Below, one piece after another: positions 1 to 64,000 of a DNA stretch of 64,000 bases. The stretch spans positions 1-64,000 of the forward strand of contig NZ_FOBH01000013.1 of assembly GCF_900109785.1 (NCBI RefSeq). The letters run 5' to 3'. The translations under genes were made by a program, and so were the position numbers. Source of the stretch: Nitrosovibrio tenuis. GTDB taxonomy: Bacteria > Pseudomonadota > Gammaproteobacteria > Burkholderiales > Nitrosomonadaceae. Each line of letters begins with the position of its first letter. Position 1 is the stretch's first letter. The notes under the pieces were generated by a model. That model made no database searches. It saw nothing but the letters and a program-made list of their open reading frames with translations, and was not told the origin of the DNA.

Positions 1-112
1 TGACCCCAAGCGAATACGTTAAAACCAAGCAGGTCAGACTGCCAGAAGCGGCCAGATTCTAGTTTTGAATCCCAGCAGAATTGGGGGGACGTCACCTGCC
101 AGAAAGTTCTAC

Positions 113-418
113 TTATTGCTTGTCTCTTAAAAAGGGGAGCTTACGCCACCATCCTTCGCTTAGATCCTTTGATACTACGATTTCTTGGAAGGTAACCTTA
201 CCGGGAAGAGAGAGGTTTACTTGATAGCCTTCACTCTGATATACCCCGTTTCCACCTTGGACAAGGGTAGGCTTAATGGACCCCAGGGGTTTAAGCCCAC
301 ATGCCTCGATGACTCTGGGGGTGATTACTGATCTGGTCGCGCCGGTGTCCCATAGGGCCGAATGTATTGATAAAGAGTTTCCCGGCTTATGCCGAACTCT
401 TTTGCTAACTTTGTTTTG
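113..418 (-). pseudogene. Retropepsin-like aspartyl protease remnant, 5' end missing
   Basis: A frame of about 101 codons, closed upstream by an in-frame TAA at 419-421, has no ATG, GTG or TTG near its beginning. Its middle reads ALWDTGATRSVITPRVIEA followed by CGLKPLG. DTGA is the catalytic aspartate motif of single-domain, retroviral-type aspartic proteases, and the following hydrophobic/VIE pattern is the usual continuation in short bacterial members. The tail (about SEGYQVNLSLPGKVTF) looks like the flap strands. Intact bacterial homologues have a start and a short N-terminal strand before DTGA; here that part runs into the stop and a repeat-rich stretch. I read it as a truncated gene; a distant or non-standard start is a less likely alternative. 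Confidence 0.6.
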
Positions 419-450
419 TTAGCGCCGCTTCTGCTTCTGTATCTGGAAGC

Positions 451-525
451 GTCACCTTACGCACCCATTACCTGACCCGTTTACGTCACCCGTTACCTCA
501 CCCGTTACCGTAACGTTACCTCACC
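451..525. repeat. Short degenerate direct repeats (CACCCGTTACCT-type)
   Basis: Four to five imperfect copies of an 11-12 base unit close to CACCCGTTACCT lie head to tail. They sit directly upstream of the broken retropepsin frame, where its missing 5' end would be. Repeat slippage may have helped disrupt that gene (inference). Confidence 0.6.
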
Positions 526-688
526 TGGGCGGTAGGGCTTTTTTGTTGTCTGGGGCGATTTTCATGTAATGGCGGCAAGCAGGGCGGCAAAATTCCCTGC
601 TTAATGCCAACTGTGATACTAAAATTCTCTAATAGGAGAATATCAATCTATCTGGTTGGCGGCTCGGCAAAGCATTGTGGAGGTGCAC

Positions 689-1282
689 ATGAACGCACAT
701 TCTGATTCAACGGCACAGACAAACCACCCTCGGTCTAATTTGAGCTTCCAGGATATTCTGGAAACGGTGAGCCACGAACCGGGACAAGGTCGCCTGCTTG
801 AGCAAATCGAAAAGATTGTAAGGGTCCAGCAGCGGGAACGCTTATATGTCATGCTGTCGGAAGTCACGGAAGACCAACTCCTGCCTGTGCTGGTCCTGCT
901 CGAGCGCGATCTGCCACAGAGGGGAAAATGCAATACGGCCTATAACCGCTTCGTGATTCCATCCTGGAAAAAATACGACGACATCTATTGGCAATCGCTA
1001 ATCGACTATACGATCCTCGCGCTTCGTACATTCAAGGAAATCGACTTCTGCGCCAGCCGGGGGAAGCTCGTGCTGCATTATTTTGATATTCCAGGTGGAA
1101 CGCCACGGGTTCAGGATGTCATTAGAAGACTGGTCTGGCTGATCGGTAATGATCGTTTGTCCGTCGACTTTACACGATCCCGGTGGATGGAAAGCTGGCG
1201 CAATACTGTGGCGAGCATGAGCCGTGAGGAAGTATTCACGGCTGCCGGCATCCTCGAGATTGTCCCTAAATTGTTGCTCTAG
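689..1282 (+). CDS. Hypothetical soluble protein, 197 aa
   Basis: No family recognised. The start at 689 is chosen because a GGAGG ribosome site (679-683) sits 5 bases before the ATG; an in-frame TTG at 656 would add 11 residues but has no ribosome site. The product has no signal peptide or membrane segment. It is mostly charged/amphipathic helix with a Trp- and Tyr-rich middle (SWKKYDDIYWQSL) and ends in a hydrophobic helix. It stands alone: the upstream region holds a protease remnant, and the next plus-strand element is a terminator-like hairpin at 1752. Codon use and the strong ribosome site argue for a real gene; function unknown. Confidence 0.6.
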   Translation: MNAHSDSTAQTNHPRSNLSFQDILETVSHEPGQGRLLEQIEKIVRVQQRERLYVMLSEVTEDQLLPVLVLLERDLPQRGKCNTAYNRFVIPSWKKYDDIYWQSLIDYTILALRTFKEIDFCASRGKLVLHYFDIPGGTPRVQDVIRRLVWLIGNDRLSVDFTRSRWMESWRNTVASMSREEVFTAAGILEIVPKLLL

Positions 1283-1516
1283 TCCAGATTGGATGGCCCG
1301 GATCAGGATCTTTACACAAGGAACGTCAACTGGAGAACAGGACACTTGGGAGAAAGTAGAGATAACTCACGTTTGATCACTTTCATTTACGTCCCTGCCA
1401 GAAGCAAGGACAATGGATAAAAGCGGTCTGTTTCAGGTAGTCTCGCTTATGGGTAGCAGCAAGTGCCGCCCGTTGTTGCTGAGATCGGCGCGATTCACCG
1501 CCCTGTCCACCTTCCG

Positions 1517-1738
1517 TCAGACGAATTCTTCCGTAGGCAATGACCGGCTGTGCGCAATATGAGAGGCCTCTTCTACTGGCGTTTCTGAGTCCATCCAGCG
1601 CCTGGCATCCTCGGGCGCCAAAACAACAGACCTGCAGTCATGGATGTCCACCATTCCGCCTTCGCACTCCTCGGTGACGATCAAGGCGGCGGAAACAAAA
1701 TTACTGGCTTGCGCTGGCTGCCTGATACGCTTAAGCAT
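1517..1738 (-). pseudogene. C-terminal fragment of SOS response-associated peptidase (SRAP/YedK-HMCES family)
   Basis: The 73-residue frame contains MVDIHDCRSVVLAPEDARRW, which matches the part of SRAP proteins around the conserved IHxRMPVIL...W segment, followed by MDSETPVEEASHIAHSRSLP typical of the family tail. Full SRAP proteins are about 220 residues and begin with the catalytic Cys2 that crosslinks to abasic DNA. That catalytic N-terminal two thirds is absent, and the DNA upstream (1740-1865) does not continue it. In most homologues the DC here is DR (IHDR). I read it as a decayed remnant with no predicted activity. Confidence 0.6.
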
Positions 1739-1751
1739 TAATATTTGAAGA

Positions 1752-1790
1752 GGTATTGCATCCCGAATAGGGGTTGCAATACCATTTTTC
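1752..1790 (+). terminator. Rho-independent terminator-like hairpin
   Basis: A perfect 9-bp stem GGTATTGCA/TGCAATACC (1752-1760 and 1775-1783) has an inner CCC/GGG pairing in its loop and is followed by ATTTTTC. It would end plus-strand transcription coming from the 689-1282 gene, though it is about 470 bases away. Confidence 0.65.
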
Positions 1791-1895
1791 GACTGATAAT
1801 TACGCCAGTAGCATTGTCAGAACACTTCTTGTGAGTACCTCTACAAATCGATTCCAAGGGGTAGATTGAGTTTAAATGTAGGGGCTGTAAGTAGA

Positions 1896-2294
1896 TTAGC
1901 TTTGGACTTTGGACTTGTTCAGGGCCACGGCGGCGCGAATGAGAGCCTTCAACGCCTCCTCGTCTATTTTCTCATCCTCGTGGAAGTCAATGGCACGCCT
2001 TGTGTTCCCGTCAAGACTGGAGTTGAAGAGGCCCGAAGGATCCGTCAGAGCCGCCCCTTTAGCAAAGGTCATCTTTACGACGTTCTTGTAAGTCTCGCCT
2101 GTGCAGATCAACCCGTCGTGCGACCATACCGGAACCCCTCTCCACTTCCATTCCTCGACGATTTCGGGATCGGCTTCCTTGATTAAGGTGCGGAGCTGGC
2201 TGAGCATCTTGCCCCGCCAGTCGGCTAGCTCCTTGATTCTAGCGTCGATCAGCTGAGAAGGAGGCTTGCTTTCATGCGACCCGCTCTTCTTCAT
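1896..2294 (-). CDS. DUF1801 domain protein (YdhG/YdeI-like fold)
   Basis: A 132-residue cytoplasmic protein. The segment WRGKMLSQLRTLIKEADPEI, then EEWKWRGVPVWSHDGLICTG and VVKMTFAKGAALTDPSGLFN, is the DUF1801 signature, with the basic-aromatic WKWRGVPVW strand and the K-x-TFAKGA strand. The family is iron-chaperone-like/frataxin-resembling by fold, but its biochemical role is not settled. A GGAAG ribosome site precedes the ATG. It is transcribed alone on the minus strand, and the length is normal for the family, so it appears intact despite its decayed neighbourhood. Confidence 0.85.
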   Translation of the reverse strand: MKKSGSHESKPPSQLIDARIKELADWRGKMLSQLRTLIKEADPEIVEEWKWRGVPVWSHDGLICTGETYKNVVKMTFAKGAALTDPSGLFNSSLDGNTRRAIDFHEDEKIDEEALKALIRAAVALNKSKVQS

Positions 2295-2881
2295 GCCTAT
2301 TTTTCTTCCTTTTAAAAAAGGTTTACCACAAACCTGCCGTAGGCAATAAACGCGCGTATGGCAGCCACTATGCGAAGTTGCTCAACATTGTCTTTTTCAT
2401 GAGGTGAATTCAATATTTCTCTAATCAAGGCCAGGTATTAGGACGAATCTTAGTAAACCGATTAAAGATAGAATTGTTTTCTCTGTCTTTTGAAATCAAA
2501 ATATTTTTATATCTTATTTGAGTCTCCCATTAACGGCAAATCCGGCGGCTTGCGTCCGCGCAAAGGGGGCGCGCGCCGGGCACTGCCCAAAGGCTGCGCA
2601 AGCAGCGCCTGTTTGCCAGCGGTGTTTCAGTTTCATTCCAGAATAGCCCATTCGATCAGGCCGACTTCTAGGGAAGGAAGAAAGACATCATGGCTAGTAA
2701 AATTGAATAATATTAGAAGCTATGCGGACCATGAATACAGCGTCCTTAAGGATGAGGCAGATTATGTTGCAGCCGATGCGGGCGACCATTGTTCGTGTCA
2801 CTCACCGAATCGCGCGGTGCAGAGCTTGGCTTCTCCACACCCGGAGACCCAAGTGCGCCACTTTTTAAACCAGAAATAAGA
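2295..2881. other. No convincing gene
   Basis: About 590 bases between the DUF1801 gene and the small lipoprotein. The first 200 bases are AT-rich; 2535-2630 is abruptly GC-rich and repetitive in composition. A plus-strand reading frame crosses this stretch, but it has low-complexity composition, no ribosome site and no recognisable domain, so it is not annotated as a gene. Confidence 0.5.
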
Positions 2882-3193
2882 ATGAAGAAAGCTGCCATCA
2901 TTTTAACACTCGCCCTTTGTGGCTGCTTTGGACCGTATCACGGACAAACGCCAATGGTTGGGACTGATGGCACACCGTTTTATCTATTAAAAGGTGCGGC
3001 ATCTTTTACTGAAAAAAGCAGGATTGATGCCGCGATTGACTTGGACACACGCTCCCTTGAGATTTGTCCAGCGGGATACCATCTTATCAATCGAGATATT
3101 CAGCCCGTAAATAATCCAGCAGGTTTTCATAGCGGCTCATATGACGTGCTTTGGCAAATAAAGTGCAAGAACCAAGAACAGCCAAAGCCCTAG
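2882..3193 (+). CDS. Small putative lipoprotein, 103 aa
   Basis: The start at 2882 is preferred over longer in-frame starts because it begins a classical export signal: MKKAAIILTLALCGCFG. The Cys of LCGC (or the earlier LALC) would be the lipidated residue. The mature part is short, contains two further Cys (EICPAGYHLI and WQIKCK) that could form a disulphide, and matches no family I know. The ribosome site is weak (AATAAGA). It precedes the phospholipase-D gene by about 260 bases on the same strand and may be its partner or immunity-type companion, but nothing in the sequence proves that. Confidence 0.55.
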   Translation: MKKAAIILTLALCGCFGPYHGQTPMVGTDGTPFYLLKGAASFTEKSRIDAAIDLDTRSLEICPAGYHLINRDIQPVNNPAGFHSGSYDVLWQIKCKNQEQPKP

Positions 3194-3457
3194 CTGTTAA
3201 ACATCGCTATAAAAACAAAGCCGCAGCGGGCAAAGACAATGGCGGCAAATATATGAAAAGATACGTGCATCCGTTCAGTTTCGTCAAAGTTGGTGATGGT
3301 GATGGTGATGTCGGCGATCAAACGGCGGGCTTATTTGATAGTGGCCAGATCGATCCAGCATCGAGCGAACCTGCGGTATCGCGGGGCTACTCCCATTCAT
3401 AGTCGCAGCCGGGCGCGACGGCGTACACAGACAATTGTTGCAAGTAAGGAGACTGCG

Positions 3458-5236
3458 GTGGCCATAGCCATATCAAACAGCACGAACGGAATCCAGCTCA
3501 AGCTGATGGCCTACTCTAATTGCGACGACGTACAGTTGTTCTGGCGCGTCACGGTTGATGGCATCGCCGACTCGCCGATTCCCGGCTGCCTCGGCTTCAT
3601 GATCGAGCGTCAGCGCATGCAGGACAACGGAGAATGGGCACCGGTCGAGATTCTGCGTAATCGCGTCGCATTCGTCGATCAGCCGGAGCCCGCGGCATTT
3701 GATGATCCGAAGGACCTTTCGCGGCCTTCGAATGTATGGCCTTTCCAACGTTATGAATGGACCGATCACGGCGCAAACAATGGCCAAACCCTACGCTATC
3801 GCATTTCTGCAATCATTCTACCGACTGACGGAACAGCGGGTACAACAGTGCTCACAGCGGTCGCTGATACGGGTTGGACGCAGAGCTTCCGCATTGATGC
3901 CGCAACTGGCAACGAGTTGGAGGCCTACTTTAACCGCGGTTTTGTCATGTCCCAGTTCGTCTCGCGGATCGCGCGTGAAAATGGCTGGAAGGCGCCCGAT
4001 ATCAAGGAGCACCTCAAGGAACTAGAGGAGCCGCTACGCCGATTTCTGTCGGGGGAGCTGCGCCTTTCGTTGCTCCGCCTTGTCGACGAGGTAATCGATA
4101 GCCCTCTGCTCGAACTCTATGGGGCACTATACGAACTGAGCGATAAGGAACTGATTGATCGCCTCCAGAAGGGCGGCACACGCGCCCACATCGTGCTCGC
4201 CAACGGCTCAAAAGGCGGCGACGAAAATGCCGAAGCAAGAGCAGCTTTGAAAAAGGCAAAAGTAGACGTCCACGATCGGTTGCTGGGCAACAAGGGGCTC
4301 GGCCACAACAAGTTCGTGGTGATAGTTCGAAAGAAGGATCAGCTGTCGCTTAAAGCATGGACCGGAAGCACAAACTGGACTCCCTCGGGTCTATGCACGC
4401 AAGTGAACAATGGATTGCTGATCAAGAACGGTGCTGTGGCGCAGATCTTTCTCGACCAATGGCATCGGCTGGCGGCCGCTGATGGCGATTTTCCGCCCGA
4501 GCTCGTGTCGAAAAATGCAGAGTCTCCGCGGAGCGTCGACAATCTGGATGTATGGTTCACGCGGGTCAGGAACAAATCGAAGAAGAACGCGGGATCGCCT
4601 GGAATCGACATTCAGGGGCTTATCGATTTAGTCAAGAGCGCTAAGTCGATGGTCCTCTACGTCATGTTCCAACCTGGCCCCGAGCCGCTAACGACCATTC
4701 TGCAGTCTACCGCACAGGTCTACACGCGCGGAGTCGTCAGCACCGTCATCGGCAGCAATGTTGAATATTTTTCGTTGAAAGGAATTGATACACAGTCGCG
4801 CAGCTACCGCACTGCGCTTATTCAGCCAGAAGGTGTGGCACGAGGGTTCTCGTCTTGGATCGCCGAGGTCACGCGCGCACAATTTCTGCCGCGAGACGGA
4901 TACCCTGGGATCGGTCACGCTATTACACATTCCAAGATGATCGTCATTGACCCTTTTAGCGATGACTGCAAGGTCATTACTGGCTCGCATAATTTTTCAG
5001 GTTCGGCAAGCGAGCAGAACGATGACAACTTTGTGGTAGTGCACCGGAACAAGGCACTCGCAGAAGCTTATGCAGTCGCCTGCCTTGGCACCTATGAGCA
5101 CTATGCGTGGCGTGCCTACGTGAAGGATCGCAAGGCCGCTGGCAAATCTGTCTGGTCTCACCTTTCGACAGATCCGTCGTGGCAACAGACCTATCTAACG
5201 ACACAGCGCAAAGATCACCTCTCGCGTTGGTGCTGA
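3458..5236 (+). CDS. Phospholipase-D superfamily protein with two HKD motifs
   Basis: The start is GTG 3458, chosen because AAGGAG (3446-3451) precedes it by six bases; the upstream ATG at 3290 lacks a ribosome site and would add a low-complexity leader. The 592-residue product has an N-terminal beta-rich, fibronectin-like part (about 1-130), then two PLD half-sites: HNKFVVIV...TGSTNW around residue 283 and HSKMIVID...TGSHNFS around residue 491. PLD enzymes transfer phosphatidyl or other phosphodiester groups through the two histidines. The second motif is complete (H-x-K-x4-D); in the first the aspartate position is valine. There is no signal peptide. It could be a nuclease, lipase or toxin-type effector; it is isolated in a decayed region, so horizontal origin is plausible. 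Confidence 0.8.
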   Translation: MAIAISNSTNGIQLKLMAYSNCDDVQLFWRVTVDGIADSPIPGCLGFMIERQRMQDNGEWAPVEILRNRVAFVDQPEPAAFDDPKDLSRPSNVWPFQRYEWTDHGANNGQTLRYRISAIILPTDGTAGTTVLTAVADTGWTQSFRIDAATGNELEAYFNRGFVMSQFVSRIARENGWKAPDIKEHLKELEEPLRRFLSGELRLSLLRLVDEVIDSPLLELYGALYELSDKELIDRLQKGGTRAHIVLANGSKGGDENAEARAALKKAKVDVHDRLLGNKGLGHNKFVVIVRKKDQLSLKAWTGSTNWTPSGLCTQVNNGLLIKNGAVAQIFLDQWHRLAAADGDFPPELVSKNAESPRSVDNLDVWFTRVRNKSKKNAGSPGIDIQGLIDLVKSAKSMVLYVMFQPGPEPLTTILQSTAQVYTRGVVSTVIGSNVEYFSLKGIDTQSRSYRTALIQPEGVARGFSSWIAEVTRAQFLPRDGYPGIGHAITHSKMIVIDPFSDDCKVITGSHNFSGSASEQNDDNFVVVHRNKALAEAYAVACLGTYEHYAWRAYVKDRKAAGKSVWSHLSTDPSWQQTYLTTQRKDHLSRWC

Positions 5237-5839
5237 ACACTAGACTGGGGTTCTCGTCGTTGAAGTGAACGACCCTATCTCTCTTCCTGCCTCCGATATT
5301 CCTCTCTTTCGTCTCTTGGTGCGCCAAAAATGTGCCATCGCTTCCGATGTGCCACACTCTCCGCTGATTCGGTTTTCCCGTTGGTACACCTCCTCGATTG
5401 AATCATCCCGGCAATTTTGTACCCCTTTATAGCTGCTCATCTTATTGAGTTCGGTTTCGTAATCGGTAGGTCGGAGGTTCGACCCTTCCCCATTACATAT
5501 AAAAAGCAAGCAAGCGTTTAAATGAACCATGCCAGCACCGCCTGCTCTCCGCCGTTTTCACCAACACAAACCGTACGTCGGCCGCGTAATTGCGTCGCAA
5601 TCGCCTCGACGTCGTCGCGGCCGCTTTTGTTCGTTTTCATCCATGGTGAAGGTTTTCCTGTTCAATCGCCGTTTTATGAATAGGCCGTTCAGATTACGCA
5701 AAATTTTTCTAAGGAGTTACGGTTGTAATGTGTGGCCCCTAACATCTTTGTCGGCAAAGATTGCCGCTGGGACGTCAACGATAGTCAAGGTACTGCCGCC
5801 TTGAATAAGGGACACCTTGCTCTTCTAAAGGAAAAAATA
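5237..5839. other. Intergenic stretch without a convincing gene
   Basis: Apart from the tRNA-Thr fragment at 5456-5497, I see no coding signal here. The open frames on both strands lack ribosome sites and recognisable domains. The last 100 bases before 5840 are AT-rich and probably hold the promoter of the exported metallophosphoesterase. Confidence 0.5.
5456..5497 (+). other. 3' half of tRNA-Thr(CGT): probable attachment-site remnant
   Basis: The spacing is exactly that of a tRNA from the anticodon loop on: loop TTCGTAA (anticodon CGT, 5456-5462), 5-base 3' stem, variable loop AGGTC, T-arm GGAGG/TTCGACC/CTTCC (5473-5489), a 7-base acceptor strand and a discriminator A. The 5 bases before the loop do not pair with the 3' anticodon stem, and no D-arm or 5' acceptor strand is present, so this is not a functional tRNA. 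A tRNA copied only from the anticodon loop to the 3' end is the classical footprint left by tyrosine-integrase elements. Confidence 0.5.
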
Positions 5840-7000
5840 ATGCGAAATCTTATCTTTTCAATGTTGTTAGGCGCCAACGTTCTCGCGATCGCCGGAACGG
5901 CCCTGGCTGACGAATCCGATCACAAGGAGTCGCGAGGCGTCTTAAGCATCGCCGTATTCGGTGATTCCCCTTATGGCAATAACGACGCCGACACAGCCCA
6001 GTTTCTCGCGACCCCGGCGTTCATCAAGTCGATCAATGACGATTCCGACGTCTCCCTGGTCCTCCACGTCGGCGACATCCACTCCGGCAAGCAAACATGC
6101 AGCTTGGGCTACAACCAATCGATCTATGACATGTGGAAGGCTTTCAAGTCTCCCGTCGTATATACCCCCGGCGACAATGAGTGGACCGATTGCAACAAGA
6201 GCAAAGAAGGCGGTCTCGACCCGCTAGTCAACCTGGGTTATGTGCGTGATACCTTCTTTGCGACCCCTGGCCACGCCATTGCAGTTGACAAGCCGGTGTT
6301 GTCCCAGTCCCAGCACTACGATCCGAACTACCCTAAGGATGCCGAATACGTCGAAAACGTGATGTGGGAGCAGTCAAACGTCGTGTTCGTCACCCTGAAC
6401 GTTCCAGGCGGCTCGAACAATGATGAAGACAACTGGTATGGTATCGATCGCACGCAACCGCAGACCGATGAAATTTTGAATCGCACCGGCGCCGATCTGC
6501 GCTGGCTCGACAAAGCCTTCGCCCTTGCCAAGGCCAGCCACGCCAAAGCCATGGTCATCCAGCTTCAGGCCGACATGTGGGATCTCGACGGCAATCAGCC
6601 CAGCCACATCGGCGCGTATCGGCAGTTCATCGACAGCATAGCATTGCACACCACGAACTTCGGCAAGCCGGTGCTGCTCTTGAATGGCGATTCCCATGGC
6701 TACCGTTCGGATAACCCTCTGCTCAAGGGCGCTCCTTGTGTTACAGAAAAAATAGGAAGTCAGTCGACGGAAGTGGCTTGCACCAACGATGCCTATAACA
6801 ATCAGCCTAACGGTTACAGCGTAAAAAACTTCCACCGCATAACCGTGCACGGCAGCAACAGCGTCGATAACCCCAACATGGAGTGGCTCAAGCTCAATGT
6901 TGACCGGGATGATAGTGATGACCACGCTAGTGCTAGTTCATTCGGGCCCTTCAGTTGGAAGCGCATGGTCCAGGCGTTACCTCCGAAGCCGAAGCCTTAA
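5840..7000 (+). CDS. Exported metallophosphoesterase-like protein
   Basis: The start at 5840 follows AAAGGA (5827-5832) and opens a signal peptide, MRNLIFSMLLGANVLAIAGT, cleaved after ALA. The 386-residue product carries the calcineurin-like phosphoesterase metal-site order: FGDSPYG near residue 41, GDIHSG at 78-83, PGDNEWTDC from 110, and NGDSHGY at 282-288. These supply the Asp, Asn and His ligands of a dinuclear metal centre. The enzyme should act in the periplasm or outside on phosphate mono- or diesters; the substrate cannot be read from sequence. Two Cys pairs fit a disulphide-bonded exported protein. It is monocistronic, followed by a dead HU gene. Confidence 0.8.
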   Translation: MRNLIFSMLLGANVLAIAGTALADESDHKESRGVLSIAVFGDSPYGNNDADTAQFLATPAFIKSINDDSDVSLVLHVGDIHSGKQTCSLGYNQSIYDMWKAFKSPVVYTPGDNEWTDCNKSKEGGLDPLVNLGYVRDTFFATPGHAIAVDKPVLSQSQHYDPNYPKDAEYVENVMWEQSNVVFVTLNVPGGSNNDEDNWYGIDRTQPQTDEILNRTGADLRWLDKAFALAKASHAKAMVIQLQADMWDLDGNQPSHIGAYRQFIDSIALHTTNFGKPVLLLNGDSHGYRSDNPLLKGAPCVTEKIGSQSTEVACTNDAYNNQPNGYSVKNFHRITVHGSNSVDNPNMEWLKLNVDRDDSDDHASASSFGPFSWKRMVQALPPKPKP

Positions 7001-7160
7001 GTTGTCCGTTCGGTCCCGGAACTCACGCTGTTTAAGTCCGTCTGCTTGATTTTGGTTAACAGCTGCTTTCAACAAATTTAAAGAGGGAGCTTCGGGTCGG
7101 AAACCAACCATCGCGACAGGCAGATCTTGGCGAAGTTAACATGCCATAACCAACTAGCGG

Positions 7161-7433
7161 ATGAATGAAGGAATAGCCAAAAAAAAACGGACTCTAGCAA
7201 AGCTCAAGCCGAACGCATAGTTCGCGCCCTGCTTGAGGTAATCTCGAAACGCTTAAAAAGGGAGAGTCTATGACGTTGCCCGGTTTTGGCACTTTTGAAG
7301 TGTGTGCGAGCGTGCCGCCCGTGCCGGCCGCATCCCAAAACCGGGGAAGAATTGGAAGATTGCCGCATCTAAGGTTCCAGCATTCAAGCCAGCGGCAATG
7401 CTAAAGGCTGCTGTGGACGGCAGCGGAAAATGA
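7161..7433 (+). pseudogene. HU-family DNA-binding protein, frameshifted
   Basis: Read through three frames, this stretch spells almost an entire HU-beta: MNEGIAKK, then SKAQAERIVRALLEVISKRL, KKGES-MTLPGFGTFEV, ERAARAGRIPKTGEELE, and IAASKVPAFKPAAMLKAAVD to a TGA at 7431. The GFGTFEV and SKVPAFKPxxxLK segments are diagnostic of HU. At least four frame changes are needed: near the A9 run at 7178, at the AAAAAGGGAG stretch, at GTGTGTGCGAGCG, and at GAATTGGAAGATTG. The gene is therefore dead but recently so, since the amino-acid sequence is still well preserved between the breaks. Confidence 0.8.
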
Positions 7434-7470
7434 AAAGCCGGCAGGCCGACTGCAAGCGCTGCAGGAGTGA

Positions 7471-8217
7471 TTAACCCTTGTCGATTTCGATGAGGTTGCC
7501 GTCCTCATCAACCTTGATCTCAATCTTCGAGCCGTCGGTTTTTCTTACATCGGCTTCATAAATCGGTGTCATCTTGCCACCGATCATTTTGCTTTCTTTC
7601 TCGATCTCTTCGATCTCTCCGCCACCTGCATTTTCAGTTATCGTTTTCTGCACCATTGCCGGAACATCAGACCATTGAACTTTTTCATTCACGATCCCTG
7701 TGGCGTTGGGGTGGGACGAGATCCCTGCGGCGTTGGGGTGGGACGAGATCCCTATGGCGTCGGGGTGGGACGAGATCCCTATGGCGTTGGGGTGGGATGA
7801 GATCCCTGTAGCGTCGGGGTGGGACGAGATCCCTGTGGCGTTGGGGTGGGACGAGACCCCTGTGGCGTTGGGGTTGGACGAGATCCCCGCGGCGTTGGGG
7901 TGGGACGAGATCCCTGTGGCGTCGGGGTGGGACGAGATGCCCGTGGCGTTGGGATGGGACGAGATCCCTCGGGCGTTGGGGTGGGACGAGATCCCTGTGG
8001 CGTTGGGGCTGGACGAGATCCCTGTGGCGTGGAGGTCGAATGAGATGAAAAATAGGGGTATAAGGGGGAATAATCTTACTATCAAGCGCTTCAAACGAGA
8101 ATTACTGATTGAACCATAATAATCGTTATCCTTCTTCACTCCTGCTTCCGCAACAGTTTGAGGCTTATCGCCGCCATTCGTAGCTATTCCCGAGGACGCT
8201 AATAATTCGTTAATCAC
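7471..8217 (-). CDS. Exported PepSY-domain protein with twelve 9-residue repeats
   Basis: The 248-residue product has an N-terminal region with a hydrophobic export/anchor segment (RLIVRLFPLIPLFFISFDL, about 45-62). Then come twelve tandem copies of ATGISSHPN/D (residues 64-171) and a C-terminal PepSY-like domain (about 178-248) ending YEADVRKTDGSKIEIKVDED. PepSY domains are small inhibitor- or sensor-like modules common in periplasmic proteins. The start is uncertain: a later start nearer the hydrophobic segment would give a cleaner signal peptide, but I see no ribosome site that decides. The repeats are probably a flexible, His-containing linker of variable copy number. Specific function unknown. 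Confidence 0.65.
   Translation of the reverse strand: MINELLASSGIATNGGDKPQTVAEAGVKKDNDYYGSISNSRLKRLIVRLFPLIPLFFISFDLHATGISSSPNATGISSHPNARGISSHPNATGISSHPDATGISSHPNAAGISSNPNATGVSSHPNATGISSHPDATGISSHPNAIGISSHPDAIGISSHPNAAGISSHPNATGIVNEKVQWSDVPAMVQKTITENAGGGEIEEIEKESKMIGGKMTPIYEADVRKTDGSKIEIKVDEDGNLIEIDKG
7693..8028. repeat. 27-bp tandem repeat array, 12 copies plus a partial one
   Basis: The unit reads approximately GATCCCTGTGGCGTTGGGGT plus GGGACGA on the plus strand and encodes ATGISSHPN on the minus strand. Copies differ at a few codons, mostly T/A/R/I at position 2 and N/D at position 9. Because 27 is a multiple of 3 and the unit lacks stops, several frames on both strands stay open through the array. 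There are no spacers, so it is not CRISPR. Confidence 0.95.
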
Positions 8218-8353
8218 TTTTTATACATGTTATATGTGAAAAGGGCCGCCCCTTGGTAGGTTTGGCTAAGAGAGGCTGGCGAAGGCTAGCAAACGGGAGA
8301 CGGAAAGATTTTCGCAAGTGCGAAAATCTCCGGAAAAGGGTAAAGAGGCCGAT

Positions 8354-9694
8354 TTATCGGTCCGCGACGAATTTCAGGACGTTTCCATTGATGCAATAAC
8401 GCTTGTGGCTGGGCGGCGGTCCGTCATTGAACAGATGGCCGAGATGAATGCCGGAGCTTGCACTACGCACTTCGACTCGCCTCATGCCGTGCGAGTTGTC
8501 TTCGTGCAGGGTAACGGCGCCTTCCACGGGATCGAAGAAACTGGGCCACCCCGTTCCGCTTTCAAATTTGGTATTGCTGTAAAAGAGCGTTGCGCCTGTG
8601 ACAGGGTCGACAAATCTTCCAGGACGCTTTTCATCCAGATTGGACGCGGTAAAAGGAGGCTCGGTGCCTTGCTGGAAGGCGATTTTCTGCTGTTCGGGAG
8701 ACAGCAGCTGAAAACCCAGCCATTTCCAGAAATTGGATTTCTCGCCGTTGTACCCCGTGTAGCGGGCGGCCTCCTTGCCGTCCTTGAACAGCACGATGGT
8801 GGGTGCCGCGAACAAGGGCTTTTCCAATGTCCAGCCGCTGGGCGGATTTGAGTTCAATGTCCTGGCAATTGGCACTTCCGCTTGCCAGTGGCTCATTATG
8901 TCCTTCTCGAAGCGCTCGCAAAATTCGCAATGCTCGGCCTCGAATGCAACCAACTGTCGCGCGAGGTTCAGATCGCTGCTCTTCAGGGGCTGCGCTGCCA
9001 TGTTGGATGTTGCTGACGCCGCAGAGGTCCCGGAGGAGATGGAGGATGTGTCCGCCTGCGCAACTTTGCTGGCTGAATCGGGGTATTTCACTCCGGTGCC
9101 ACCCAGGCCGCAATAGCCATCGGGGTTCTTTTTCAGATAGTTCTGGTGGTATTCCTCAGCAGTAATGTAATTCTTGAGCGGCAAGATTTCTGTGGTGATC
9201 CTGCCGTAACCCGCAGCATCGAGTGCTTTTTGATAAGCGGCCTGGGTTGCCAGTCCCGCAGTCTTCTGGTTCGCATCATGGTAATAGATGGCACTGCGAT
9301 AATTGCTGCCGACATCGTTCCCCTGGCGGTCGCCTTGAGTGGGATTATGGCTCTCCCAGAATTTGCCTAGCACTGTTTCCAGGTTTACCTTGGCTGGATT
9401 GAAAATCACCTTGACCACTTCCGCATGATTGCGCGCCGTAGTTTTACCGGTATGAAGCGCTCTCTCGTGATTCAGAATGTCCTGGTAACCGGCGCCGGGA
9501 AGATCGCCACCCGCATAGCCGCTTTCCACGTCGACAACACCGGGAATTTCTCCCATGCGCTTTTCCGCACCCCAGAAGCAACCCATGCCCAGAACGATGT
9601 AATCCGTCGCTTGGCGGTGCGTCGTGGTTTTCTCCATTGCATATGCTCCTATAATAACGCTCAAGCCTGCTGCCATGGCTATAACCCCTTTCAT
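8354..9694 (-). CDS. msrAB: Periplasmic MsrA-thioredoxin-MsrB fusion, methionine sulfoxide reductase
   Basis: The enzyme reduces both S- and R-methionine sulfoxide. The start at 9694 gives a signal peptide (MKGVIAMAAGLSVIIGAYA) and has GGAG upstream; a longer start eight codons earlier has none. Domains in order over 446 residues: MsrA (about 28-205, catalytic Cys39 in GCFWG, NYRSAIYYH motif), a thioredoxin-like domain (about 240-328, CEFC at 256-259, AAPTIVLFKDG with the cis-Pro), and MsrB (about 340-446, GTGWPSF, GHLFNDGPPP, catalytic Cys434 in RYCIN). The CxxC zinc pairs of zinc-type MsrB are absent. Neisserial PilB carries the same three activities but with thioredoxin first; here it is in the middle. 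Single-gene unit for exported-protein repair. Confidence 0.93.
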   Translation of the reverse strand: MKGVIAMAAGLSVIIGAYAMEKTTTHRQATDYIVLGMGCFWGAEKRMGEIPGVVDVESGYAGGDLPGAGYQDILNHERALHTGKTTARNHAEVVKVIFNPAKVNLETVLGKFWESHNPTQGDRQGNDVGSNYRSAIYYHDANQKTAGLATQAAYQKALDAAGYGRITTEILPLKNYITAEEYHQNYLKKNPDGYCGLGGTGVKYPDSASKVAQADTSSISSGTSAASATSNMAAQPLKSSDLNLARQLVAFEAEHCEFCERFEKDIMSHWQAEVPIARTLNSNPPSGWTLEKPLFAAPTIVLFKDGKEAARYTGYNGEKSNFWKWLGFQLLSPEQQKIAFQQGTEPPFTASNLDEKRPGRFVDPVTGATLFYSNTKFESGTGWPSFFDPVEGAVTLHEDNSHGMRRVEVRSASSGIHLGHLFNDGPPPSHKRYCINGNVLKFVADR

Positions 9695-10108
9695 TTCAGG
9701 GCATCTCCATAAATCCACATCGTAAAATCCCGATCTCGTTTTGTAATACTTTTGTAATACTTGAATACCGTATCTTTCAAGAAATTCTGTCGCTTACCGT
9801 TAAACCAGGCGATGCCAAGCGCATGCTTAGTACATCCGTCGATCTTATCGATGGGTACATCTTCATGTTACTTGTTCTGCTCGCACATGGATGGAGGAAG
9901 GGAGCGCACATTTCTTGGAATTTGAAACCTGAAATGAAAATAAATTCCCCCTTGGCTATAACGAAAAAATAATTTAGGCTTCCCCTCTTTTGTTTGGCTT
10001 GTTTCCGCCTGATCGCGTGCCTTGTGGCGCCCCGTCTTCTTAATGTCGTCACATTCGGGACCGGATATAGCCTTGGCTATGGTTAACCCCAAGTAGTATC
10101 CTTCGCAT
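9695..10108. other. Intergenic, no gene seen
   Basis: About 410 bases between two divergent genes (msrAB and a diguanylate cyclase). A minus-strand frame of about 74 codons exists at 9868-10092 but has no recognisable domain. The stretch 9710-9760 contains two close copies of the string TGTAATACTT, and the region presumably carries both promoters. Confidence 0.45.
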
Positions 10109-11494
10109 ATGGATATAAAAACTTACGCACCTCTGGCTAGATTTATAGATCACCTGCTCGACGCTATTTGCATTGTTGATAGAGAGGGGCGTTTTATCTT
10201 TGTCAGTGCAGCATGCGAGCGTATTTTTGGCTACACACCGAAAGAAATGATTGGCAAGGCTATGTTAGAGATGGTGGTACCCGAGGATCGAGCGATAACT
10301 CTCCAGGCGGCCAATGAAATCATGTCAGGGCATCCCAAACTTGATTTTGAGAACCGCTATATACGGAAGGACGGACAAGTGGTGCACATTATGTGGTCAG
10401 CCCGCTGGTCGGAAGCCGATCGGTTGAGGATTGCTGTTGCCCGAGACGTCACCGGGCGCAAGCAGGCTGAATCAATGCAGGCGGCGCTCTACGCCATTTC
10501 TGAAGCCGCGCATAATGCGGAGGATCTGCCCTCTTTGTTTCAGCTAATTCATCAAATAGTCGGCAAGCTGCTGTCAGCAACTAATTTTTCCGTGGCGATG
10601 TACGATGAGAGCAATGATCAGCTGAGCTTTCCCTATTACACCGGTGACTGCGGCGAGGCGTCCGAACTGCAGCAAACAGCCGTAGGTACCCTCTGTGCAG
10701 AAGTCATTCGTACCAGGCAGCCCCTGTTGCTGGGGCCTGAGTCGCTGGCCACCTTTCCCGAGGAATTAAGAGCTATCAAGGATAGCAATGTGGTGTGCTG
10801 GCTGGTCGTCCCGCTCAACTCTCATAAGGGTACTATTGGTGCCCTGATTTTGAAAGGCCACTCGGACGGAGCACGCTACACCAAAAAGGACAAGGAACTG
10901 CTGCAATTCGTCGCTACTCAAGTTGCCACTGCTATCGAGCGAAAACAGTTACACGCCCGACTAACGCACATGGCGCAATACGACAGCTTGACCGGGCTAC
11001 CCAACCGAGGACTTTTGTATGATCGCCTGAAAATGGCCCTCGCAAGAACACGACGGGAACAAGGACAAATGGCCGTGCTCTACCTGGACTTGAACAATTT
11101 CAAACAAGTCAACGACTCTCTGGGTCATGCTGCAGGAGATGAGTTGCTGCAGAAGGTTGCCAATCGCCTAAAGCAGTGCATGCGCGATATGGATACGGTC
11201 GCGCGCATGGGCGGCGATGAGTTTGTGGTGCTGCTCGAAAACATCCAGTTGCCTGAGCACGCCTCGAATATGGCCAAAAAAATCCGCAGTGCTATCAGCC
11301 AACCCATCAAAATAGAGGGCTGCAGCTTGTGCATACTACCGAGCATAGGAATTGCACTCTACCCTGATCATGGTGACGAGGCGCAACAACTTCTCAGACA
11401 TGCTGACGAGGCCATGTATTTTGAGAAAAAGAACAGTGATAACCGCTTTGCAAAGGGCGCTTATAACGGCGTCCGCACGAAATCGGCATCATAA
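10109..11494 (+). CDS. PAS-GAF-GGDEF diguanylate cyclase
   Basis: A 461-residue cytoplasmic protein that should make c-di-GMP from two GTP. A PAS domain (about 8-125, HLLDAICIVDREGRFIFVSA) is followed by a GAF domain (about 130-285) and a GGDEF domain (about 295-455). The active-site loop is intact (ARMGGDEFVVLLEN). The inhibitory I-site RxxD (RDMD) lies five residues before it, so product feedback inhibition is expected. There are no membrane segments; PAS and GAF presumably sense a soluble ligand or redox state. No EAL domain follows. The ribosome site before ATG 10109 is poor. It stands alone, divergent from msrAB. Confidence 0.9.
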   Translation: MDIKTYAPLARFIDHLLDAICIVDREGRFIFVSAACERIFGYTPKEMIGKAMLEMVVPEDRAITLQAANEIMSGHPKLDFENRYIRKDGQVVHIMWSARWSEADRLRIAVARDVTGRKQAESMQAALYAISEAAHNAEDLPSLFQLIHQIVGKLLSATNFSVAMYDESNDQLSFPYYTGDCGEASELQQTAVGTLCAEVIRTRQPLLLGPESLATFPEELRAIKDSNVVCWLVVPLNSHKGTIGALILKGHSDGARYTKKDKELLQFVATQVATAIERKQLHARLTHMAQYDSLTGLPNRGLLYDRLKMALARTRREQGQMAVLYLDLNNFKQVNDSLGHAAGDELLQKVANRLKQCMRDMDTVARMGGDEFVVLLENIQLPEHASNMAKKIRSAISQPIKIEGCSLCILPSIGIALYPDHGDEAQQLLRHADEAMYFEKKNSDNRFAKGAYNGVRTKSAS

Positions 11495-11588
11495 AAGAGA
11501 GGTTTATCAGTGAGGTATCCGGGAGCGATTACGAAGTATAAGGCCCTTCCGGATGAATTCTTGCCGTCAGCGAGGCCGACTCTCAAGT

Positions 11589-13295
11589 TTAATTAACTGT
11601 CGAGAGAAGATTAACCCTTATTTTATGTTCCCCGGCGGGCGGGCTGTTCAGCGTTATTTCCCAATTAGTAATGTCAGCAGGGTTAATACCATAAAGCGGT
11701 CCCATTGCAACCTGGCAGTGGTCAATATACGCGTTAGGACGTGTTCCAGGTGTTCCAGGAGGTACGGAAGGGCAAGTTGTATAAATCCAGAGTACTGATC
11801 GTCCAGCTTTTGGCAAGCTATAAGCTTGCTGCCAAATTTTCCCATCCTTTGTCGTCAGCATGAAGACAACCGCGTCGGGAGAGGGGTTCACATAGCTGTT
11901 AGTAACTTCGAGGGTGAAGCCGCCCCCTGATCCATCAATCGGGGCGGCAATGGAGAGGCGATCTCCGACGCCTGCTGAGCTAATGTCTGCAATCACCCCA
12001 TCAGAAGAAAAGCTGCGCTCCAGCCATCGCGCCTGCCCGGTGGTTCCAAACGTGTTGGCCGCCCGGACTAAAGAAGTTGCGACAATGGTATCAATGCTGC
12101 CAAGGAAAACAGCATGCTCTCCTTGCCCAAGATTATTGAAGAACAACTCCCATGCTTTAATCCGGCTGAGGTCAAATCTGCCTGTCGGCCCCCAGGCCGC
12201 CATCGTCCAGCCCTTCCCGTCGGGAGCCAGGGGAAACCTGTATGGCGAAACGAGATTGCGATCGTCCGCATAGTTCATCAACGAGCCAGACTCTCTAACC
12301 ACATCCAGCGGCCTACCTTGTTGCCAGATGCTGCCATCCTCCATGGTAAGGCTCATGATCAAGGCGTTCGGATCCAGATTTAGATCAGCATTCACTAAAG
12401 CCACAATTTGGTTGTTGCCGTTGGCTGTCAAATCGAAATAGGTTTGTGCTTCCTTGCGCAATGACACGGTTTCCCATGGGTCACCTTCCGAACGGTAGAC
12501 CGCCTTTAGAAACCCATATGGATCATAAGACGTCGGCTGCTTGCGTATGTGATATAACCAATCGGTATCGCCGTCGGCCGGGTTCCAGTCAGCATGACGG
12601 AATAGGATACTTCCATCCCCATTGAAAAAATTTACCCCGAACGGCTCGGCAGCATTCTTATCTTGTGGCGCGTCGTAATTACCCTTCATGTACACGGCAC
12701 GAAAGTTAATGTGATGGTTATTATTGGGAGGCAGATCAGCCAGGATAACTTCCCATGAGGCAACCTTGCCAAGGTCGAACATACCCTCCGGCCCCCACTG
12801 GGCACGGGCAAACGCGTCCTCCTTAATCGGGAATGCTCCTGTTTGCCATACGTTATTTGCCAGCACCTTGGGCTGGTCCCAGATACTGCCGTCCTGCATG
12901 GTCAGGCGCAGTACGACACTGACAAAGGGATTGCTCGTCACGTATAGTGGGCGGGCAACAAGCTGCATTTCCTGTGTTTGCCGCAGGTCAAGTTGTTCCC
13001 CGGCAAGGCTTTTTATCGAGACGATTTCCCAAGGATCGTCCCCGACAGAAAAGCTCCCGGCAACATTCGCTCCAAAAAAATCCAAAAGGTAGGGGTCGGT
13101 ACCGACCCACATACCATCGACTCCAATGGCTTCCCAGTGTGTATCGCCATCTGCCGGGTTCCAGTCATTTTGAAGAAACTGTACTGTATTCGTCGAATCA
13201 ATGTACTTGAGGGCTTTCAGCGTGGTTGCCTGCGAGGGTAAGGCGAGCACTAAACTTGAGGTCATAATCAAAAGCCGAATCTGCGAGATATCCAT
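11589..13295 (-). CDS. Large secreted protein of unknown family with internal repeats
   Basis: A 568-residue protein with a signal peptide (LIMTSSLVLALPSQA, cleaved about residue 23). No family recognised. The body contains repeated modules: NDWNPADGDTHW...GDDPWEIVSIKS...LRLTMQDGSIWDQ near residues 40-135, recurring as ADWNPADGDTDW...EGDPWETVSLRK...MSLTMEDGSIWQQ near 235-340. A weaker third version (VVFMLTTKDGKIWQQ) lies near 485-500. The DWNPADGD and DGxIW strings suggest a beta-sandwich, possibly carbohydrate- or calcium-binding, fold (inference). GGAG lies nine bases before the ATG. A 14-base palindrome about 100 bases upstream may be its operator. Confidence 0.7.
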   Translation of the reverse strand: MDISQIRLLIMTSSLVLALPSQATTLKALKYIDSTNTVQFLQNDWNPADGDTHWEAIGVDGMWVGTDPYLLDFFGANVAGSFSVGDDPWEIVSIKSLAGEQLDLRQTQEMQLVARPLYVTSNPFVSVVLRLTMQDGSIWDQPKVLANNVWQTGAFPIKEDAFARAQWGPEGMFDLGKVASWEVILADLPPNNNHHINFRAVYMKGNYDAPQDKNAAEPFGVNFFNGDGSILFRHADWNPADGDTDWLYHIRKQPTSYDPYGFLKAVYRSEGDPWETVSLRKEAQTYFDLTANGNNQIVALVNADLNLDPNALIMSLTMEDGSIWQQGRPLDVVRESGSLMNYADDRNLVSPYRFPLAPDGKGWTMAAWGPTGRFDLSRIKAWELFFNNLGQGEHAVFLGSIDTIVATSLVRAANTFGTTGQARWLERSFSSDGVIADISSAGVGDRLSIAAPIDGSGGGFTLEVTNSYVNPSPDAVVFMLTTKDGKIWQQAYSLPKAGRSVLWIYTTCPSVPPGTPGTRPNAYIDHCQVAMGPLYGINPADITNWEITLNSPPAGEHKIRVNLLSTVN

Positions 13296-13395
13296 ATCTT
13301 GTTGCTCCGTATTTGTATTGTTACCTACAGGAAAAGCAACCTCGGGTGCCTAAAATAATCGTAGCTCAAATTTTTCATAAAGCAAGGAAATGAGT

Positions 13396-13409
13396 ATTGT
13401 TTAAACAAT
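13396..13409. promoter_or_regulatory. 14-bp perfect palindrome ATTGTTTAAACAAT
   Basis: Perfect dyad in an AT-rich stretch about 100 bases upstream of the secreted repeat protein (start 13295). Position and symmetry suit a dimeric repressor or activator; which one is unknown. Confidence 0.35.
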
Positions 13410-13779
13410 TGATTATAATTATAAAAATACGAAATAGACCATGGTTTTATCTTACGCTCCATCGGTACCCGATACCGAATTCATGTGATGCCGCGCCGTG
13501 CCCGCCTTGCTTTCGCACATACATCTCTACACATCATCCAACGCGGCAACAATCTTAAGCTTGCTGCTGCGCCGGACCCGAACCTTGCCGAGAAGAGTTC
13601 AGGAAGAACAAGCGCTCATGAGTTCCCGGACCTGTAAGAATAGAAACCTAAGAGGCCGAGCCTGTGATGATCTGAATTGCTACCAGCGCGATCGTCTCCG
13701 GCGTTTCATTGAAAAATAACGGATAAGCTCCGCCGCGAAAGCCCCGGCTGTCTGACTTATCCTTTCAAACAGTGTAATG
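13410..13779. other. Intergenic, no gene seen
   Basis: The stretch between the upstream region of the secreted repeat protein and the 3' end of the sulfotransferase gene. Frames are short, lack ribosome sites and give no recognisable product. I see no hairpin with a T-run after the sulfotransferase stop. Confidence 0.4.
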
Positions 13780-14721
13780 TCATATATTATTATGCGTTCC
13801 AAATAATCTAAGCCAAATGTTTTGTCCGGACAATCGGAACCGTTTGTGTACCTGTCCGGAGATATTTGCAAACACTTCCGCAACATATTCCGAATCCAGA
13901 CTTAGATTGTCTGCCGCAACATCGGCAAGCACTGACGCTGCCGTCCTGACAGGGGCTGGAACTATTGGGTCATTAAAGACATCCTCTGGTTCGAAACTGG
14001 CATGGCGTAGTCTTCTATCCAAAAAATTTTGGCTGAAGTCAATCAAACGAGCAGGATCGAGCCTTTTGACCAAGCCCAGGTGGAGGGCGATTCTGCTGAT
14101 CTGTTTGTAAGGGTCCGCCAAAAGGAGATCGTAGTCGACCAGCACGCGAGGCGCTCCCTGGGTAAGCAGCACTGACGGAAGAACATGATCAAGCCAAAGA
14201 TTATGGCATTTCTCAGGGGGGAAATTGTTCCTTTTTCTTAGCGACTTCGCGACACTGAGCGGATTTCTCAGTGCAATGACATACGAGACGTCAACTTGCA
14301 GTTCTTCAAAAATACCTTGCCAGAATGGCAAGGTGCGGCATATACGGGGATCTTTAACGCCAAAATACTCTACAGTTTCCAATCGCGATCCGAGCACTTC
14401 AATGGCGCGCAGCCGGAGAGGAGTATTTTTTTTGTGAAGGAGTTCGTTTTTTGGCACAGACGCGGGGGTATGCCAACGGAGGGGACGATTCAGAGAGCGA
14501 TATAAGGCCTTATTAATGGCATGTATATCGGTATCCTCGAAAAATCCTTTCTCGTTATTCGGTGCCGGCGGCAGCAGACGGTTTCCCAGATCGACATCCA
14601 TGACCATAAGTCCGCGAGTAATAGCGCTTGTACCGCTTCTATGCATACCCAGGACGACAATAATGGATTTTCCGCATCTCATCGGTGTATTTTGGACACA
14701 TGCCGTGGAAGTCGCACTCAT
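13780..14721 (-). CDS. Sulfotransferase-family protein
   Basis: The 313-residue product has the PAPS-binding signature near the N terminus, IIVVLGMHRSGTSAITRGL (about 20-38; the P-loop-like GMHRSGTS), then YFGVKDPRICRTLPFW (about 118-133) and VSYVIALRNPLSVAKSLRK (about 143-161), the usual 3'-phosphate-binding R...S segment. Such enzymes move sulfate from PAPS to a sugar, lipid or peptide hydroxyl. There is no signal peptide. AAGGA precedes the ATG by seven bases. Neighbours are unrelated, so the acceptor is unknown; bacterial single-copy members often modify exopolysaccharide or lipids. Confidence 0.85.
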   Translation of the reverse strand: MSATSTACVQNTPMRCGKSIIVVLGMHRSGTSAITRGLMVMDVDLGNRLLPPAPNNEKGFFEDTDIHAINKALYRSLNRPLRWHTPASVPKNELLHKKNTPLRLRAIEVLGSRLETVEYFGVKDPRICRTLPFWQGIFEELQVDVSYVIALRNPLSVAKSLRKRNNFPPEKCHNLWLDHVLPSVLLTQGAPRVLVDYDLLLADPYKQISRIALHLGLVKRLDPARLIDFSQNFLDRRLRHASFEPEDVFNDPIVPAPVRTAASVLADVAADNLSLDSEYVAEVFANISGQVHKRFRLSGQNIWLRLFGTHNNI

Positions 14722-14841
14722 TTAAATATCCTTTTCATGGGCTAAATATAGATACCGGGCTGTTGTTCAGATCCTGAATTCCCGCCTTAGGGGCACCACA
14801 ACCGCATGGCGTATATCAAACCGCTGTTCCAGCGTTGTGCC

Positions 14842-15318
14842 TCATCCTTTATTGCGCTCCCAATGTTTCTCACGCATCTGCCTCATCTGTTCCTGCTGCG
14901 TGTCAGTCAGTACCTGCCGAATCTCGTTACGTACCTTGCTACGCGCGACGATCAGCTCGGCCATCAGATTTCCTCGTTCCCGCGCCAATTCCTGTACTTG
15001 GCCATCATCAATCTTGACGCTCTGCCCGAGTTCTCGTAATGCCTTGCGATTCGTCCGCATTTTTTCCTTTAAGTCCGCGATTTGAGGTTTTGATTTTTCC
15101 ATAACTGTTTTAACCGATATCCGCTGTTCGGTAGTAAGCTTGAGGCGATCGGCCATTCGTTCCAGAAAACGCCCCTGATCCTTCATCATTTTGGAATGCG
15201 CGCCAGGGCCGCATCCACGCGATCCATTTCCAGAGTAAGTGTCCTGATTCGGATCGGCCAAAGCGATGCTGCTGGCTAACAATCCGCTGATTAGCGAAAT
15301 TTTCGTGACGGTCTTCAT
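14842..15318 (-). CDS. spy: Spy/CpxP-family periplasmic chaperone
   Basis: The start at 15318 follows GAGGAA by seven bases and begins a signal peptide (MKTVTKISLISGLLASSIALA); the longer frame upstream has no export logic. The 157-residue product is rich in helix and carries two LTxxQ motifs, LTTEQR (about 66-71) and LTDTQQ (about 138-143), the hallmark of the family. Spy and CpxP form cradle-shaped dimers that hold unfolded envelope proteins; CpxP also damps the CpxA sensor. It is divergent from the cpxRA-like pair, with a perfect CpxR box in between, so regulation by that system is very likely. Confidence 0.85.
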   Translation of the reverse strand: MKTVTKISLISGLLASSIALADPNQDTYSGNGSRGCGPGAHSKMMKDQGRFLERMADRLKLTTEQRISVKTVMEKSKPQIADLKEKMRTNRKALRELGQSVKIDDGQVQELARERGNLMAELIVARSKVRNEIRQVLTDTQQEQMRQMREKHWERNKG

Positions 15319-15437
15319 TGGTTGATTCCTCGTAATGGTGTTGGTTACGAATATCAGCCGGTCTGGTGGGTAGACAGGCGCCCATACGGCATGAACAAAG
15401 AATAAGATCAAGCCGTGTCAAGATGGGTGATGGAAGC

Positions 15438-15452
15438 GTAAATTTATGTAAA
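15438..15452 (+). promoter_or_regulatory. CpxR box, GTAAA-N5-GTAAA
   Basis: Exact match to the enterobacterial CpxR consensus, two direct GTAAA copies spaced by five bases. It is midway between the divergent spy-like gene (120 bases to its ATG) and the cpxR-like gene (113 bases). It supports autoregulation and control of the chaperone. Confidence 0.75.
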
Positions 15453-15564
15453 GAAATCAGCGCTCTCTATATTTGTTTGCTTCAATTTGGCAATATCTGA
15501 AACGAAATGAATGACCGGGGTGATCCATAAAGTGGTTCGTAACAGGCTTGATTCCCAAGAAAAG

Positions 15565-16263
15565 ATGGCGCGCATACTTCTGGCGGATGACGATATCGAA
15601 TTAAGCGACATGCTCATCGATTACCTTGACAAAGAGGGGTTTGAGGTCGACGTGGCTCATGATGGCAACGCCGCTTTAGAAAAGGCGCTGGCTAACCAAT
15701 ACGATTTATTGATACTCGACGTCATGATGCCGAATAGGAACGGGTTCGACGTATTACGCGAACTGCGTACGCAATCTTCACTTCCCGTGCTGATGTTAAC
15801 GGCGCGCGGGGATGACGTTGACAGCGTCGTAGGGCTTGAACTCGGTGCGGATGACTATCTGGCCAAACCGTCCAATCCGCGTGTAATGGTGGCGCGGATT
15901 CGCGCAATTTTGAGAAGAGCGGAGACGCAAGGAGAGTTGCATGGTGTCAACGAGCCACCCGACAGGATTGCACAGCATGACCTGGTTATGCATATTGGCT
16001 CACGCACCGTGCTGTGCGCAGGTAAACCCATACCCATGACCAGCACGGAATTCAGTCTGTTGGAGGTGCTGCTGCGAGAAGCCGGTCACATCGTATCGAA
16101 AGCGAAGCTGTCCGAGCAGGCGCTTGGCCGTAAATTGAGCCGTTACGATCGCAGTCTTGACATGCATGTAAGCAATCTGCGTAAGAAGCTGGGTCCGTTA
16201 CCCAACGGCCAGGAGCGGATTAAAACAGTGCGCGGCGTCGGTTACATCTATTCATTACCCTGA
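15565..16263 (+). CDS. cpxR: CpxR-like OmpR-family response regulator
   Basis: The start at 15565 opens directly on the receiver domain (MARILLADDDIELSDMLIDY); an earlier ATG at 15511 would add 18 residues with no homology. Receiver domain (1-115): Asp8-Asp9-Asp10 acidic cluster, phosphorylated Asp52 in LILDVMMP, Thr79, Lys101. The conserved KPF is KPS here. A winged-helix OmpR-type DNA-binding domain follows (about 130-230), with the terminal TVRGVGYIYSLP hairpin. The similarity is clearly to CpxR, including HDGNAALE and ARIRAILRR. It is followed after two bases by the sensor gene, so the pair is co-translated. 232 residues, normal length. Confidence 0.9.
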   Translation: MARILLADDDIELSDMLIDYLDKEGFEVDVAHDGNAALEKALANQYDLLILDVMMPNRNGFDVLRELRTQSSLPVLMLTARGDDVDSVVGLELGADDYLAKPSNPRVMVARIRAILRRAETQGELHGVNEPPDRIAQHDLVMHIGSRTVLCAGKPIPMTSTEFSLLEVLLREAGHIVSKAKLSEQALGRKLSRYDRSLDMHVSNLRKKLGPLPNGQERIKTVRGVGYIYSLP

Positions 16264-16265
16264 CC

Positions 16266-17633
16266 GTGCACAGACTTTTCTGGAAAATATTCCTCTCCTT
16301 TTGGCTGACGCTTGCCATTTTCGCCGCAGCGCTTATGTTCGCTGCCTCCAGTTATCTCGAACATACCCGGACACAGCAGGATATCGGCAGCATGCGGACG
16401 CGTCTGTCGAAATACTTCGACCAGGGTCAAGCCGTCGCAAAGCAGGAAGGTATCGCAGGCCTCAAGGAATGGTTGGATCAGTTAGACCGTAGCGAAGCAA
16501 TCCCTATTCTCCTGATCAATGAGGCAGGTCGGGACCTGCTTGGGCGAGAGGTTCCCGCTTACATCATTACAAGATTGGATCGAAGGCGGCAACGGGCTGA
16601 ACAAAATGAACAAAGATGGCTTCATCACCAGCAGCCCATTCGCCTGGCTGATGGGAGTTCCTTTCACATGGTGCCGGATTTTCAGAGCATTACGCTGCGC
16701 AGGGTTTTGCAGCGGCCAAGAGTCATTGCGCTACCCATGGCTATCGCCGCCCTGGTAAGTGTGCTGGCTTGCCTGATACTCGGCCGCTATTTGACCTTTC
16801 CGCTGGAGCGCCTGCGACGTGCCACCCAGCACATCGCGGCCGGTGACCTTACTCAGCGTGTTGTTCCATCCATGAGGGGCCGGCGGGATGAAATTGCAGA
16901 GCTGGCAGGCGCGTTCGATAAAATGGCTGAACGGCTCGAGAAAGTGTTTAGCGCTCAACGCCAGCTACTGAGCGATGTTTCCCATGAATTGCGCTCTCCG
17001 CTCGCGCGCTTGCAAGTCGCGTTGGGGCTTGCCCGGCAGCGATCTAACGGCCAGGCAGAAAAAGAGCTTGACCGCATCGAGCTTGAAATAGAACGCCTGA
17101 ATGAGTTGGTCAGCCACCTCCTCGAGTTCTCTCGCCTGCAAGCCGGCGTGGATGCGGCCCATATCGAGCAGGTGGATATACGGGAACTGCTCGAGGGACT
17201 TATAGAGGATGCGCAATTTGAAGCAGAGTCGAAGGATTGCAAGGTCAGATTGAGAACATCCTTTCCGGCGATCGTTAAGGCAAATGCGACACTGCTTTAC
17301 AGCGCGATTGAAAACGTCGTTCGCAACGCCATCAAATATACAAAACGGGGTACGGCAGTGGAAATAAGCATGCTGGCGGATGCAGGAAATGAGCAGGGTA
17401 TCATTATTCAGGTACGCGATCATGGACCAGGTGTGCCCAATGAAATGCTGCCCCATCTTTTTGAACCATTCACAAGAGTGGAGAAAGCGAGAGACCGCCT
17501 AAGCGGTGGATACGGGCTCGGGTTAGCCATTGCTGATCGGGCTATCCGATTGTATGGTGGCGATATCACGGCAAGAAACGACCCCGATGAAGGGTTGAAT
17601 ATTCATATCCGCTTACAGCTCGTCAAGGTTTAA
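16266..17633 (+). CDS. cpxA: CpxA-like sensor histidine kinase
   Basis: The start is GTG 16266, two bases after the regulator's stop. In 455 residues: first membrane segment 8-28, periplasmic sensor about 30-150, second membrane segment 153-172, HAMP about 173-227, dimerization/phosphoacceptor with His240 in SDVSHELRSPLARL, and ATPase domain with N-box NVVRNAIKYT, G1 DHGPGV and G2 GGYGLGLAI. It should autophosphorylate and pass phosphate to Asp52 of the upstream regulator in response to envelope damage. The periplasmic domain is only weakly similar to enterobacterial CpxA, so the signal may differ. Confidence 0.88.
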   Translation: MHRLFWKIFLSFWLTLAIFAAALMFAASSYLEHTRTQQDIGSMRTRLSKYFDQGQAVAKQEGIAGLKEWLDQLDRSEAIPILLINEAGRDLLGREVPAYIITRLDRRRQRAEQNEQRWLHHQQPIRLADGSSFHMVPDFQSITLRRVLQRPRVIALPMAIAALVSVLACLILGRYLTFPLERLRRATQHIAAGDLTQRVVPSMRGRRDEIAELAGAFDKMAERLEKVFSAQRQLLSDVSHELRSPLARLQVALGLARQRSNGQAEKELDRIELEIERLNELVSHLLEFSRLQAGVDAAHIEQVDIRELLEGLIEDAQFEAESKDCKVRLRTSFPAIVKANATLLYSAIENVVRNAIKYTKRGTAVEISMLADAGNEQGIIIQVRDHGPGVPNEMLPHLFEPFTRVEKARDRLSGGYGLGLAIADRAIRLYGGDITARNDPDEGLNIHIRLQLVKV

Positions 17634-17918
17634 CGAGAATTTAACGGCGCGGCCGCTTCCCTCCTCGCATACAAGGGCTGGGCCACGGCAGGACGTTATT
17701 GTTGAGAAGTGAGGCAGTAGCTCAGCCTTGAGCTGACAGATAGACAGCTAGAGTGCCCAGAACTTCTAAATGGGAATCATTAGCTTGCAATAATCTCGAT
17801 AATCCGACTCACGCCGGTTGGAACACAGGCTTGCTTATTTGCAGCCTGCCCCGGTAACTGCAGCTCGACCCGTAGGCCGACCGTCATCTTGTCAGATTGA
17901 GGGCCGGTCCTATGCACC

Positions 17919-18380
17919 TTATAGCGTTTTGCCGGAATTACCGCTCCAGTCTTCGGCATCTATTCCAGTCCTGGCCTTTGTATCCCGGTTGTTTAGCCGG
18001 GCAGCATGATCGTCTTTTAAAAGTTCCGACGCCATTCTCTGGTGAAAAGCAGCTTGCTTTATGGTTTCCTCTGCAGCTTGCTGATACTTGTTCAGCAAAG
18101 CCGAAGTATGCGATTGGTAATCTTGTGCCTGTCTACCATAGAGATAGCTTTTTTCTTCGTAATGCTGAAGAAGTTTCTTTTGTTCTTCTACTTTTACCAG
18201 CAATTCCCTGGCGGTATTCTCATATTGCTTTGCCAACCTGTTGTGGTCGGCATAAGTCGTGGCGTTCTCTGCAGCTTTACGAATACTGACATTCTGTGCC
18301 TCGAGAGGACCCATTTGTGCGCAGGAGGCCAGCAGACCTATGACTAAAGCCGCAGCAAATTTTCCTATTTTCGTTTTCAT
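17919..18380 (-). CDS. Coiled-coil lipoprotein of unknown function
   Basis: The start at 18380 gives MKTKIGKFAAALVIGLLASC, a clean lipoprotein signal with lipobox LASC at residues 17-20; longer starts hide it inside the protein. The rest of the 153 residues is strongly helical and heptad-like (ENTARELLVKVEEQKKLLQH, then KYQQAAEETIKQAAFHQRMA), ending in a Gly/Asp-rich tail. No family recognised. It lies between cpxA and a NarL-type regulator, transcribed alone. A Cpx-regulated envelope role is possible from the neighbourhood, but I see no second CpxR box. Confidence 0.7.
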   Translation of the reverse strand: MKTKIGKFAAALVIGLLASCAQMGPLEAQNVSIRKAAENATTYADHNRLAKQYENTARELLVKVEEQKKLLQHYEEKSYLYGRQAQDYQSHTSALLNKYQQAAEETIKQAAFHQRMASELLKDDHAARLNNRDTKARTGIDAEDWSGNSGKTL

Positions 18381-18627
18381 GGTAGTAATAAACACAAATA
18401 GAATGGAGTGATGGCATCCTATCCGAGTCAATACTATGCGTATATTGGGGAAACCCTTGTTTTAGTCTAAGGGAAACCCTTAGACAACATTGTTATGGTA
18501 GAAGTATCAATTAGTCCCCCGCCTTCGCGGGTGCTGAAGGGTGCTTGATTGAAAGAATAAAATTGAACACTTTGAGTACTTTCTGTGAGTATTTTATTTG
18601 CGGGTCCCTTGCTCAGAAGCAACGTTT

Positions 18628-19293
18628 CTAGCGCTCTTCCGAAATCCAGTGGGTGGCATAACGTATCAGGTCGGCGCTATCCTTTAAATTCAATTTCGCG
18701 CGAATGTTGAACCGATGCGTTTCGATGGTCTTAATACTGCGGCTAAGCAACCTGGCAATTTCCTGGCTGCTATGTCCGGACCCGATCAAATGCAGCACCT
18801 CAAATTCACTGGGGGTTAAGTTGTTGATCAATGGTTCAGGCTCCGTACTTCCGATCGCCACCCGATTCAGCAGCCTCGCGTGAATTTGCTTGCTCAGATA
18901 AATATTTCCCTTCAATACTTCGCGGACGGCAGTTATCAGTACTTCACCCGGCTCCTGCTTCATTACGTAACCGCGCGCACCCGCCCGCAAAGCGCGCTGG
19001 GCATAAACGCCTTCATCGTGCATGGAGACGACGAGCACAGGCAACGCGGGGACCAGGCTATGCATGTTTTTTATCACCTCGAAGCCGGAGAGGGTCTTCA
19101 GAGACACATCCATCAAAACGATACTGGGATGAGGCTCTGTCCTGAGTCTGGCCAGCGCTTCGTCACCGTCACCCGCTTCGGCAACCACCTCCATGTCAGT
19201 CTCGAGATTGATGAGCATTGCCATACCATGGCGCAACATGGCATGGTCGTCCACGAGCATCACTTGGGCTTTCTTGGTTGATGTGGCTGACAT
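18628..19293 (-). CDS. NarL/FixJ-family response regulator
   Basis: 221 residues. The receiver domain (8-125) holds the acidic pair DD15-16, phosphorylated Asp62 in IVLMDVSL and the KQEPG end. A LuxR-type helix-turn-helix (about 154-210) reads LTPSEFEVLHLIGSGHSSQE and TIETHRFNIRAKL. The ATG overlaps the kinase stop by one base (TAATG), so the two are translationally coupled. As partner of the NarX-like kinase upstream it should bind DNA as a phospho-dimer. Target genes are not evident here. Confidence 0.92.
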   Translation of the reverse strand: MSATSTKKAQVMLVDDHAMLRHGMAMLINLETDMEVVAEAGDGDEALARLRTEPHPSIVLMDVSLKTLSGFEVIKNMHSLVPALPVLVVSMHDEGVYAQRALRAGARGYVMKQEPGEVLITAVREVLKGNIYLSKQIHARLLNRVAIGSTEPEPLINNLTPSEFEVLHLIGSGHSSQEIARLLSRSIKTIETHRFNIRAKLNLKDSADLIRYATHWISEER

Positions 19294-21104
19294 TAGACCC
19301 CTTGCATCTCCAGCCGCACCTCTATGCCGCCTTGGGCACGCCTCAGGAATTCCAGCGTCGCGCCGAGCTGTCTGGCGCGATACTGCATGATTTTAATGCC
19401 CATCCCCGGGGTGGTTGCGTTCTTGTTGTCAACGCCCGCAAAGCCACTGCCATTGTCGGATATCGAGAGACAAAGAATTCCTTCCTCCGAGCCCAGCGAG
19501 ATTGTTACCCGCTGCGCACCCCCATGGCGTATCGCGTTATTGGCTGCCTCCTGGGCAATCCGGTACAGGTTAAGTGCGAGATTATTATCATCGATAACAA
19601 CTCCGTTTTTGTATATAAAATCGCATGTAATCTTGTAGGCGGACGCGATCCTCGATGCAAAGGCCTGCAACGCGGCTACCAGGCCATTGGTCTCCAGCTC
19701 AAACGGGAGCAGTCCCTGTGCGATCTGCTTGCACTGCATCACGGCGGTCTGCGCCTGTGCCGCAATCGAAGCCGCAACGGTTGCCGCATCCACGCTGCCC
19801 GAGGCGGATATTTTTTTCTCCAGCGCCTTGGCTTGATAGCTAATTGCCGCAATCTGCTGCCCAAGATTGTCGTGCAATTCCTGCCCGAGCGAACGCTGGT
19901 GCTCTTCCGTTATGGAAACGAGTGTCTGCTCCAGAGTTTTACGCTCAAGCCACCTTTCCAGATCGCTCGCAATGGCGTCGATGAGCCTCTGCTCTTCAGG
20001 CACCAGGAACGGTTTGTCTTCAGGATAAAACACGCGCAGTTGGCCGCAGGGTTTATTGTTGACGCTGATTTTCGATTGCAGCTCATGCGTAAGACCCTGG
20101 CCGTGATTTGCTGAGGTGAAGCGCCTGCCATCGAGCTCAATCACGGCGGTCGCAATTTCCGGGAATTGCATGGCGGGAATCAGGTGCTCGAAAATCTGCT
20201 GGCACGCACCATCTATCGATAATTCCAGTCCCATGCCGCGGCGAATTTCATAGAGGCAGGTGATCTCCTTCAGGCGCTCGCGCAGCAGCTCGTCGACCTG
20301 CTTGCGCTCCAGCCACATCTCCAGGTCGCTTGCGACAGCGTCGATGAGCCTCTGTTCTTCGGGTACCAGGAAGGGCTTGTTTTCCGGATAGAACACGCGC
20401 AATTGGCCGCAGATTTTATTGTTGGCGCTGATCCTGGATTGCAACTCATGCGTAAGACCCTGGCCGTGATTGTCTGACGTGAAGCGCCTGCCATCGAGTT
20501 CGATCACGGCGGTGGCAATTTCCGGAAACTGCATGGCGGGTATCAGGTGCTTGAAAATCTGCTGGCAGACATTCTCTACCGATAATTCCAGTCCCATGAT
20601 GCCTCGGCGAATTTCATGTAGGCACGTAATTTCCTTCAGGCGCTCGCGCAGCGTCTCATCGATCTGTTTGCGCTCCAGCCACATCCCCAGATCGCTCGCG
20701 ACTGCGTCGATAAGTCTCTGCTCTTCCGGCACCAGGAACGGCTTGTCTTCGGGATAGAACACGCGCAGCTGGCCCCACGGTTTATTGTTGGCGCTGATCG
20801 TGGATTGCAACTCATGCGTAAGACCCTGGCCGTGATTCTCTGAAATGAAACGCCTGCCATCGAGTTCGATCACGGCAGTTGCGATTTCCGGAAACTGCAT
20901 GGCAGGAATCAGGTGCCTGAAAATCTGCTGGCAGACATTCTCTACCGATAATTCCAGGCCAATGCCGCGACGAATCTCATAAAGACAGGTAATTTCCTTC
21001 AGACGCTCGCGCAGAATCCCCCCTGTGTTTGAATGCCCATCCGGCGTGGGAAGGGTTGCATCTGCGGGGCTTGCGTCTGCGTCGCTTTTACCCTTGCTGG
21101 TCAT
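19293..21104 (-). CDS. NarX-type histidine kinase with a triplicated sensor module
   Basis: A 603-residue cytoplasmic kinase. After a short polar leader come three near-identical modules of 121-122 residues (31-151, 152-273, 274-394), each beginning LRERLKEITCLYEIRRG and ending near PEEQRLIDAVASDLxxWLER. They look GAF-like by length and pattern. Then follow the HisKA_3 dimer helix with His411 (LGQELHDNLGQQ) and a HATPase domain (AQEAANNAIRHGG, SDNGSGF, GMGIKIMQYRARQLG). There are no membrane segments, unlike NarX. Each module carries Cys40- and Cys60-type residues (EITCL, ENVCQQ) that could bind metal or act as a redox switch (inference). It is coupled to the following response regulator. Confidence 0.9.
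   Translation of the reverse strand: MTSKGKSDADASPADATLPTPDGHSNTGGILRERLKEITCLYEIRRGIGLELSVENVCQQIFRHLIPAMQFPEIATAVIELDGRRFISENHGQGLTHELQSTISANNKPWGQLRVFYPEDKPFLVPEEQRLIDAVASDLGMWLERKQIDETLRERLKEITCLHEIRRGIMGLELSVENVCQQIFKHLIPAMQFPEIATAVIELDGRRFTSDNHGQGLTHELQSRISANNKICGQLRVFYPENKPFLVPEEQRLIDAVASDLEMWLERKQVDELLRERLKEITCLYEIRRGMGLELSIDGACQQIFEHLIPAMQFPEIATAVIELDGRRFTSANHGQGLTHELQSKISVNNKPCGQLRVFYPEDKPFLVPEEQRLIDAIASDLERWLERKTLEQTLVSITEEHQRSLGQELHDNLGQQIAAISYQAKALEKKISASGSVDAATVAASIAAQAQTAVMQCKQIAQGLLPFELETNGLVAALQAFASRIASAYKITCDFIYKNGVVIDDNNLALNLYRIAQEAANNAIRHGGAQRVTISLGSEEGILCLSISDNGSGFAGVDNKNATTPGMGIKIMQYRARQLGATLEFLRRAQGGIEVRLEMQGV
19923..21014. repeat. Three tandem 363-366 bp repeats inside the kinase gene
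   Basis: Copies at about 20652-21014, 20286-20651 and 19923-20285 encode the triplicated sensor module. They remain highly alike at the DNA level, long identical runs included, which indicates recent duplication or ongoing gene conversion. The middle copy has one extra codon (GIMGLEL against GIGLEL and GMGLEL). Confidence 0.9.
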
Positions 21105-21410
21105 TGAAATTTTTCATCATTCATCAATCTGATGTTTTCGTCCGTTTCATATACATCTACCTGATTTCATCAGCGCCTATCGCTTGTTGAAAAATTCCAG
21201 GACCCAAACCTTATAAATTATGCAGCGTCTCTTGTGTTCTGTGCAATGCTGTTCGTTTTTTGGACCGAACAGGGTAGTGGATGAGGAGGTGTTTCCGCGG
21301 AAGTTGCCAGCGACAACATGGATTCCCCTATGCACGCAGCTGATTGCCGAACGATGCGTAAAGCTGGCGCGCGGGTTGAATCCGATACGCCCGGTCGGCC
21401 CCGTTCCCAT
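21105..21410. other. Intergenic, no gene seen
   Basis: About 300 bases between the recQ stop and the kinase start, both genes on the minus strand. A minus-strand frame of 77 codons covers it but shows no domain or ribosome site. It probably carries the promoter of the kinase-regulator operon. Confidence 0.45.
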
Positions 21411-23165
21411 TCACGGTATCGCACCCATACCCCCGGGGTTTGCATCCAGATTCGCTTCAGCTCGCTTTACATAGCTCTTCAAAAACATCCGCTGCTGGCT
21501 ATCGGGAAAGACGATGGTAACCATGTCGCCCGTGGTGCCGACGACCTGACCTTTTCCCACTTTCGGAACTTCCACTGGGGTGCCAATGGGGAACGAAAAC
21601 TGTAGCAAGGGTTTTGTTTCCCGAAAGAGGCTCGAGCTCGGGTGCCGATCAGGAACAGGCTGTGCCGATAGGGCTTTTTCCGGCGGGTTCAGGCAATTAT
21701 CGCAGTGCCCGCAGCGGTCCCATTCCACTTCCTCATCGAAATACTCCAGAAGAATCTTCCATCGGCACAATCCGCTCTGGGCATAAAATATCATGCGTTC
21801 CAGCGCCTGCCGGTCATGATCGGCTTTTTTACGCGATGTGGCGGCAAGTTGAGTCAGGGTTTCTGTGGTAAGATTTTCATTTCGAAGGCGATAATCCAGA
21901 GCTTTATCACGCACGAGTATGTCCCCATCCTCCAGCAGCTTTAGCATTACCTGAAGTCGGCGAACAGAATATTGGGGAATCCGAGCATGTAGCCGCTCGA
22001 ATTCAACCACAGGCTGCTCCTTGAGGAGGCCCTGTACCGTTCGATAGACTTCTCGCAGCTCTTCATGCCCCGGATGATGGCGCGCCAGGAAGAACTGCTG
22101 TATCCGTTTATCCTGTGTGTCGTAAAGAAGCGTGCACCTGGCGGGTTTTCCGTCACGCCCGGCACGGCCGGACTCCTGATAATATGATCCAAGGCTTCCC
22201 GGAATCTGGTAGTGCACCACGAACCGGATGTCAGGCTTATCAATACCCATGCCGAATGCATTGGTCGCCACCATGATCCGGCTGTGGCCCTCCATGAAGC
22301 GTTGCTGGTTTTCGTTGCGCACTTTTCTGGGCAGATGTCCATGGTAGAACGTCACGCTGTCCTCGACCATCCGCAATGCCGGTATCAGATCGTCCACCGC
22401 TTTTACGGTGGCGGTATATATGATTCCGCTGCCTTCGCTCTCCTGAATCAGGTGTTGCAGTTTCTTGAGTTTTTCGCCCGCGCTTGTGGCATGTACGACG
22501 TTGTAGCTCAGATTGGCTCTATAGATGCCTGTATTGACAATATGGATGGTGGGACGCTCCAGCTGCCGGACGATGTCGTCAATTACCTCTGGTGTGGCAG
22601 TCGCGGTCAATGCGAGCACCGGGGGGCTGCCGAGCGCCTTGATCGCATCACTCAATGCGAGGTAAGCCGGGCGAAAATCATGCCCCCACTGCGAAATGCA
22701 ATGCGCTTCATCCACGACAAAGACGTTTATCGTGATGCGCTGCAGGTTGGCAATGAAATCAGGATCGGACAGGCGCTCAGGCGTAACAAATACAACTTCG
22801 CTGCGCGCCCGCCGGATATTCCGTAACGTTTCCGACTTTTCCTGCGTGTTGAGCATACTGTTGACCTGGGCCGCATCAATCCCGACCTCTTCCAATTTTT
22901 CGGCCTGATCCTTCATCAGGGAAATGAGAGGCGAAACGACCACGGCAGTGCCGGGTAATTTTAACGCGGGCAACTGGTAGCAAAGCGATTTGCCGCTTCC
23001 CGTTGGCATGACTGCAAGTGTGTCTTGCCCATTCAGCACATTCCGAATGACCTCCTCCTGGCCGGGTCTCAAGTGAGAAAGACCGAAAACTTCATGCAGG
23101 CTTTCTTCCAGGCTATCCTGCTTATCGGGCAAGTTTTTCATATGGTTAAATCTGTTTGCCATCAT
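21411..23165 (-). CDS. recQ: RecQ-family ATP-dependent DNA helicase
   Basis: 584 residues. It unwinds DNA 3' to 5' in recombination and fork repair. Helicase motifs in order: LRPGQEEVI (motif 0), [14 protein letters not shown] (Walker A), [11 protein letters not shown] (Ia), [19 protein letters not shown] (DEAH, II, with the RecQ aromatic loop), ALTATAT (III), [19 protein letters not shown] (V) and [10 protein letters not shown] (VI). A RecQ zinc-binding domain with [10 protein letters not shown] and CGHCDNC follows, then a degenerate C terminus. No HRDC domain is visible, so it is the short type (E. coli RecQ is 610). The start could also be the second Met. Isolated gene. Confidence 0.92.
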
Positions 23166-23478
23166 CCTGCCTTATCAATTATCCTGTCCTATATCCTCTT
23201 TCCTATACCCTATTTGGTCAGCCTCTGTTCCTCTGTTTGCTCAGCTGTGGCCGCCCCCTTGCACTTATCCTGTCATCATATCCTGAGCAGGGATGCCAAC
23301 GGAGATGCTCGGGAAAATAAAAGGCAGGTTACGATGGACCGCATGATTTGCGGTACGCCAGCCGAGGTCGAGCCGGACAAGCCGGAACAACGTTAGCGCG
23401 GCATGCTTGAGATGTAGTGGTCGCCGTAGCGAGCGTACCGATTCTTCAATCCACTTTTCCCTATCATCTGGAGCATCA

Positions 23479-24492
23479 ATGGACAAGCAACTGACTCCCG
23501 AAAAAATTATGCAGACTGGTATGGCCTTCTGGCCAGCGAAAACCCTATTATGCGCTGTCGAGATGGGTCTTTTCACGGAACTGGCACAAGGACCGAAAAA
23601 TCTGGATTCGCTACGCGAGCGGGTAGGACTGCATCCGCGCGCCGCGCGTGATTTCCTCGACGCGCTGGTAGCACTCGGGTTCCTGAATCGCGAGGGAGAT
23701 CGCTATAGCAATACGCCGGATACCGATCTGTTCCTCGACCGGACCAAGCTCTCCTACATTGGCGGAATACTTGAGATGGCAAACCGCCGCCTCTACCCGA
23801 TCTGGAACAACTTGACCGAAGCGCTGCGTACCGGTGCGCCGCAGAACGAATGTAAGAACGGAGGAGCGGATCTCTTCGAGACTTTATATGCCGATCCCAC
23901 CGGCCTGAATGAGTTTCTCTCAGCCATGACCGGCGTCAGCCACGCAGCCAACACCGTCATCGCTCAGTCCTTTCCGTGGCAGGGCTATCACACATTCGTG
24001 GATGTAGGTACCGCGCAGGGGGACCTCGCGGTCCAGATCGCGCTGGCGAATCCTCACTTGCGCGGCCTGGGATTCGACCGGCCAGAAGTTGGGCCCATTT
24101 TTCAGCAGTATACGGAAATCACAGGTGTCGCCGACCAGGTCGCTTTCATGCCCGGCGACTTCTTCAAAGAAGATCTGCCCAAGGCAGACGTTGTGCTGAT
24201 GGGGCACATCCTGCATGACTGGGACTTGCCCACAAAAAAAATGCTTATCCGGAAGGCATTCGACGCGATCCCTTCCGGTGGCGCGCTCATCGTTTACGAA
24301 TCCATCATTGATGATGACCGGTCAAAGAATGCCTTCGGATTGATGATGAGCCTGAACATGCTCATAGAAACGCCGGGGGGGTTTGATTATACCGGCGCCG
24401 ACTGCACTGGATGGATGAAAGAGGCTGGATTCTCGGCCGCGCATGTGGAGCAGTTGGTCGGACCGGACTCCATGGTTATAGGAATTAAATAA
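23479..24492 (+). CDS. SAM-dependent O-methyltransferase (hydroxyindole/caffeate type)
   Basis: The start at 23479 follows GGAG with five bases spacing; an upstream in-frame start at 23407 has none. The 337-residue product has an N-terminal winged-helix dimerization domain (about 10-95, [38 protein letters not shown]) and a Rossmann methyltransferase domain with the SAM loop [13 protein letters not shown] (about 174-186), acidic FDRPEV, then [11 protein letters not shown] and MGHILHDWD, whose His is the usual general base of the family. Such enzymes methylate hydroxyl groups of small aromatic or polyketide metabolites. The substrate is unknown, and no biosynthetic cluster surrounds it. Confidence 0.88.
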
Positions 24493-24607
24493 GGGATGGA
24501 ATTAAATGAGGGATCAAATAAGCTGGGCCATGTTTACTTCGATCTGCCTATAGAAGCTCGGGATCTCCCGATCTCCCACTTACCCTGCGGATTGATCTGA
24601 GAGGAAT

Positions 24608-25936
24608 ATGATCTCCTTGGGGGCATTCATGCATGAGCTTTTTATCCCGTCGTCCTGCATTGAGCATATTCGTCGCATTAGTTGCTTCGCGGCAATCCTG
24701 TTATCGGGCTTGCCAGCCTGCGCGTATACGGAGGAAATTTCCCCTGCCCAGGAAACTTCCCCTACTGAAATCCCTGTAGCAAGCTCTGTTCCAACCCCTG
24801 TTGGCATCGCGGTGTTCAACATGGCGTGGGCGGGGACCATCGACGATTTCAAACGCCATGTCGAAGTCTGTAGCGCACCAGAGGTTGACTGGTGCGACAG
24901 CCGGGTAAAGATTTCGCGGGGCGCTTCGCATCCAACACCGGAAGAAGAAGCTCGCGCAAAGAAATGCCAGGAAGCCTTCATTGCAGCAGCCGGGGGCTTT
25001 GACACGGCAATGATGATCGCCCCATGCAACGCCTATGGGAAGCATCCGGCAAGAGCGGAAACAGTTGAAAATTACAATCTCAAGCTGGATGGTTTGCGAG
25101 CAGCCGTCGAGGACTTGATTCAGAACGAGAAAATTAAGGTAATCGCCTTTCAGGAAGTTAAGTCACAAGAGACTATCGAGCGGGTACTTGGAAAATTCGC
25201 CGGGCAATTCGATGTTTGTGCCGCGCCGCACAGCGCATTTCAGACGGTCGCATTCGCTTGGGATAAATCGATACCAGCAGGCGCAAACAGATGCACAACG
25301 AACCGGGAACTTGCACTCGCGGAAAATCCTGGGGATAAACGCGCGCACCGGGTCAGGCCTGGCTTGGCGCTCGAACTCGTGATCGGCGGCTCACCCGTGA
25401 CTTTCCTGAATGTCCATCTCAAGTCGGGCTGCGCCAACCTGAAGACTGCGCCTGGTTTCCCGGGTCACCAGCTCACGGACTCCGAGCCGGCCTGCACGGT
25501 TCTCAACCGCCAGATTCCCATCCTGGAGGATTGGATCGAACAAATCGCCAGTCAAAGTCCTCGTTTTATTTTGCTGGGAGACTTTAACCGGCGAATAGAC
25601 GAGGAAGCCAGAGCGCGGATTCCCAAGGCCCAGGTGCGCGCGGATGGCTCCGACCCGGCGGGGCCCAATACCAGGGATGAGTTCGGCAGCGTTAAAAGCA
25701 ATTACCTGTGGCAAGAGATTGCCGACGGGTCTCCTTCAATGTACCAGGTGCGCCTGACATCCACGGAGCCAGGCTGCACCGGCTTCAAGGGGCTGGATCA
25801 CATTGTCATAAGTGGCCCGGTCAGGCGGGCACAAGCGGGCGCGCCGCGCTCAAGCAAGATCGCATTGGTAAAGAGCGGCCGCCAGTCCATTGCAACGAGC
25901 GATCATTGCCCAAGAATCACTATTCTTGAGTTTTAA
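24608..25936 (+). CDS. Exported endonuclease/exonuclease/phosphatase-fold enzyme
   Basis: 442 residues; ribosome site GAGAGGAA just before ATG 24608. The N terminus (to about 45) is an export signal ending LLSGLPACAYTEE, with a possible lipobox LPAC. The DNase I-like fold motifs are complete: VFNMAWAG (N), IAFQEVKS (metal Glu), TFLNVHLKSGC, RFILLGDFNRRID (D, N) and the terminal GLDHIVIS and SDHCP. This family hydrolyses phosphodiesters in DNA, RNA, inositol phosphates or sphingolipids. The exported location fits extracellular DNA or phosphate scavenging. It has several Cys, probably disulphides. It follows the methyltransferase by about 115 bases but is likely its own unit. Confidence 0.88.
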   Translation: MISLGAFMHELFIPSSCIEHIRRISCFAAILLSGLPACAYTEEISPAQETSPTEIPVASSVPTPVGIAVFNMAWAGTIDDFKRHVEVCSAPEVDWCDSRVKISRGASHPTPEEEARAKKCQEAFIAAAGGFDTAMMIAPCNAYGKHPARAETVENYNLKLDGLRAAVEDLIQNEKIKVIAFQEVKSQETIERVLGKFAGQFDVCAAPHSAFQTVAFAWDKSIPAGANRCTTNRELALAENPGDKRAHRVRPGLALELVIGGSPVTFLNVHLKSGCANLKTAPGFPGHQLTDSEPACTVLNRQIPILEDWIEQIASQSPRFILLGDFNRRIDEEARARIPKAQVRADGSDPAGPNTRDEFGSVKSNYLWQEIADGSPSMYQVRLTSTEPGCTGFKGLDHIVISGPVRRAQAGAPRSSKIALVKSGRQSIATSDHCPRITILEF

Positions 25937-26019
25937 AAGTATCGGCGCACGGGGAAGGCATTCGTCGTTGTGCGGCCTTTCGCACAGATATGTTGCATCG
26001 AAATGAGGATCATGGAGCC

Positions 26020-26031
26020 GTGATTAATCAC
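26020..26031. promoter_or_regulatory. 12-bp perfect palindrome GTGATTAATCAC
   Basis: Perfect dyad five bases before the Shine-Dalgarno of the 27-residue membrane protein. It resembles half of an FNR/Crp-type arrangement (TGAT/ATCA) but is two bases shorter in spacing. It may be an operator or, in RNA, a hairpin that masks the ribosome site. Confidence 0.35.
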
Positions 26032-26048
26032 ATGCAAGGAGGTGCGCC

Positions 26049-26132
26049 ATGAACAACATGTTATTGTTTTGGGGTACATATATTCTTGTACTCGTGTCCG
26101 GTTTAGGAATTCTGGGAGCAAGCTGGAGCTGA
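26049..26132 (+). CDS. 27-residue single-pass membrane protein
   Basis: ATG 26049 is preceded by AAGGAGGTG (26036-26044), an almost perfect anti-16S match, at four-base spacing. The product starts MNNMLLFWGTYILVLV and ends GASWS*, which is one hydrophobic helix with a small polar tip on each side. The frame is followed 43 bases later by a strong intrinsic terminator, so the transcript is a compact single-gene unit. No family recognised. Proteins of this size and shape usually ride on a larger membrane complex (CydX/KdpF-like) or modulate a kinase; which one here is unknown. Confidence 0.6.
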   Translation: MNNMLLFWGTYILVLVSGLGILGASWS

Positions 26133-26175
26133 TCGGATAGCCGACGAGATACGGCGAGGTAAAGGTAAAACAATG

Positions 26176-26205
26176 GCCCGCAGCGGCAACCGCTCCGGGC
26201 TATTT
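26176..26205 (+). terminator. Intrinsic terminator of the small-protein transcript
   Basis: GCCCG (26176-26180) and AGCGG pair with CCGCT and CGGGC (26196-26200) around a CAA loop, with a single C-C interruption, followed by TATTTCATTTT. This is a clear stem of about 10 bp with a U-rich tail. Confidence 0.7.
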
Positions 26206-26424
26206 CATTTTGGGGGGATTAAAAGGCGCGGAGCATTCCGGGCAGAGATTACGCCAAACGACTTGCGGAGTACGTGATTTTTGCACGGTCCGCCGCTGTC
26301 AGCCAATTCTTACGCTGCCCACGCAGCTTTAAAGCGCCGGGAGTTCATGGCGAGTTCGTGGCTGGTAAAGTCTCATCGACCGCCACCATTTAAAAGAAAA
26401 AGCCCGCGGATTGCTTGGCGCAAC

Positions 26425-27009
26425 TCAACGGTTTTTAGCCCGCGCCTTGGGCGGCACCAGGGCCCCGTGGTTGGCTCGCAGCCCACGCAAAAACTCTTCA
26501 ATATACGGGATGAGTTCGAACAAAAGGATGGCCGCCATGACGGAAAGCACATAGGTTGCAGGCAGCGGTGGATCCTTCCAGGCTAGATCGAACCGGGCAG
26601 CTTCCGTACCAAAGCCGAACAGCGCAAGAAACTGGTCCCAGTGACGGGATAGCACGAACAGAATTGCCATGAGGGGAATCATCTCCAGAAAGCTGTGCAC
26701 GTGCTGCTCGATCGGGGTCACATCCCGGGCGGTAACCGCATAACGGACATCCCACAACGCTGTAGCTTCGTGAATGAAGAACGCAACAATCATAATGGCG
26801 ATGATTCCGGCGTTTATCTGCAGGAAGATCGCTGCGAGCAGCGGCAGGCCGAGCTCGGCGAACATGAGAAGGTGAAGGAGCGATTCCTTTGCGCCGGTCG
26901 TCCTCTCGATATGGGATGCGCGATGGCAGAGCCAATCGGCACAGCCCGCCATCAACCAGACCGGCAGAATGAAATACATCAATATGAGAAGCGTTGGATC
27001 GTTCAGCAT
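26425..27009 (-). CDS. Multi-pass membrane protein of unknown family
   Basis: The ATG at 27009 is favoured (AAGGCGGA nearby); a GTG at 27045 is possible. 194 residues with five likely membrane segments: LLILMYFILPVWLMAGCA, LLMFAELGLPLLAAIFL, AGIIAIMIVAFFIHEA, LEMIPLMAILFVLS and LSVMAAILLFELIPYI. Several His lie next to membrane segments (DWLCHRASHIE, FFIHEATALWD, PIEQHVHSFLE), a pattern that could bind heme or di-iron as in membrane hydroxylases. That is only suggestive, and I assign no function. Ends with a basic tail (PPKARAKNR). No partner gene is evident. Confidence 0.7.
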   Translation of the reverse strand: MLNDPTLLILMYFILPVWLMAGCADWLCHRASHIERTTGAKESLLHLLMFAELGLPLLAAIFLQINAGIIAIMIVAFFIHEATALWDVRYAVTARDVTPIEQHVHSFLEMIPLMAILFVLSRHWDQFLALFGFGTEAARFDLAWKDPPLPATYVLSVMAAILLFELIPYIEEFLRGLRANHGALVPPKARAKNR

Positions 27010-27101
27010 GGCGTTTTTCCGCCTTGGGAAAATGCGGGGACACACTCTCGATTCATCATTGGGGCTTATCCAGCATTTGAAGCTGAAATATCGACCCCTA
27101 C

Positions 27102-27174
27102 GAATGAAGAACTTGGGAACGAAGGACCTGGAACGAAGAATTTGGAACGAAGAATGTGAGAACGAAGACCTTGC
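27102..27174. repeat. 14-15 bp degenerate direct repeats
   Basis: Five copies of about GAACGAAGAATTTG start near 27102, 27117, 27131, 27145 and 27160. They lie between two minus-strand genes and do not seem to code. Confidence 0.65.
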
Positions 27175-27270
27175 AACGCTAACTGGTCAGGCCGAGATAA
27201 CCAACGGCAACTCCCCTGCCAGGCTGGCAACGTCCGCCAAGCTTCGTACTGCTTTCCCCGCGCAACCCTC

Positions 27271-27816
27271 CTACTGCTGGGGAACCGCGCCGCGCCATGA
27301 GCCGGTTTCTTTGCCGCGCCCTTCAAGAAATTCCTTGAAACCCCTCAGGTTATCACGGACTTCCATTTTCACCAGTCCTAATACATCACCGATTCCTTCA
27401 ACAACATCACGAGGCTCATAGTCCATTTGCAGCATGACTCTCGTGGCTGAATCGGAGATTTTATGGAATGTAACGACCCCTGCGTTTTTTGCACCGCTGG
27501 TGCTGTGCCAGGCAATTCGTGTGTCAGGAATTTGCTCGGTAATTTCCGAATCCCATTCCTGTTCTTTGCCGGCAACCACCGCGCGCCAATGCAAATGTGT
27601 GGGGTCAAGCTGCCGCACTTCCTTTACCCCCTTCATGAACTTGGGAAACTCCTCGAATTGCGTCCACTGATTGTATGCGGTACTGACCGGCACGTTGACT
27701 TCCACTGACTCTTCAATCGTCGACATCGTTTCCGATCCGGGAGATTTACGGAAACGTTTCGATAACATGATTCCTCCTGCGGCAAGCGCGGCAAGCGCTA
27801 CAATTTTCTTCAACAT
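27271..27816 (-). CDS. Membrane-anchored SRPBCC (START-like) protein
   Basis: 181 residues; GGAGGT precedes the ATG by eight bases. An N-terminal hydrophobic anchor (LKKIVALAALAAGGIML) is followed by a SRPBCC lipid-binding-type domain: VEVNVPVSTAYNQWTQFEEF, PKFMKGVKEV, HWRAVVAGKEQEWDSEITEQ, RVMLQMDYEP. This is the cyclase/dehydrase subgroup (COG5637-like). These proteins form a deep hydrophobic cavity and often occur beside stress genes. Ligand unknown. Monocistronic; the neighbouring peptidase gene is divergent. Confidence 0.85.
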   Translation of the reverse strand: MLKKIVALAALAAGGIMLSKRFRKSPGSETMSTIEESVEVNVPVSTAYNQWTQFEEFPKFMKGVKEVRQLDPTHLHWRAVVAGKEQEWDSEITEQIPDTRIAWHSTSGAKNAGVVTFHKISDSATRVMLQMDYEPRDVVEGIGDVLGLVKMEVRDNLRGFKEFLEGRGKETGSWRGAVPQQ

Positions 27817-28178
27817 TTCAAGTACCTCCGGTTATCTGTTTGCGATAGGATCGTTGCCCCGTCCATTCATCCCTGAAAGCCTTCGGTTGACCCTGGCTTT
27901 GGGAAAATGCCTGGTTACGGTCCTGGACCGAGATCTCATTTTTGAGACCTCATTCTTCACGGGAAACTTGTCCAGAACTTCTCCGAATGCAATTTCCTAT
28001 TATGGTGCGAATGATACCTACATAAAAACGATCGCTCTGTTCGGTGGTGTACATTGTGAAATGGAGTGGTTGAAGTCCGTCATTTGAGCAATAATATAGC
28101 GCTTGCCCATCTCCTGCGCCTCGTGTTCCATGCTTGGCGAACCTGTAAACCCCCGAGCCAGTCAGCCAAATCTCTCAA

Positions 28179-30062
28179 ATGAAGCGTTACACCATAGAAC
28201 AGTTCATGGCTACGACTTCTATATTGGGAGCGTCTTTTAGTGCCGATGAGCAACGGATTCTGTTCAGCAGCAATGCATCCGGTATATTTAATGCCTATAC
28301 GCTGCCAATAGGCGGAGGAAGTGAAGGCCGAGCCGGCAGGACCACGCCAGAGCCTCTGACTCGGTCTACCGTTGACAGCACCTTTGCAGTAGCCTTCTTT
28401 CCCCATGATGATCGCATCCTTTTTACGCGAGACCGGGGCGGCGATGAGAATTTTCATCTGTTCGTGCTTGGCCCGGATGGTGCGGAAACAGACTTGACGC
28501 CGGGCCAGACGCTCAAGGCCCAATTCATCGGTTGGCGGCCGGATGGGAGCGCTTTTTTTGTATCAAGTAATGAGCGTGATCCCAGATTCTTCGATATTTA
28601 CCGCTACGATGCAAAGACTTACGCCCGGACTTTACTATACAGGAACGAGCAGGGATTCGATTTGGGGCCGATTAGCCGCGACGAGCGATGGATGGCGCTG
28701 AACAGGTCCAATACCACTTCCGATAGCGATATCTATCTGTTTGATATCGGCAAACAAGAGATGAAACACCTTACCTCGCATGAGGGCAGCATCAGTTATC
28801 GTGCGGAGACGTTCGATCCAGCCTCGCAAAAGCTGTTTTTTCTCACGAATGAGGGAAGCGAGTTCAAGCGCATTTGCACCTATGACCTGACCACGGCCGA
28901 AGTCGAGGATCACGAAGGCGCGGATTGGGATGTAATCAACACCTATTTCTCCCAGGATGGCCGTTTCAGGATTACGGGAATCAATCAGGATGGCAGCATC
29001 ATGATTCGGATCGTGGAAATTAAAGAGGAAAATGGGGAAGAGGGCGGCGATAAAGGTAAAAGAGAAAATTCGGTAAATATCCCGGCACTTCCGAAGGGAG
29101 AAATTCGTGGTGTGGTTTTTTCGCGGAGCAGCACCCGCATGGCCTTTTATTTGAATGGTGACCGTTCCCCCGATAATCTGTTCGTTTATGATTTCTGCAC
29201 CGCACAACTCCTGCAGCTTACCCAGAGCCTGAGCAGTGAAATCGACGAGTCAGACCTGATCGACGCGCAAGTGATCCGTTTCAAGTCTTTCGACGGAATG
29301 GTGATTCCATCGATCTACTACAAGCCGCATGGAGCTTCGGGATCAAACAGAGTGCCCGCTATCGTGTATGTTCACGGGGGGCCGGGTGGGCAGACCATGC
29401 GCGGCTATAACGCTCAGATTCAATATCTGGTGAACCACGGCTACGCCGTGTTGGGGATCAATAATCGCGGCAGTTCCGGTTACGGCAAGACTTTTTTTAC
29501 CGCGGCAAATCGCAAACATGGACGGGAGCCCCTTTGGGATTGCGTGGAGGCCAAAACCTATCTCGCCAGTCTGGGTTACATCGACCACGAGCGTATCGGC
29601 ATCATGGGCGCCAGCTATGGCGGCTATATGACATTGTCCGCGTTGGCTTTCCGCCCCGAGGTTTTTAAAGTAGGGGTGGATATTTTTGGCGTCAGTAACT
29701 GGCTTCGTACGCTGGAAAACATTCCGCCGTATTGGGAATCCGTTCGTAGAGCCATTTACGATGAGATTGGCGATCCGGTGAACGATATAGATATCCTGGT
29801 CGCGACTTCCCCGCTTTTTCATGCCAAAGAAATACGAAAGCCTTTAATGGTTATTCAGGGTGCCAACGATCCGCGCGTGGTCAAGGCGGAGAGCGATGAA
29901 ATCGTGGAAGCGGTCAGGAAACACAATGTTCCGGTGGAGTATGTAGTCTTCCCGGACGAAGGGCACAGTTTCACCAAGAAGAAAAATCAGATCGAGGCCA
30001 ATCGCAGGATTTTGCAGTTTCTGGAGAAATACCTCAAAGGCGACGAAAGCGGAAACAGATAA
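28179..30062 (+). CDS. S9-family (prolyl oligopeptidase-like) serine peptidase
   Basis: 627 residues without signal peptide, so cytoplasmic. The N-terminal half (about 15-345) is a WD40-like/TolB-type beta-propeller (DDRILFTRDRGGDENFHLFV and similar repeats) that gates access. The C-terminal alpha/beta-hydrolase holds the triad: Ser in GIMGASYGGYMTLSA (about 480), Asp in IQGANDPRV (about 566) and His in PDEGHSF (about 598). The oxyanion strand VYVHGGPGGQ is typical of acylaminoacyl/dipeptidyl peptidases of the S9C group. It should cleave short peptides. The ribosome site is weak. Convergent with the tonB-like gene downstream. Confidence 0.9.
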   Translation: MKRYTIEQFMATTSILGASFSADEQRILFSSNASGIFNAYTLPIGGGSEGRAGRTTPEPLTRSTVDSTFAVAFFPHDDRILFTRDRGGDENFHLFVLGPDGAETDLTPGQTLKAQFIGWRPDGSAFFVSSNERDPRFFDIYRYDAKTYARTLLYRNEQGFDLGPISRDERWMALNRSNTTSDSDIYLFDIGKQEMKHLTSHEGSISYRAETFDPASQKLFFLTNEGSEFKRICTYDLTTAEVEDHEGADWDVINTYFSQDGRFRITGINQDGSIMIRIVEIKEENGEEGGDKGKRENSVNIPALPKGEIRGVVFSRSSTRMAFYLNGDRSPDNLFVYDFCTAQLLQLTQSLSSEIDESDLIDAQVIRFKSFDGMVIPSIYYKPHGASGSNRVPAIVYVHGGPGGQTMRGYNAQIQYLVNHGYAVLGINNRGSSGYGKTFFTAANRKHGREPLWDCVEAKTYLASLGYIDHERIGIMGASYGGYMTLSALAFRPEVFKVGVDIFGVSNWLRTLENIPPYWESVRRAIYDEIGDPVNDIDILVATSPLFHAKEIRKPLMVIQGANDPRVVKAESDEIVEAVRKHNVPVEYVVFPDEGHSFTKKKNQIEANRRILQFLEKYLKGDESGNR

Positions 30063-30118
30063 GGTGACGGGCAACGATCGCTGAATGTCGTCAGATCGAG
30101 CCTGTCGAACACCCATCC

Positions 30119-30937
30119 CTATCGTGGAAGCGGCGCGGCGGTTTCGCCAAAAAACTCGCGTATCAGGAAATCTTCAACTCCTTTACTGTCTTCAAGGCGT
30201 GCCGACAGGACAACCACGCGATCGAGCCGGAACGACTCCCAGTTAAAATCACCTTTGTGATATTCCCGGATCAGTTCGATCATTTTCCGGGCGACCGCGC
30301 GGTGTATGTCGCCATCCGGTCCGGCAGTGACTTCAATTACTTCGCGCCGGGGATTGCTGCTATCCATTCTCCAGGCGCGAAACAAAAACTGGGCGGTGCG
30401 CGGTCCCATCCGCGTAATTTGAAATATGCCGGTTGCGCCGGGTTCGCGAAGGTTGCGTTTGACGTTGGCCATCCTGAGCTCTTCCTCCGATGGCTCGCGC
30501 TCGACATTTTTCGGTTCTGCCGGCTCATCTTGGAAAATCCCTCCAGCACGGCGGCGCTCCCGGGTTTCGTTCATGTAGGCCGTTAGGTCTTTGGGAGCTG
30601 TGGGCGGGGTGCGCGCAAGCGTTGACGGCGTTTCGTCCTTCGGAGCGCCTTTTTGGGATGAGGGTTTTGCCGGTTTGGGCTCGTTAACGCCCAGACGTGG
30701 CTGAGGTCTGGGGCTAGGCGGCGCCTTTGTGCTTTTCTGGGGAACCGGCGCCGATTTTTGTACAGGCTTTTCCTCAGGCAGTTCCACGAAGCTTGCTTCG
30801 ATCGGAGGCGGAGCGTTAGTTTCAATTTTCGGAGCGGTCAGAAAAAATCCGAATGCCCAGATAATAATCAACCAGATGGCGGCTGCCAGCGGCAAAGGCC
30901 ACCAGACTTGAACCTCCCTCGACCTCGATTTGACCAT
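30119..30937 (-). CDS. TonB-like energy-transducing protein, atypical C terminus
   Basis: The start at 30937 is preferred; a TTG at 30970 overlapping exbD is possible. In 272 residues there is one membrane segment (PLPLAAAIWLIIIWAFGFFL, about 14-33), a Pro/Lys-rich spacer (about 40-130, PVPQKSTKAPPSPRPQPRLG) and a C-terminal domain of about 110 residues (GIFQITRMGPRTAQFLFRAW, EVIEVTAGPDGDI, VVLSARLED). The spacer and its place after exbB-exbD identify the role, but the canonical TonB YP box and the usual VxGxVxxxF strand pattern are not visible. It may energise a transporter that does not use the standard TonB box. Confidence 0.7.
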   Translation of the reverse strand: MVKSRSREVQVWWPLPLAAAIWLIIIWAFGFFLTAPKIETNAPPPIEASFVELPEEKPVQKSAPVPQKSTKAPPSPRPQPRLGVNEPKPAKPSSQKGAPKDETPSTLARTPPTAPKDLTAYMNETRERRRAGGIFQDEPAEPKNVEREPSEEELRMANVKRNLREPGATGIFQITRMGPRTAQFLFRAWRMDSSNPRREVIEVTAGPDGDIHRAVARKMIELIREYHKGDFNWESFRLDRVVVLSARLEDSKGVEDFLIREFFGETAAPLPR

Positions 30938-30950
30938 GCGTGCGGTGTAT

Positions 30951-31352
30951 TTACTGATGTTTAACCGCAATCAGGAAGTGCTGCGCACCAGCGGACCGGG
31001 CCCGCAACATGGCCTGCACGACCATTCCTTGTGGCGCATCGTTATCAGCGGATACGACCAATTTCTGGTCGGAATCCTGAAGTAATGGTTTGAGCGTCTC
31101 AGCGAGCGTCTCCAATGTGACGGGTGTACGGTTAACAAAAATTTTGCTGTCGTTTGTCAGTGTTAGGGTTACCGGTGCTTTGGTATTGAGCTTCTCGGCC
31201 TGGCCCTGAGGCAGATTCACCTGCAGGGAGTCGAGGTTTTGCATGGATAATGAAGCCAGCATGAACGTTGCAAGCAGGAAAAACATCACATCGATCATCG
31301 GGATGATTTCGATTCGCCCCTTGCGAAAAACCCTGGGCTTACGCAGTTTCAT
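30951..31352 (-). CDS. exbD: ExbD/TolR-family proton-channel subunit
   Basis: 133 residues. The single membrane helix RIEIIPMIDVMFFLLATFML (about 12-31) contains the proton-carrying Asp (PMIDVMF). A periplasmic domain with the ExbD strand pattern follows (LPQGQAEKLNTKAPVTLTLT; KLVVSADNDAPQGMVVQAML). The ATG overlaps the exbB stop by four bases (ATGA), so translation is coupled. It forms the motor with ExbB and drives the TonB-like protein downstream. Confidence 0.9.
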   Translation of the reverse strand: MKLRKPRVFRKGRIEIIPMIDVMFFLLATFMLASLSMQNLDSLQVNLPQGQAEKLNTKAPVTLTLTNDSKIFVNRTPVTLETLAETLKPLLQDSDQKLVVSADNDAPQGMVVQAMLRARSAGAQHFLIAVKHQ

Positions 31353-31987
31353 GATCGAACACCCTCCTGGTCGAGGCGGATATGGTCGATCAGACGCGTG
31401 CCAAGCCGTTCCATCTCGTCCATTGTTTGGGATTGCAAACGCGAAAAATAATTGAATCCGAACAGGGCAACCAAAGCGATGACCAAGCCAACCACGGTTG
31501 CAATGAGCGCTTCGGCCACGCCTCCCGTTACCGCTGTAGGGTTGACGACGCCCTGACTGCCGATTACCTGGAAGGCTCGCATCATCCCTACGACGGTTCC
31601 GACGAGTCCGAGCAGGGGCGCTGCGGTAACGATTGTTTCCAGCACCCATAGCCTGCGGGCAAGCGAGGTTTCGATCAGTTGAGCCTCATCGGCTGCACGA
31701 GATTCGGTCCACCATGATGGTCGATGACGGTTACTGATGACCACCTCGAAGAACCGCTTGTAATAATGCCGTTCGTCCAGCCCTGAAAGAATTTTTTCCA
31801 GATCGGCCCAGGCGAACCCGTAGGTCTCGACGAGGTTCAGCAAGTCGTGCGACAGGCGGGCGAAGCGCCAGTAGACGAACGCCTTCTCGAGCATGATGGC
31901 CAACGCGACGACCGCCAGCAACGATAACGGCAAAATGATAAATCCGCCGAGTTTCAGCGCGGTCCAGGTTGCATTGAGTTCTTGCAT
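31349..31987 (-). CDS. exbB: ExbB/TolQ/MotA-family proton-channel subunit
   Basis: 212 residues; GGAG lies seven bases before the ATG. First membrane segment LGGFIILPLSLLAVVALAIM, a cytoplasmic loop, then two more (VTAAPLLGLVGTVVGMMRAF; AEALIATVVGLVIALVALFGFN). The GLVGTVVGMM and GVAEALIATVVGL stretches are the MotA/TolQ/ExbB signature. First gene of exbB-exbD-tonB-like. The upstream 364-base gap holds a perfect hairpin but no obvious Fur box, so I cannot say that it is iron-regulated. Confidence 0.9.
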   Translation of the reverse strand: MQELNATWTALKLGGFIILPLSLLAVVALAIMLEKAFVYWRFARLSHDLLNLVETYGFAWADLEKILSGLDERHYYKRFFEVVISNRHRPSWWTESRAADEAQLIETSLARRLWVLETIVTAAPLLGLVGTVVGMMRAFQVIGSQGVVNPTAVTGGVAEALIATVVGLVIALVALFGFNYFSRLQSQTMDEMERLGTRLIDHIRLDQEGVRS

Positions 31988-32101
31988 GTTTATCTCCGAA
32001 CGGGGCAGGTATCACCCCTTTTTCTGGTTAAAAATTGATTTACCAATTAAACCCTATTTATTTACAGCGTGGCAGGTGGTTCGGCACAACGCATCAAATA
32101 A

Positions 32102-32130
32102 ACAGGATGGGCTAGCCGCACCCATCCTGT
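32102..32130. promoter_or_regulatory. Perfect 10-bp inverted repeat in the exbB/kinase divergent region
   Basis: ACAGGATGGG (32102-32111) and CCCATCCTGT (32121-32130) flank a 9-base loop. There is no T-run on either side, so an operator or an mRNA hairpin is more likely than a terminator. The rest of the 32016-32379 gap shows no gene. Confidence 0.4.
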
Positions 32131-32379
32131 AGCGTCGATTTTAGCTTGTCAGGGCTGGGAAATTCTGCCCGCGAGATAAGGGGCACGTGTAGTTCTTTCA
32201 GTTATGAGCTGGTCCTGTATTCCTCGAGGCAAAACCTTCCGATTTCCCACCTGTAAGATTTTACAGCTATGCACTTCTACCATTTTAAGGTTTCATAGCT
32301 CTGTTATGGCTGCGCAATTCGGCTCAGCTTTTTAAGTTTTTTAACGAAATTTACGGTTAAAAATGACGCTGGAGGAATT

Positions 32380-34365
32380 ATGGGCATCCCTGAGATGACC
32401 ACAAACGCCACCGAACTTATGGTCGATAAGCTGGACAAGCAGTTTCCCGCCGTTCTTGAGCAGAGTTTGACTGAAATTTATATTTTTGACGCGCAAACCT
32501 TGCGTTTCAAGCACGTTAGCATGGGTGCCCAGCGCAACCTGGGCTATCACAGAGAAGCGTTTTTTATGATGAAGGCGCTGGACATCATGCCGGAATTTGA
32601 CGAGGTATCGTTCCGGGCCTGTGCCAAACCGCTCATTAATGATGAGCAAGAAGTTTTGACTTTCGAGACTATGCACCTGCGCGCTGACGGCACGGTCTAT
32701 CCTGTGGAAATTCATTTGCAGCTATTTGTGCAGCCGGATCCCGGGGAATTTTTGACGATCGTTCTGGATATTACTGCCCGCCGTCGCTCAGAGGTAGCGT
32801 TGCAGCAAAGCGAGGCGCGGTTCCGCGCCATGATCAATACCATTCCCCAGTTAACGTGGGTAGCTGAAACCAACGGCTCGCGATCCTGGTACAACCAGCG
32901 CTGGTTCGATTACACAGGCACAACGCCAGAAGATATGCTCGGCTGGGGTTGGCAGAAAGTGCACGATCCCGAACTCCTTCCGAAAGTTCTGAGAAAGTGG
33001 GCAGATGCAACAGCCGCTGGGCAAGCGTTCGATATGGAGTTTCCTTTGCGCGGCGCCGATGGAAACTTTCGAATATTCCTGACACGGGCTGAACCGCTAA
33101 GGGATGCAGAAGGCCATATAGTACAGTGGTTTGGTAGCAATACGGATGTAAATGAGCAGAGGCTCGAGGAGAAAGCCCGACGCGAAACAGAAAAACGGCT
33201 CCAGGTAGTGATGGAGAATATGAGCGAAGGTCTCATCGTATCGGATTCTGCACGCCAACTGCTGTACTGGAACCCGGCGGCGCTTAAGATGCATGACATC
33301 CGTAATCCGGAAGAAGTACGGCTCGGTCTTCACGACTTTATGCAAATCTATGAGCTGGCTACCATTGAGGGATTTGTTCTGCCTTTTGATGAGTGGCCGT
33401 TCAATCGCATTCTTCGAGGTGAGCATTTGCACGATGTAGAGCTACGCATCAGACGTATGGATAGGGACTGGGAGCGTATTTTCAATTATTCCGGAGCGGT
33501 TTCTCAATACGACGAAAGCAACGGGCTGGCGTTCCTGACCATTAGAGATATTACCGATCGTAAACAGGCTGACGAAGCTTTGCGCGATGCAAAGATGAAT
33601 CTCGAGTCAAAAGTTGATCAGCGCACTGCTCAGCTTCTAGCCAAGAGCAAGGAGCTGGAAAATTTTTGCTATTCCGTTTCCCATGATCTTAGGGCGCCGC
33701 TGCGAGGAATAGATGGTTACAGCCGCCTTTTACTGGAGTGTTATCACGAACAATTGGATGAAGAGGGCCGGAGCTTCTTAAGAAATGTGCGGACGGCAAC
33801 GAAAAATATGACACAGCTGATTGAAGATCTGCTCGCATATTCGAAGCTCGAACGGAGAAAGTTATCCGCAACGATCGTAGAGCTTTCCAGCTTTGTTTTC
33901 GATTTATTGGATCAATGCCGCGACACTACTGAAAATGTACGGTTCTCTGTCAATGTCGATGAGTGCCACATTACGGCGGATTCGGATGGTCTCGCGATAG
34001 CGTTGCGCAACCTGATCGATAATGCCGTCAAGTTTTCTCGGTATGCTCCTGTACCGGCCGTGGAAATCCTTGCACGAGAAATGGGTGAACACTGTGTTAT
34101 TTCCGTGCGCGACAATGGGATTGGGTTTGACATGCGATTTTACGACAAAATTTTTAAGATATTTCAGCGCCTCCATCGTGCCGAAGAATATCCAGGCACC
34201 GGTATCGGCCTCGCGATGGTTCATAAAGCCATGGAACGGATGGGAGGTCAGGTTTGGGCGGAAAGCAAGGTGGGCGATGGAGCGGTTTTTTTTCTGCAAT
34301 TACCTCTTGCTAAACCCATCTTATCCGTTAATTCAACCAGTATTCACGGTTCAGCCAGGATTTAA
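32380..34365 (+). CDS. Triple-PAS soluble histidine kinase
   Basis: 661 residues; GGAGGAA precedes ATG 32380. Three PAS domains (about 20-135, 145-262, 275-395, each ending in a PAC-type DITxRK/DVNEQ segment), a short coiled coil (LRDAKMNLESKVDQRTAQLL), the HisKA domain with His435 (FCYSVSHDLRAPLRGIDGYS) and a HATPase domain (NLIDNAVKFSR, VRDNGIGFD, GTGIGLAMVHKAMERMGGQV). The ATPase end resembles cyanobacterial and proteobacterial phytochrome kinases, although no bilin GAF domain is present. No membrane segments. First gene of a three-gene unit with a CheY-like protein and a GGDEF-EAL protein, so it probably controls c-di-GMP. Confidence 0.92.
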   Translation: MGIPEMTTNATELMVDKLDKQFPAVLEQSLTEIYIFDAQTLRFKHVSMGAQRNLGYHREAFFMMKALDIMPEFDEVSFRACAKPLINDEQEVLTFETMHLRADGTVYPVEIHLQLFVQPDPGEFLTIVLDITARRRSEVALQQSEARFRAMINTIPQLTWVAETNGSRSWYNQRWFDYTGTTPEDMLGWGWQKVHDPELLPKVLRKWADATAAGQAFDMEFPLRGADGNFRIFLTRAEPLRDAEGHIVQWFGSNTDVNEQRLEEKARRETEKRLQVVMENMSEGLIVSDSARQLLYWNPAALKMHDIRNPEEVRLGLHDFMQIYELATIEGFVLPFDEWPFNRILRGEHLHDVELRIRRMDRDWERIFNYSGAVSQYDESNGLAFLTIRDITDRKQADEALRDAKMNLESKVDQRTAQLLAKSKELENFCYSVSHDLRAPLRGIDGYSRLLLECYHEQLDEEGRSFLRNVRTATKNMTQLIEDLLAYSKLERRKLSATIVELSSFVFDLLDQCRDTTENVRFSVNVDECHITADSDGLAIALRNLIDNAVKFSRYAPVPAVEILAREMGEHCVISVRDNGIGFDMRFYDKIFKIFQRLHRAEEYPGTGIGLAMVHKAMERMGGQVWAESKVGDGAVFFLQLPLAKPILSVNSTSIHGSARI

Positions 34366-34367
34366 TC

Positions 34368-34811
34368 ATGAATATAACGTCGCCAATTTTTCTAATCGAA
34401 GACAACCCGATGGACGTGGATCTCACGCGGCGCGCCTTCGTTCGTCATAATTTGACCAATCCGCTCCAGGTGGCGCGCGATGGGCAGGAGGCGCTCGACT
34501 TTCTTGCCGGATGGAAAGCAGGGGAGCCTGTGCCTTCCCTCATATTGCTCGATTTAAAATTACCCAAGGTGGATGGGCTGGAAGTCTTGCGAATTATTCG
34601 GGCGCATCCCACTTTTGGAACTGTCCCCGTGGTCGTTCTCACATCTTCTGCCGAGGACCGTGATATTCATGAAGCCTATTCGCTTGGCGCAAACTCCTAT
34701 ATTGTGAAGCCGGTGGATTTTGAGAAATTTATCGATGTAGCCAGACAAATTGAGCTTTATTGGACAGTTCTCAACATGCACTGCTTTTCCAAGTCGCGGA
34801 CCTCTGAATGA
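34368..34811 (+). CDS. Single-domain response regulator (Rcp1/CheY-like)
   Basis: 147 residues, only a receiver domain: acidic cluster ED11-12, phosphorylated Asp62 in LILLDLKLPKVDG, Thr/Ser in VVLTSSAEDRD and Lys in YIVKPVDFEKF. The form with LARDGQEALDFL-type helices and the RIIRAHP segment is that of Rcp1-like partners of phytochrome-type kinases. The start lies two bases after the kinase stop, so the pair is co-translated. Without an output domain it should relay phosphate or bind a partner, here most likely the multi-receiver protein encoded next. Confidence 0.92.
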   Translation: MNITSPIFLIEDNPMDVDLTRRAFVRHNLTNPLQVARDGQEALDFLAGWKAGEPVPSLILLDLKLPKVDGLEVLRIIRAHPTFGTVPVVVLTSSAEDRDIHEAYSLGANSYIVKPVDFEKFIDVARQIELYWTVLNMHCFSKSRTSE

Positions 34812-34828
34812 GAGTCAGTGCAACGCTC

Positions 34829-34887
34829 AGTTGGCAAATGAGTTGGCAAATGAGTTGGCAAACGAGTTGGCAATGAGCTGGCAAAAA
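34829..34887. repeat. 12-bp tandem repeat AGTTGGCAAATG, about five copies
   Basis: Copies start at 34829, 34841, 34853, 34865 and 34876, the last two slightly changed. They lie in the 309-base gap between the CheY-like gene and the GGDEF-EAL gene, where no gene is evident. In frame they would encode NELA repeats, but no credible start or family supports translation. They could affect spacing or stability of the operon mRNA. Confidence 0.8.
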
Positions 34888-35120
34888 TCAAATGATGACA
34901 AGGCGCACCGCAAAGACCGCGCCTCGCACCCCTATATTAATAGCGATACTGGAGAAATCCCGCAGTGAGCGCCCGATTTTGCTCCCATCTGATGGGGGGG
35001 AAATCGCCGGACAATCGATGTAGTCGGGCTTCTTGGGAACCCATACGCAGGAACGCTGATCGGTCAGCAGCCGGGATACCCCTGCCGTGGCTGCCGGGGT
35101 CTCATTCGGAGATTCCGTGA

Positions 35121-38100
35121 ATGAAAATTCTCTACCTGGAGGATAACGCACAAGACGCCGATCTCGTGCGAACCGAACTACGAAAGCGTGCGCCCGATAT
35201 GCAGTTGGATATAGCGTGTACGCTGACCGAGGCACTGGCAAAGATTAAACTGTTCGAGGAGATTTATGGAACCGGTCTGCAATCGACAGCAGCCGAACCA
35301 CCATCTGCTTCGGCGGATGGGAACAGTTGTCCTCGCTATGATCTCGTCCTGACCGATCTTAATCTGCCGGATGGAAGCGGGACAACTCTGTTGGCTGAGG
35401 TCCGCAGTCAGCATCTGCCGTTACCGGTGGTGGTGCTCACCTCATCTGGCAGCGAAGAGGCACTGGCGCTGCTCCAGGCGGGCGCCGATGATTACGTCAT
35501 AAAACGTCATAATTTCCATGAGACCCTGGCCCTCGTACTGCGTGCCGCGCTGGATAAATTTCATACGGAAACCAGCCGGCGAGCCGCGCCACTACGGGTC
35601 CTGTATGTCGAACCCAACGCCCATGATATCGATCTTGCAAAAAGGGAATTGGCTTCCATTGCTCCGCACCTCCGTATTGAATCACTGCGGACAGCCGGGC
35701 AGGTGTTTCAACGCCTGGAGGCGCAGAGTCCACAGGCCACCGTCGACGTTCTTCTACTTGATTATCGCTTACCCGGACCTTCCATCACCGATATTTTAAA
35801 AGAACTGTGCCAGGTCCGCGGGCTGGACCTTCCTATCATTCTAATCACCGAGCATGGAGACGAAGAGATTGCGCGGCAGTCTCTCAAGCTGGGAGCGGCT
35901 GACTATGTAGTGAAGGGTAATGGTTACCTGCAGCGTTTATCCACTGTTATTGAAAACGCCTGGCTTAGAGCCGAAACATCTCGGAGGGAGAGGGTCTTGC
36001 TGGAAGAAAGAACTCGACTTGCTCTAGCCACCGAGGCGGCCGCAATGGGCATATGGGAGTGGAACCCCGTTACCAACAAGATGATCTGGGATGACCGCAT
36101 GTACAACATATTCGGCGCACGTCGCGGTAGCCTGGTTACTTATGAGACCTGGAAATCCTATATTCATCCTGACGATCTGGCCGAGCAGGAGGCACAGCTT
36201 AAAAAAATCAGCAAGGAGGATGGTGGCGGGCAACTGGATTTCCGAATCCTGCGTGGACATGAAACGGTGCGTCATCTGCATATCGCCAAAGCGGTGAGAT
36301 GGAGTACAAACGGTGATGAATTGAGAATCGTAGGTACTGCCATCGATATCACCAAGCGCAAGCAGACTGAATTGGCAATCCAGCGACATGCGAAACAGCA
36401 GGGTCTCATTGCGGCATTCGGACAGCAGGCACTGGCCAATTTGAATATTGATGAGCTATGGGATCAAGCAGCGGTGATGGTCTTACAAGGCCTCAATGTC
36501 GGCTTCTGCAAAGTGCTTCAGCTTGCGTCGGATAATAGTCGTTTCATACTTAAGGCAGGGGCGGGGTGGAAAGACGGCTGGATAGGCCGCCATATAGCCG
36601 CCACCTACGAGAATACGCAGAACCGTTTTGTTCTCGCGAGTCACCGATCCGTCATAGTGGGGGATTTTCACTCCGAGGTTCGCTTCAAGCCTTCGGCCAT
36701 TCTCACGAAACATGGAATACGGAGTGCCGCCAATGTGCTTATTTCCGGGGCGGGTGGACCCTATGGTGTATTAGGAGCTTATTCCCGCGATGCCCACCGT
36801 TTTACCCCGAGCTGTGTTGATTTTTTGCAGGGACTCGCCAACATTCTTGCGACCGCGATAGACAGAAAAACCACAGAGGAGCGGCTCACTTATTTGGCGC
36901 AGTTCGACCCACTGACCGAACTGCCCAATCGGAGCCTATTTCTCGATCGCCTCAACCAGGCGATGCAGCATGCCAAACGCAGCAAGGGTCGAATTGCCGT
37001 GGTATTTGTCGATCTCGATCGCTTCAAGATCGTCAACGATACCATGGGTCACAGCATGGGCGACAAATTGCTGGTTCAGGTTGCGCAAAGACTCCGGCAG
37101 TGCGTGCGTTCAGGCGATACGGTCGCCCGTCTGGGGGGGGACGAGTTCGCTTTCATTCTTTCCAGTCTGGCCCAGGCCGAAGATGCAACGATGGTTGCAG
37201 AAAAAATAATTACTGCCCTATCGCTGCTGTTCGAGCTTGACGGGCAGGAAATCTATATTTCTGCGAGCGTCGGCATCAGCATCTATCCCGGAGATGGTAC
37301 GGATGCGGGTAGCTTGCTGAAAAACGCTGATACTGCGATGTTTCAGGCTAAAGAACAGGGTCCCGCAATCTACCAGTTCTATCTTCCACAGATGAACGAA
37401 CGCGCTGTCGCTCGCCTGAAATTGGAAACGCAGCTCCGTGGCGCGCTGGCGCGGCAGGAATTTATACTGCATTATCAGCCGAAGGCAAGTTTGATAACCG
37501 GCAAGATCACCGGTTTCGAAGCGCTGTTGCGCTGGCAGCATCCCGCGCATGGGCTCGTGCCGCCACTCCAATTTATCTCTGTCCTTGAGGATACCGGTTT
37601 GATTGTATCGGTTGGAGAATGGGTAGTGCGAACTGTCTGTGAGCAGATCCGGAAATGGCAGGACCAAGGCTTGGCTCCTTATCCCATATCGATCAATCTT
37701 TCCGCTCGGCAGTTCCAACAGCAGGACCTTGATGCCATCATTGGGAAGACTCTGAAAGTCACCGACATTGATCCCCGTCTGCTGGAGTTTGAGCTGACCG
37801 AGTCAGTCCTGATGAAAGAAGCCGAAACGGCCACGAATGCACTCCAGAACCTGAAGTCCTTCGGTGTACAAATATCCATGGATGATTTCGGGACCGGTTA
37901 TTCCAGCCTGGCTTACCTCAAGCGATTTCCGCTTGACGTACTCAAAATAGATCGTACATTTATCCGGGACGTTACGACAGATCCGGACGATGCGACCATT
38001 ACTGTGGCAATGATCAAGCTTGCGCACAGCTTGGGGTTGAAAGTCGTAGCAGAAGGGGTGGAAACCAAGGCTCAACTGCACTTTCTGATAGAGAACGGTT

Positions 38101-38195
38101 GCGACGAGATGCAAGGTTTTTACTTCTCTCGGCCTCTACCGCTCGAAACTGTCTCGCAAGCACTTATTGAAGGATACCGATTGCCGGCATTTTAA
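35121..38195 (+). CDS. REC-REC-PAS-GAF-GGDEF-EAL c-di-GMP signalling protein
   Basis: 1024 residues. Receiver 1 (1-145): Asp79 in LVLTDLNLPDGSG. Receiver 2 (about 158-275): Asp214 in LLLDYRLPG. PAS (about 285-415), GAF (about 420-565), GGDEF (about 575-735, VARLGGDEFAFIL intact) and EAL (about 750-1005, GFEALLRW, NLSARQF, LTESVLM, MDDFGTGYSSL, KIDRTF, VAEGVET all present). Both catalytic sites look functional, so it may make or break c-di-GMP depending on phosphorylation and on PAS/GAF ligands. An insert in receiver 1 (about 52-70, STAAEPPSASADG) is unusual. Its two receivers make it the natural end point of the upstream kinase and CheY-like protein. Confidence 0.93.
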   Translation: MKILYLEDNAQDADLVRTELRKRAPDMQLDIACTLTEALAKIKLFEEIYGTGLQSTAAEPPSASADGNSCPRYDLVLTDLNLPDGSGTTLLAEVRSQHLPLPVVVLTSSGSEEALALLQAGADDYVIKRHNFHETLALVLRAALDKFHTETSRRAAPLRVLYVEPNAHDIDLAKRELASIAPHLRIESLRTAGQVFQRLEAQSPQATVDVLLLDYRLPGPSITDILKELCQVRGLDLPIILITEHGDEEIARQSLKLGAADYVVKGNGYLQRLSTVIENAWLRAETSRRERVLLEERTRLALATEAAAMGIWEWNPVTNKMIWDDRMYNIFGARRGSLVTYETWKSYIHPDDLAEQEAQLKKISKEDGGGQLDFRILRGHETVRHLHIAKAVRWSTNGDELRIVGTAIDITKRKQTELAIQRHAKQQGLIAAFGQQALANLNIDELWDQAAVMVLQGLNVGFCKVLQLASDNSRFILKAGAGWKDGWIGRHIAATYENTQNRFVLASHRSVIVGDFHSEVRFKPSAILTKHGIRSAANVLISGAGGPYGVLGAYSRDAHRFTPSCVDFLQGLANILATAIDRKTTEERLTYLAQFDPLTELPNRSLFLDRLNQAMQHAKRSKGRIAVVFVDLDRFKIVNDTMGHSMGDKLLVQVAQRLRQCVRSGDTVARLGGDEFAFILSSLAQAEDATMVAEKIITALSLLFELDGQEIYISASVGISIYPGDGTDAGSLLKNADTAMFQAKEQGPAIYQFYLPQMNERAVARLKLETQLRGALARQEFILHYQPKASLITGKITGFEALLRWQHPAHGLVPPLQFISVLEDTGLIVSVGEWVVRTVCEQIRKWQDQGLAPYPISINLSARQFQQQDLDAIIGKTLKVTDIDPRLLEFELTESVLMKEAETATNALQNLKSFGVQISMDDFGTGYSSLAYLKRFPLDVLKIDRTFIRDVTTDPDDATITVAMIKLAHSLGLKVVAEGVETKAQLHFLIENGCDEMQGFYFSRPLPLETVSQALIEGYRLPAF

Positions 38196-38579
38196 GAGGC
38201 CTCGCACGGTTCCCCGCAGGGGCACGTGGATAATCCGATTGCAACGCGGCTGCAACGAGTGTCAAGCCTGACAATATAAACAACGCGCAGCGGTTTTTCG
38301 CGCGCAGGCGTCGGACGGGAAACGAGTAGATGGCTGAGCCGGGCAAGGTCGGGACTCATCCGGAGATTCTCCAATAATAGCAACGCGCTGGATTCGCCGG
38401 CGCACCGCCGATGTTGATTGCGCAACAATCGAATAAAGTTCTTCCACTATCCGCCGTTATTTGTTAACTTAATGCCCGCTGAGCAAGGGCTCCACAGTTC
38501 ATGAAACCTGTTCAGAATTTCCTGATTTTGCGAATCCCGGTCCGCGGGGGGCGGATGAATTTCTCCAAGGGATAAGATA
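38196..38579. other. Intergenic, no gene seen
   Basis: About 380 bases between the GGDEF-EAL gene and the PBP7-like gene, same strand. Short GC-rich inverted segments (for instance CCCCGCAGGGG near 38211) are present but without T-runs. Probably contains the promoter of the next gene. Confidence 0.45.
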
Positions 38580-39410
38580 ATGAAAAAAATTATCCTTGCG
38601 GCTTGCGTAATATTTGCATTTATCGGCTGTGCTTCAGCACAGCCGGGCGGATTGAATCTGAGATCGCAGGCTGCGCTGATTCTGGATGCGGAGCATGGGC
38701 GCATTCTTTTCCATAAGAATGCAGATGCCATCATGCCGATCGCTTCCATTACGAAGCTCATGACAGCGATCGTTGTGCTCGATGCCAACTTGCCTCTGAC
38801 TGATCAAATTTTCATTGAAGATGGCGACGTAGATATTCTCAAGAATACCCGTTCTCGCTTGCGGGTGGGTTCGAGCCTTTCGCGGCGAGACATGCTGCGA
38901 TTGGCACTGATGTCTTCCGAGAATCGTGCCGCCGCGGCGCTCGGGCGCACCTATCCCGGAGGCATAGGCGCTTTCGTGGAAGCAATGAACCGCAAAGCCT
39001 TTGAACTTGGCATGGGTAACAGTTACTTCGTTGATTCGACGGGGTTGAATAGTGCAAATGTCTCCACAGCACGAGATCTGGCCAAGCTTGTGGATGCGGC
39101 CGAGGATTACGACATCATTCGTGAATTCTCAACAACTGCGAAGCACGCCGTAATATTTGGAGATGAAGACCGCAGCCTGCAATTCGTCAATTCCAATAAT
39201 CTGGTGAGTAGCAGCAACTGGGATATAGGCGTGTCAAAGACCGGTTTTCTCAGCGAGGCCGGAAGATGTCTCGTCATGCAGGCGAAAATAACGGGGAAGC
39301 CGGTCATTATTGTGTTACTCGATTCCTGGGGTAAAAACACCCGCCTCGGCGATGCCAACCGTATAAAAAAATGGATGGAGACGGGTTTCGCTCGTAAAGT
39401 TCGCGGCTAA
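38580..39410 (+). CDS. pbpG: PBP7-like D-Ala-D-Ala endopeptidase/carboxypeptidase
   Basis: 276 residues. Signal peptide MKKIILAACVIFAFIGCASA (a lipobox FIGC is an alternative). The penicillin-binding motifs are complete: SxxK in IASITKLMTAIVVLD (about 55-69), SxN in MSSENRAAAALGRTYPGG (about 105-122) and KTG in VSKTGFLSEAG (about 217-227). The length and the TYPGGIGAFVEAMN region fit PbpG rather than the longer DacA, which has an extra C-terminal anchor domain. It trims peptidoglycan crosslinks in the periplasm. Monocistronic, followed after 73 bases by a LapA-family gene. Confidence 0.9.
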   Translation: MKKIILAACVIFAFIGCASAQPGGLNLRSQAALILDAEHGRILFHKNADAIMPIASITKLMTAIVVLDANLPLTDQIFIEDGDVDILKNTRSRLRVGSSLSRRDMLRLALMSSENRAAAALGRTYPGGIGAFVEAMNRKAFELGMGNSYFVDSTGLNSANVSTARDLAKLVDAAEDYDIIREFSTTAKHAVIFGDEDRSLQFVNSNNLVSSSNWDIGVSKTGFLSEAGRCLVMQAKITGKPVIIVLLDSWGKNTRLGDANRIKKWMETGFARKVRG

Positions 39411-39483
39411 TCCTCCAGTTCTGCGCGCCCTCCGGATAAATCGCTTTTCTGTTTGGAGCTAACGATCGCCTGGTGGAATTGTC

Positions 39484-39786
39484 ATGCCGTTACAGTTGGT
39501 TGCCGCGTTCATTATCGTCTTTCTGATTGTCGTGTTCGCGGTTCAGAATGCTGTGGCCGTAAGCGTCGTATTTTTTCTATGGCGAGTTGATGCTTCGCTT
39601 GCCACGGTGATTGCCGCATGTTTTAGCCTGGGCGCTCTTATCGGCGCATTGGTAACGGTCCCAACGATGTTGCGTGAACGCATCTCGATTAGCCGGTTGC
39701 GTAAACAGGTTGAAGCCTTGCGTGCCGAGAATGACAATTTGCGCAAACTGAAGAAGGATTCGCCGTCGGCCGCATCAGATTTCTGA
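39484..39786 (+). CDS. lapA: LapA-domain (DUF1049) membrane protein
   Basis: 100 residues: membrane segment 1 (LVAAFIIVFLIVVFAVQNA), the hallmark NAVAVSVVFFLWRVDASLAT turn, membrane segment 2 (VIAACFSLGALIGALVTVP) and a cytoplasmic coiled coil (RLRKQVEALRAENDNLRKL). In E. coli LapA works with LapB in lipopolysaccharide assembly and LpxC turnover. Here lapB and ihf genes do not follow, so the connection is only by family. Confidence 0.85.
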   Translation: MPLQLVAAFIIVFLIVVFAVQNAVAVSVVFFLWRVDASLATVIAACFSLGALIGALVTVPTMLRERISISRLRKQVEALRAENDNLRKLKKDSPSAASDF

Positions 39787-39967
39787 CAGAAAAGAATACT
39801 GAACACGGCGGTTCAGGGGTGACGGTCCAACCAACGGATGGCGTGCTTTGCACGCTACGGCAGCACCGTTGCCGCCGGTAACGTTCATAATATCTGGGAC
39901 TTATATATCCCTTATGCGCGGACCAATAGACCTTTCGAACAAAATTCACTGTTCTGAGGGTGTTCAT

Positions 39968-41227
39968 TTAGAGCAGCTGAAACGCAAGAATAGCAACAAC
40001 TGTCGGCGGCAACGCGGCTGCCAACAGGCCTAAAGGATGAATGGCTTCATCCCTGAATGATCTTTTGAGCAGAGCGAAGCCTGCCGGGTTTGGAGCATTG
40101 GCAATCACAGTCAACCCCCCGCCAGTAACAGCTCCGGCAACGAGCGAATACCGGAATTCGGCGCTCGTCCCTTCCAGAAGAGACCCCAGGTAAGTCAGCG
40201 CTGCATTGTCGGTCACCGCTGTAAGGAGCGTCGCGCCGAAAAAGAGCGTGGTACTGTCCATTCCCGCCAGCATGGGCTGCAGCCACCACTTCTGCTGCCC
40301 TCCAAGAACGATCAAGCCAGCGAGAAAGAACGCAACCATTAATCCCTCGCGCAGGATGAGACGGTCCTGGTAGCGTTCATATGCCTGGGTAAAGCCGATG
40401 AAGAAGAGGAGCAATCCGATAAAGACGACGGGATGATGAGCAAATATCACTACGCCAATCAGAAAGGCGAGATGCACAAGCGCTACCGGGAGTGGCACTG
40501 CGGCGGATAGCCCGTTTTCCTGGTTTTTGATTTTCGACAATTCGCTCTGAAACAGCAAAGTGGCCGCCAGAGCGTTGATTATTACTGCGAGGGCGGCTTT
40601 CCAGCCGAAGGCGCTAAACATAAAGGCCGTGTCCCATCCCCACTTGCCGGCCACCATGAGCACGGGAGGCGCCGCGAACGATGTCATCGTTCCGCCTATC
40701 GAAATATTGACGAACAGCACGCCGAGGGTGACGTATTTGAGCCGGACGGAAATATCCTTCCGGGAGTATAAGCGCTCGAGCAGAATCAAGCCGGCCAAGG
40801 TCATGGCTGCCGGCTCGGTGATGAAGGAACCCAACAGGGGAACGAACGACAGCGTTATGAAATAAAAAGCCTTTCCATCCGGCCAGGGAATGAGCCGCGC
40901 GAGCATTTTGACGCAAAGCATGGCGAGTTGCAGAATCGGGCGGCTGCCCGAAATGACCATGATTGCAAACACGAACATTGGTTCGGTAAAACTCTGCTGA
41001 TTGAGATACGCGACGGCGGTTTGCTTTCCGTCCATGACCAGCATCGCGACGATCAGTACCATTGCCCAGAAGCCAAAAACGACCTCGACTTCGCCCAGAA
41101 AATGCCATATACCCGCGTGTGCCGGGTGAACGTGTGCAAGATGCTCGAAGAACTTTGTCGAAAAAGTATGAATCAGCGCGATTCCGAACAGGGCTGCACC
41201 AATAATTTCGATAGGAACGGGGTCCAT
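39968..41227 (-). CDS. Putative Na+/H+ antiporter (Na_H_antiport_3 family)
   Basis: 419 residues with about 11-12 membrane segments. Typical stretches: SFVPLLGSFITEPAAMTLAG, NISIGGTMTSFAAPPVLMVA, LLTAVTDNAALTYLGSLLEG and TGGGLTVIANAPNPAGFALL. This matches the putative Na+/H+ antiporter family known from chlamydiae and ammonia-oxidizing betaproteobacteria. The Asp in TAVTDNAALTYLG and the discontinuous-helix GGTMTSFAAPP motif are candidate ion sites by analogy with the ion-transporter superfamily. The start is not strongly marked. Convergent with lapA. Confidence 0.85.
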   Translation of the reverse strand: MDPVPIEIIGAALFGIALIHTFSTKFFEHLAHVHPAHAGIWHFLGEVEVVFGFWAMVLIVAMLVMDGKQTAVAYLNQQSFTEPMFVFAIMVISGSRPILQLAMLCVKMLARLIPWPDGKAFYFITLSFVPLLGSFITEPAAMTLAGLILLERLYSRKDISVRLKYVTLGVLFVNISIGGTMTSFAAPPVLMVAGKWGWDTAFMFSAFGWKAALAVIINALAATLLFQSELSKIKNQENGLSAAVPLPVALVHLAFLIGVVIFAHHPVVFIGLLLFFIGFTQAYERYQDRLILREGLMVAFFLAGLIVLGGQQKWWLQPMLAGMDSTTLFFGATLLTAVTDNAALTYLGSLLEGTSAEFRYSLVAGAVTGGGLTVIANAPNPAGFALLKRSFRDEAIHPLGLLAAALPPTVVAILAFQLL

Positions 41228-41378
41228 TCTTTTATGTGGATGAGCCTATGCGGATTTAGGATGGCGCTGGGAAGCATCTTCAGATTCAAGTGCTGAATCC
41301 GAAGGTTTGAAAGAACGTATCTCGAACCGCTTCCCTGCTTGTCAGCGAGCTCGGATGGGTTTTAGCTGGAAAATGGTT

Positions 41379-42038
41379 CTATTTCATCGCATCGAGGTTT
41401 GCCTGTGCATCAGCATTACCCTGCGCGGCCGCTTTCTTGAACCATTCCTTTGCCTTGGCCGCATCGTTGGGAACACCTTCACCCGAGTAATACATTACGC
41501 CGAGGTTATTTTGCGCGTCGGCATTTCCTTGATCGGCAGCTTTTTTAAACAACTCTACCGCTTTGGCGGAATCTTTCGGCACGCCTTCTCCGTTGGCGTA
41601 TAGCAATCCGAGGTTGAATTGTGCGTCGGCATATCCCTGGGCCGCAGACCGGTGAAACCACGCCGCGGCCTTCTCCGGGTCATTGCTCAGGGTCTTGCCT
41701 GACGCATCCTTGGATATGGCTTCCCCTGTGTAGTACATCACGCCGAGGCCATTTTGTGCCTTGGCGTCCCCACTTTCCGCGTCCTGCCTTAATTTAACGA
41801 ATTTTTCTTCCGGCGTTGGTTCGTTCGCTGCCGAGGGCATGATCTGATTTATCAGCGCCGCTTTTTCTTCTGGCGTTAACTCATTCTCCAGTACCGACGG
41901 AATTTGCTTCTCAGAGGTAAATTCATCCGGAATCTTGATCTGTTTTTCGGTTTTGGCAGCGGTCCCGGGAGATTTCTCACCGCACCCTGCAAGCATGAGC
42001 AGGGGTACAGCGAGCAATGTAACGAACAAAATTTTCAT
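41379..42038 (-). CDS. Sel1-repeat lipoprotein
   Basis: 219 residues. Lipoprotein signal MKILFVTLLAVPLLMLAGC with lipobox LAGC. After a polar linker with two TPEEK segments (residues about 55-80) come three Sel1-like repeats from about residue 92: AQNGLGVMYYTGEAISKDAS, AQFNLGLLYANGEGVPKDSA and AQNNLGVMYYSGEGVPNDAA. Sel1 repeats form a superhelix for protein binding. An envelope scaffold or stress role is likely, without a known partner here. Lies between the antiporter and glnA on the same strand. Confidence 0.88.
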   Translation of the reverse strand: MKILFVTLLAVPLLMLAGCGEKSPGTAAKTEKQIKIPDEFTSEKQIPSVLENELTPEEKAALINQIMPSAANEPTPEEKFVKLRQDAESGDAKAQNGLGVMYYTGEAISKDASGKTLSNDPEKAAAWFHRSAAQGYADAQFNLGLLYANGEGVPKDSAKAVELFKKAADQGNADAQNNLGVMYYSGEGVPNDAAKAKEWFKKAAAQGNADAQANLDAMK

Positions 42039-42100
42039 CGCGTATTATGTCCAGTATTCTGCCAGGCTGGCTCCGCAACAGGCATGGAAAAAAATGATTC

Positions 42101-43510
42101 TCACAGGCTGTAGTACATATCAAACTCGACCGGATGCGTGGTCATCCGAAAGCGCGTAACCTCCTCCATCTTGAGTTCGATATAACCGTTTATCATATCA
42201 TTTGAAAACACGCCGCCGCGTGTCAGAAAATCACGGTCCTTGTCCAGGCTGCTCAGCGCTTCTTCCAGCGAAGCGCAAGGGTTTGGAATCCGGGCGGCTT
42301 CTTCAGCAGGAAGGTCGTAGAGATTTTTGTCCATGGGATCGCCTGGATGAATCTTGTTCTGGATGCCATCGAGTCCTGCCATCATCAGTGCGGTGAACAT
42401 GAGGTAGGGATTCGCGGTCGGATCAGGAAACCGGACCTCGATGCGCCGCCCCTTGGGGCTATTCGCATAGGGAATACGTACTGCTGCGGAACGGTTGCTG
42501 ACCGAGTAAGCGAGATTGATCGGCGCTTCAAAGCCGGGGACCAGTCGCTTGTAAGAATTGGTACCCGGGTTGGTTATCGCATTCAGCGCCTTCGCATGTT
42601 TGATAATGCCTCCTATGTAAAACAGGGCCATTTCCGAAAGTCCCCCATAACCATTTCCGGAAAACAGATTATGCCCTCCTTTCCAAATGGACTGGTGGAC
42701 GTGCATTCCCGAACCGTTATCGCCGACGATGGGTTTCGGCATGAAGGTCGCTGTTTTACCGTACGAGTGCGCCACGTTGTGCACCACATACTTGAATACC
42801 TGGGTCCAATCGGCTCGCTTCACAAGGCTGCTGTATTTCGTGCCGATTTCGCATTGTCCCGCGGTTGCGACCTCATGATGATGCACCTCGACTTCGATAC
42901 CCATCTCTTCCAGGGCCAGGCACATGGCGGAACGAATGTCATGCAAGGAATCGATCGGAGGGACCGGAAAATACCCGCCTTTTATGCCGGGGCGATGTCC
43001 GATATTTCCGCCTTCATATTTCTTCCCGGAACTCCAGGCCGCTTCCTCGGATTCAATTTTTACCGAACAACCAGACATGTCGGCATGCCAGGTTACAGAA
43101 TCAAAGATGAAAAATTCGGGTTCCGGGCCGAAGTAAGCGGTATCACCAATACTGGTCGATTTGAGGTAAGCTTCACCGCGCTTCGCCAAAGAGCGTGGAT
43201 CACGATCATAGCCTTTCCCATCTGAGGGCTCTACCACGTCACAGGTAAGAAAAAGCGTAGCCTCATCCATGAACGGATCCATTTTCGCGGTGTCTGGGTC
43301 GGGTATCAGCAGCATGTCGGACGCCTGAACGCCTTTCCAGCCGGCAATGGAAGAACCATCGAACGCATGACCGTCCTCAAGCTTATCCGCGTCAACCGCA
43401 TGAGCGGGGAGCGTCACGTGTTGTTCCTTGCCTCGGGTATCAGTAAATCGCAGATCAACAAATTTGACTTCATTGTCCTGGATCATTTTCAGAACATCGG
43501 CTGCCGCCAT
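42101..43510 (-). CDS. glnA: Glutamine synthetase, type I (GlnA)
   Basis: 469 residues, the usual GSI-beta length. Makes glutamine from glutamate, ammonia and ATP as a dodecamer. Seen: N-terminal beta-Grasp ([20 protein letters not shown]), latch loop [15 protein letters not shown], metal ligands in [11 protein letters not shown] and [14 protein letters not shown], the [20 protein letters not shown]/ammonia region and RSAAVRIPY. Adenylylation site Tyr lies in [11 protein letters not shown], so GlnE control is expected. GGAG lies seven bases before the ATG. Upstream, a TATAAT hexamer reads on the minus strand at 43577-43582; I looked for a sigma-54 site and saw none. Confidence 0.96.
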
Positions 43511-44036
43511 TTTAATCTCCAGACTAGGACTTTCAGTTGTACGATAAAAGATAACAAGAGAATAATCGAAAACAGCATTATATCAGCAGGAGCGCCGCCA
43601 TTACCCTATTACCTTAAGGGTGACGGCCGGGTGACGGCCGAATCCATGCAGGGGCTTTGCCTTTCTGGTCGTTCAATCTCGAACAGATAGACGGCATTAG
43701 AAATGCCGCCAGCCTTGAGCACCTCAACGGGTTTCCGTGGATTAGTGCGGGGGGAAAAAGTATTAATTCTTTTTCAGAGCGGTAATCCGCGAAGAACGCG
43801 ACGAAGCCCCTACCTTGATTCGAAGATGAAATTTACATGCTGGAGCACAACCGTTTTTCCATCCACTATTGAGCCGAAATATATTGCGATCCACCTAGGT
43901 CTTCGTGAACAAGCAGTGTGCCGTAATGATGGATTCGCTCGCCGGTTTCTTCGAAAGCCCCTGGGTATTTTAACCATACGCCGGCCGAAAAATGGAATAC
44001 CATTGTATATTCCGTTCACCGTTATCGAGAGTTTAT
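43511..44036. other. Divergent intergenic region glnA/rhodanese, no gene seen
   Basis: About 525 bases. It contains the probable glnA promoter (TATAAT at 43577-43582, minus) and a perfect 7-bp inverted repeat GAAAAAG-N8-CTTTTTC at about 43755-43776. Open frames on both strands here overlap one another and show no family resemblance. Confidence 0.45.
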
Positions 44037-44489
44037 ATGGAAACTATCGCCGCGATACTCGACAGGGCCGAACAACGCGCCAAGGAAATGGATTTACCCT
44101 ATCAAGGTGCTTTGTTGCCCGCTGAAGCACTTACTCTGCTTCAGGAAGCGCCGGACGCCAAACTGGTGGATGTGCGTTCCCGGGCTGAGTTGGATTGGGT
44201 GGGCCGAATTCCAGGCGCGGTTGAAATTGAGTGGCAATCCTATCCTGGCATGCGATACAACCCGGAGTTTGTGAACTATCTTTCCAGCCAGGTGGACAAG
44301 GAATCACTGGTAATGTTTATCTGCCGCAGCGGAGGGCGGTCACATCAGGCCGCCACGACCGCCACCGAACTGGGTTATACGGGCTGCTTCAACGTTCTCG
44401 AAGGTTTTGAGGGCGACAAGGATGCGACTGGCCATAGAGGAACCAAAGGCGGCTGGAAGGCAGCAGGATTGCCGTGGGTGCAGGGTTAA
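44037..44489 (+). CDS. Rhodanese-domain protein
   Basis: The start at 44037 is used because the rhodanese fold begins soon after it; an in-frame start at 43992 adds 15 unrelated residues. The 150-residue product is one rhodanese domain: LLPAEALTLLQEAPDAKLVD, VRSRAELDWVGRIPGAVEIE, active loop FICRSGGRSHQAA with the persulfide-carrying Cys, and GFEGDKDATGHRGTKGGWKA. The loop CRSGGRS fits a sulfurtransferase. The variant end GHRGTKGGWKAAGLPW is typical of proteobacterial single-domain members. Cytoplasmic, monocistronic. Confidence 0.9.
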   Translation: METIAAILDRAEQRAKEMDLPYQGALLPAEALTLLQEAPDAKLVDVRSRAELDWVGRIPGAVEIEWQSYPGMRYNPEFVNYLSSQVDKESLVMFICRSGGRSHQAATTATELGYTGCFNVLEGFEGDKDATGHRGTKGGWKAAGLPWVQG

Positions 44490-44553
44490 TTGGGAATAAT
44501 ACCGCGGGGAATGACATACCGAGGTTACGGCGTGGCGTGCTACTTCGCCTTGA

Positions 44554-45378
44554 TCAGGCTGCCGACCATTTAACCAAGCCGGAATAAGCTGTGATCAGCA
44601 CGATTACCCCAAACCCGATGCGATACCATGCAAATACGGTGAAGTCATGATGACTGATAAAGCGCAATAACCCCCGCACGGCCAGCAGCGCGCTAACGAA
44701 CGACGCTATAAAGCCAATCGCAAATACCCCCGCGTCACCGAAATGGAGGATATCGCGGTTTTTGTAAAGGTCGTAAAACGTGGCGGCGAACATAATGGGA
44801 ATTGCCAGAAAGAAAGAAAATTCCGTGGCGGCCCTGCGGGATAAACCAAAAAAAAGACCGCCAATAATGGTTGCACCGGAGCGCGAAGTGCCTGGTATCA
44901 GTGCAAGGCACTGCATTAGTCCAACCTTGAGCGCATGTTTCCAGTCCATGTCTTCCACTCGCTCGACATCCACCACATGCTTTCTGCGCTCAGCCCAGAG
45001 AATGAGGATTCCGCCAATAATAAACGCCATTGCCACGGGCACCGGGTGAAAAAGGTGTTGCTTGATGGTCTTGATGAACAACAAGCCCAAAATGGCGGCG
45101 GGCAGAAATGCTATGAAAAGGTTTAACACAAAGCGGTTCGCGTCCTGACGAGAACCGATATCCGACACCACATTCCCGATCTTCACACGATATTCCCAGC
45201 ACACTGCAAGGATTGCGCCGAGCTGGATGACGATAGTGAATACCTTGCCTTTTTCATCATTGAAGTCGAGCAAATCACTTACCAGGATGAGATGGCCGGT
45301 AGAGGAGATCGGAAGAAATTCGGTCAGACCCTCTACGATACCGAGAATCAAAGCCTTGAGGAATAGAAACCAGTCCAT
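44554..45378 (-). CDS. uppP: Undecaprenyl-diphosphatase (UppP/BacA)
   Basis: 274 residues, eight membrane segments. Recycles the lipid carrier by removing a phosphate from undecaprenyl pyrophosphate, for peptidoglycan and O-antigen synthesis. The signatures are exact: [20 protein letters not shown] (about 13-32) and the [13 protein letters not shown] loop (about 161-173), which supplies the catalytic Ser/Arg. Length is normal. Convergent with the rhodanese gene; the gap is about 65 bases. Confidence 0.96.
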
Positions 45379-45674
45379 GAGCTTATCCGGAAACCATTTG
45401 GGGCTGGACAGGTATGAATGAACGCAGGCAAATCCTGAGGTTACCAGGCAACGGGATTATCCAGTCGTATTCAGAGGTCTTATGAGGATTTGGTATTTAC
45501 CGGTGGCCCTCATCCGTCTGATTATTAATTATTATTCCGACATTATCGCACGAATTGCGGTGTCAGGCTTGAGCAGGTACCCAGGGATACAAATTGCGCA
45601 ATCGCTCGCACGTACCCGCCCGATGGCTCTGGCAGCGCGCCTGCATTGGCCGTAGCTGATAGGCGATGTTGGCA

Positions 45675-47628
<1,954 letters not shown>

Positions 47629-47633
<5 letters not shown>

Positions 47634-47712
47634 TTACGGCGGTATTAGCCATGTCAGGTGTAAGAAACCCATGAATAGCCGTCCGCGGACATCGCGCCGT
47701 GTGAGGTTCGTC
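47629..47712 (-). promoter_or_regulatory. TPP riboswitch-like leader of thiC
   Basis: On the minus strand the leader reads CCTGACATGGCTAATACC, then GCCGTAAGGAAG, matching the thi-box 3' half (CCUGA-UCUGG-UAAU-CC-GCGUAGGGAAG) at most positions. It lies 46 bases before the thiC start, the usual place. The 5' half is weaker: TGTCCGCGGACGG fits the short P3 hairpin, but the conserved CUGAGA is replaced by CTATTCA. It may be a degenerate or partly altered aptamer. Confidence 0.6.
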
Positions 47713-47800
47713 CAGAGGTTTACCACGCTACTGCTGTGAAGCTAATGGAAATGTGGAATAATTGCAAGTCCGTCGAAGGCAATTTATCTGGAAGGTGGAC

Positions 47801-48466
47801 ATGGATCTCGAACAAAGCCGTTTTAACATGGTGGAACAGCAAATTCGCCCATGGGATGTGCTGGACCAGGAAGTTCTCAAATTGTTGTTCGAGCTGCGCC
47901 GCGAGGAATTCGTCCCTGCGGCTTATCGCTCTCTCGCGTTTGTGGACATGGAAATTCCGTTGGGATACGGCCAGGTCATGCTTGCCCCCAAGCTCGAAGC
48001 GCGCATGTTGCAGGAATTGCAGATAAAAAAGACAGACAGGATTTTAGAGATCGGTAGTGGCAGCGGTTACTTTACCGCACTGCTGGCCAGCAAAGGCGAC
48101 TACGTTTATAGCGTGGAAATCGTCCCCGAACTGAAAGCCATGGCTGAAAAAAATCTGGAAAGGCACGGCATTAACAACGTGACACTCGAAATAGGCGATG
48201 CGGCGTGCGGGTGGCATCAGCACGGGCCTTATGATGCCATCGTTTTAACGGGATCCACTCCGGTTTTACCTGAAACATTTCAAAGAAGCCTTCGGGCTGG
48301 CGGTCGTTTGTTTGCAGTAAGAGGTGATGCGCCAGTGATGGAAGCCATACTCGTCACGTGCGTGGCACAGGAGGAAAAAGCTGGCTTGTATAACACTGTC
48401 AGTCTGTTCGAGACCTGCATTTCCCCGCTCAAAAACGCCAAGCAGCCGGAGAGATTCGTTTTTTGA
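47801..48466 (+). CDS. pcm: Protein-L-isoaspartate O-methyltransferase
   Basis: The start at 47801 follows GAAGGTGG closely; a longer frame from 47762 adds 13 basic residues. The 221-residue product has the PCMT pattern: MVEQQIRPWDVLDQEVLKLL, REEFVPAAYRSLAFVDMEIP, GYGQVMLAPKLEARMLQEL and SAM loop RILEIGSGSGYFTALLA, then EIVPELKAMAEKNL and AIVLTGSTPVLPE. It repairs isoaspartate in aged proteins. The usual catalytic-site Ser/Thr region (QTIS-type) is MLAP here, as in the proteobacterial group often placed before tolC. A TolC-type gene does follow, 111 bases later. Confidence 0.9.
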   Translation: MDLEQSRFNMVEQQIRPWDVLDQEVLKLLFELRREEFVPAAYRSLAFVDMEIPLGYGQVMLAPKLEARMLQELQIKKTDRILEIGSGSGYFTALLASKGDYVYSVEIVPELKAMAEKNLERHGINNVTLEIGDAACGWHQHGPYDAIVLTGSTPVLPETFQRSLRAGGRLFAVRGDAPVMEAILVTCVAQEEKAGLYNTVSLFETCISPLKNAKQPERFVF

Positions 48467-48577
48467 TTTTTCAGACCAGTTGGTACGAATTCGGATTACG
48501 CTGGCTCACCTATTGCTTATGCCTATGCTCAATCGGGCGGTGATCCGGGCTTGCCGCGAGCGGGGCGGTCCCTCAAA

Positions 48578-49957
48578 GTGAAGCTCGCGCAATACATTTT
48601 TACGTTTTTCATTGCCGGCTTGTTACCGCATGCTCCGGTGCATGCGGCCGACCTGATGGCGGTTTACCGTGAAGCGCTGGAGCAGGATGCCCAGTATAGT
48701 TCAGCGCGCGCTGCATACCAGGCAGCCCAGGAAAAGCTGCCTCAGGGTCGAGCCGGACTGCTTCCCACGCTTACATTCTCGGGAGTGCGCCGCAGGCAAT
48801 TGATTGATAGAATTGGAGCTCCTGAGGTTACCATCGATAACCAGAGCTTGACTATTACCGCAACCCAGCCGATCTATCGCAAGGAAAATTTCGTTATATA
48901 CGAGCAGGCCAAGCTCCAGGTTGCACAAGCAGATTCACAGTTCATACTGGCGTCGCAGGACCTGATCCTGCGCGTGGCACAGGCTTATTTCGACATATTG
49001 ACCTCCCAGGTAAATGTAGAGGTTGCGGAAGCCCAGAAAAAAGCCATTGCGGAGCAATTGGAGCTGGCCAAACGCAACTTTCAGGTCGGTACTGCGACTA
49101 TTGTAGACACCTATGAGGCACAGGCACGCTATGATTTGACGCTCTCCCAGGAAATAGCCGCCAGAAACGATCTGGAGGTGCGCAGACGTGCCTTACAGCA
49201 GATTATTGGACGCATGCCGGATATCCTTGTGCGTCCGGACGAAATAGCTTCCGATCTGCTCACACTGAAGCATCCGAGGATGGAGGATTGGATCAATCTG
49301 GCCGAACAGAATAACCTCACTCTCAAGATTCAGCAAGCCGTCTACAATATTGCTAAACAGGACGTGGAACGCGCCAAGGCGGGACACTATCCAACGCTGG
49401 ACCTGGTTGCAATATACAGCGACCAGAAAGGCGTGGGGGGAACCATTACCGGCCAAGGGATAAATTTGACTTCCAGGGAAATTGGGCTTCAGCTAAACCT
49501 GCCTTTATTTCAAGGGTTCGCCGTACAGTCGCGTGTACGCGAAGCATTGGCTAATCAAGAGCGGGTGCACCAGGATCTGAACAATACGCGCCGTAGCAGC
49601 GTGCTGCTGGTGAGTCAACAGTATCTGAATGTCACCAACGGCATGGCCCAGGTGAAAGCATTGCAGCAAGCGGTGGTATCCAGCCAGAGCCAGTTGGACT
49701 CAACCAGGCTTGGGCGGGACGTCGGAGTCAGGACCGAAGTGGATGTGCTGAATGCGCAGCAATTGTTTTTTTCCGCCCGCCGGGATCTTGCCCAGGCGCG
49801 TTATAACCTGCTTATGTCAAGGTTGAGACTGGAGGCCGAAGCCGGCGAACTGGATGAGGATGATCTGCGACAGATTAACGATGTACTGCTGCAAAAATCG
49901 GATACTGTTGCGATAAACCCTCTGCGACATACCGAGCTTGAAAAAATATCCCGCTAA
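48578..49957 (+). CDS. tolC: TolC-family outer-membrane efflux channel
   Basis: A GTG at 48578 is taken as start because it opens directly on a signal peptide (VKLAQYIFTFFIAGLLPHAP...HA, cleaved before ADLM); a TTG at 48551 is an alternative. About 459 residues. The two TolC repeats are evident, each with the coiled-coil hairpin pattern: AVYREALEQDAQYSSARAAY, AEAQKKAIAEQLELAKRNFQ, VGTATIVDTYEAQARYDLTL and, in the second half, VGVRTEVDVLNAQQLFFSAR. It should trimerise as the exit duct of tripartite pumps or type I secretion. No pump genes adjoin, as is typical of pcm-tolC loci. Confidence 0.92.
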   Translation: MKLAQYIFTFFIAGLLPHAPVHAADLMAVYREALEQDAQYSSARAAYQAAQEKLPQGRAGLLPTLTFSGVRRRQLIDRIGAPEVTIDNQSLTITATQPIYRKENFVIYEQAKLQVAQADSQFILASQDLILRVAQAYFDILTSQVNVEVAEAQKKAIAEQLELAKRNFQVGTATIVDTYEAQARYDLTLSQEIAARNDLEVRRRALQQIIGRMPDILVRPDEIASDLLTLKHPRMEDWINLAEQNNLTLKIQQAVYNIAKQDVERAKAGHYPTLDLVAIYSDQKGVGGTITGQGINLTSREIGLQLNLPLFQGFAVQSRVREALANQERVHQDLNNTRRSSVLLVSQQYLNVTNGMAQVKALQQAVVSSQSQLDSTRLGRDVGVRTEVDVLNAQQLFFSARRDLAQARYNLLMSRLRLEAEAGELDEDDLRQINDVLLQKSDTVAINPLRHTELEKISR

Positions 49958-50085
49958 ATATTCGATATATCCAGTGCACGTTTCTCAAACCCGATTTTCC
50001 CCTGCCGCTTTGACGCGCAAATGATTGAGTGCTAGATTTTCTGTAAGGGAAGGTCGCGCGTTTACACTCCATTTAAAGGCTGACC

Positions 50086-51732
50086 ATGAAGGAGCCAGCT
50101 GTATCCGATGCGTACTGGGCTCAGCCGCCGCTTCTTTCCACCGGCGAGCGGCTTGCAGGTGTTCGGGATATGCGTCCTACCGACGTCGATAAAAACGTAC
50201 TGGATGCGAAGACCTTCGACGCGGTCGAAGCCGATCAATTATTCGATTCGATCAATCTTGCCGCCACTCATGTGGGGCAGTGCGTGCTTTATCGCTCACT
50301 GGCCAGGCTTGGGACTGATGCCTCAGTCATACGGGATAAACAGGAGGCAGTACGCGAACTGGAATCCAACCCCAGCCTGCGGGAGTCGCTACAGCGGTTT
50401 ATCGATGCGATGGCGCGCCAGGAACAGTCGCTTTACCAATTACTCTACGGCACGTTCATTGGCGGCCTGGCCATAGACAGTTCCAGAGCCGGAAAGGATG
50501 AGATGGAATTCAGTGGTTATGGATACCACCAGTTCGTCGATGGGACTGACTTTGTGGTTGACCTGGTGGAGACCGTGAAAGCCTTGCCTCAGCCGCACAG
50601 CAAGTATCTGCGGAATTTATTCGACGCCATTCGCAACTTCGAAAATTCGCGCATTTATTCTCTGATATGCGGGCCGGTTTATCTTGCAGGTGGAAAATTC
50701 AAGACACGCGAAGAAAAACCATCTTATATGTTTCTTCCGCGCTTCAAGCCGTCCATGATCAAGCCTCTTCCCATGTTGTTTGCGCTGGCGTCAATTGGCG
50801 GAGCCCTTTATTTCTTTCAGGGTCTGCTAGCGAGCTTCGGCATTGCTTACTTGGGGTATGGGATACTGGTGCTGGCGCTGCCGCTTCTGCCCGTTCTCCT
50901 GATTGCCATCGCCGCATCCGACCGAGATTCCGTCATTTATCCGTTACGCAGGCTATTCAAGCACAGTCCTGAACTGGCGCGCGTACTGGACACGCTGGGC
51001 ATGATCGATGAGATCCTGTCCATTCATCGTTATTCGAAGGCGTTTGGCGGAGGCATGACGCTACCGGAAATACTTGAAAGCGAAAGGCACTTCATCAGTG
51101 TCACAGAAGCCAGAAACCCGATACTTGCCCGCGCCAATCCCAACTACGTGCCAAACGATATACTACTTGATGATGCCGGGCGGCTGCTGGTGATCACGGG
51201 GCCGAATAGCGGCGGCAAGACAGCCTACTGCAAAACAGTGGTCCAGATTCAGTTATTGGGACAGATCGGTTGCTATATCCCTGCGGCTGCGGCGCGCCTG
51301 GTTCTGGCGGAGCGAGTCTTTTATCAAGTACCTGATCCGGGCCATCTTGATGAGGGTATGGGGCGGTTTGGGCATGAGCTGAAACGTACGAAAGAGATTT
51401 TTTTCAATTCGACCGCTCGCAGCCTTGTCGTGCTCGACGAACTTTCGGAGGGAACCACTTTCGAGGAAAAAATGGAGCTTTCCGAGTACGTGCTCTCAGG
51501 CTTCTATAAGCTCGGAGCCAGCACATTGCTTGTGACTCACAACCACGAGTTATGTGAGCGTTTACAAGAAAAAGCAATGGGCCGCTACCTGCAGGGCGAG
51601 TTTCTGCCTCAAGGTCCTACTTATCGCCTGATTCCGGGCGTATCACGGGTGAGCCATGCCGACCGTGTAGCTGCCGCCCTGGGTTTCAGCAAGGAGGACA
51701 TCGAAAAGCACCTGGCGGCGCGGGGCGCGTGA
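50086..51732 (+). CDS. Membrane-anchored MutS-like ATPase
   Basis: 548 residues. The N-terminal helical part resembles the MutS core/clamp (residues about 30-225, DLFDSINLAATHVGQCVLYR-like). Two membrane helices follow (about 228-247 and 254-277, PMLFALASIGGALYFFQGLL and YGILVLALPLLPVLLIAIAA). The C-terminal MutS ATPase has Walker A TGPNSGGKT (371-379), a Walker B SLVVLDELSEGTT and switch VTHNHEL. Mismatch-binding and connector domains are absent, so it is not a mismatch repair protein. Similar proteins exist in proteobacteria without a known role. Dimerisation and ATP binding at the membrane are the only safe statements. Confidence 0.85.
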   Translation: MKEPAVSDAYWAQPPLLSTGERLAGVRDMRPTDVDKNVLDAKTFDAVEADQLFDSINLAATHVGQCVLYRSLARLGTDASVIRDKQEAVRELESNPSLRESLQRFIDAMARQEQSLYQLLYGTFIGGLAIDSSRAGKDEMEFSGYGYHQFVDGTDFVVDLVETVKALPQPHSKYLRNLFDAIRNFENSRIYSLICGPVYLAGGKFKTREEKPSYMFLPRFKPSMIKPLPMLFALASIGGALYFFQGLLASFGIAYLGYGILVLALPLLPVLLIAIAASDRDSVIYPLRRLFKHSPELARVLDTLGMIDEILSIHRYSKAFGGGMTLPEILESERHFISVTEARNPILARANPNYVPNDILLDDAGRLLVITGPNSGGKTAYCKTVVQIQLLGQIGCYIPAAAARLVLAERVFYQVPDPGHLDEGMGRFGHELKRTKEIFFNSTARSLVVLDELSEGTTFEEKMELSEYVLSGFYKLGASTLLVTHNHELCERLQEKAMGRYLQGEFLPQGPTYRLIPGVSRVSHADRVAAALGFSKEDIEKHLAARGA

Positions 51733-51893
51733 TGCGGCAAAATTATTTTCCGATATGCTCGGACTGAGGGCGTAGTCGAATCATGCGTATTTCTTACTGA
51801 GTTTTTTCGGACGCTGGTTGCACGCACGGTACTATTTTTAAATATGACTTACAGGCTTTTCATAAAGAATCCGGAGCTGGATAGGAATCGACG

Positions 51894-52886
51894 ATGATGA
51901 AATCGTTGGTCACTGGCGCGAATGGTTTTGTCGGTTCGGCGGTTGCGCGCTGTTTGTTGAGTGCCGGGCATGAGGTGCGGTGTCTTGTCAGACCGGGGAG
52001 CGATCGGCGGAATCTCGACAAGTTGCCGGTCGAAATTTCAGAAGGGGATCTTCGCTCCGCCCCATCGCTAAAACGCGCGGTTACTGGTTGCGATAATTTA
52101 TTCCACGTTGCAGCGGATTATCGTCTTTGGGTTCCAAACCCGAATACGATGTATGACATCAATGTGAGGGGAACCGAATCACTCATACTCGCCGCAGCCG
52201 AAGCCGGAATGCGCCGCATGATATATACCAGTAGCGTGGCGACACTCGGACCATGCCAGAATGGCGTCCCCGCTAACGAAAAGACGCCCTCCAATCTGGG
52301 ATCTATGAAGGGGCATTACAAGCGCTCGAAGTTCATGGCGGAACAGATGGTTCAACAAATAACCGATGAGTATAAGCTGCCCCTGGTCATTGTAAACCCG
52401 TCGACGCCGATAGGACCGCGCGACATCAAGCCCACGCCAACGGGTCGCATCGTTGTCGATACCCTGTGCGACCGGATGCCAGCCTACGTGAATACCGGTT
52501 TGAACGTGGCGCATGCCGATGATATTGCGCATGGCCATTTGCTGGCTTACGCCCATGGAAAACCAGGCGAGCGTTACATTCTAGGCGGCGAAAACATGAC
52601 GCTGCTGCAAATACTTCAGACCATAGACGGAATTCGTGGCAAACGAACAAAGCGGCTCAATCTTCCCATAAAGCTGGTTTTACCGGCTGCCTGGCTGATG
52701 GAAAAAATGGCAATGGTTACGAATGTTGAACCGCGCGCGACAGTGGACAGTATACGTATGGCGGAAAAAAAGATGTTCTATTCCAGCGACAAGGCCGTAC
52801 GGGAGCTGGGCTATAAATATCGCCCTGCGGAAGAGGCGCTTGAGGATGCGATGGGCTGGTTTCAAGCTAATGGTTATTGCGGTTAA
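51894..52886 (+). CDS. hpnA: Hopanoid-associated sugar epimerase HpnA
   Basis: 330 residues. NAD(P)-dependent extended SDR: Rossmann TGANGFVGSAVARCL (7-21), GDLRS, catalytic Tyr-Lys in GHYKRSKFMAE, and NPSTPIGPRDIKPTPTGRI, which is characteristic of HpnA. The HpnA family is tied to hopanoid (bacteriohopanetetrol) tailoring. Two adjacent ATGs at 51894 and 51897; the first is used, since TAGGA lies eight bases upstream. No other hopanoid genes occur in this window. Followed by a bidirectional terminator. Confidence 0.9.
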   Translation: MMKSLVTGANGFVGSAVARCLLSAGHEVRCLVRPGSDRRNLDKLPVEISEGDLRSAPSLKRAVTGCDNLFHVAADYRLWVPNPNTMYDINVRGTESLILAAAEAGMRRMIYTSSVATLGPCQNGVPANEKTPSNLGSMKGHYKRSKFMAEQMVQQITDEYKLPLVIVNPSTPIGPRDIKPTPTGRIVVDTLCDRMPAYVNTGLNVAHADDIAHGHLLAYAHGKPGERYILGGENMTLLQILQTIDGIRGKRTKRLNLPIKLVLPAAWLMEKMAMVTNVEPRATVDSIRMAEKKMFYSSDKAVRELGYKYRPAEEALEDAMGWFQANGYCG

Positions 52887-53089
52887 TGCTGCGGATAGGT
52901 TCTCAGTGGAGCCTCAGTTCCCAACCCAGCTTGGAAAATGGACTCCAATCCATTGTAATAAGGGCATCGGAATTAAAAATAATGAGCTGTGTTGAGAATC
53001 AGGTTAAATGATCTGATCCTTTCCCATTTATCGTCCCCGCCGGTTTTCAGTGCTTGTTTTACAATGCCGGGTCAACCACCATGGAAAAT

Positions 53090-53130
53090 GGCGCTCCGCC
53101 ATACAAGCAGCTAACGGAGCGCCAGCTTTT
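53090..53130. terminator. Bidirectional terminator between hpnA and the copper-linked His-rich gene
   Basis: A perfect 9-bp stem GGCGCTCCG/CGGAGCGCC (53090-53098 and 53115-53123). On the plus strand it is followed by AGCTTTTATC; on the minus strand by ATTTTCC. It begins two bases after the stop of the minus-strand gene, so it serves convergent transcripts. Confidence 0.7.
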
Positions 53131-53131
53131 A

Positions 53132-53626
53132 TCAGTGCTGCGTATGATGGTGATGTCCGCCAGCATCGTCTGCTTGTGGCTTGGCATCTTTATTCTTCAT
53201 GGCAAGCTTGGCTTGGGATTTATGCGGAACGAAGCGGGCAGCAGTCGCTTCCTGCCCCGGCAGTTCCACGAATACGGTCACCACTGTTTCGGGCGTAACC
53301 GTGAAGTCTCCGATTCCCTTAAGCATATTGCTTCCCGCCGGTTCCAGCCTGACCGAAGTTTTGGTCTTGGCCTTGCCGATTTGAACCGTGGCCTTGCCTG
53401 CGCCACCTGCTGTGCTGAGATCCTGGTCGGCGTGATCCATTACGTAGAGCACGATTTCCTTGTCCTTGGCGACAAGCTCCAGATGATAAGGCCCGGCCAT
53501 ACGCGTTTGCCCACCATGAGCGGACTCCTTGGAGTCGAAATATTCTTCGGTATGCGCCGCAGCAAATATGGATACTCCCGCTAATGTGACACCGATGAGA
53601 AGGGTAACAACTCGCAACGTAACCAT
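53132..53626 (-). CDS. Exported His-tailed protein, probably copper-linked
   Basis: 164 residues; GAGGAGA lies nine bases before the ATG. Signal peptide MVTLRVVTLLIGVTLAGVSI, cleaved after AAA. The mature part is a small beta-rich domain (AGPYHLELVAKDKEIVLYVM, DFTVTPETVVTVFVELPGQE) and ends DDAGGHHHHTQH, a metal-binding tail. Residues HLELVAKDKEIVLYVMD resemble soluble domains found beside CusB/HlyD-type metal efflux adaptors. The upstream promoter has the same operator layout as that of the copA operon, so copper control is likely. Exact role unknown. Confidence 0.75.
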   Translation of the reverse strand: MVTLRVVTLLIGVTLAGVSIFAAAHTEEYFDSKESAHGGQTRMAGPYHLELVAKDKEIVLYVMDHADQDLSTAGGAGKATVQIGKAKTKTSVRLEPAGSNMLKGIGDFTVTPETVVTVFVELPGQEATAARFVPHKSQAKLAMKNKDAKPQADDAGGHHHHTQH

Positions 53627-53717
53627 TCTAAGTTTCTCCTCGAAATATCTAAAATCTTGAATTCGGTCAAGGGTCCGTAAAACAATTTCTATTTTAATCC
53701 TGATCCTTTACGTTTAT

Positions 53718-53763
53718 ATACTATACCCCAGTTAGGTATATGTCAATACCCATTAGGGGTATA
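53718..53763 (-). promoter_or_regulatory. CsoR-type operator and sigma-70 promoter of the His-tailed gene
   Basis: Minus-strand -35 TTGACA (53741-53746), 17-base spacer, -10 TAGTAT (53718-53723). The spacer carries TATACC-N7-GGTATA (53722-53740), and the -35 is flanked upstream by ATACCC-N5-GGGTAT (53746-53762). The same arrangement occurs at 60234-60280. A repressor on either dyad would block RNA polymerase. Confidence 0.7.
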
Positions 53764-53924
53764 AATCAGTGCTCTCCAACGAATTCAAGAAACGGCCGGG
53801 CGGCCAGCAGCGATAGCATATCCAACGCCTCAGCGTGAATTTGCGATGTGACTCGGAGGGTACGTGTTATCTCTGCAGGGGGCCGGGACGGGCAACCACC
53901 ACGGGTAAACTTGAGCCAACTACT

Positions 53925-55202
53925 TCATTGCGCACCCTTCCGGCTCCGGTCAACCTGAACCGCACTAACCAGAGTGCCGCGGTTACCCCATGCGTTACGG
54001 ATATACGACAAAACCAATGCGATTTCTTCATCATGCAGAACTTGTGCAAACGGCGGCATACCGTAAGGACGAGGATTGCCTATAGTGACCGGCGCATAAC
54101 CCCCGTTGAGAATGCTGCGAATTGCATTAATCGGGGACGCCAGCATAATGCCACGGTTGCCTGTCAGCGCTGGATAGGCGCCCGGTGCACCTTGTCCCAG
54201 ATTTCCATGGCAATCCTGACAATGTGTCTCGTAGAGCTCGCCGCCTCGTTGGAGCAGCTTGTCGACTTCCTCCGTAAGTGGAGGCGCTACTCCCCTGGAA
54301 TGCGGATCGGTCTCGGGCAAGGATTTCAGATACACAGCCATTGCACGGGCATCATCACTCGTTAGATGCTGAAGGCTTTGGCTGACGACGTCTGCCATGG
54401 GTCCTGTTGCGACTGCGCGGTATGACAAGCCCGTGGTGAGTAATTCAATGATGTCCTCGATCGGCCAGTCGGCCGTGCTGGCCTCCTGGAGGGAGGTCAG
54501 TGAAGGTGCATACCAGTTGGAGCCCATGAGTTGCCCGCCTCCCAGTATATTGCCCTGGCTTGCACCGAATGGATTCCGAGCTGTGTGGCAAGCGTTGCAA
54601 TGTCCCAAGCCTTGCACCAGATAGGCACCGCGATTCCATTCATCACTCTTTGCAGCTTGAGGCTGATAAATGCCTTGCTCGAAGTAAAAGGCGCGCCAGA
54701 CATAAATAAGTGGGCGGAGGTTGAATGGAAAATTGATCCGGTTCGGTGGATTGCGCTGCTGAATGGGAGGAAGCGACTGAAGATAGGCGAAGATAGCGTT
54801 GGAATCTTCACGCGTGATTTTAGTATATTCGGTATACGGAAACGCGGGATATAAAGGGCTGCCATTGCGTCCTTTGCCGTCGTGCAGAGCCCGCCAGAAG
54901 TCGTCTTCACTCCATCGTCCGATGCCGGTTTCCTGATCGGGTGTGATATTAGGCGTGACGAATGTACCGATGGAGGTCGCAAGGCTGTGCCCTCCTGCGT
55001 AAGGTTGTCCACCCTGCATCGTGTGGCATCCCATGCAATTGCCAACTTGTGCGAGATAGGCGCCCCGAGCTTGCCGTTGCACAATGTTATCTGTCTTTGT
55101 CATTGACTGTTCCTTGGCCTCGGGGGGCGGATCGACAGGTATCAGGAACATCGCAAGACCTATGAGCCCGGCGATCACAGTAACGATGATGGCGCGTTTC
55201 AT
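53925..55202 (-). CDS. Triheme c-type cytochrome (alcohol-dehydrogenase-subunit-like)
   Basis: The start at 55202 overlaps the preceding stop by one base (TAATG). About 425 residues: N-terminal signal/anchor (MKRAIIVTVIAGLIGLAMFL), then three heme sites CMGCH (about 57), CNACH (about 205) and CQDCH (about 330) at near-equal spacing. This is the architecture of the cytochrome subunits of membrane alcohol, aldehyde or gluconate dehydrogenases (SLATSIGTFVTPNITPDQET, GSPLYPAFPYTEYTKITRED). No dehydrogenase subunit adjoins, so it is an orphan electron carrier in the periplasm, co-transcribed with the copper genes. Confidence 0.88.
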   Translation of the reverse strand: MKRAIIVTVIAGLIGLAMFLIPVDPPPEAKEQSMTKTDNIVQRQARGAYLAQVGNCMGCHTMQGGQPYAGGHSLATSIGTFVTPNITPDQETGIGRWSEDDFWRALHDGKGRNGSPLYPAFPYTEYTKITREDSNAIFAYLQSLPPIQQRNPPNRINFPFNLRPLIYVWRAFYFEQGIYQPQAAKSDEWNRGAYLVQGLGHCNACHTARNPFGASQGNILGGGQLMGSNWYAPSLTSLQEASTADWPIEDIIELLTTGLSYRAVATGPMADVVSQSLQHLTSDDARAMAVYLKSLPETDPHSRGVAPPLTEEVDKLLQRGGELYETHCQDCHGNLGQGAPGAYPALTGNRGIMLASPINAIRSILNGGYAPVTIGNPRPYGMPPFAQVLHDEEIALVLSYIRNAWGNRGTLVSAVQVDRSRKGAQ

Positions 55203-55936
55203 TACAGCCCTGGGGATTGAAGAACGCTGCTGCAACGTCTGGCCAATTTATCAGGGAGGGCTGATGGTGGACCCTCGTGCTTTAAAAGCGCCTCCGAAAC
55301 CGGCTGTGCCGCCAACCATTTTGCAACGGCCGTTGCCTCGTCGGCAGTGAGCTGTTTTGCAATTTCCGACATGCAGTCGGGGGTCTGTCCGCGCATCAAA
55401 CCGCCATTTCGCCAGTTGCCGAATTGAGCAAGGATGTAGATACGTGGCAGACCGAGCAAACCCGGAATGAAAGGCGCTGTCCCCATTAAATCCCGGCCAT
55501 GACATTCGACACACGCGGGAATTTTCCTGACAGGATCGCCCCGCATGATAAGCCTGCGGGCCAGCTCGATTTCGGCAGGTGAGGAGCCTATCGGTTCGGG
55601 CGGGGGGAAAGCCTGCCTCAGTGAAGCGAAATACGCGGCCATATCCCGCAGATATTGATCGGGCAAACCTTCCAGGAGTAAGGCCATGGGCCGATAGTGA
55701 CGCCGGCCGTCCCGGAAATTGCGCAGCTGATTGAAAAGGTAGCCTTCTGGCTTGCCAGCGATGCGCGGATAGTATGCATCTCTTCCTTCCTTGTCCTCCG
55801 GACCGTGGCAGATGACACATGCTTTGACCCGCTCCGCCATCGTATTGGGAACCTCAACCGGAGGAATGCCGGCGGCAATGGCGGAGCAGGTAAAAAACAA
55901 GCTAGCGATCAGCAAAATCAGTGCAAGCGGTCTCAT
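55202..55936 (-). CDS. Diheme c-type cytochrome (c4/c553-like)
   Basis: 244 residues with a signal peptide (MRPLALILLIASLFFTCSAI, cleaved after IAA). Two heme motifs, CVICH (about 40-44) and CVECH (about 142-146), each followed by the usual distal Met region (PMALLLEGL; GGLMRG). The YPRIAGKPEGYLFNQLRNF segment is typical of cytochrome c4-type proteins. Coupled to the triheme cytochrome downstream, so the two probably pass electrons to each other. Third-from-last gene in the apparent copA operon. Confidence 0.88.
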   Translation of the reverse strand: MRPLALILLIASLFFTCSAIAAGIPPVEVPNTMAERVKACVICHGPEDKEGRDAYYPRIAGKPEGYLFNQLRNFRDGRRHYRPMALLLEGLPDQYLRDMAAYFASLRQAFPPPEPIGSSPAEIELARRLIMRGDPVRKIPACVECHGRDLMGTAPFIPGLLGLPRIYILAQFGNWRNGGLMRGQTPDCMSEIAKQLTADEATAVAKWLAAQPVSEALLKHEGPPSALPDKLARRCSSVLQSPGL

Positions 55937-55990
55937 TTTATCTCCGTGAAGCTGCCTCCGTGAAGCGCCCAGGAGCCTATTGACTGTTGG

Positions 55991-56257
55991 CTACCGTGCA
56001 AATTTCCTCACCACAGCCATCAGCTCATCAATTGCCTCATCTCCGTTACCGGACTTGATCGCACCCTGCATGCAGCCGTGGGTATGGCTCTCCAATAACA
56101 GCATGGCCACCGCATCCAACGCGGACTGCAGCGCAGCGACCTGGTTCAGGATATCAACACAATATCGGTCTTCCGATACCATCTTGTTGACGCCGCGCAC
56201 CTGGCCTTCGATACGGTTGAGGCGCCGTATCAGCGCCCCCTTGTCTGGTTGCACCAC
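55991..56257 (-). CDS. csoR: CsoR/FrmR-family copper-type repressor
   Basis: A GTG at 56257 gives an 88-residue protein starting [20 protein letters not shown]. An ATG at 56323 is possible but would overlap copZ. The all-helical CsoR pattern is complete, with the Cu(I) triad Cys ([11 protein letters not shown]), His and Cys ([12 protein letters not shown]) and the conserved [11 protein letters not shown] helix. Copper binding should release it from DNA. It is immediately downstream of copZ and presumably binds the twin ATACCC/GGGTAT operators at 53.7 and 60.25 kb, giving negative autoregulation. Confidence 0.85.
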
Positions 56258-56285
56258 CGTCCGGGGGTCGTGACACGATTCCTTC

Positions 56286-56495
56286 CTAACTGGCGACTTC
56301 AAAACCGGCCCCCTTGATCGCATCCTTGAACTGGTCGGTATTGGCTGCGGCGGCGTCATACCGGATTGTGACCTGTTTCTGTTCGAGGGAAACATCTGCG
56401 CTGTTCACACCGGGCAGTTTCTCCAGGACGTTCTTCACGCTATTGACGCACCCCGAGCACGTCATTCCCTTGACTTTTATGACTTCTGTTTCCAT
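56286..56495 (-). CDS. copZ: CopZ-type copper chaperone (single HMA domain)
   Basis: 69 residues, one ferredoxin-like heavy-metal-associated domain: MTCSGC (11-16) supplies the two Cys that bind Cu(I), followed by [20 protein letters not shown]. It carries copper to the ATPase encoded 40 bases upstream. Length and charge are normal. The stop is directly followed by AGGAAGGA. Confidence 0.93.
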
Positions 56496-56534
56496 TTTAT
56501 GACTCCTTTCAGTTGGGTTAAATGAAGGGGTTGC

Positions 56535-58937
56535 TCAAGCACCAGCCCGCCATCGTTTCAGCAACAGTGAATTGCTTACCACCGATACCGAACTCATTGC
56601 CATTGCCGCGCCAGCAATGACAGGATTAAGCAATCCTATCGCTGCAAGCGGTATGCCGAATATGTTGTAGATGAAGGCGAAGAAAAGGTTCTGGCGAATT
56701 TTCCTCAGCGTCGCGCGCGAAAGTGAAATGGCGTCAGCCACACTCATCAAGTCGTTACGCATGAGCGTTATGTCAGCAGCTTCAATCGCCACGTCGGAGC
56801 CTGCACCGATGGCAAAACTTACATCAGCCGCAGCCAATGCCGGCGCATCGTTGATGCCATCACCAACCATACCGGTAAACTTACCGTCTGATTTTATTTT
56901 GCCCACTTCGGCAGCCTTTTCTTGCGGCAGCACTTCCGCACGGTAGACGGTGATGCCCGCCTGCCTGGCAATGGCGGCTGCGGTGGCGGCGTTATCGCCA
57001 GTCAACATCATGACCTCGATGCCCATCGCTTGCAGCCGTTCTACCGCTGGCGCGGAGGTACTTCGCAACCGGTCGGCAATGGCGAGATAGCCGAGAACTT
57101 CAAATCCGCTGCCGGATACAGTAGCAGCACTGGCTAAGCCTACGACGGTTTTGCCTTTCGCCTGGAGAACAGCTATTGCGTTATTGTCCGGGGACGCGCC
57201 ATGTTCCTGCAGAAATCCGGGCGACCCGAGAATATACTCCACGCCATCAATACGGGCGGTAATTCCGCCGCCGGTAACCGCGCTAAAATCGCTCATCGTT
57301 CGAGGCCGGATATCCATGCTTGCGGCATAATCCATTACCGCTTTTGCGAGGGGATGCTCGGACCCCTGCTCAAGGGTGACGGCAAGTTGCAGTAAATCGC
57401 GCTCGGTAACTGATCCTGTTGAAACAATATCCGTAACTGTGGGCCTGCCTTCCGTCAGGGTGCCGGTTTTGTCCACGATCAGAACCTGAATTTTTTCTGC
57501 TTGTTCCAGCGCGGCAGCATTTTTCACCAACACGCCGACTTGCGCACCGCGTCCTGTCCCGACCATTATTGCGGTTGGCGTAGCGAGTCCCAATGCACAG
57601 GGGCAGGCAATAACCAGTACCGCTACCCCATTGATCAGGGCTGGAACGAAATCGCCTGCCAGCCACCATGTAAAGATCAACGTCACTGCACTGAGCGTCA
57701 CCACCACCGGCACAAATATCCCCGAAATGGTGTCGGCCAATCGCTGGATCGGGGCCTTGGAGCCCTGTGCTTCTTCGACCAGGCGGATAATGGCTGCAAG
57801 CTGGGTATGTGCGCCGACGCTGGTCGCGCGGCATTTGAGCAAACCTTGCTGGTTCAGGGTAGCAGCATAGACCTTTACGCCGGCCCGTTTTGCGACAGGC
57901 AGACTCTCGCCAGTCAGCATTGCCTCGTTCACGCTGGATGTTCCTTCGATGACCACGCCGTCCACCGGCAGGTACTCACCCGGGCGCACGATAAAAATAT
58001 CACCCGTCTTGAGGGTGCTTGCGTCCACTTCGACGATTTCACCATCGCGTTCAACCCGGGCGATCTTGGGCTGCAACCTGATGAGTTCCTCGATGGCTGC
58101 CGAAGTCTTGCTTTTGGCGCGGGCTTCCATCAATTTGCCCAACAGTACCAGCGTAATGATGGCCGCGCTTGCCTCAAAATACACATGCTGATCCAGTGCC
58201 AACAAGGTCACGATCGCACTGAAAAAGTACGCCATGCTGGTGCCAAGCGCAATCAGCACATCCATGTTGGCGCCGCCGCCTCGCAGCGCGTTCCATGCAG
58301 CGATATAGAAGCGTTTGCCGACCCAGAATTGCACCGGCGTGGCCAGCAGCAGTTGCAGCCAACGCGGCAGAATTTCTTCGTGCCCGCCGCTAAACATTGC
58401 TGCCATTTGCAGTACCAGCGGAAGAGTAAGAATGGCCGAAATCCAGAATATCCGCATTTCAGCATGGTAAGCGGCAAGTCTGCGCGCTTTTTCTTCGGTC
58501 CGGCTGGCTTCGCTGATTTCGCTGGCTTTATAGCCTGACCTGGCAACGGCGGCGAGCAACTCGTCCACTGCCACAGCGCCGGGACTGAAGCTGGCGTGAG
58601 CTGCTTCCGTGGCCAAATTGACGGTAGCAGTAACGCCGGGAAGACTGTTCAACGCCTTTTCGATACGGTTGCTGCAGGTCGCACAGGTCATCCCGCTGAT
58701 CTGAAGCTGTACCGATTGCGGAACCACATGAAATCCCGTTTTTTCGATCGAACGGACCAGGTCTTCAGGTTGAATCATGGCGGCATCGAATTCCACCCGT
58801 GCTTTTTCGCTGGCGAAATTGACTGCCGCACGAACGCCGGGGAGTCTATTTAGCGTTTTCTCGATCCGTGCCGCGCAGGCTGTGCAGGTCATGCCTTCAA
58901 TAGCCAGTTCTATTTGCTTGAGCGTAAGTGAATTCAT
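56535..58937 (-). CDS. copA: P1B-type Cu(I)-exporting ATPase
   Basis: 800 residues. Two N-terminal HMA domains with metal sites MTCTAC (16-21) and MTCATC (about 84-89), eight membrane segments, actuator TGES, membrane copper site [10 protein letters not shown], phosphorylation site DKTGTLTEG, the HPLAKA nucleotide motif, [10 protein letters not shown] hinge, and the last-helix [17 protein letters not shown] that gives Cu(I) selectivity (MxxSS). It pumps Cu(I) out of the cytoplasm. Lies 40 bases after the HMA-SafE gene and before copZ and csoR, all on one strand. Confidence 0.96.
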
Positions 58938-58977
58938 AAATTTGGCGTCTGGAACTATTTACGCGGCAAATGGCTGC

Positions 58978-60066
58978 TTAGCGCTGCCGGACATCATTCC
59001 TCGAATCCAGGTGATTGTCCGCTGGCGTCACCTGCTGCTGCCAACTAGATAACAGCGAGTTAACGTCATACCCGGACCCAGTCAGCTTGAGTCCCCGGTC
59101 CGCCATCATCAGGCCCATGGCGATAACGAGAATGGCGGACGCCATTACCAGTTGACGCATGATGCTTCGGGAGACGCTGCTGGCAATCAGGCCGAAACTC
59201 AGGAGCGGCAGCAATGTACCCAGGCCAAAAAAGAAAAGCATCGTTGCCCCTTCCTGCGGATTGCCGGTTCCCGCAGCCATGATGTACATGGCCTGCAAAG
59301 GGCCACAACCCAGCATGAAGCCGTTCAACAACCCTATCACCAGCGGATTCCGTTGACCCCGCAACTCATTCGCGACGCCTTTCGTCACATAGCGAGGTAA
59401 GCGCAAGGTGAACCCGCGCAGTGCAGGAAAAACGTCCAGCATTTTCAGGCCGTAAATGATTACGAAAATGCTCGCTGCAAGGTTGATTACACCCCGCATA
59501 TAAGGTGTGAAAGTCATGACGGAGCCCAATAAACCCATAGCGCCGCCGATAGCCGTATAAGAAGCAGTTTTGCCGGTGGCGTACATCAGATGGCGTGTCG
59601 TGGTGGTAACAGCGGATTGCGGTCCGCCCGCGGTTGCGTAGCCGACCACAAAGCCGCCGCACATACCGATGCAATGAAAGCCCGTAAAAAATCCGATGGA
59701 AAACAACATGGCGTGGCCGAGGCTGGAATTCATCTCACCTATCAGCCCCGGTACCATACTTTTGCCCCAGAAGGTGACGCCACCCACCACCAGTAGGAAG
59801 AACAAAAAAATCAGCCCATTTTGTATATGTCGATTTGAATTATTGATGGATGCACTTTCAAACTCATAACCTTTTTCTTCAATTGTGTGGCGAATGCCGC
59901 TATCCCCGATGAGTTTGCCGTCGAATTCGACGTCGACAGTCCTTTTCGCATAATCCGCCTTTACTTTCTTCACGCCGGGCAGGCAGCCTACCGCATTCTC
60001 GATGGTTTCCTCGCAACCGGTGCAATGCATGCCTTTGATTTTCAGATGGACTGATTTGATAGCCAT
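58978..60066 (-). CDS. HMA domain fused to a TauE/SafE-family membrane protein
   Basis: The ATG at 60066 is preferred since it starts on the HMA domain (MAIKSVHLKIKGMHCTGCEE); longer frames reach a GTG at 60201 without family support. 362 residues: HMA (about 1-70, GMHCTGC), a membrane segment (LIFLFFLLVVGGVTFW), then six to seven segments of the sulfite-exporter/cytochrome-maturation type (GFFTGFHCIGMCGGFVVGYA, LMYATGKTASYTAIGGAMGL, GLLNGFMLGCGPLQAMYIMA). The paired Cys-rich GMCGG and GCGPLQ motifs resemble proteins that supply copper to cytochrome oxidases (CcoS/CcoH-like loci). It probably moves or senses copper at the membrane. First gene after the operator. Confidence 0.85.
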   Translation of the reverse strand: MAIKSVHLKIKGMHCTGCEETIENAVGCLPGVKKVKADYAKRTVDVEFDGKLIGDSGIRHTIEEKGYEFESASINNSNRHIQNGLIFLFFLLVVGGVTFWGKSMVPGLIGEMNSSLGHAMLFSIGFFTGFHCIGMCGGFVVGYATAGGPQSAVTTTTRHLMYATGKTASYTAIGGAMGLLGSVMTFTPYMRGVINLAASIFVIIYGLKMLDVFPALRGFTLRLPRYVTKGVANELRGQRNPLVIGLLNGFMLGCGPLQAMYIMAAGTGNPQEGATMLFFFGLGTLLPLLSFGLIASSVSRSIMRQLVMASAILVIAMGLMMADRGLKLTGSGYDVNSLLSSWQQQVTPADNHLDSRNDVRQR

Positions 60067-60233
60067 TTTGCGCACCATGATGTTATGTGATAACAGTGCC
60101 ATCCCAAGCCAACCTGCCTGGAGCCATTCACCAGGAATTCTCGTTTCACGGAGCTGTATGTCCGGATGTTGATTACCTGGAATAGTCCCGTTCCGGAGCA
60201 CGGAATCCAGGAAATCCCCAGTTATTGGTGCTT

Positions 60234-60280
60234 ACCATATACCCTAATGGGGTATATGTCAATACTTATGAGGGGTATAT
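60234..60280 (-). promoter_or_regulatory. CsoR-type operator and sigma-70 promoter of the copA operon
   Basis: Minus-strand -35 TTGACA (60257-60262), 17-base spacer, -10 TATGGT (60234-60239). The spacer is filled by a perfect dyad ATATACCC-N5-GGGTATAT (60237-60257), and a weaker ATAC/GGTAT dyad (60262-60278) flanks the -35. The string GGTATATGTCAATAC is shared base for base with the promoter at 53.7 kb. Confidence 0.75.
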
Positions 60281-60454
60281 AGAGAGCCTCTGAACGGATC
60301 TCCGTGGAGAGCATTGCGGGTGTTCAAGATGAGAGACCTGGACGAGATTTTGATCGCCCAAAAAATGATTTAGGAATGCCCGTTGAGGCTTTTTTTAGGG
60401 TGTCTTAAAAGATAAGGTTTGATAGTTGATCTGAGTCCGAAATCCCCACTATCT

Positions 60455-62032
60455 TTAGTCTTCCCGCCGCAGTTGCGGAAACAGGATTACATCGCGAATG
60501 CTTGGGCTATCGGTGAAGAGCATCACCAGCCGGTCTATGCCGATACCTTCGCCGGCGGTGGGAGGCAGGCCGTATTCGAGCGCGCGGATATAGTCCGCGT
60601 CATAATGCATGGCTTCGGCATCGCCCGCTTCCTTGGCGCGGGCCTGCTCCTGGAAGCGTGCCTTTTGATCCTCCGGATCGTTCAATTCGGAAAAACCATT
60701 GGCAATTTCGCGACCGGCAATGTAAAGCTCGAACCGGTCGGTGACGGAAGGGTTTGAGTCTTTTCGCCGGGCAAGGGGGGACACCTCGGCCGGATAGTCA
60801 ATGATGAAAGTGGGCTCAAACAGTAGATGTTCGGTAGTTTCGTCAAACAACGTGAGCTGTAATCCGCCGATGCCATCCGCCGGTTTATAGGAAATACCCA
60901 GTGCATCCAGCTTGGCGATGAGAAATGCACGGTCGCCCAGTTGCGCGTCGGTATACTCAGGATGAAACCTTTGAATGGCCTGGGTGATCGTAAGCCGTTC
61001 GAACGGTTGCACCAGATCGATTTCACGTCCTTGGTAAGTTATCCTGGTTGTACCTAAGACCTTTTCCGCTATCTCGCGCAGCATGATTTCCGTGAAATCC
61101 ATCAAATATGCATAATCCTGATAGGCTTCATAAAATTCCAGCATGGTGAATTCGGGGTTGTGCCGGGTCGAAATGCCCTCGTTCCTGAAGCTTCGGTTGA
61201 TTTCGAACACGCGTTCCATACCGCCAATTACCAGTCGCTTCAAGTAAAGCTCCGGCGCGATGCGCAGATACAGTTTCGTGTCGAGCGCATTGTGGTGCGT
61301 GACGAAAGGCCGTGCCGCCGCCCCGCCGGGGATGGGGTGCATCATCGGCGTTTCAACTTCCAGATAGCTGCGAGCACCGAGACATTCGCGAATGGCCTGC
61401 ATGATCCTGGATCGCGTTATGAATACCTTGCGGCTATCTTCATTGGTGATCAGGTCGAGGTAACGCTGGCGGTATTTCTGTTCCTGGTCGGTCAGCCCGT
61501 GGAATTTTTCCGGCAGAGGCCGCAAGGATTTGGTCAGCAGACGCAAACTGGTCACGCGCACCGACAGTTCGCCGGTCCTGGTCCTAAACAGAGTACCCTC
61601 AGCTCCAAGGATGTCTCCCAGGTCGTAATGCTTGAATGCAGCGTGCGTATCCGCACCAGCAACGTCGGTGGCGATATATAGCTGGATGCGCTCGCTCATA
61701 TCCTGGATGGAGGCGAAGCTCGCCTTGCCCATGACGCGCTTGAGGATCATGCGCCCTGCCACGCTTACTGTACGAGGCTCCGCTTCCAGTGCTTCGCCGG
61801 AATAATTCGCATAGTGGTAATGCAGATCCGCTGCCAAGTCGCTACGGCGGAAATCATTGGGGAACGCGCTGCCAGCCTCTCGCAGCGCAGCAAGCTTGGC
61901 GCGACGCTCTTCTGTAAGTGACCACGTGTCAATAACAGCTCGTTCCGCCTCTTGACGCACGCTTCGATCTTTTATTTGATCAAGCTCATCAATTCTTTTA
62001 AGGTCATTAAGCTCGTCCTTATTTTTACCCAT
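60455..62032 (-). CDS. lysS: Lysyl-tRNA synthetase, class II
   Basis: 525 residues. N-terminal anticodon-binding OB fold ([20 protein letters not shown], about 88-107) and class II catalytic domain: motif 1 [20 protein letters not shown], motif 2 [20 protein letters not shown], motif 3 [20 protein letters not shown]. The N-terminal extension is slightly longer than usual. Six bases after prfB (same strand), the classical prfB-lysS order. Confidence 0.97.
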
Positions 62033-62037
62033 ATTCC

Positions 62038-63142
62038 TTAAATTCCTTGTTTCAAACTGGCCCCAATAAACTCATCCAGTCCTCCGTCGAGGACAGCCTG
62101 GGTATTCCCGCTTTCAACCCCCGTGCGCAGGTCCTTGATGCGGGACTGATCCAGTACGTACGAGCGGATCTGGTGACCCCAGCCGATATCTGTCTTGCTG
62201 TCTTCCACCGCTTGTTTCTCCTCGTTGCGCTTGCGCAGCTCAGCCTCGTACAGGCGCGATTTCAGCATTGACATGGCATCCGCGCGGTTGCGGTGCTGCG
62301 AACGGCCGCTTTGGCACTGCACGACGATACCCGTGGGGTTGTGGGTGATACGAACGGCCGAGTCTGTCTTATTGATATGCTGGCCGCCCGCACCGGATGC
62401 GCGGAATGTATCCACGCGCAGATCCGCCGGGTTGATGTCTATTTCGATGGTCTCGTCTGCCTCGGGATAAACAAACACGCTGGCAAACGACGTATGGCGG
62501 CGGTTGCCGGAGTCGAACGGAGACTTGCGCACCAGCCTGTGCACGCCGGTTTCCGTGCGAAGGTAGCCATATGCATACTCGCCTGACACCTTCAGGCTTA
62601 CGCTCTTGATGCCCGCCACCTCGCCGGGCGACTCTTCCATGATTTCCACGCTATAGCCGCGGCGCTCGCAATAGCGCAAGTACATGCGCTCCAGCATGGC
62701 TGCCCAATCCTGGGCTTCAGTCCCCCCGGAGCCGGACTGAATATCGACAAAGCAATTATTGGGATCCATCGGATTGGAAAACATACGGCGGAACTCCATA
62801 TCCGCAACGGTTTTTTCCACTTTCCCGAGATCGCGTTGAATGCTGAGGAGGGCCGCGTCGTCATCCTCTTCTTCAGCCATCTGGAACAGGTCCCGGGCAT
62901 CGTCCAACTGACGCGCGACCGTTCGCAATCCGATGACGACGTCTTCCAGCAGTTTTTTTTCGCGGCCCAACTCCTGAGCCCGTTTATTGTCCTCCCAGAT
63001 GGCGGGGTCTTCGGTCAGGCGGGTGATTTCGTTTAGCCGTGTTTGTTTGGTATCGAAGTCAAAGATACCTCCGTAATTCTGCTGCCCGGCTATCGAGATC
63101 GCTAAGCTGATAGTCGATGGAGTTAATCTGTTCCGCTTCCAT
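62038..63142 (-). CDS. prfB: Peptide chain release factor 2, with programmed +1 frameshift
   Basis: Translation starts at ATG 63142 ([19 protein letters not shown]), reads 27 codons to CTT, meets UGA (63061-63059), shifts +1 and continues GACTTCGATACC to the stop at 62038: about 367 residues. Recognises UGA and UAA. Tripeptide SPF ([11 protein letters not shown]) selects the stop codon, and GGQ ([14 protein letters not shown]) catalyses peptide release. Taking only the frame from 62970 would lose about 60 residues. Followed after six bases by lysS. Confidence 0.95.
63058..63070 (-). other. prfB programmed frameshift site
   Basis: On the minus strand AGG TAT CTT TGA C with CGGAGG just upstream: the internal Shine-Dalgarno, the slippery CUU and the in-frame UGA of the autoregulatory RF2 switch. 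Spacing equals that of E. coli prfB. Low RF2 lets the ribosome pause and slip. Confidence 0.95.
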
Positions 63143-63219
63143 GGCGCTTTTCCAAAAAGGGATCAATTATACAGAAAGCACGTGAGGTATTGCCTTCGGC
63201 GCGAAACCACGCTGGCGGT

Positions 63220-64000
<781 letters not shown>

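What the first reader, a model, noticed from the sequence alone, without database searches (positions are those of the whole stretch)
53132..60280. Twin CsoR-type promoters define a copper regulon that includes orphan cytochromes c
Two minus-strand promoters share TTGACA-17 bp-TA(T/G)xxT with ATACCC/GGGTAT dyads overlapping the spacer and flanking the -35. One precedes HMA-SafE, copA, copZ, csoR and two cytochromes; the other a His-tailed exported protein. Co-transcription of a triheme and a diheme cytochrome c with copper efflux genes, without any dehydrogenase subunit, is not a standard cop operon. It may couple copper stress to periplasmic electron flow.
Basis: partly seen in the sequence, partly recalled or inferred. 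Interest (0 to 1): 0.72.

Follow-up and report, generated by a model that had tools for sequence, protein, structure and literature searches.

The report
Copper-switch operon carrying two respiratory cytochromes
In soil ammonia-oxidising bacteria of the Nitrosospira group, a copper-sensing repressor appears to control not only the usual copper pump but also two electron-carrying cytochromes and a copper-protein-like exported protein, hinting that these copper-dependent microbes adjust electron flow when copper is in excess.

Summary
Two minus-strand promoters carry the only two exact ATACCC-N5-GGGTAT dyads of the 3.1 Mb genome, the published core of the CsoR type 2 operator. Exact dyads in 23 genus genomes: 27, against 2 for the reversed control. 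The composite promoter-operator occurs in 22 of 35 family genomes with a CsoR orthologue and 1 of 90 without.

copA-copZ-csoR-diheme-triheme order is kept in 20 of 23 genus genomes. In one more (G107) the pair has moved away but has its own double CsoR-type promoter. The 21 pairs keep their heme motifs.

The pair itself is a common betaproteobacterial two-gene unit. Three genomes of a sister genus carry a close copy with csoR elsewhere and no operator at the pair; G108 has csoR without the pair.

The exported protein has a CrdA/FetP-like predicted fold and a paralogue closing the amo-copCD cluster.

Copper control is well supported by comparison but untested at the bench; what the cytochromes do is inference.

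The parts
60234..60262 (-). Promoter 1: TTGACA-17-TATGGT
   Evidence: same layout before the copA operon of relatives
60239..60255 (.). CsoR-type operator in the spacer of promoter 1 (exact ATACCCN5GGGTAT)
   Evidence: matches published CsoR type 2 core
60262..60278 (.). Degenerate second dyad flanking the -35 of promoter 1 (2 mismatches)
   Evidence: sequence
58978..60066 (-).
   Evidence: Pfam HMA and DsbD_2
56535..58937 (-). CopA, copper-translocating P-type ATPase with two N-terminal HMA domains
   Evidence: TIGR01511 585.9 bits, cut-off 397
56286..56495 (-). CopZ-like copper chaperone
   Evidence: HMA in Pfam; best NCBIfam hit CopZ, below its cut-off
55991..56257 (-). CsoR repressor (88 aa from GTG 56257)
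   Evidence: PF02583; Cys, His, Cys align with 4m1p CsoR
55202..55936 (-). Diheme cytochrome c, c4-like
   Evidence: two CXXCH; PDB matches to cytochromes c4
53925..55202 (-). Triheme cytochrome c of the membrane-dehydrogenase subunit type; start codon overlaps the diheme stop
   Evidence: three CXXCH; PDB matches 8hdd_B, 8gy2_B
53793..53808 (-). Terminator-like stem between triheme and promoter 2
   Evidence: consensus scan only (14 found, 8.1 expected)
53746..53762 (.). CsoR-type operator just upstream of the -35 of promoter 2 (exact)
53723..53739 (.). CsoR-type operator in the spacer of promoter 2 (1 mismatch)
53718..53746 (-). Promoter 2: TTGACA-17-TAGTAT
53132..53626 (-). Exported His-tailed protein with a predicted CrdA/FetP-P19-like beta-sandwich; paralogue of the last gene of the amo-copCD cluster

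Best explanation
This is a CsoR regulon of two transcription units. With little Cu(I), CsoR sits on the dyads that overlap the -35/-10 region and blocks both promoters; Cu(I) binding to its C-H-C site releases it. Unit 1 then makes the HMA-DsbD_2 membrane protein, CopA, CopZ, CsoR itself, and a c4-like diheme cytochrome whose stop codon overlaps the start of a dehydrogenase-type triheme cytochrome. Unit 2 makes a CrdA/FetP-like periplasmic protein. CopA pumps Cu(I) into the periplasm; I infer that the exported protein buffers copper there. I also infer that the cytochrome pair forms an extra electron conduit towards a terminal oxidase, either as a bypass when copper harms cytochrome maturation or other carriers, or as an acceptor for electrons from Cu(I). 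Shown by sequence comparison: the operators, their match to csoR occurrence, gene linkage, intact heme motifs and purifying selection. Inferred from the CsoR family: repression and copper induction. Inferred from fold only: copper binding by the exported protein. Inference without direct evidence: what the cytochromes do.
Against: No expression or binding data. G108 has operator-copA-copZ-csoR without the pair. G010, G011 and G081 have csoR and a pair of the same clade but no site near the pair. 5 of 23 genus genomes have no exact dyad (one-mismatch sites). 13 of 35 CsoR+ genomes lack the strict composite element. No close ba3-type oxidase match in this genome. The triheme alignment ends at residue 427 of 482 of 8hdd_B, so about 55 C-terminal residues are absent and quinone interaction is doubtful. 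A further minus-strand terminator-like stem lies inside the diheme gene (55650-55634).
Confidence: 0.6

Rival explanations
1. The cytochromes are passengers: a duplicated respiratory gene pair landed behind csoR and is merely co-transcribed, with no role in the copper response.
For: The pair is a self-contained two-gene unit found in many contexts; a paralogous pair exists elsewhere in this genome; G108 lacks the csoR-linked pair; three sister-genus genomes have a close copy without an operator.
Against: Linkage kept in 20 of 23 genomes; where relocated (G107) the pair has a double CsoR-type promoter; dN/dS as low as that of CopA.
Confidence: 0.25
2. Specific version of the best explanation: the pair oxidises CopA-exported Cu(I) in the periplasm and passes the electrons to a terminal oxidase, doing with cytochromes what CueO does with a multicopper oxidase.
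For: Co-regulation with the Cu(I) pump; c4-type cytochromes commonly feed oxidases (recalled); pair adjoins oxidase genes on two plasmids.
Against: The genome also has four matches to the multicopper-oxidase domain PF07732, so the need is unclear; I did not find or test any copper site in either cytochrome.
Confidence: 0.15
3. CsoR here senses something other than copper (as CsoR-family FrmR, CstR or InrS do), so the regulon is not a copper regulon.
For: The CsoR family includes formaldehyde, sulfur-species and nickel sensors (recalled); FrmR and InrS are among the PDB matches.
Against: C-H-C residues kept and best match is a copper CsoR; operon holds copA and copZ; operator is the copper-CsoR type 2 core.
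Confidence: 0.06
4. The cytochromes are transcribed from a separate, copper-independent promoter in the csoR-diheme gap.
For: A weak TTCACG-18-TAAAAT match precedes the diheme start; the gap is 220 bp in L046.
Against: That match overlaps the start codon and such matches are near the chance rate (8 found, 6.2 expected); gaps are 41-75 bp in the other 19 operons.
Confidence: 0.1

Closest known systems
CsoR-controlled copZA operons (studied in Streptomyces lividans)
   Same: CsoR family protein with C-H-C residues; ATACCC-N5-GGGTAT operator core; copA and copZ targets
   Different: Two c-type cytochromes follow csoR in the same unit; a CrdA-like exported protein forms a second unit
Triheme cytochrome c subunits of quinone-linked dehydrogenases (glucose, alcohol, fructose dehydrogenases)
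   Same: Three heme domains aligned over nearly the whole chain, E 1.1e-74 to 8hdd_B
   Different: No dehydrogenase subunit in the operon; about 55 C-terminal residues absent; neighbour is a c4-like diheme
Cytochrome c4
   Same: Diheme; profile E 2e-32 to 6q2u
   Different: Longer C-terminal region with conserved C188-M189; triheme neighbour
Diheme-triheme pair next to ba3-type oxidase genes on Burkholderia contaminans and Janthinobacterium plasmids
   Same: Same two proteins in the same order
   Different: Oxidase subunits II and I follow; no copper genes annotated there
Helicobacter pylori CrdA and the FetP/P19/FtrA family
   Different: About 12-13% identity; His-rich tail; no iron permease or Crd/Czc pump gene in the window stretch read

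Membership tests
Copper-sensing CsoR | DUF156 / Trns_repr_metal fold family | tested here: met
   PF02583 103.5 bits, cut-off 22.8
Copper-sensing CsoR | C-H-C Cu(I) ligand triad | tested here: met
   alignments to 4m1p and 4adz keep Cys, His and Cys; that these are the ligands is recalled
Copper-sensing CsoR | Genetic linkage to copA/copZ | tested here: met
Copper-sensing CsoR | Binds its operator; released by Cu(I) | not testable with these tools
   needs gel shift with and without Cu(I)
CsoR type 2 operator | ATACCC-N5-GGGTAT core over the promoter | tested here: met
CsoR regulon: cytochrome pair as member | Downstream of a CsoR-type operator in one gene string, or with its own operator | tested here: met
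   20 of 23 genus genomes in the string, 1 with its own operator; not so in G010, G011, G081
CsoR regulon: cytochrome pair as member | Copper-dependent transcription | not testable with these tools
   no expression data
Quinone-linked dehydrogenase cytochrome subunit | Triheme sequence similarity | tested here: met
Quinone-linked dehydrogenase cytochrome subunit | Dehydrogenase catalytic subunit encoded beside it | tested here: not met
   none in the operon
Cytochrome c4 | Two-domain diheme c4-like sequence | tested here: met
CrdA / FetP-P19 copper proteins | Shared fold | tested here: met
CrdA / FetP-P19 copper proteins | Sequence relationship and copper ligands | tested here: inconclusive
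   no Pfam or NCBIfam match at E 0.001; H25, H48, H65 invariant in 24 homologues; ligand equivalence not tested

The most novel reading that the evidence does not exclude
In Nitrosospira the copper sensor controls a dedicated periplasmic electron conduit: a c4-like diheme plus triheme cytochrome pair, duplicated from a respiratory unit, is switched on with the Cu(I) pump to take electrons from exported Cu(I) or to bypass copper-damaged carriers. Together with a CsoR-controlled twin of the amo-cluster copper-type protein, this would be a copper response built to protect ammonia oxidation and its electron supply.
Probability: 0.3. Interest if true: 0.75.

Novelty: new variant of a known kind. 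Interest (0 to 1): 0.52.

Why it matters
Ammonia oxidisers depend on copper for ammonia monooxygenase and carry their electrons through c-type cytochromes (recalled). A copper repressor that controls cytochromes would tie metal stress directly to respiratory wiring, which standard cop operons do not do. The comparison gives named genes, operators and natural controls (G107, where the pair has moved; G108, where it is missing beside csoR) for testing how soil nitrifiers cope with copper.

Tried and rejected
TauE/SafE identity of the first gene: not supported; Pfam reports HMA + DsbD_2. A ba3-type oxidase partner in this genome: the only two hits are 25% identical. Chance origin of the dyads: rejected for near-perfect sites; with two mismatches allowed the count equals control (106 against 107). 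Other one-mismatch sites in this genome: of seven outside the window, five lie inside ORFs of 216 aa or more, one in a doubtful 154-aa ORF just before another gene, one at the start of a possible efflux operon; none is counted as a regulon member. A conserved third gene around the pair: the largest protein cluster beyond the two cytochromes covered 19 of 87 loci. Copper-regulated diheme/triheme cytochromes in print: none seen in the listings (titles, starts of abstracts); one search returned 0 papers. Passages only were read of PMC5960693, PMC6769254, PMC6189053, PMC13374858 and PMC3902906. The library is open-licence PubMed Central only. Matches of the exported-protein profile to designed 'Pizza' proteins cover about 28 residues and are not taken as relatives. 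Gene trees place the csoR-linked copies in one clade with L043 and L057-L059, but support is 0.149 (diheme) and 0.807 (triheme).
Full report
What is there. On the minus strand from 60262 down to 53132 lie an HMA-DsbD_2 membrane protein, copA, copZ, csoR, a diheme and a triheme cytochrome c, then a separate gene for a His-tailed exported protein. The triheme start codon overlaps the diheme stop codon. A terminator-like stem lies at 53808-53793, between the triheme gene and promoter 2. None lies in the csoR-diheme gap, though one lies inside the diheme gene at 55650-55634. Such stems are not far above chance (14 found, 8.1 expected, sd 3.2). Two transcripts are the simplest reading.

The genome. 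The window lies in a 3.1 Mb genome. The genus called g3 here is unnamed; I take it for Nitrosomonas. Another copy of the exported-protein family in this genome follows AmoA, AmoB, two further amo-cluster proteins, CopC and CopD (AmoA, AmoB and CopC named by recall, CopD by Pfam), so this is an ammonia oxidiser.

The operator. ATACCC-N1-12-GGGTAT is found twice in the window and in 0 of 100 shuffles. The exact N5 form is found twice in the whole genome, both here; with two mismatches allowed, matches equal control (106 against 107). Passages of PMC3902906 give the CsoR type 2 consensus as ATATACCCCTNAGGGGTATAT, positions 3-8 and 14-19 most conserved around N5, i.e. the same core. In 23 genus genomes there are 27 exact sites, in 18 of the 23, against 2 for the reversed control. 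By position, 16 lie before copA operons, 7 before the exported-protein gene (one of these, G112:C40, placed by coordinates only), 1 before the relocated cytochrome pair, 1 before a gene that looks like an efflux membrane-fusion protein (G108, by eye), 1 about 320 bp before a cupredoxin gene (G114), and 1 (G112:C18) was not examined. The composite TTGACANATACCCN5-6GGTAT occurs 25 times in 23 of 125 family genomes with no control match. CsoR matches occur in 36 of 125; I set aside G015 (24% identical), leaving 35. The element is in 22 of these 35 and in 1 of the other 90, Fisher P 1.8e-14. The exception, G109, is 80% complete, and its element precedes copA. The genomes are related, so P overstates independence.

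Linkage of the cytochromes. Of 22 other genus genomes, 19 have copA-copZ-csoR-diheme-triheme in this order; with the window, 20 of 23. G107 has copA-copZ-csoR on one contig and the pair on another. That pair is preceded by GTACCCATATGGGGTAT, TTGACA and ATACCCTATAAGGGTAT (16-bp spacer), a layout like promoter 2. G108 has the operator and copA-copZ-csoR but no pair beside them. G109 is undecided: its pair found has no copper genes beside it and groups with the paralogous type, and no CsoR was found. Of 23 loci scanned for sites, 22 had one within 400 bp, 18 of them inside the spacer of a TTGAC promoter. The miss, L207 (the G107 copper operon), has a first gene that matches only in part; sites lie just upstream of that match.

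Selection. All 21 csoR-linked or operator-linked pairs (20 plus G107) keep two and three CXXCH motifs with no stop in the aligned stretch. dN/dS is 0.04-0.13 for the diheme and 0.06-0.15 for the triheme in eight genome pairs (14 genomes), against 0.09-0.13 for CopA.

What the pair is. The diheme profile matches cytochromes c4 (6q2u, E 2e-32; also 1h1o, named c-552 there) and 5lo9. The triheme matches cytochrome subunits of glucose, alcohol and fructose dehydrogenases (8hdd_B, E 1.1e-74), ending at residue 427 of 482. 78 of 80 have the triheme next to the diheme, and in the other two the DNA held ends soon after. Only 4 of 80, all Nitrosospira or Nitrosovibrio, have csoR and a close copA beside them; two more have a distant P-type ATPase (27-35% identity) in the stretch. 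On plasmids, of four contexts read out of 245 records, two (Burkholderia contaminans, Janthinobacterium) have ba3-type oxidase genes just downstream, one (Variovorax) has none annotated, and one (Methylobacterium) has an incomplete gene table. In seven loci of 124 searched, all Nitrosomonas where named, an Alginate_exp-type porin gene lies just upstream of the diheme. In G096 and G100 a porin of the same kind has its own CsoR-type promoter upstream of the copper operon; the ten other-genome porin loci checked have no site. In three genomes the paralogous pair is one five-heme ORF. These contexts say that the two cytochromes work together; they do not say on what.

Results against. G010, G011 and G081 (g3) have csoR and a pair placed in the csoR-linked clade, 76-80% identical, yet no site with two or fewer mismatches lies upstream of the pair. 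The paralogous pair of this genome has no site either. Five of 23 genus genomes have no exact dyad, though all five have a one-mismatch site before the copper operon. So operator control is a feature of Nitrosospira, not of the pair.

How it most likely works. See Best explanation. Shown: anatomy, operator distribution, linkage, selection. From family knowledge: CsoR represses and is released by Cu(I); CopA exports Cu(I); CopZ carries it. Inference: copper buffering by the exported protein and electron transfer by the pair. I put 0.9 on the CsoR-type operators being real, 0.75-0.8 on the cytochromes being part of the regulon, and about 0.4 on a functional electron-transfer role in copper stress.

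Verdict. A real, genus-wide extension of a known regulon, with an untested and interesting functional implication. Not a new kind of system.

Noticed in passing
L199:1893-1909 (G000:C31:42892-42908): A one-mismatch CsoR-type dyad (ATCCCCCATAGGGGTAT) with TTGGCA and TATACA-like hexamers lies just before a small His-containing protein gene and a gene that looks TolC-like by eye (not scanned); a possible further CsoR target in this genome.
   Followed up: partly
L036:1758-3752 and L037:1839-3923: In G100 and G096 an Alginate_exp porin gene with its own CsoR-type promoter lies just upstream of the copper operon; its first residues resemble the CopZ N-terminus.
   Followed up: partly
L126:7340-11015; also L124, L129, L130, L068, L069, L120: A porin gene of the same kind lies directly upstream of the diheme-triheme pair; in the five loci listed a divergent gene of about 610-630 aa (function not tested) lies further upstream.
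   Followed up: partly
L064:5989-7911, L065:6050-7951, L066:7861-9804: The paralogous diheme and triheme form one five-heme ORF.
   Followed up: no
L226:1501 (G108:C24:332272): An exact CsoR-type promoter-operator faces a gene that looks like an efflux membrane-fusion protein by eye.
   Followed up: no
L230:1501 (G114:C34:449118): An exact dyad lies about 320 bp before a cupredoxin gene (Pfam) and a second small exported-looking protein gene.
   Followed up: partly
L200:8325-15388 (G000:C21): The amo cluster of this genome ends, after CopC and a CopD with cytochrome c and AhpC-TSA domains, in a paralogue of the window's His-tailed exported protein.
   Followed up: partly
L207:10755-11233: In G107 the HMA-DsbD_2 gene matches only in its C-terminal half, in two pieces, so it looks broken or truncated.
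   Followed up: no
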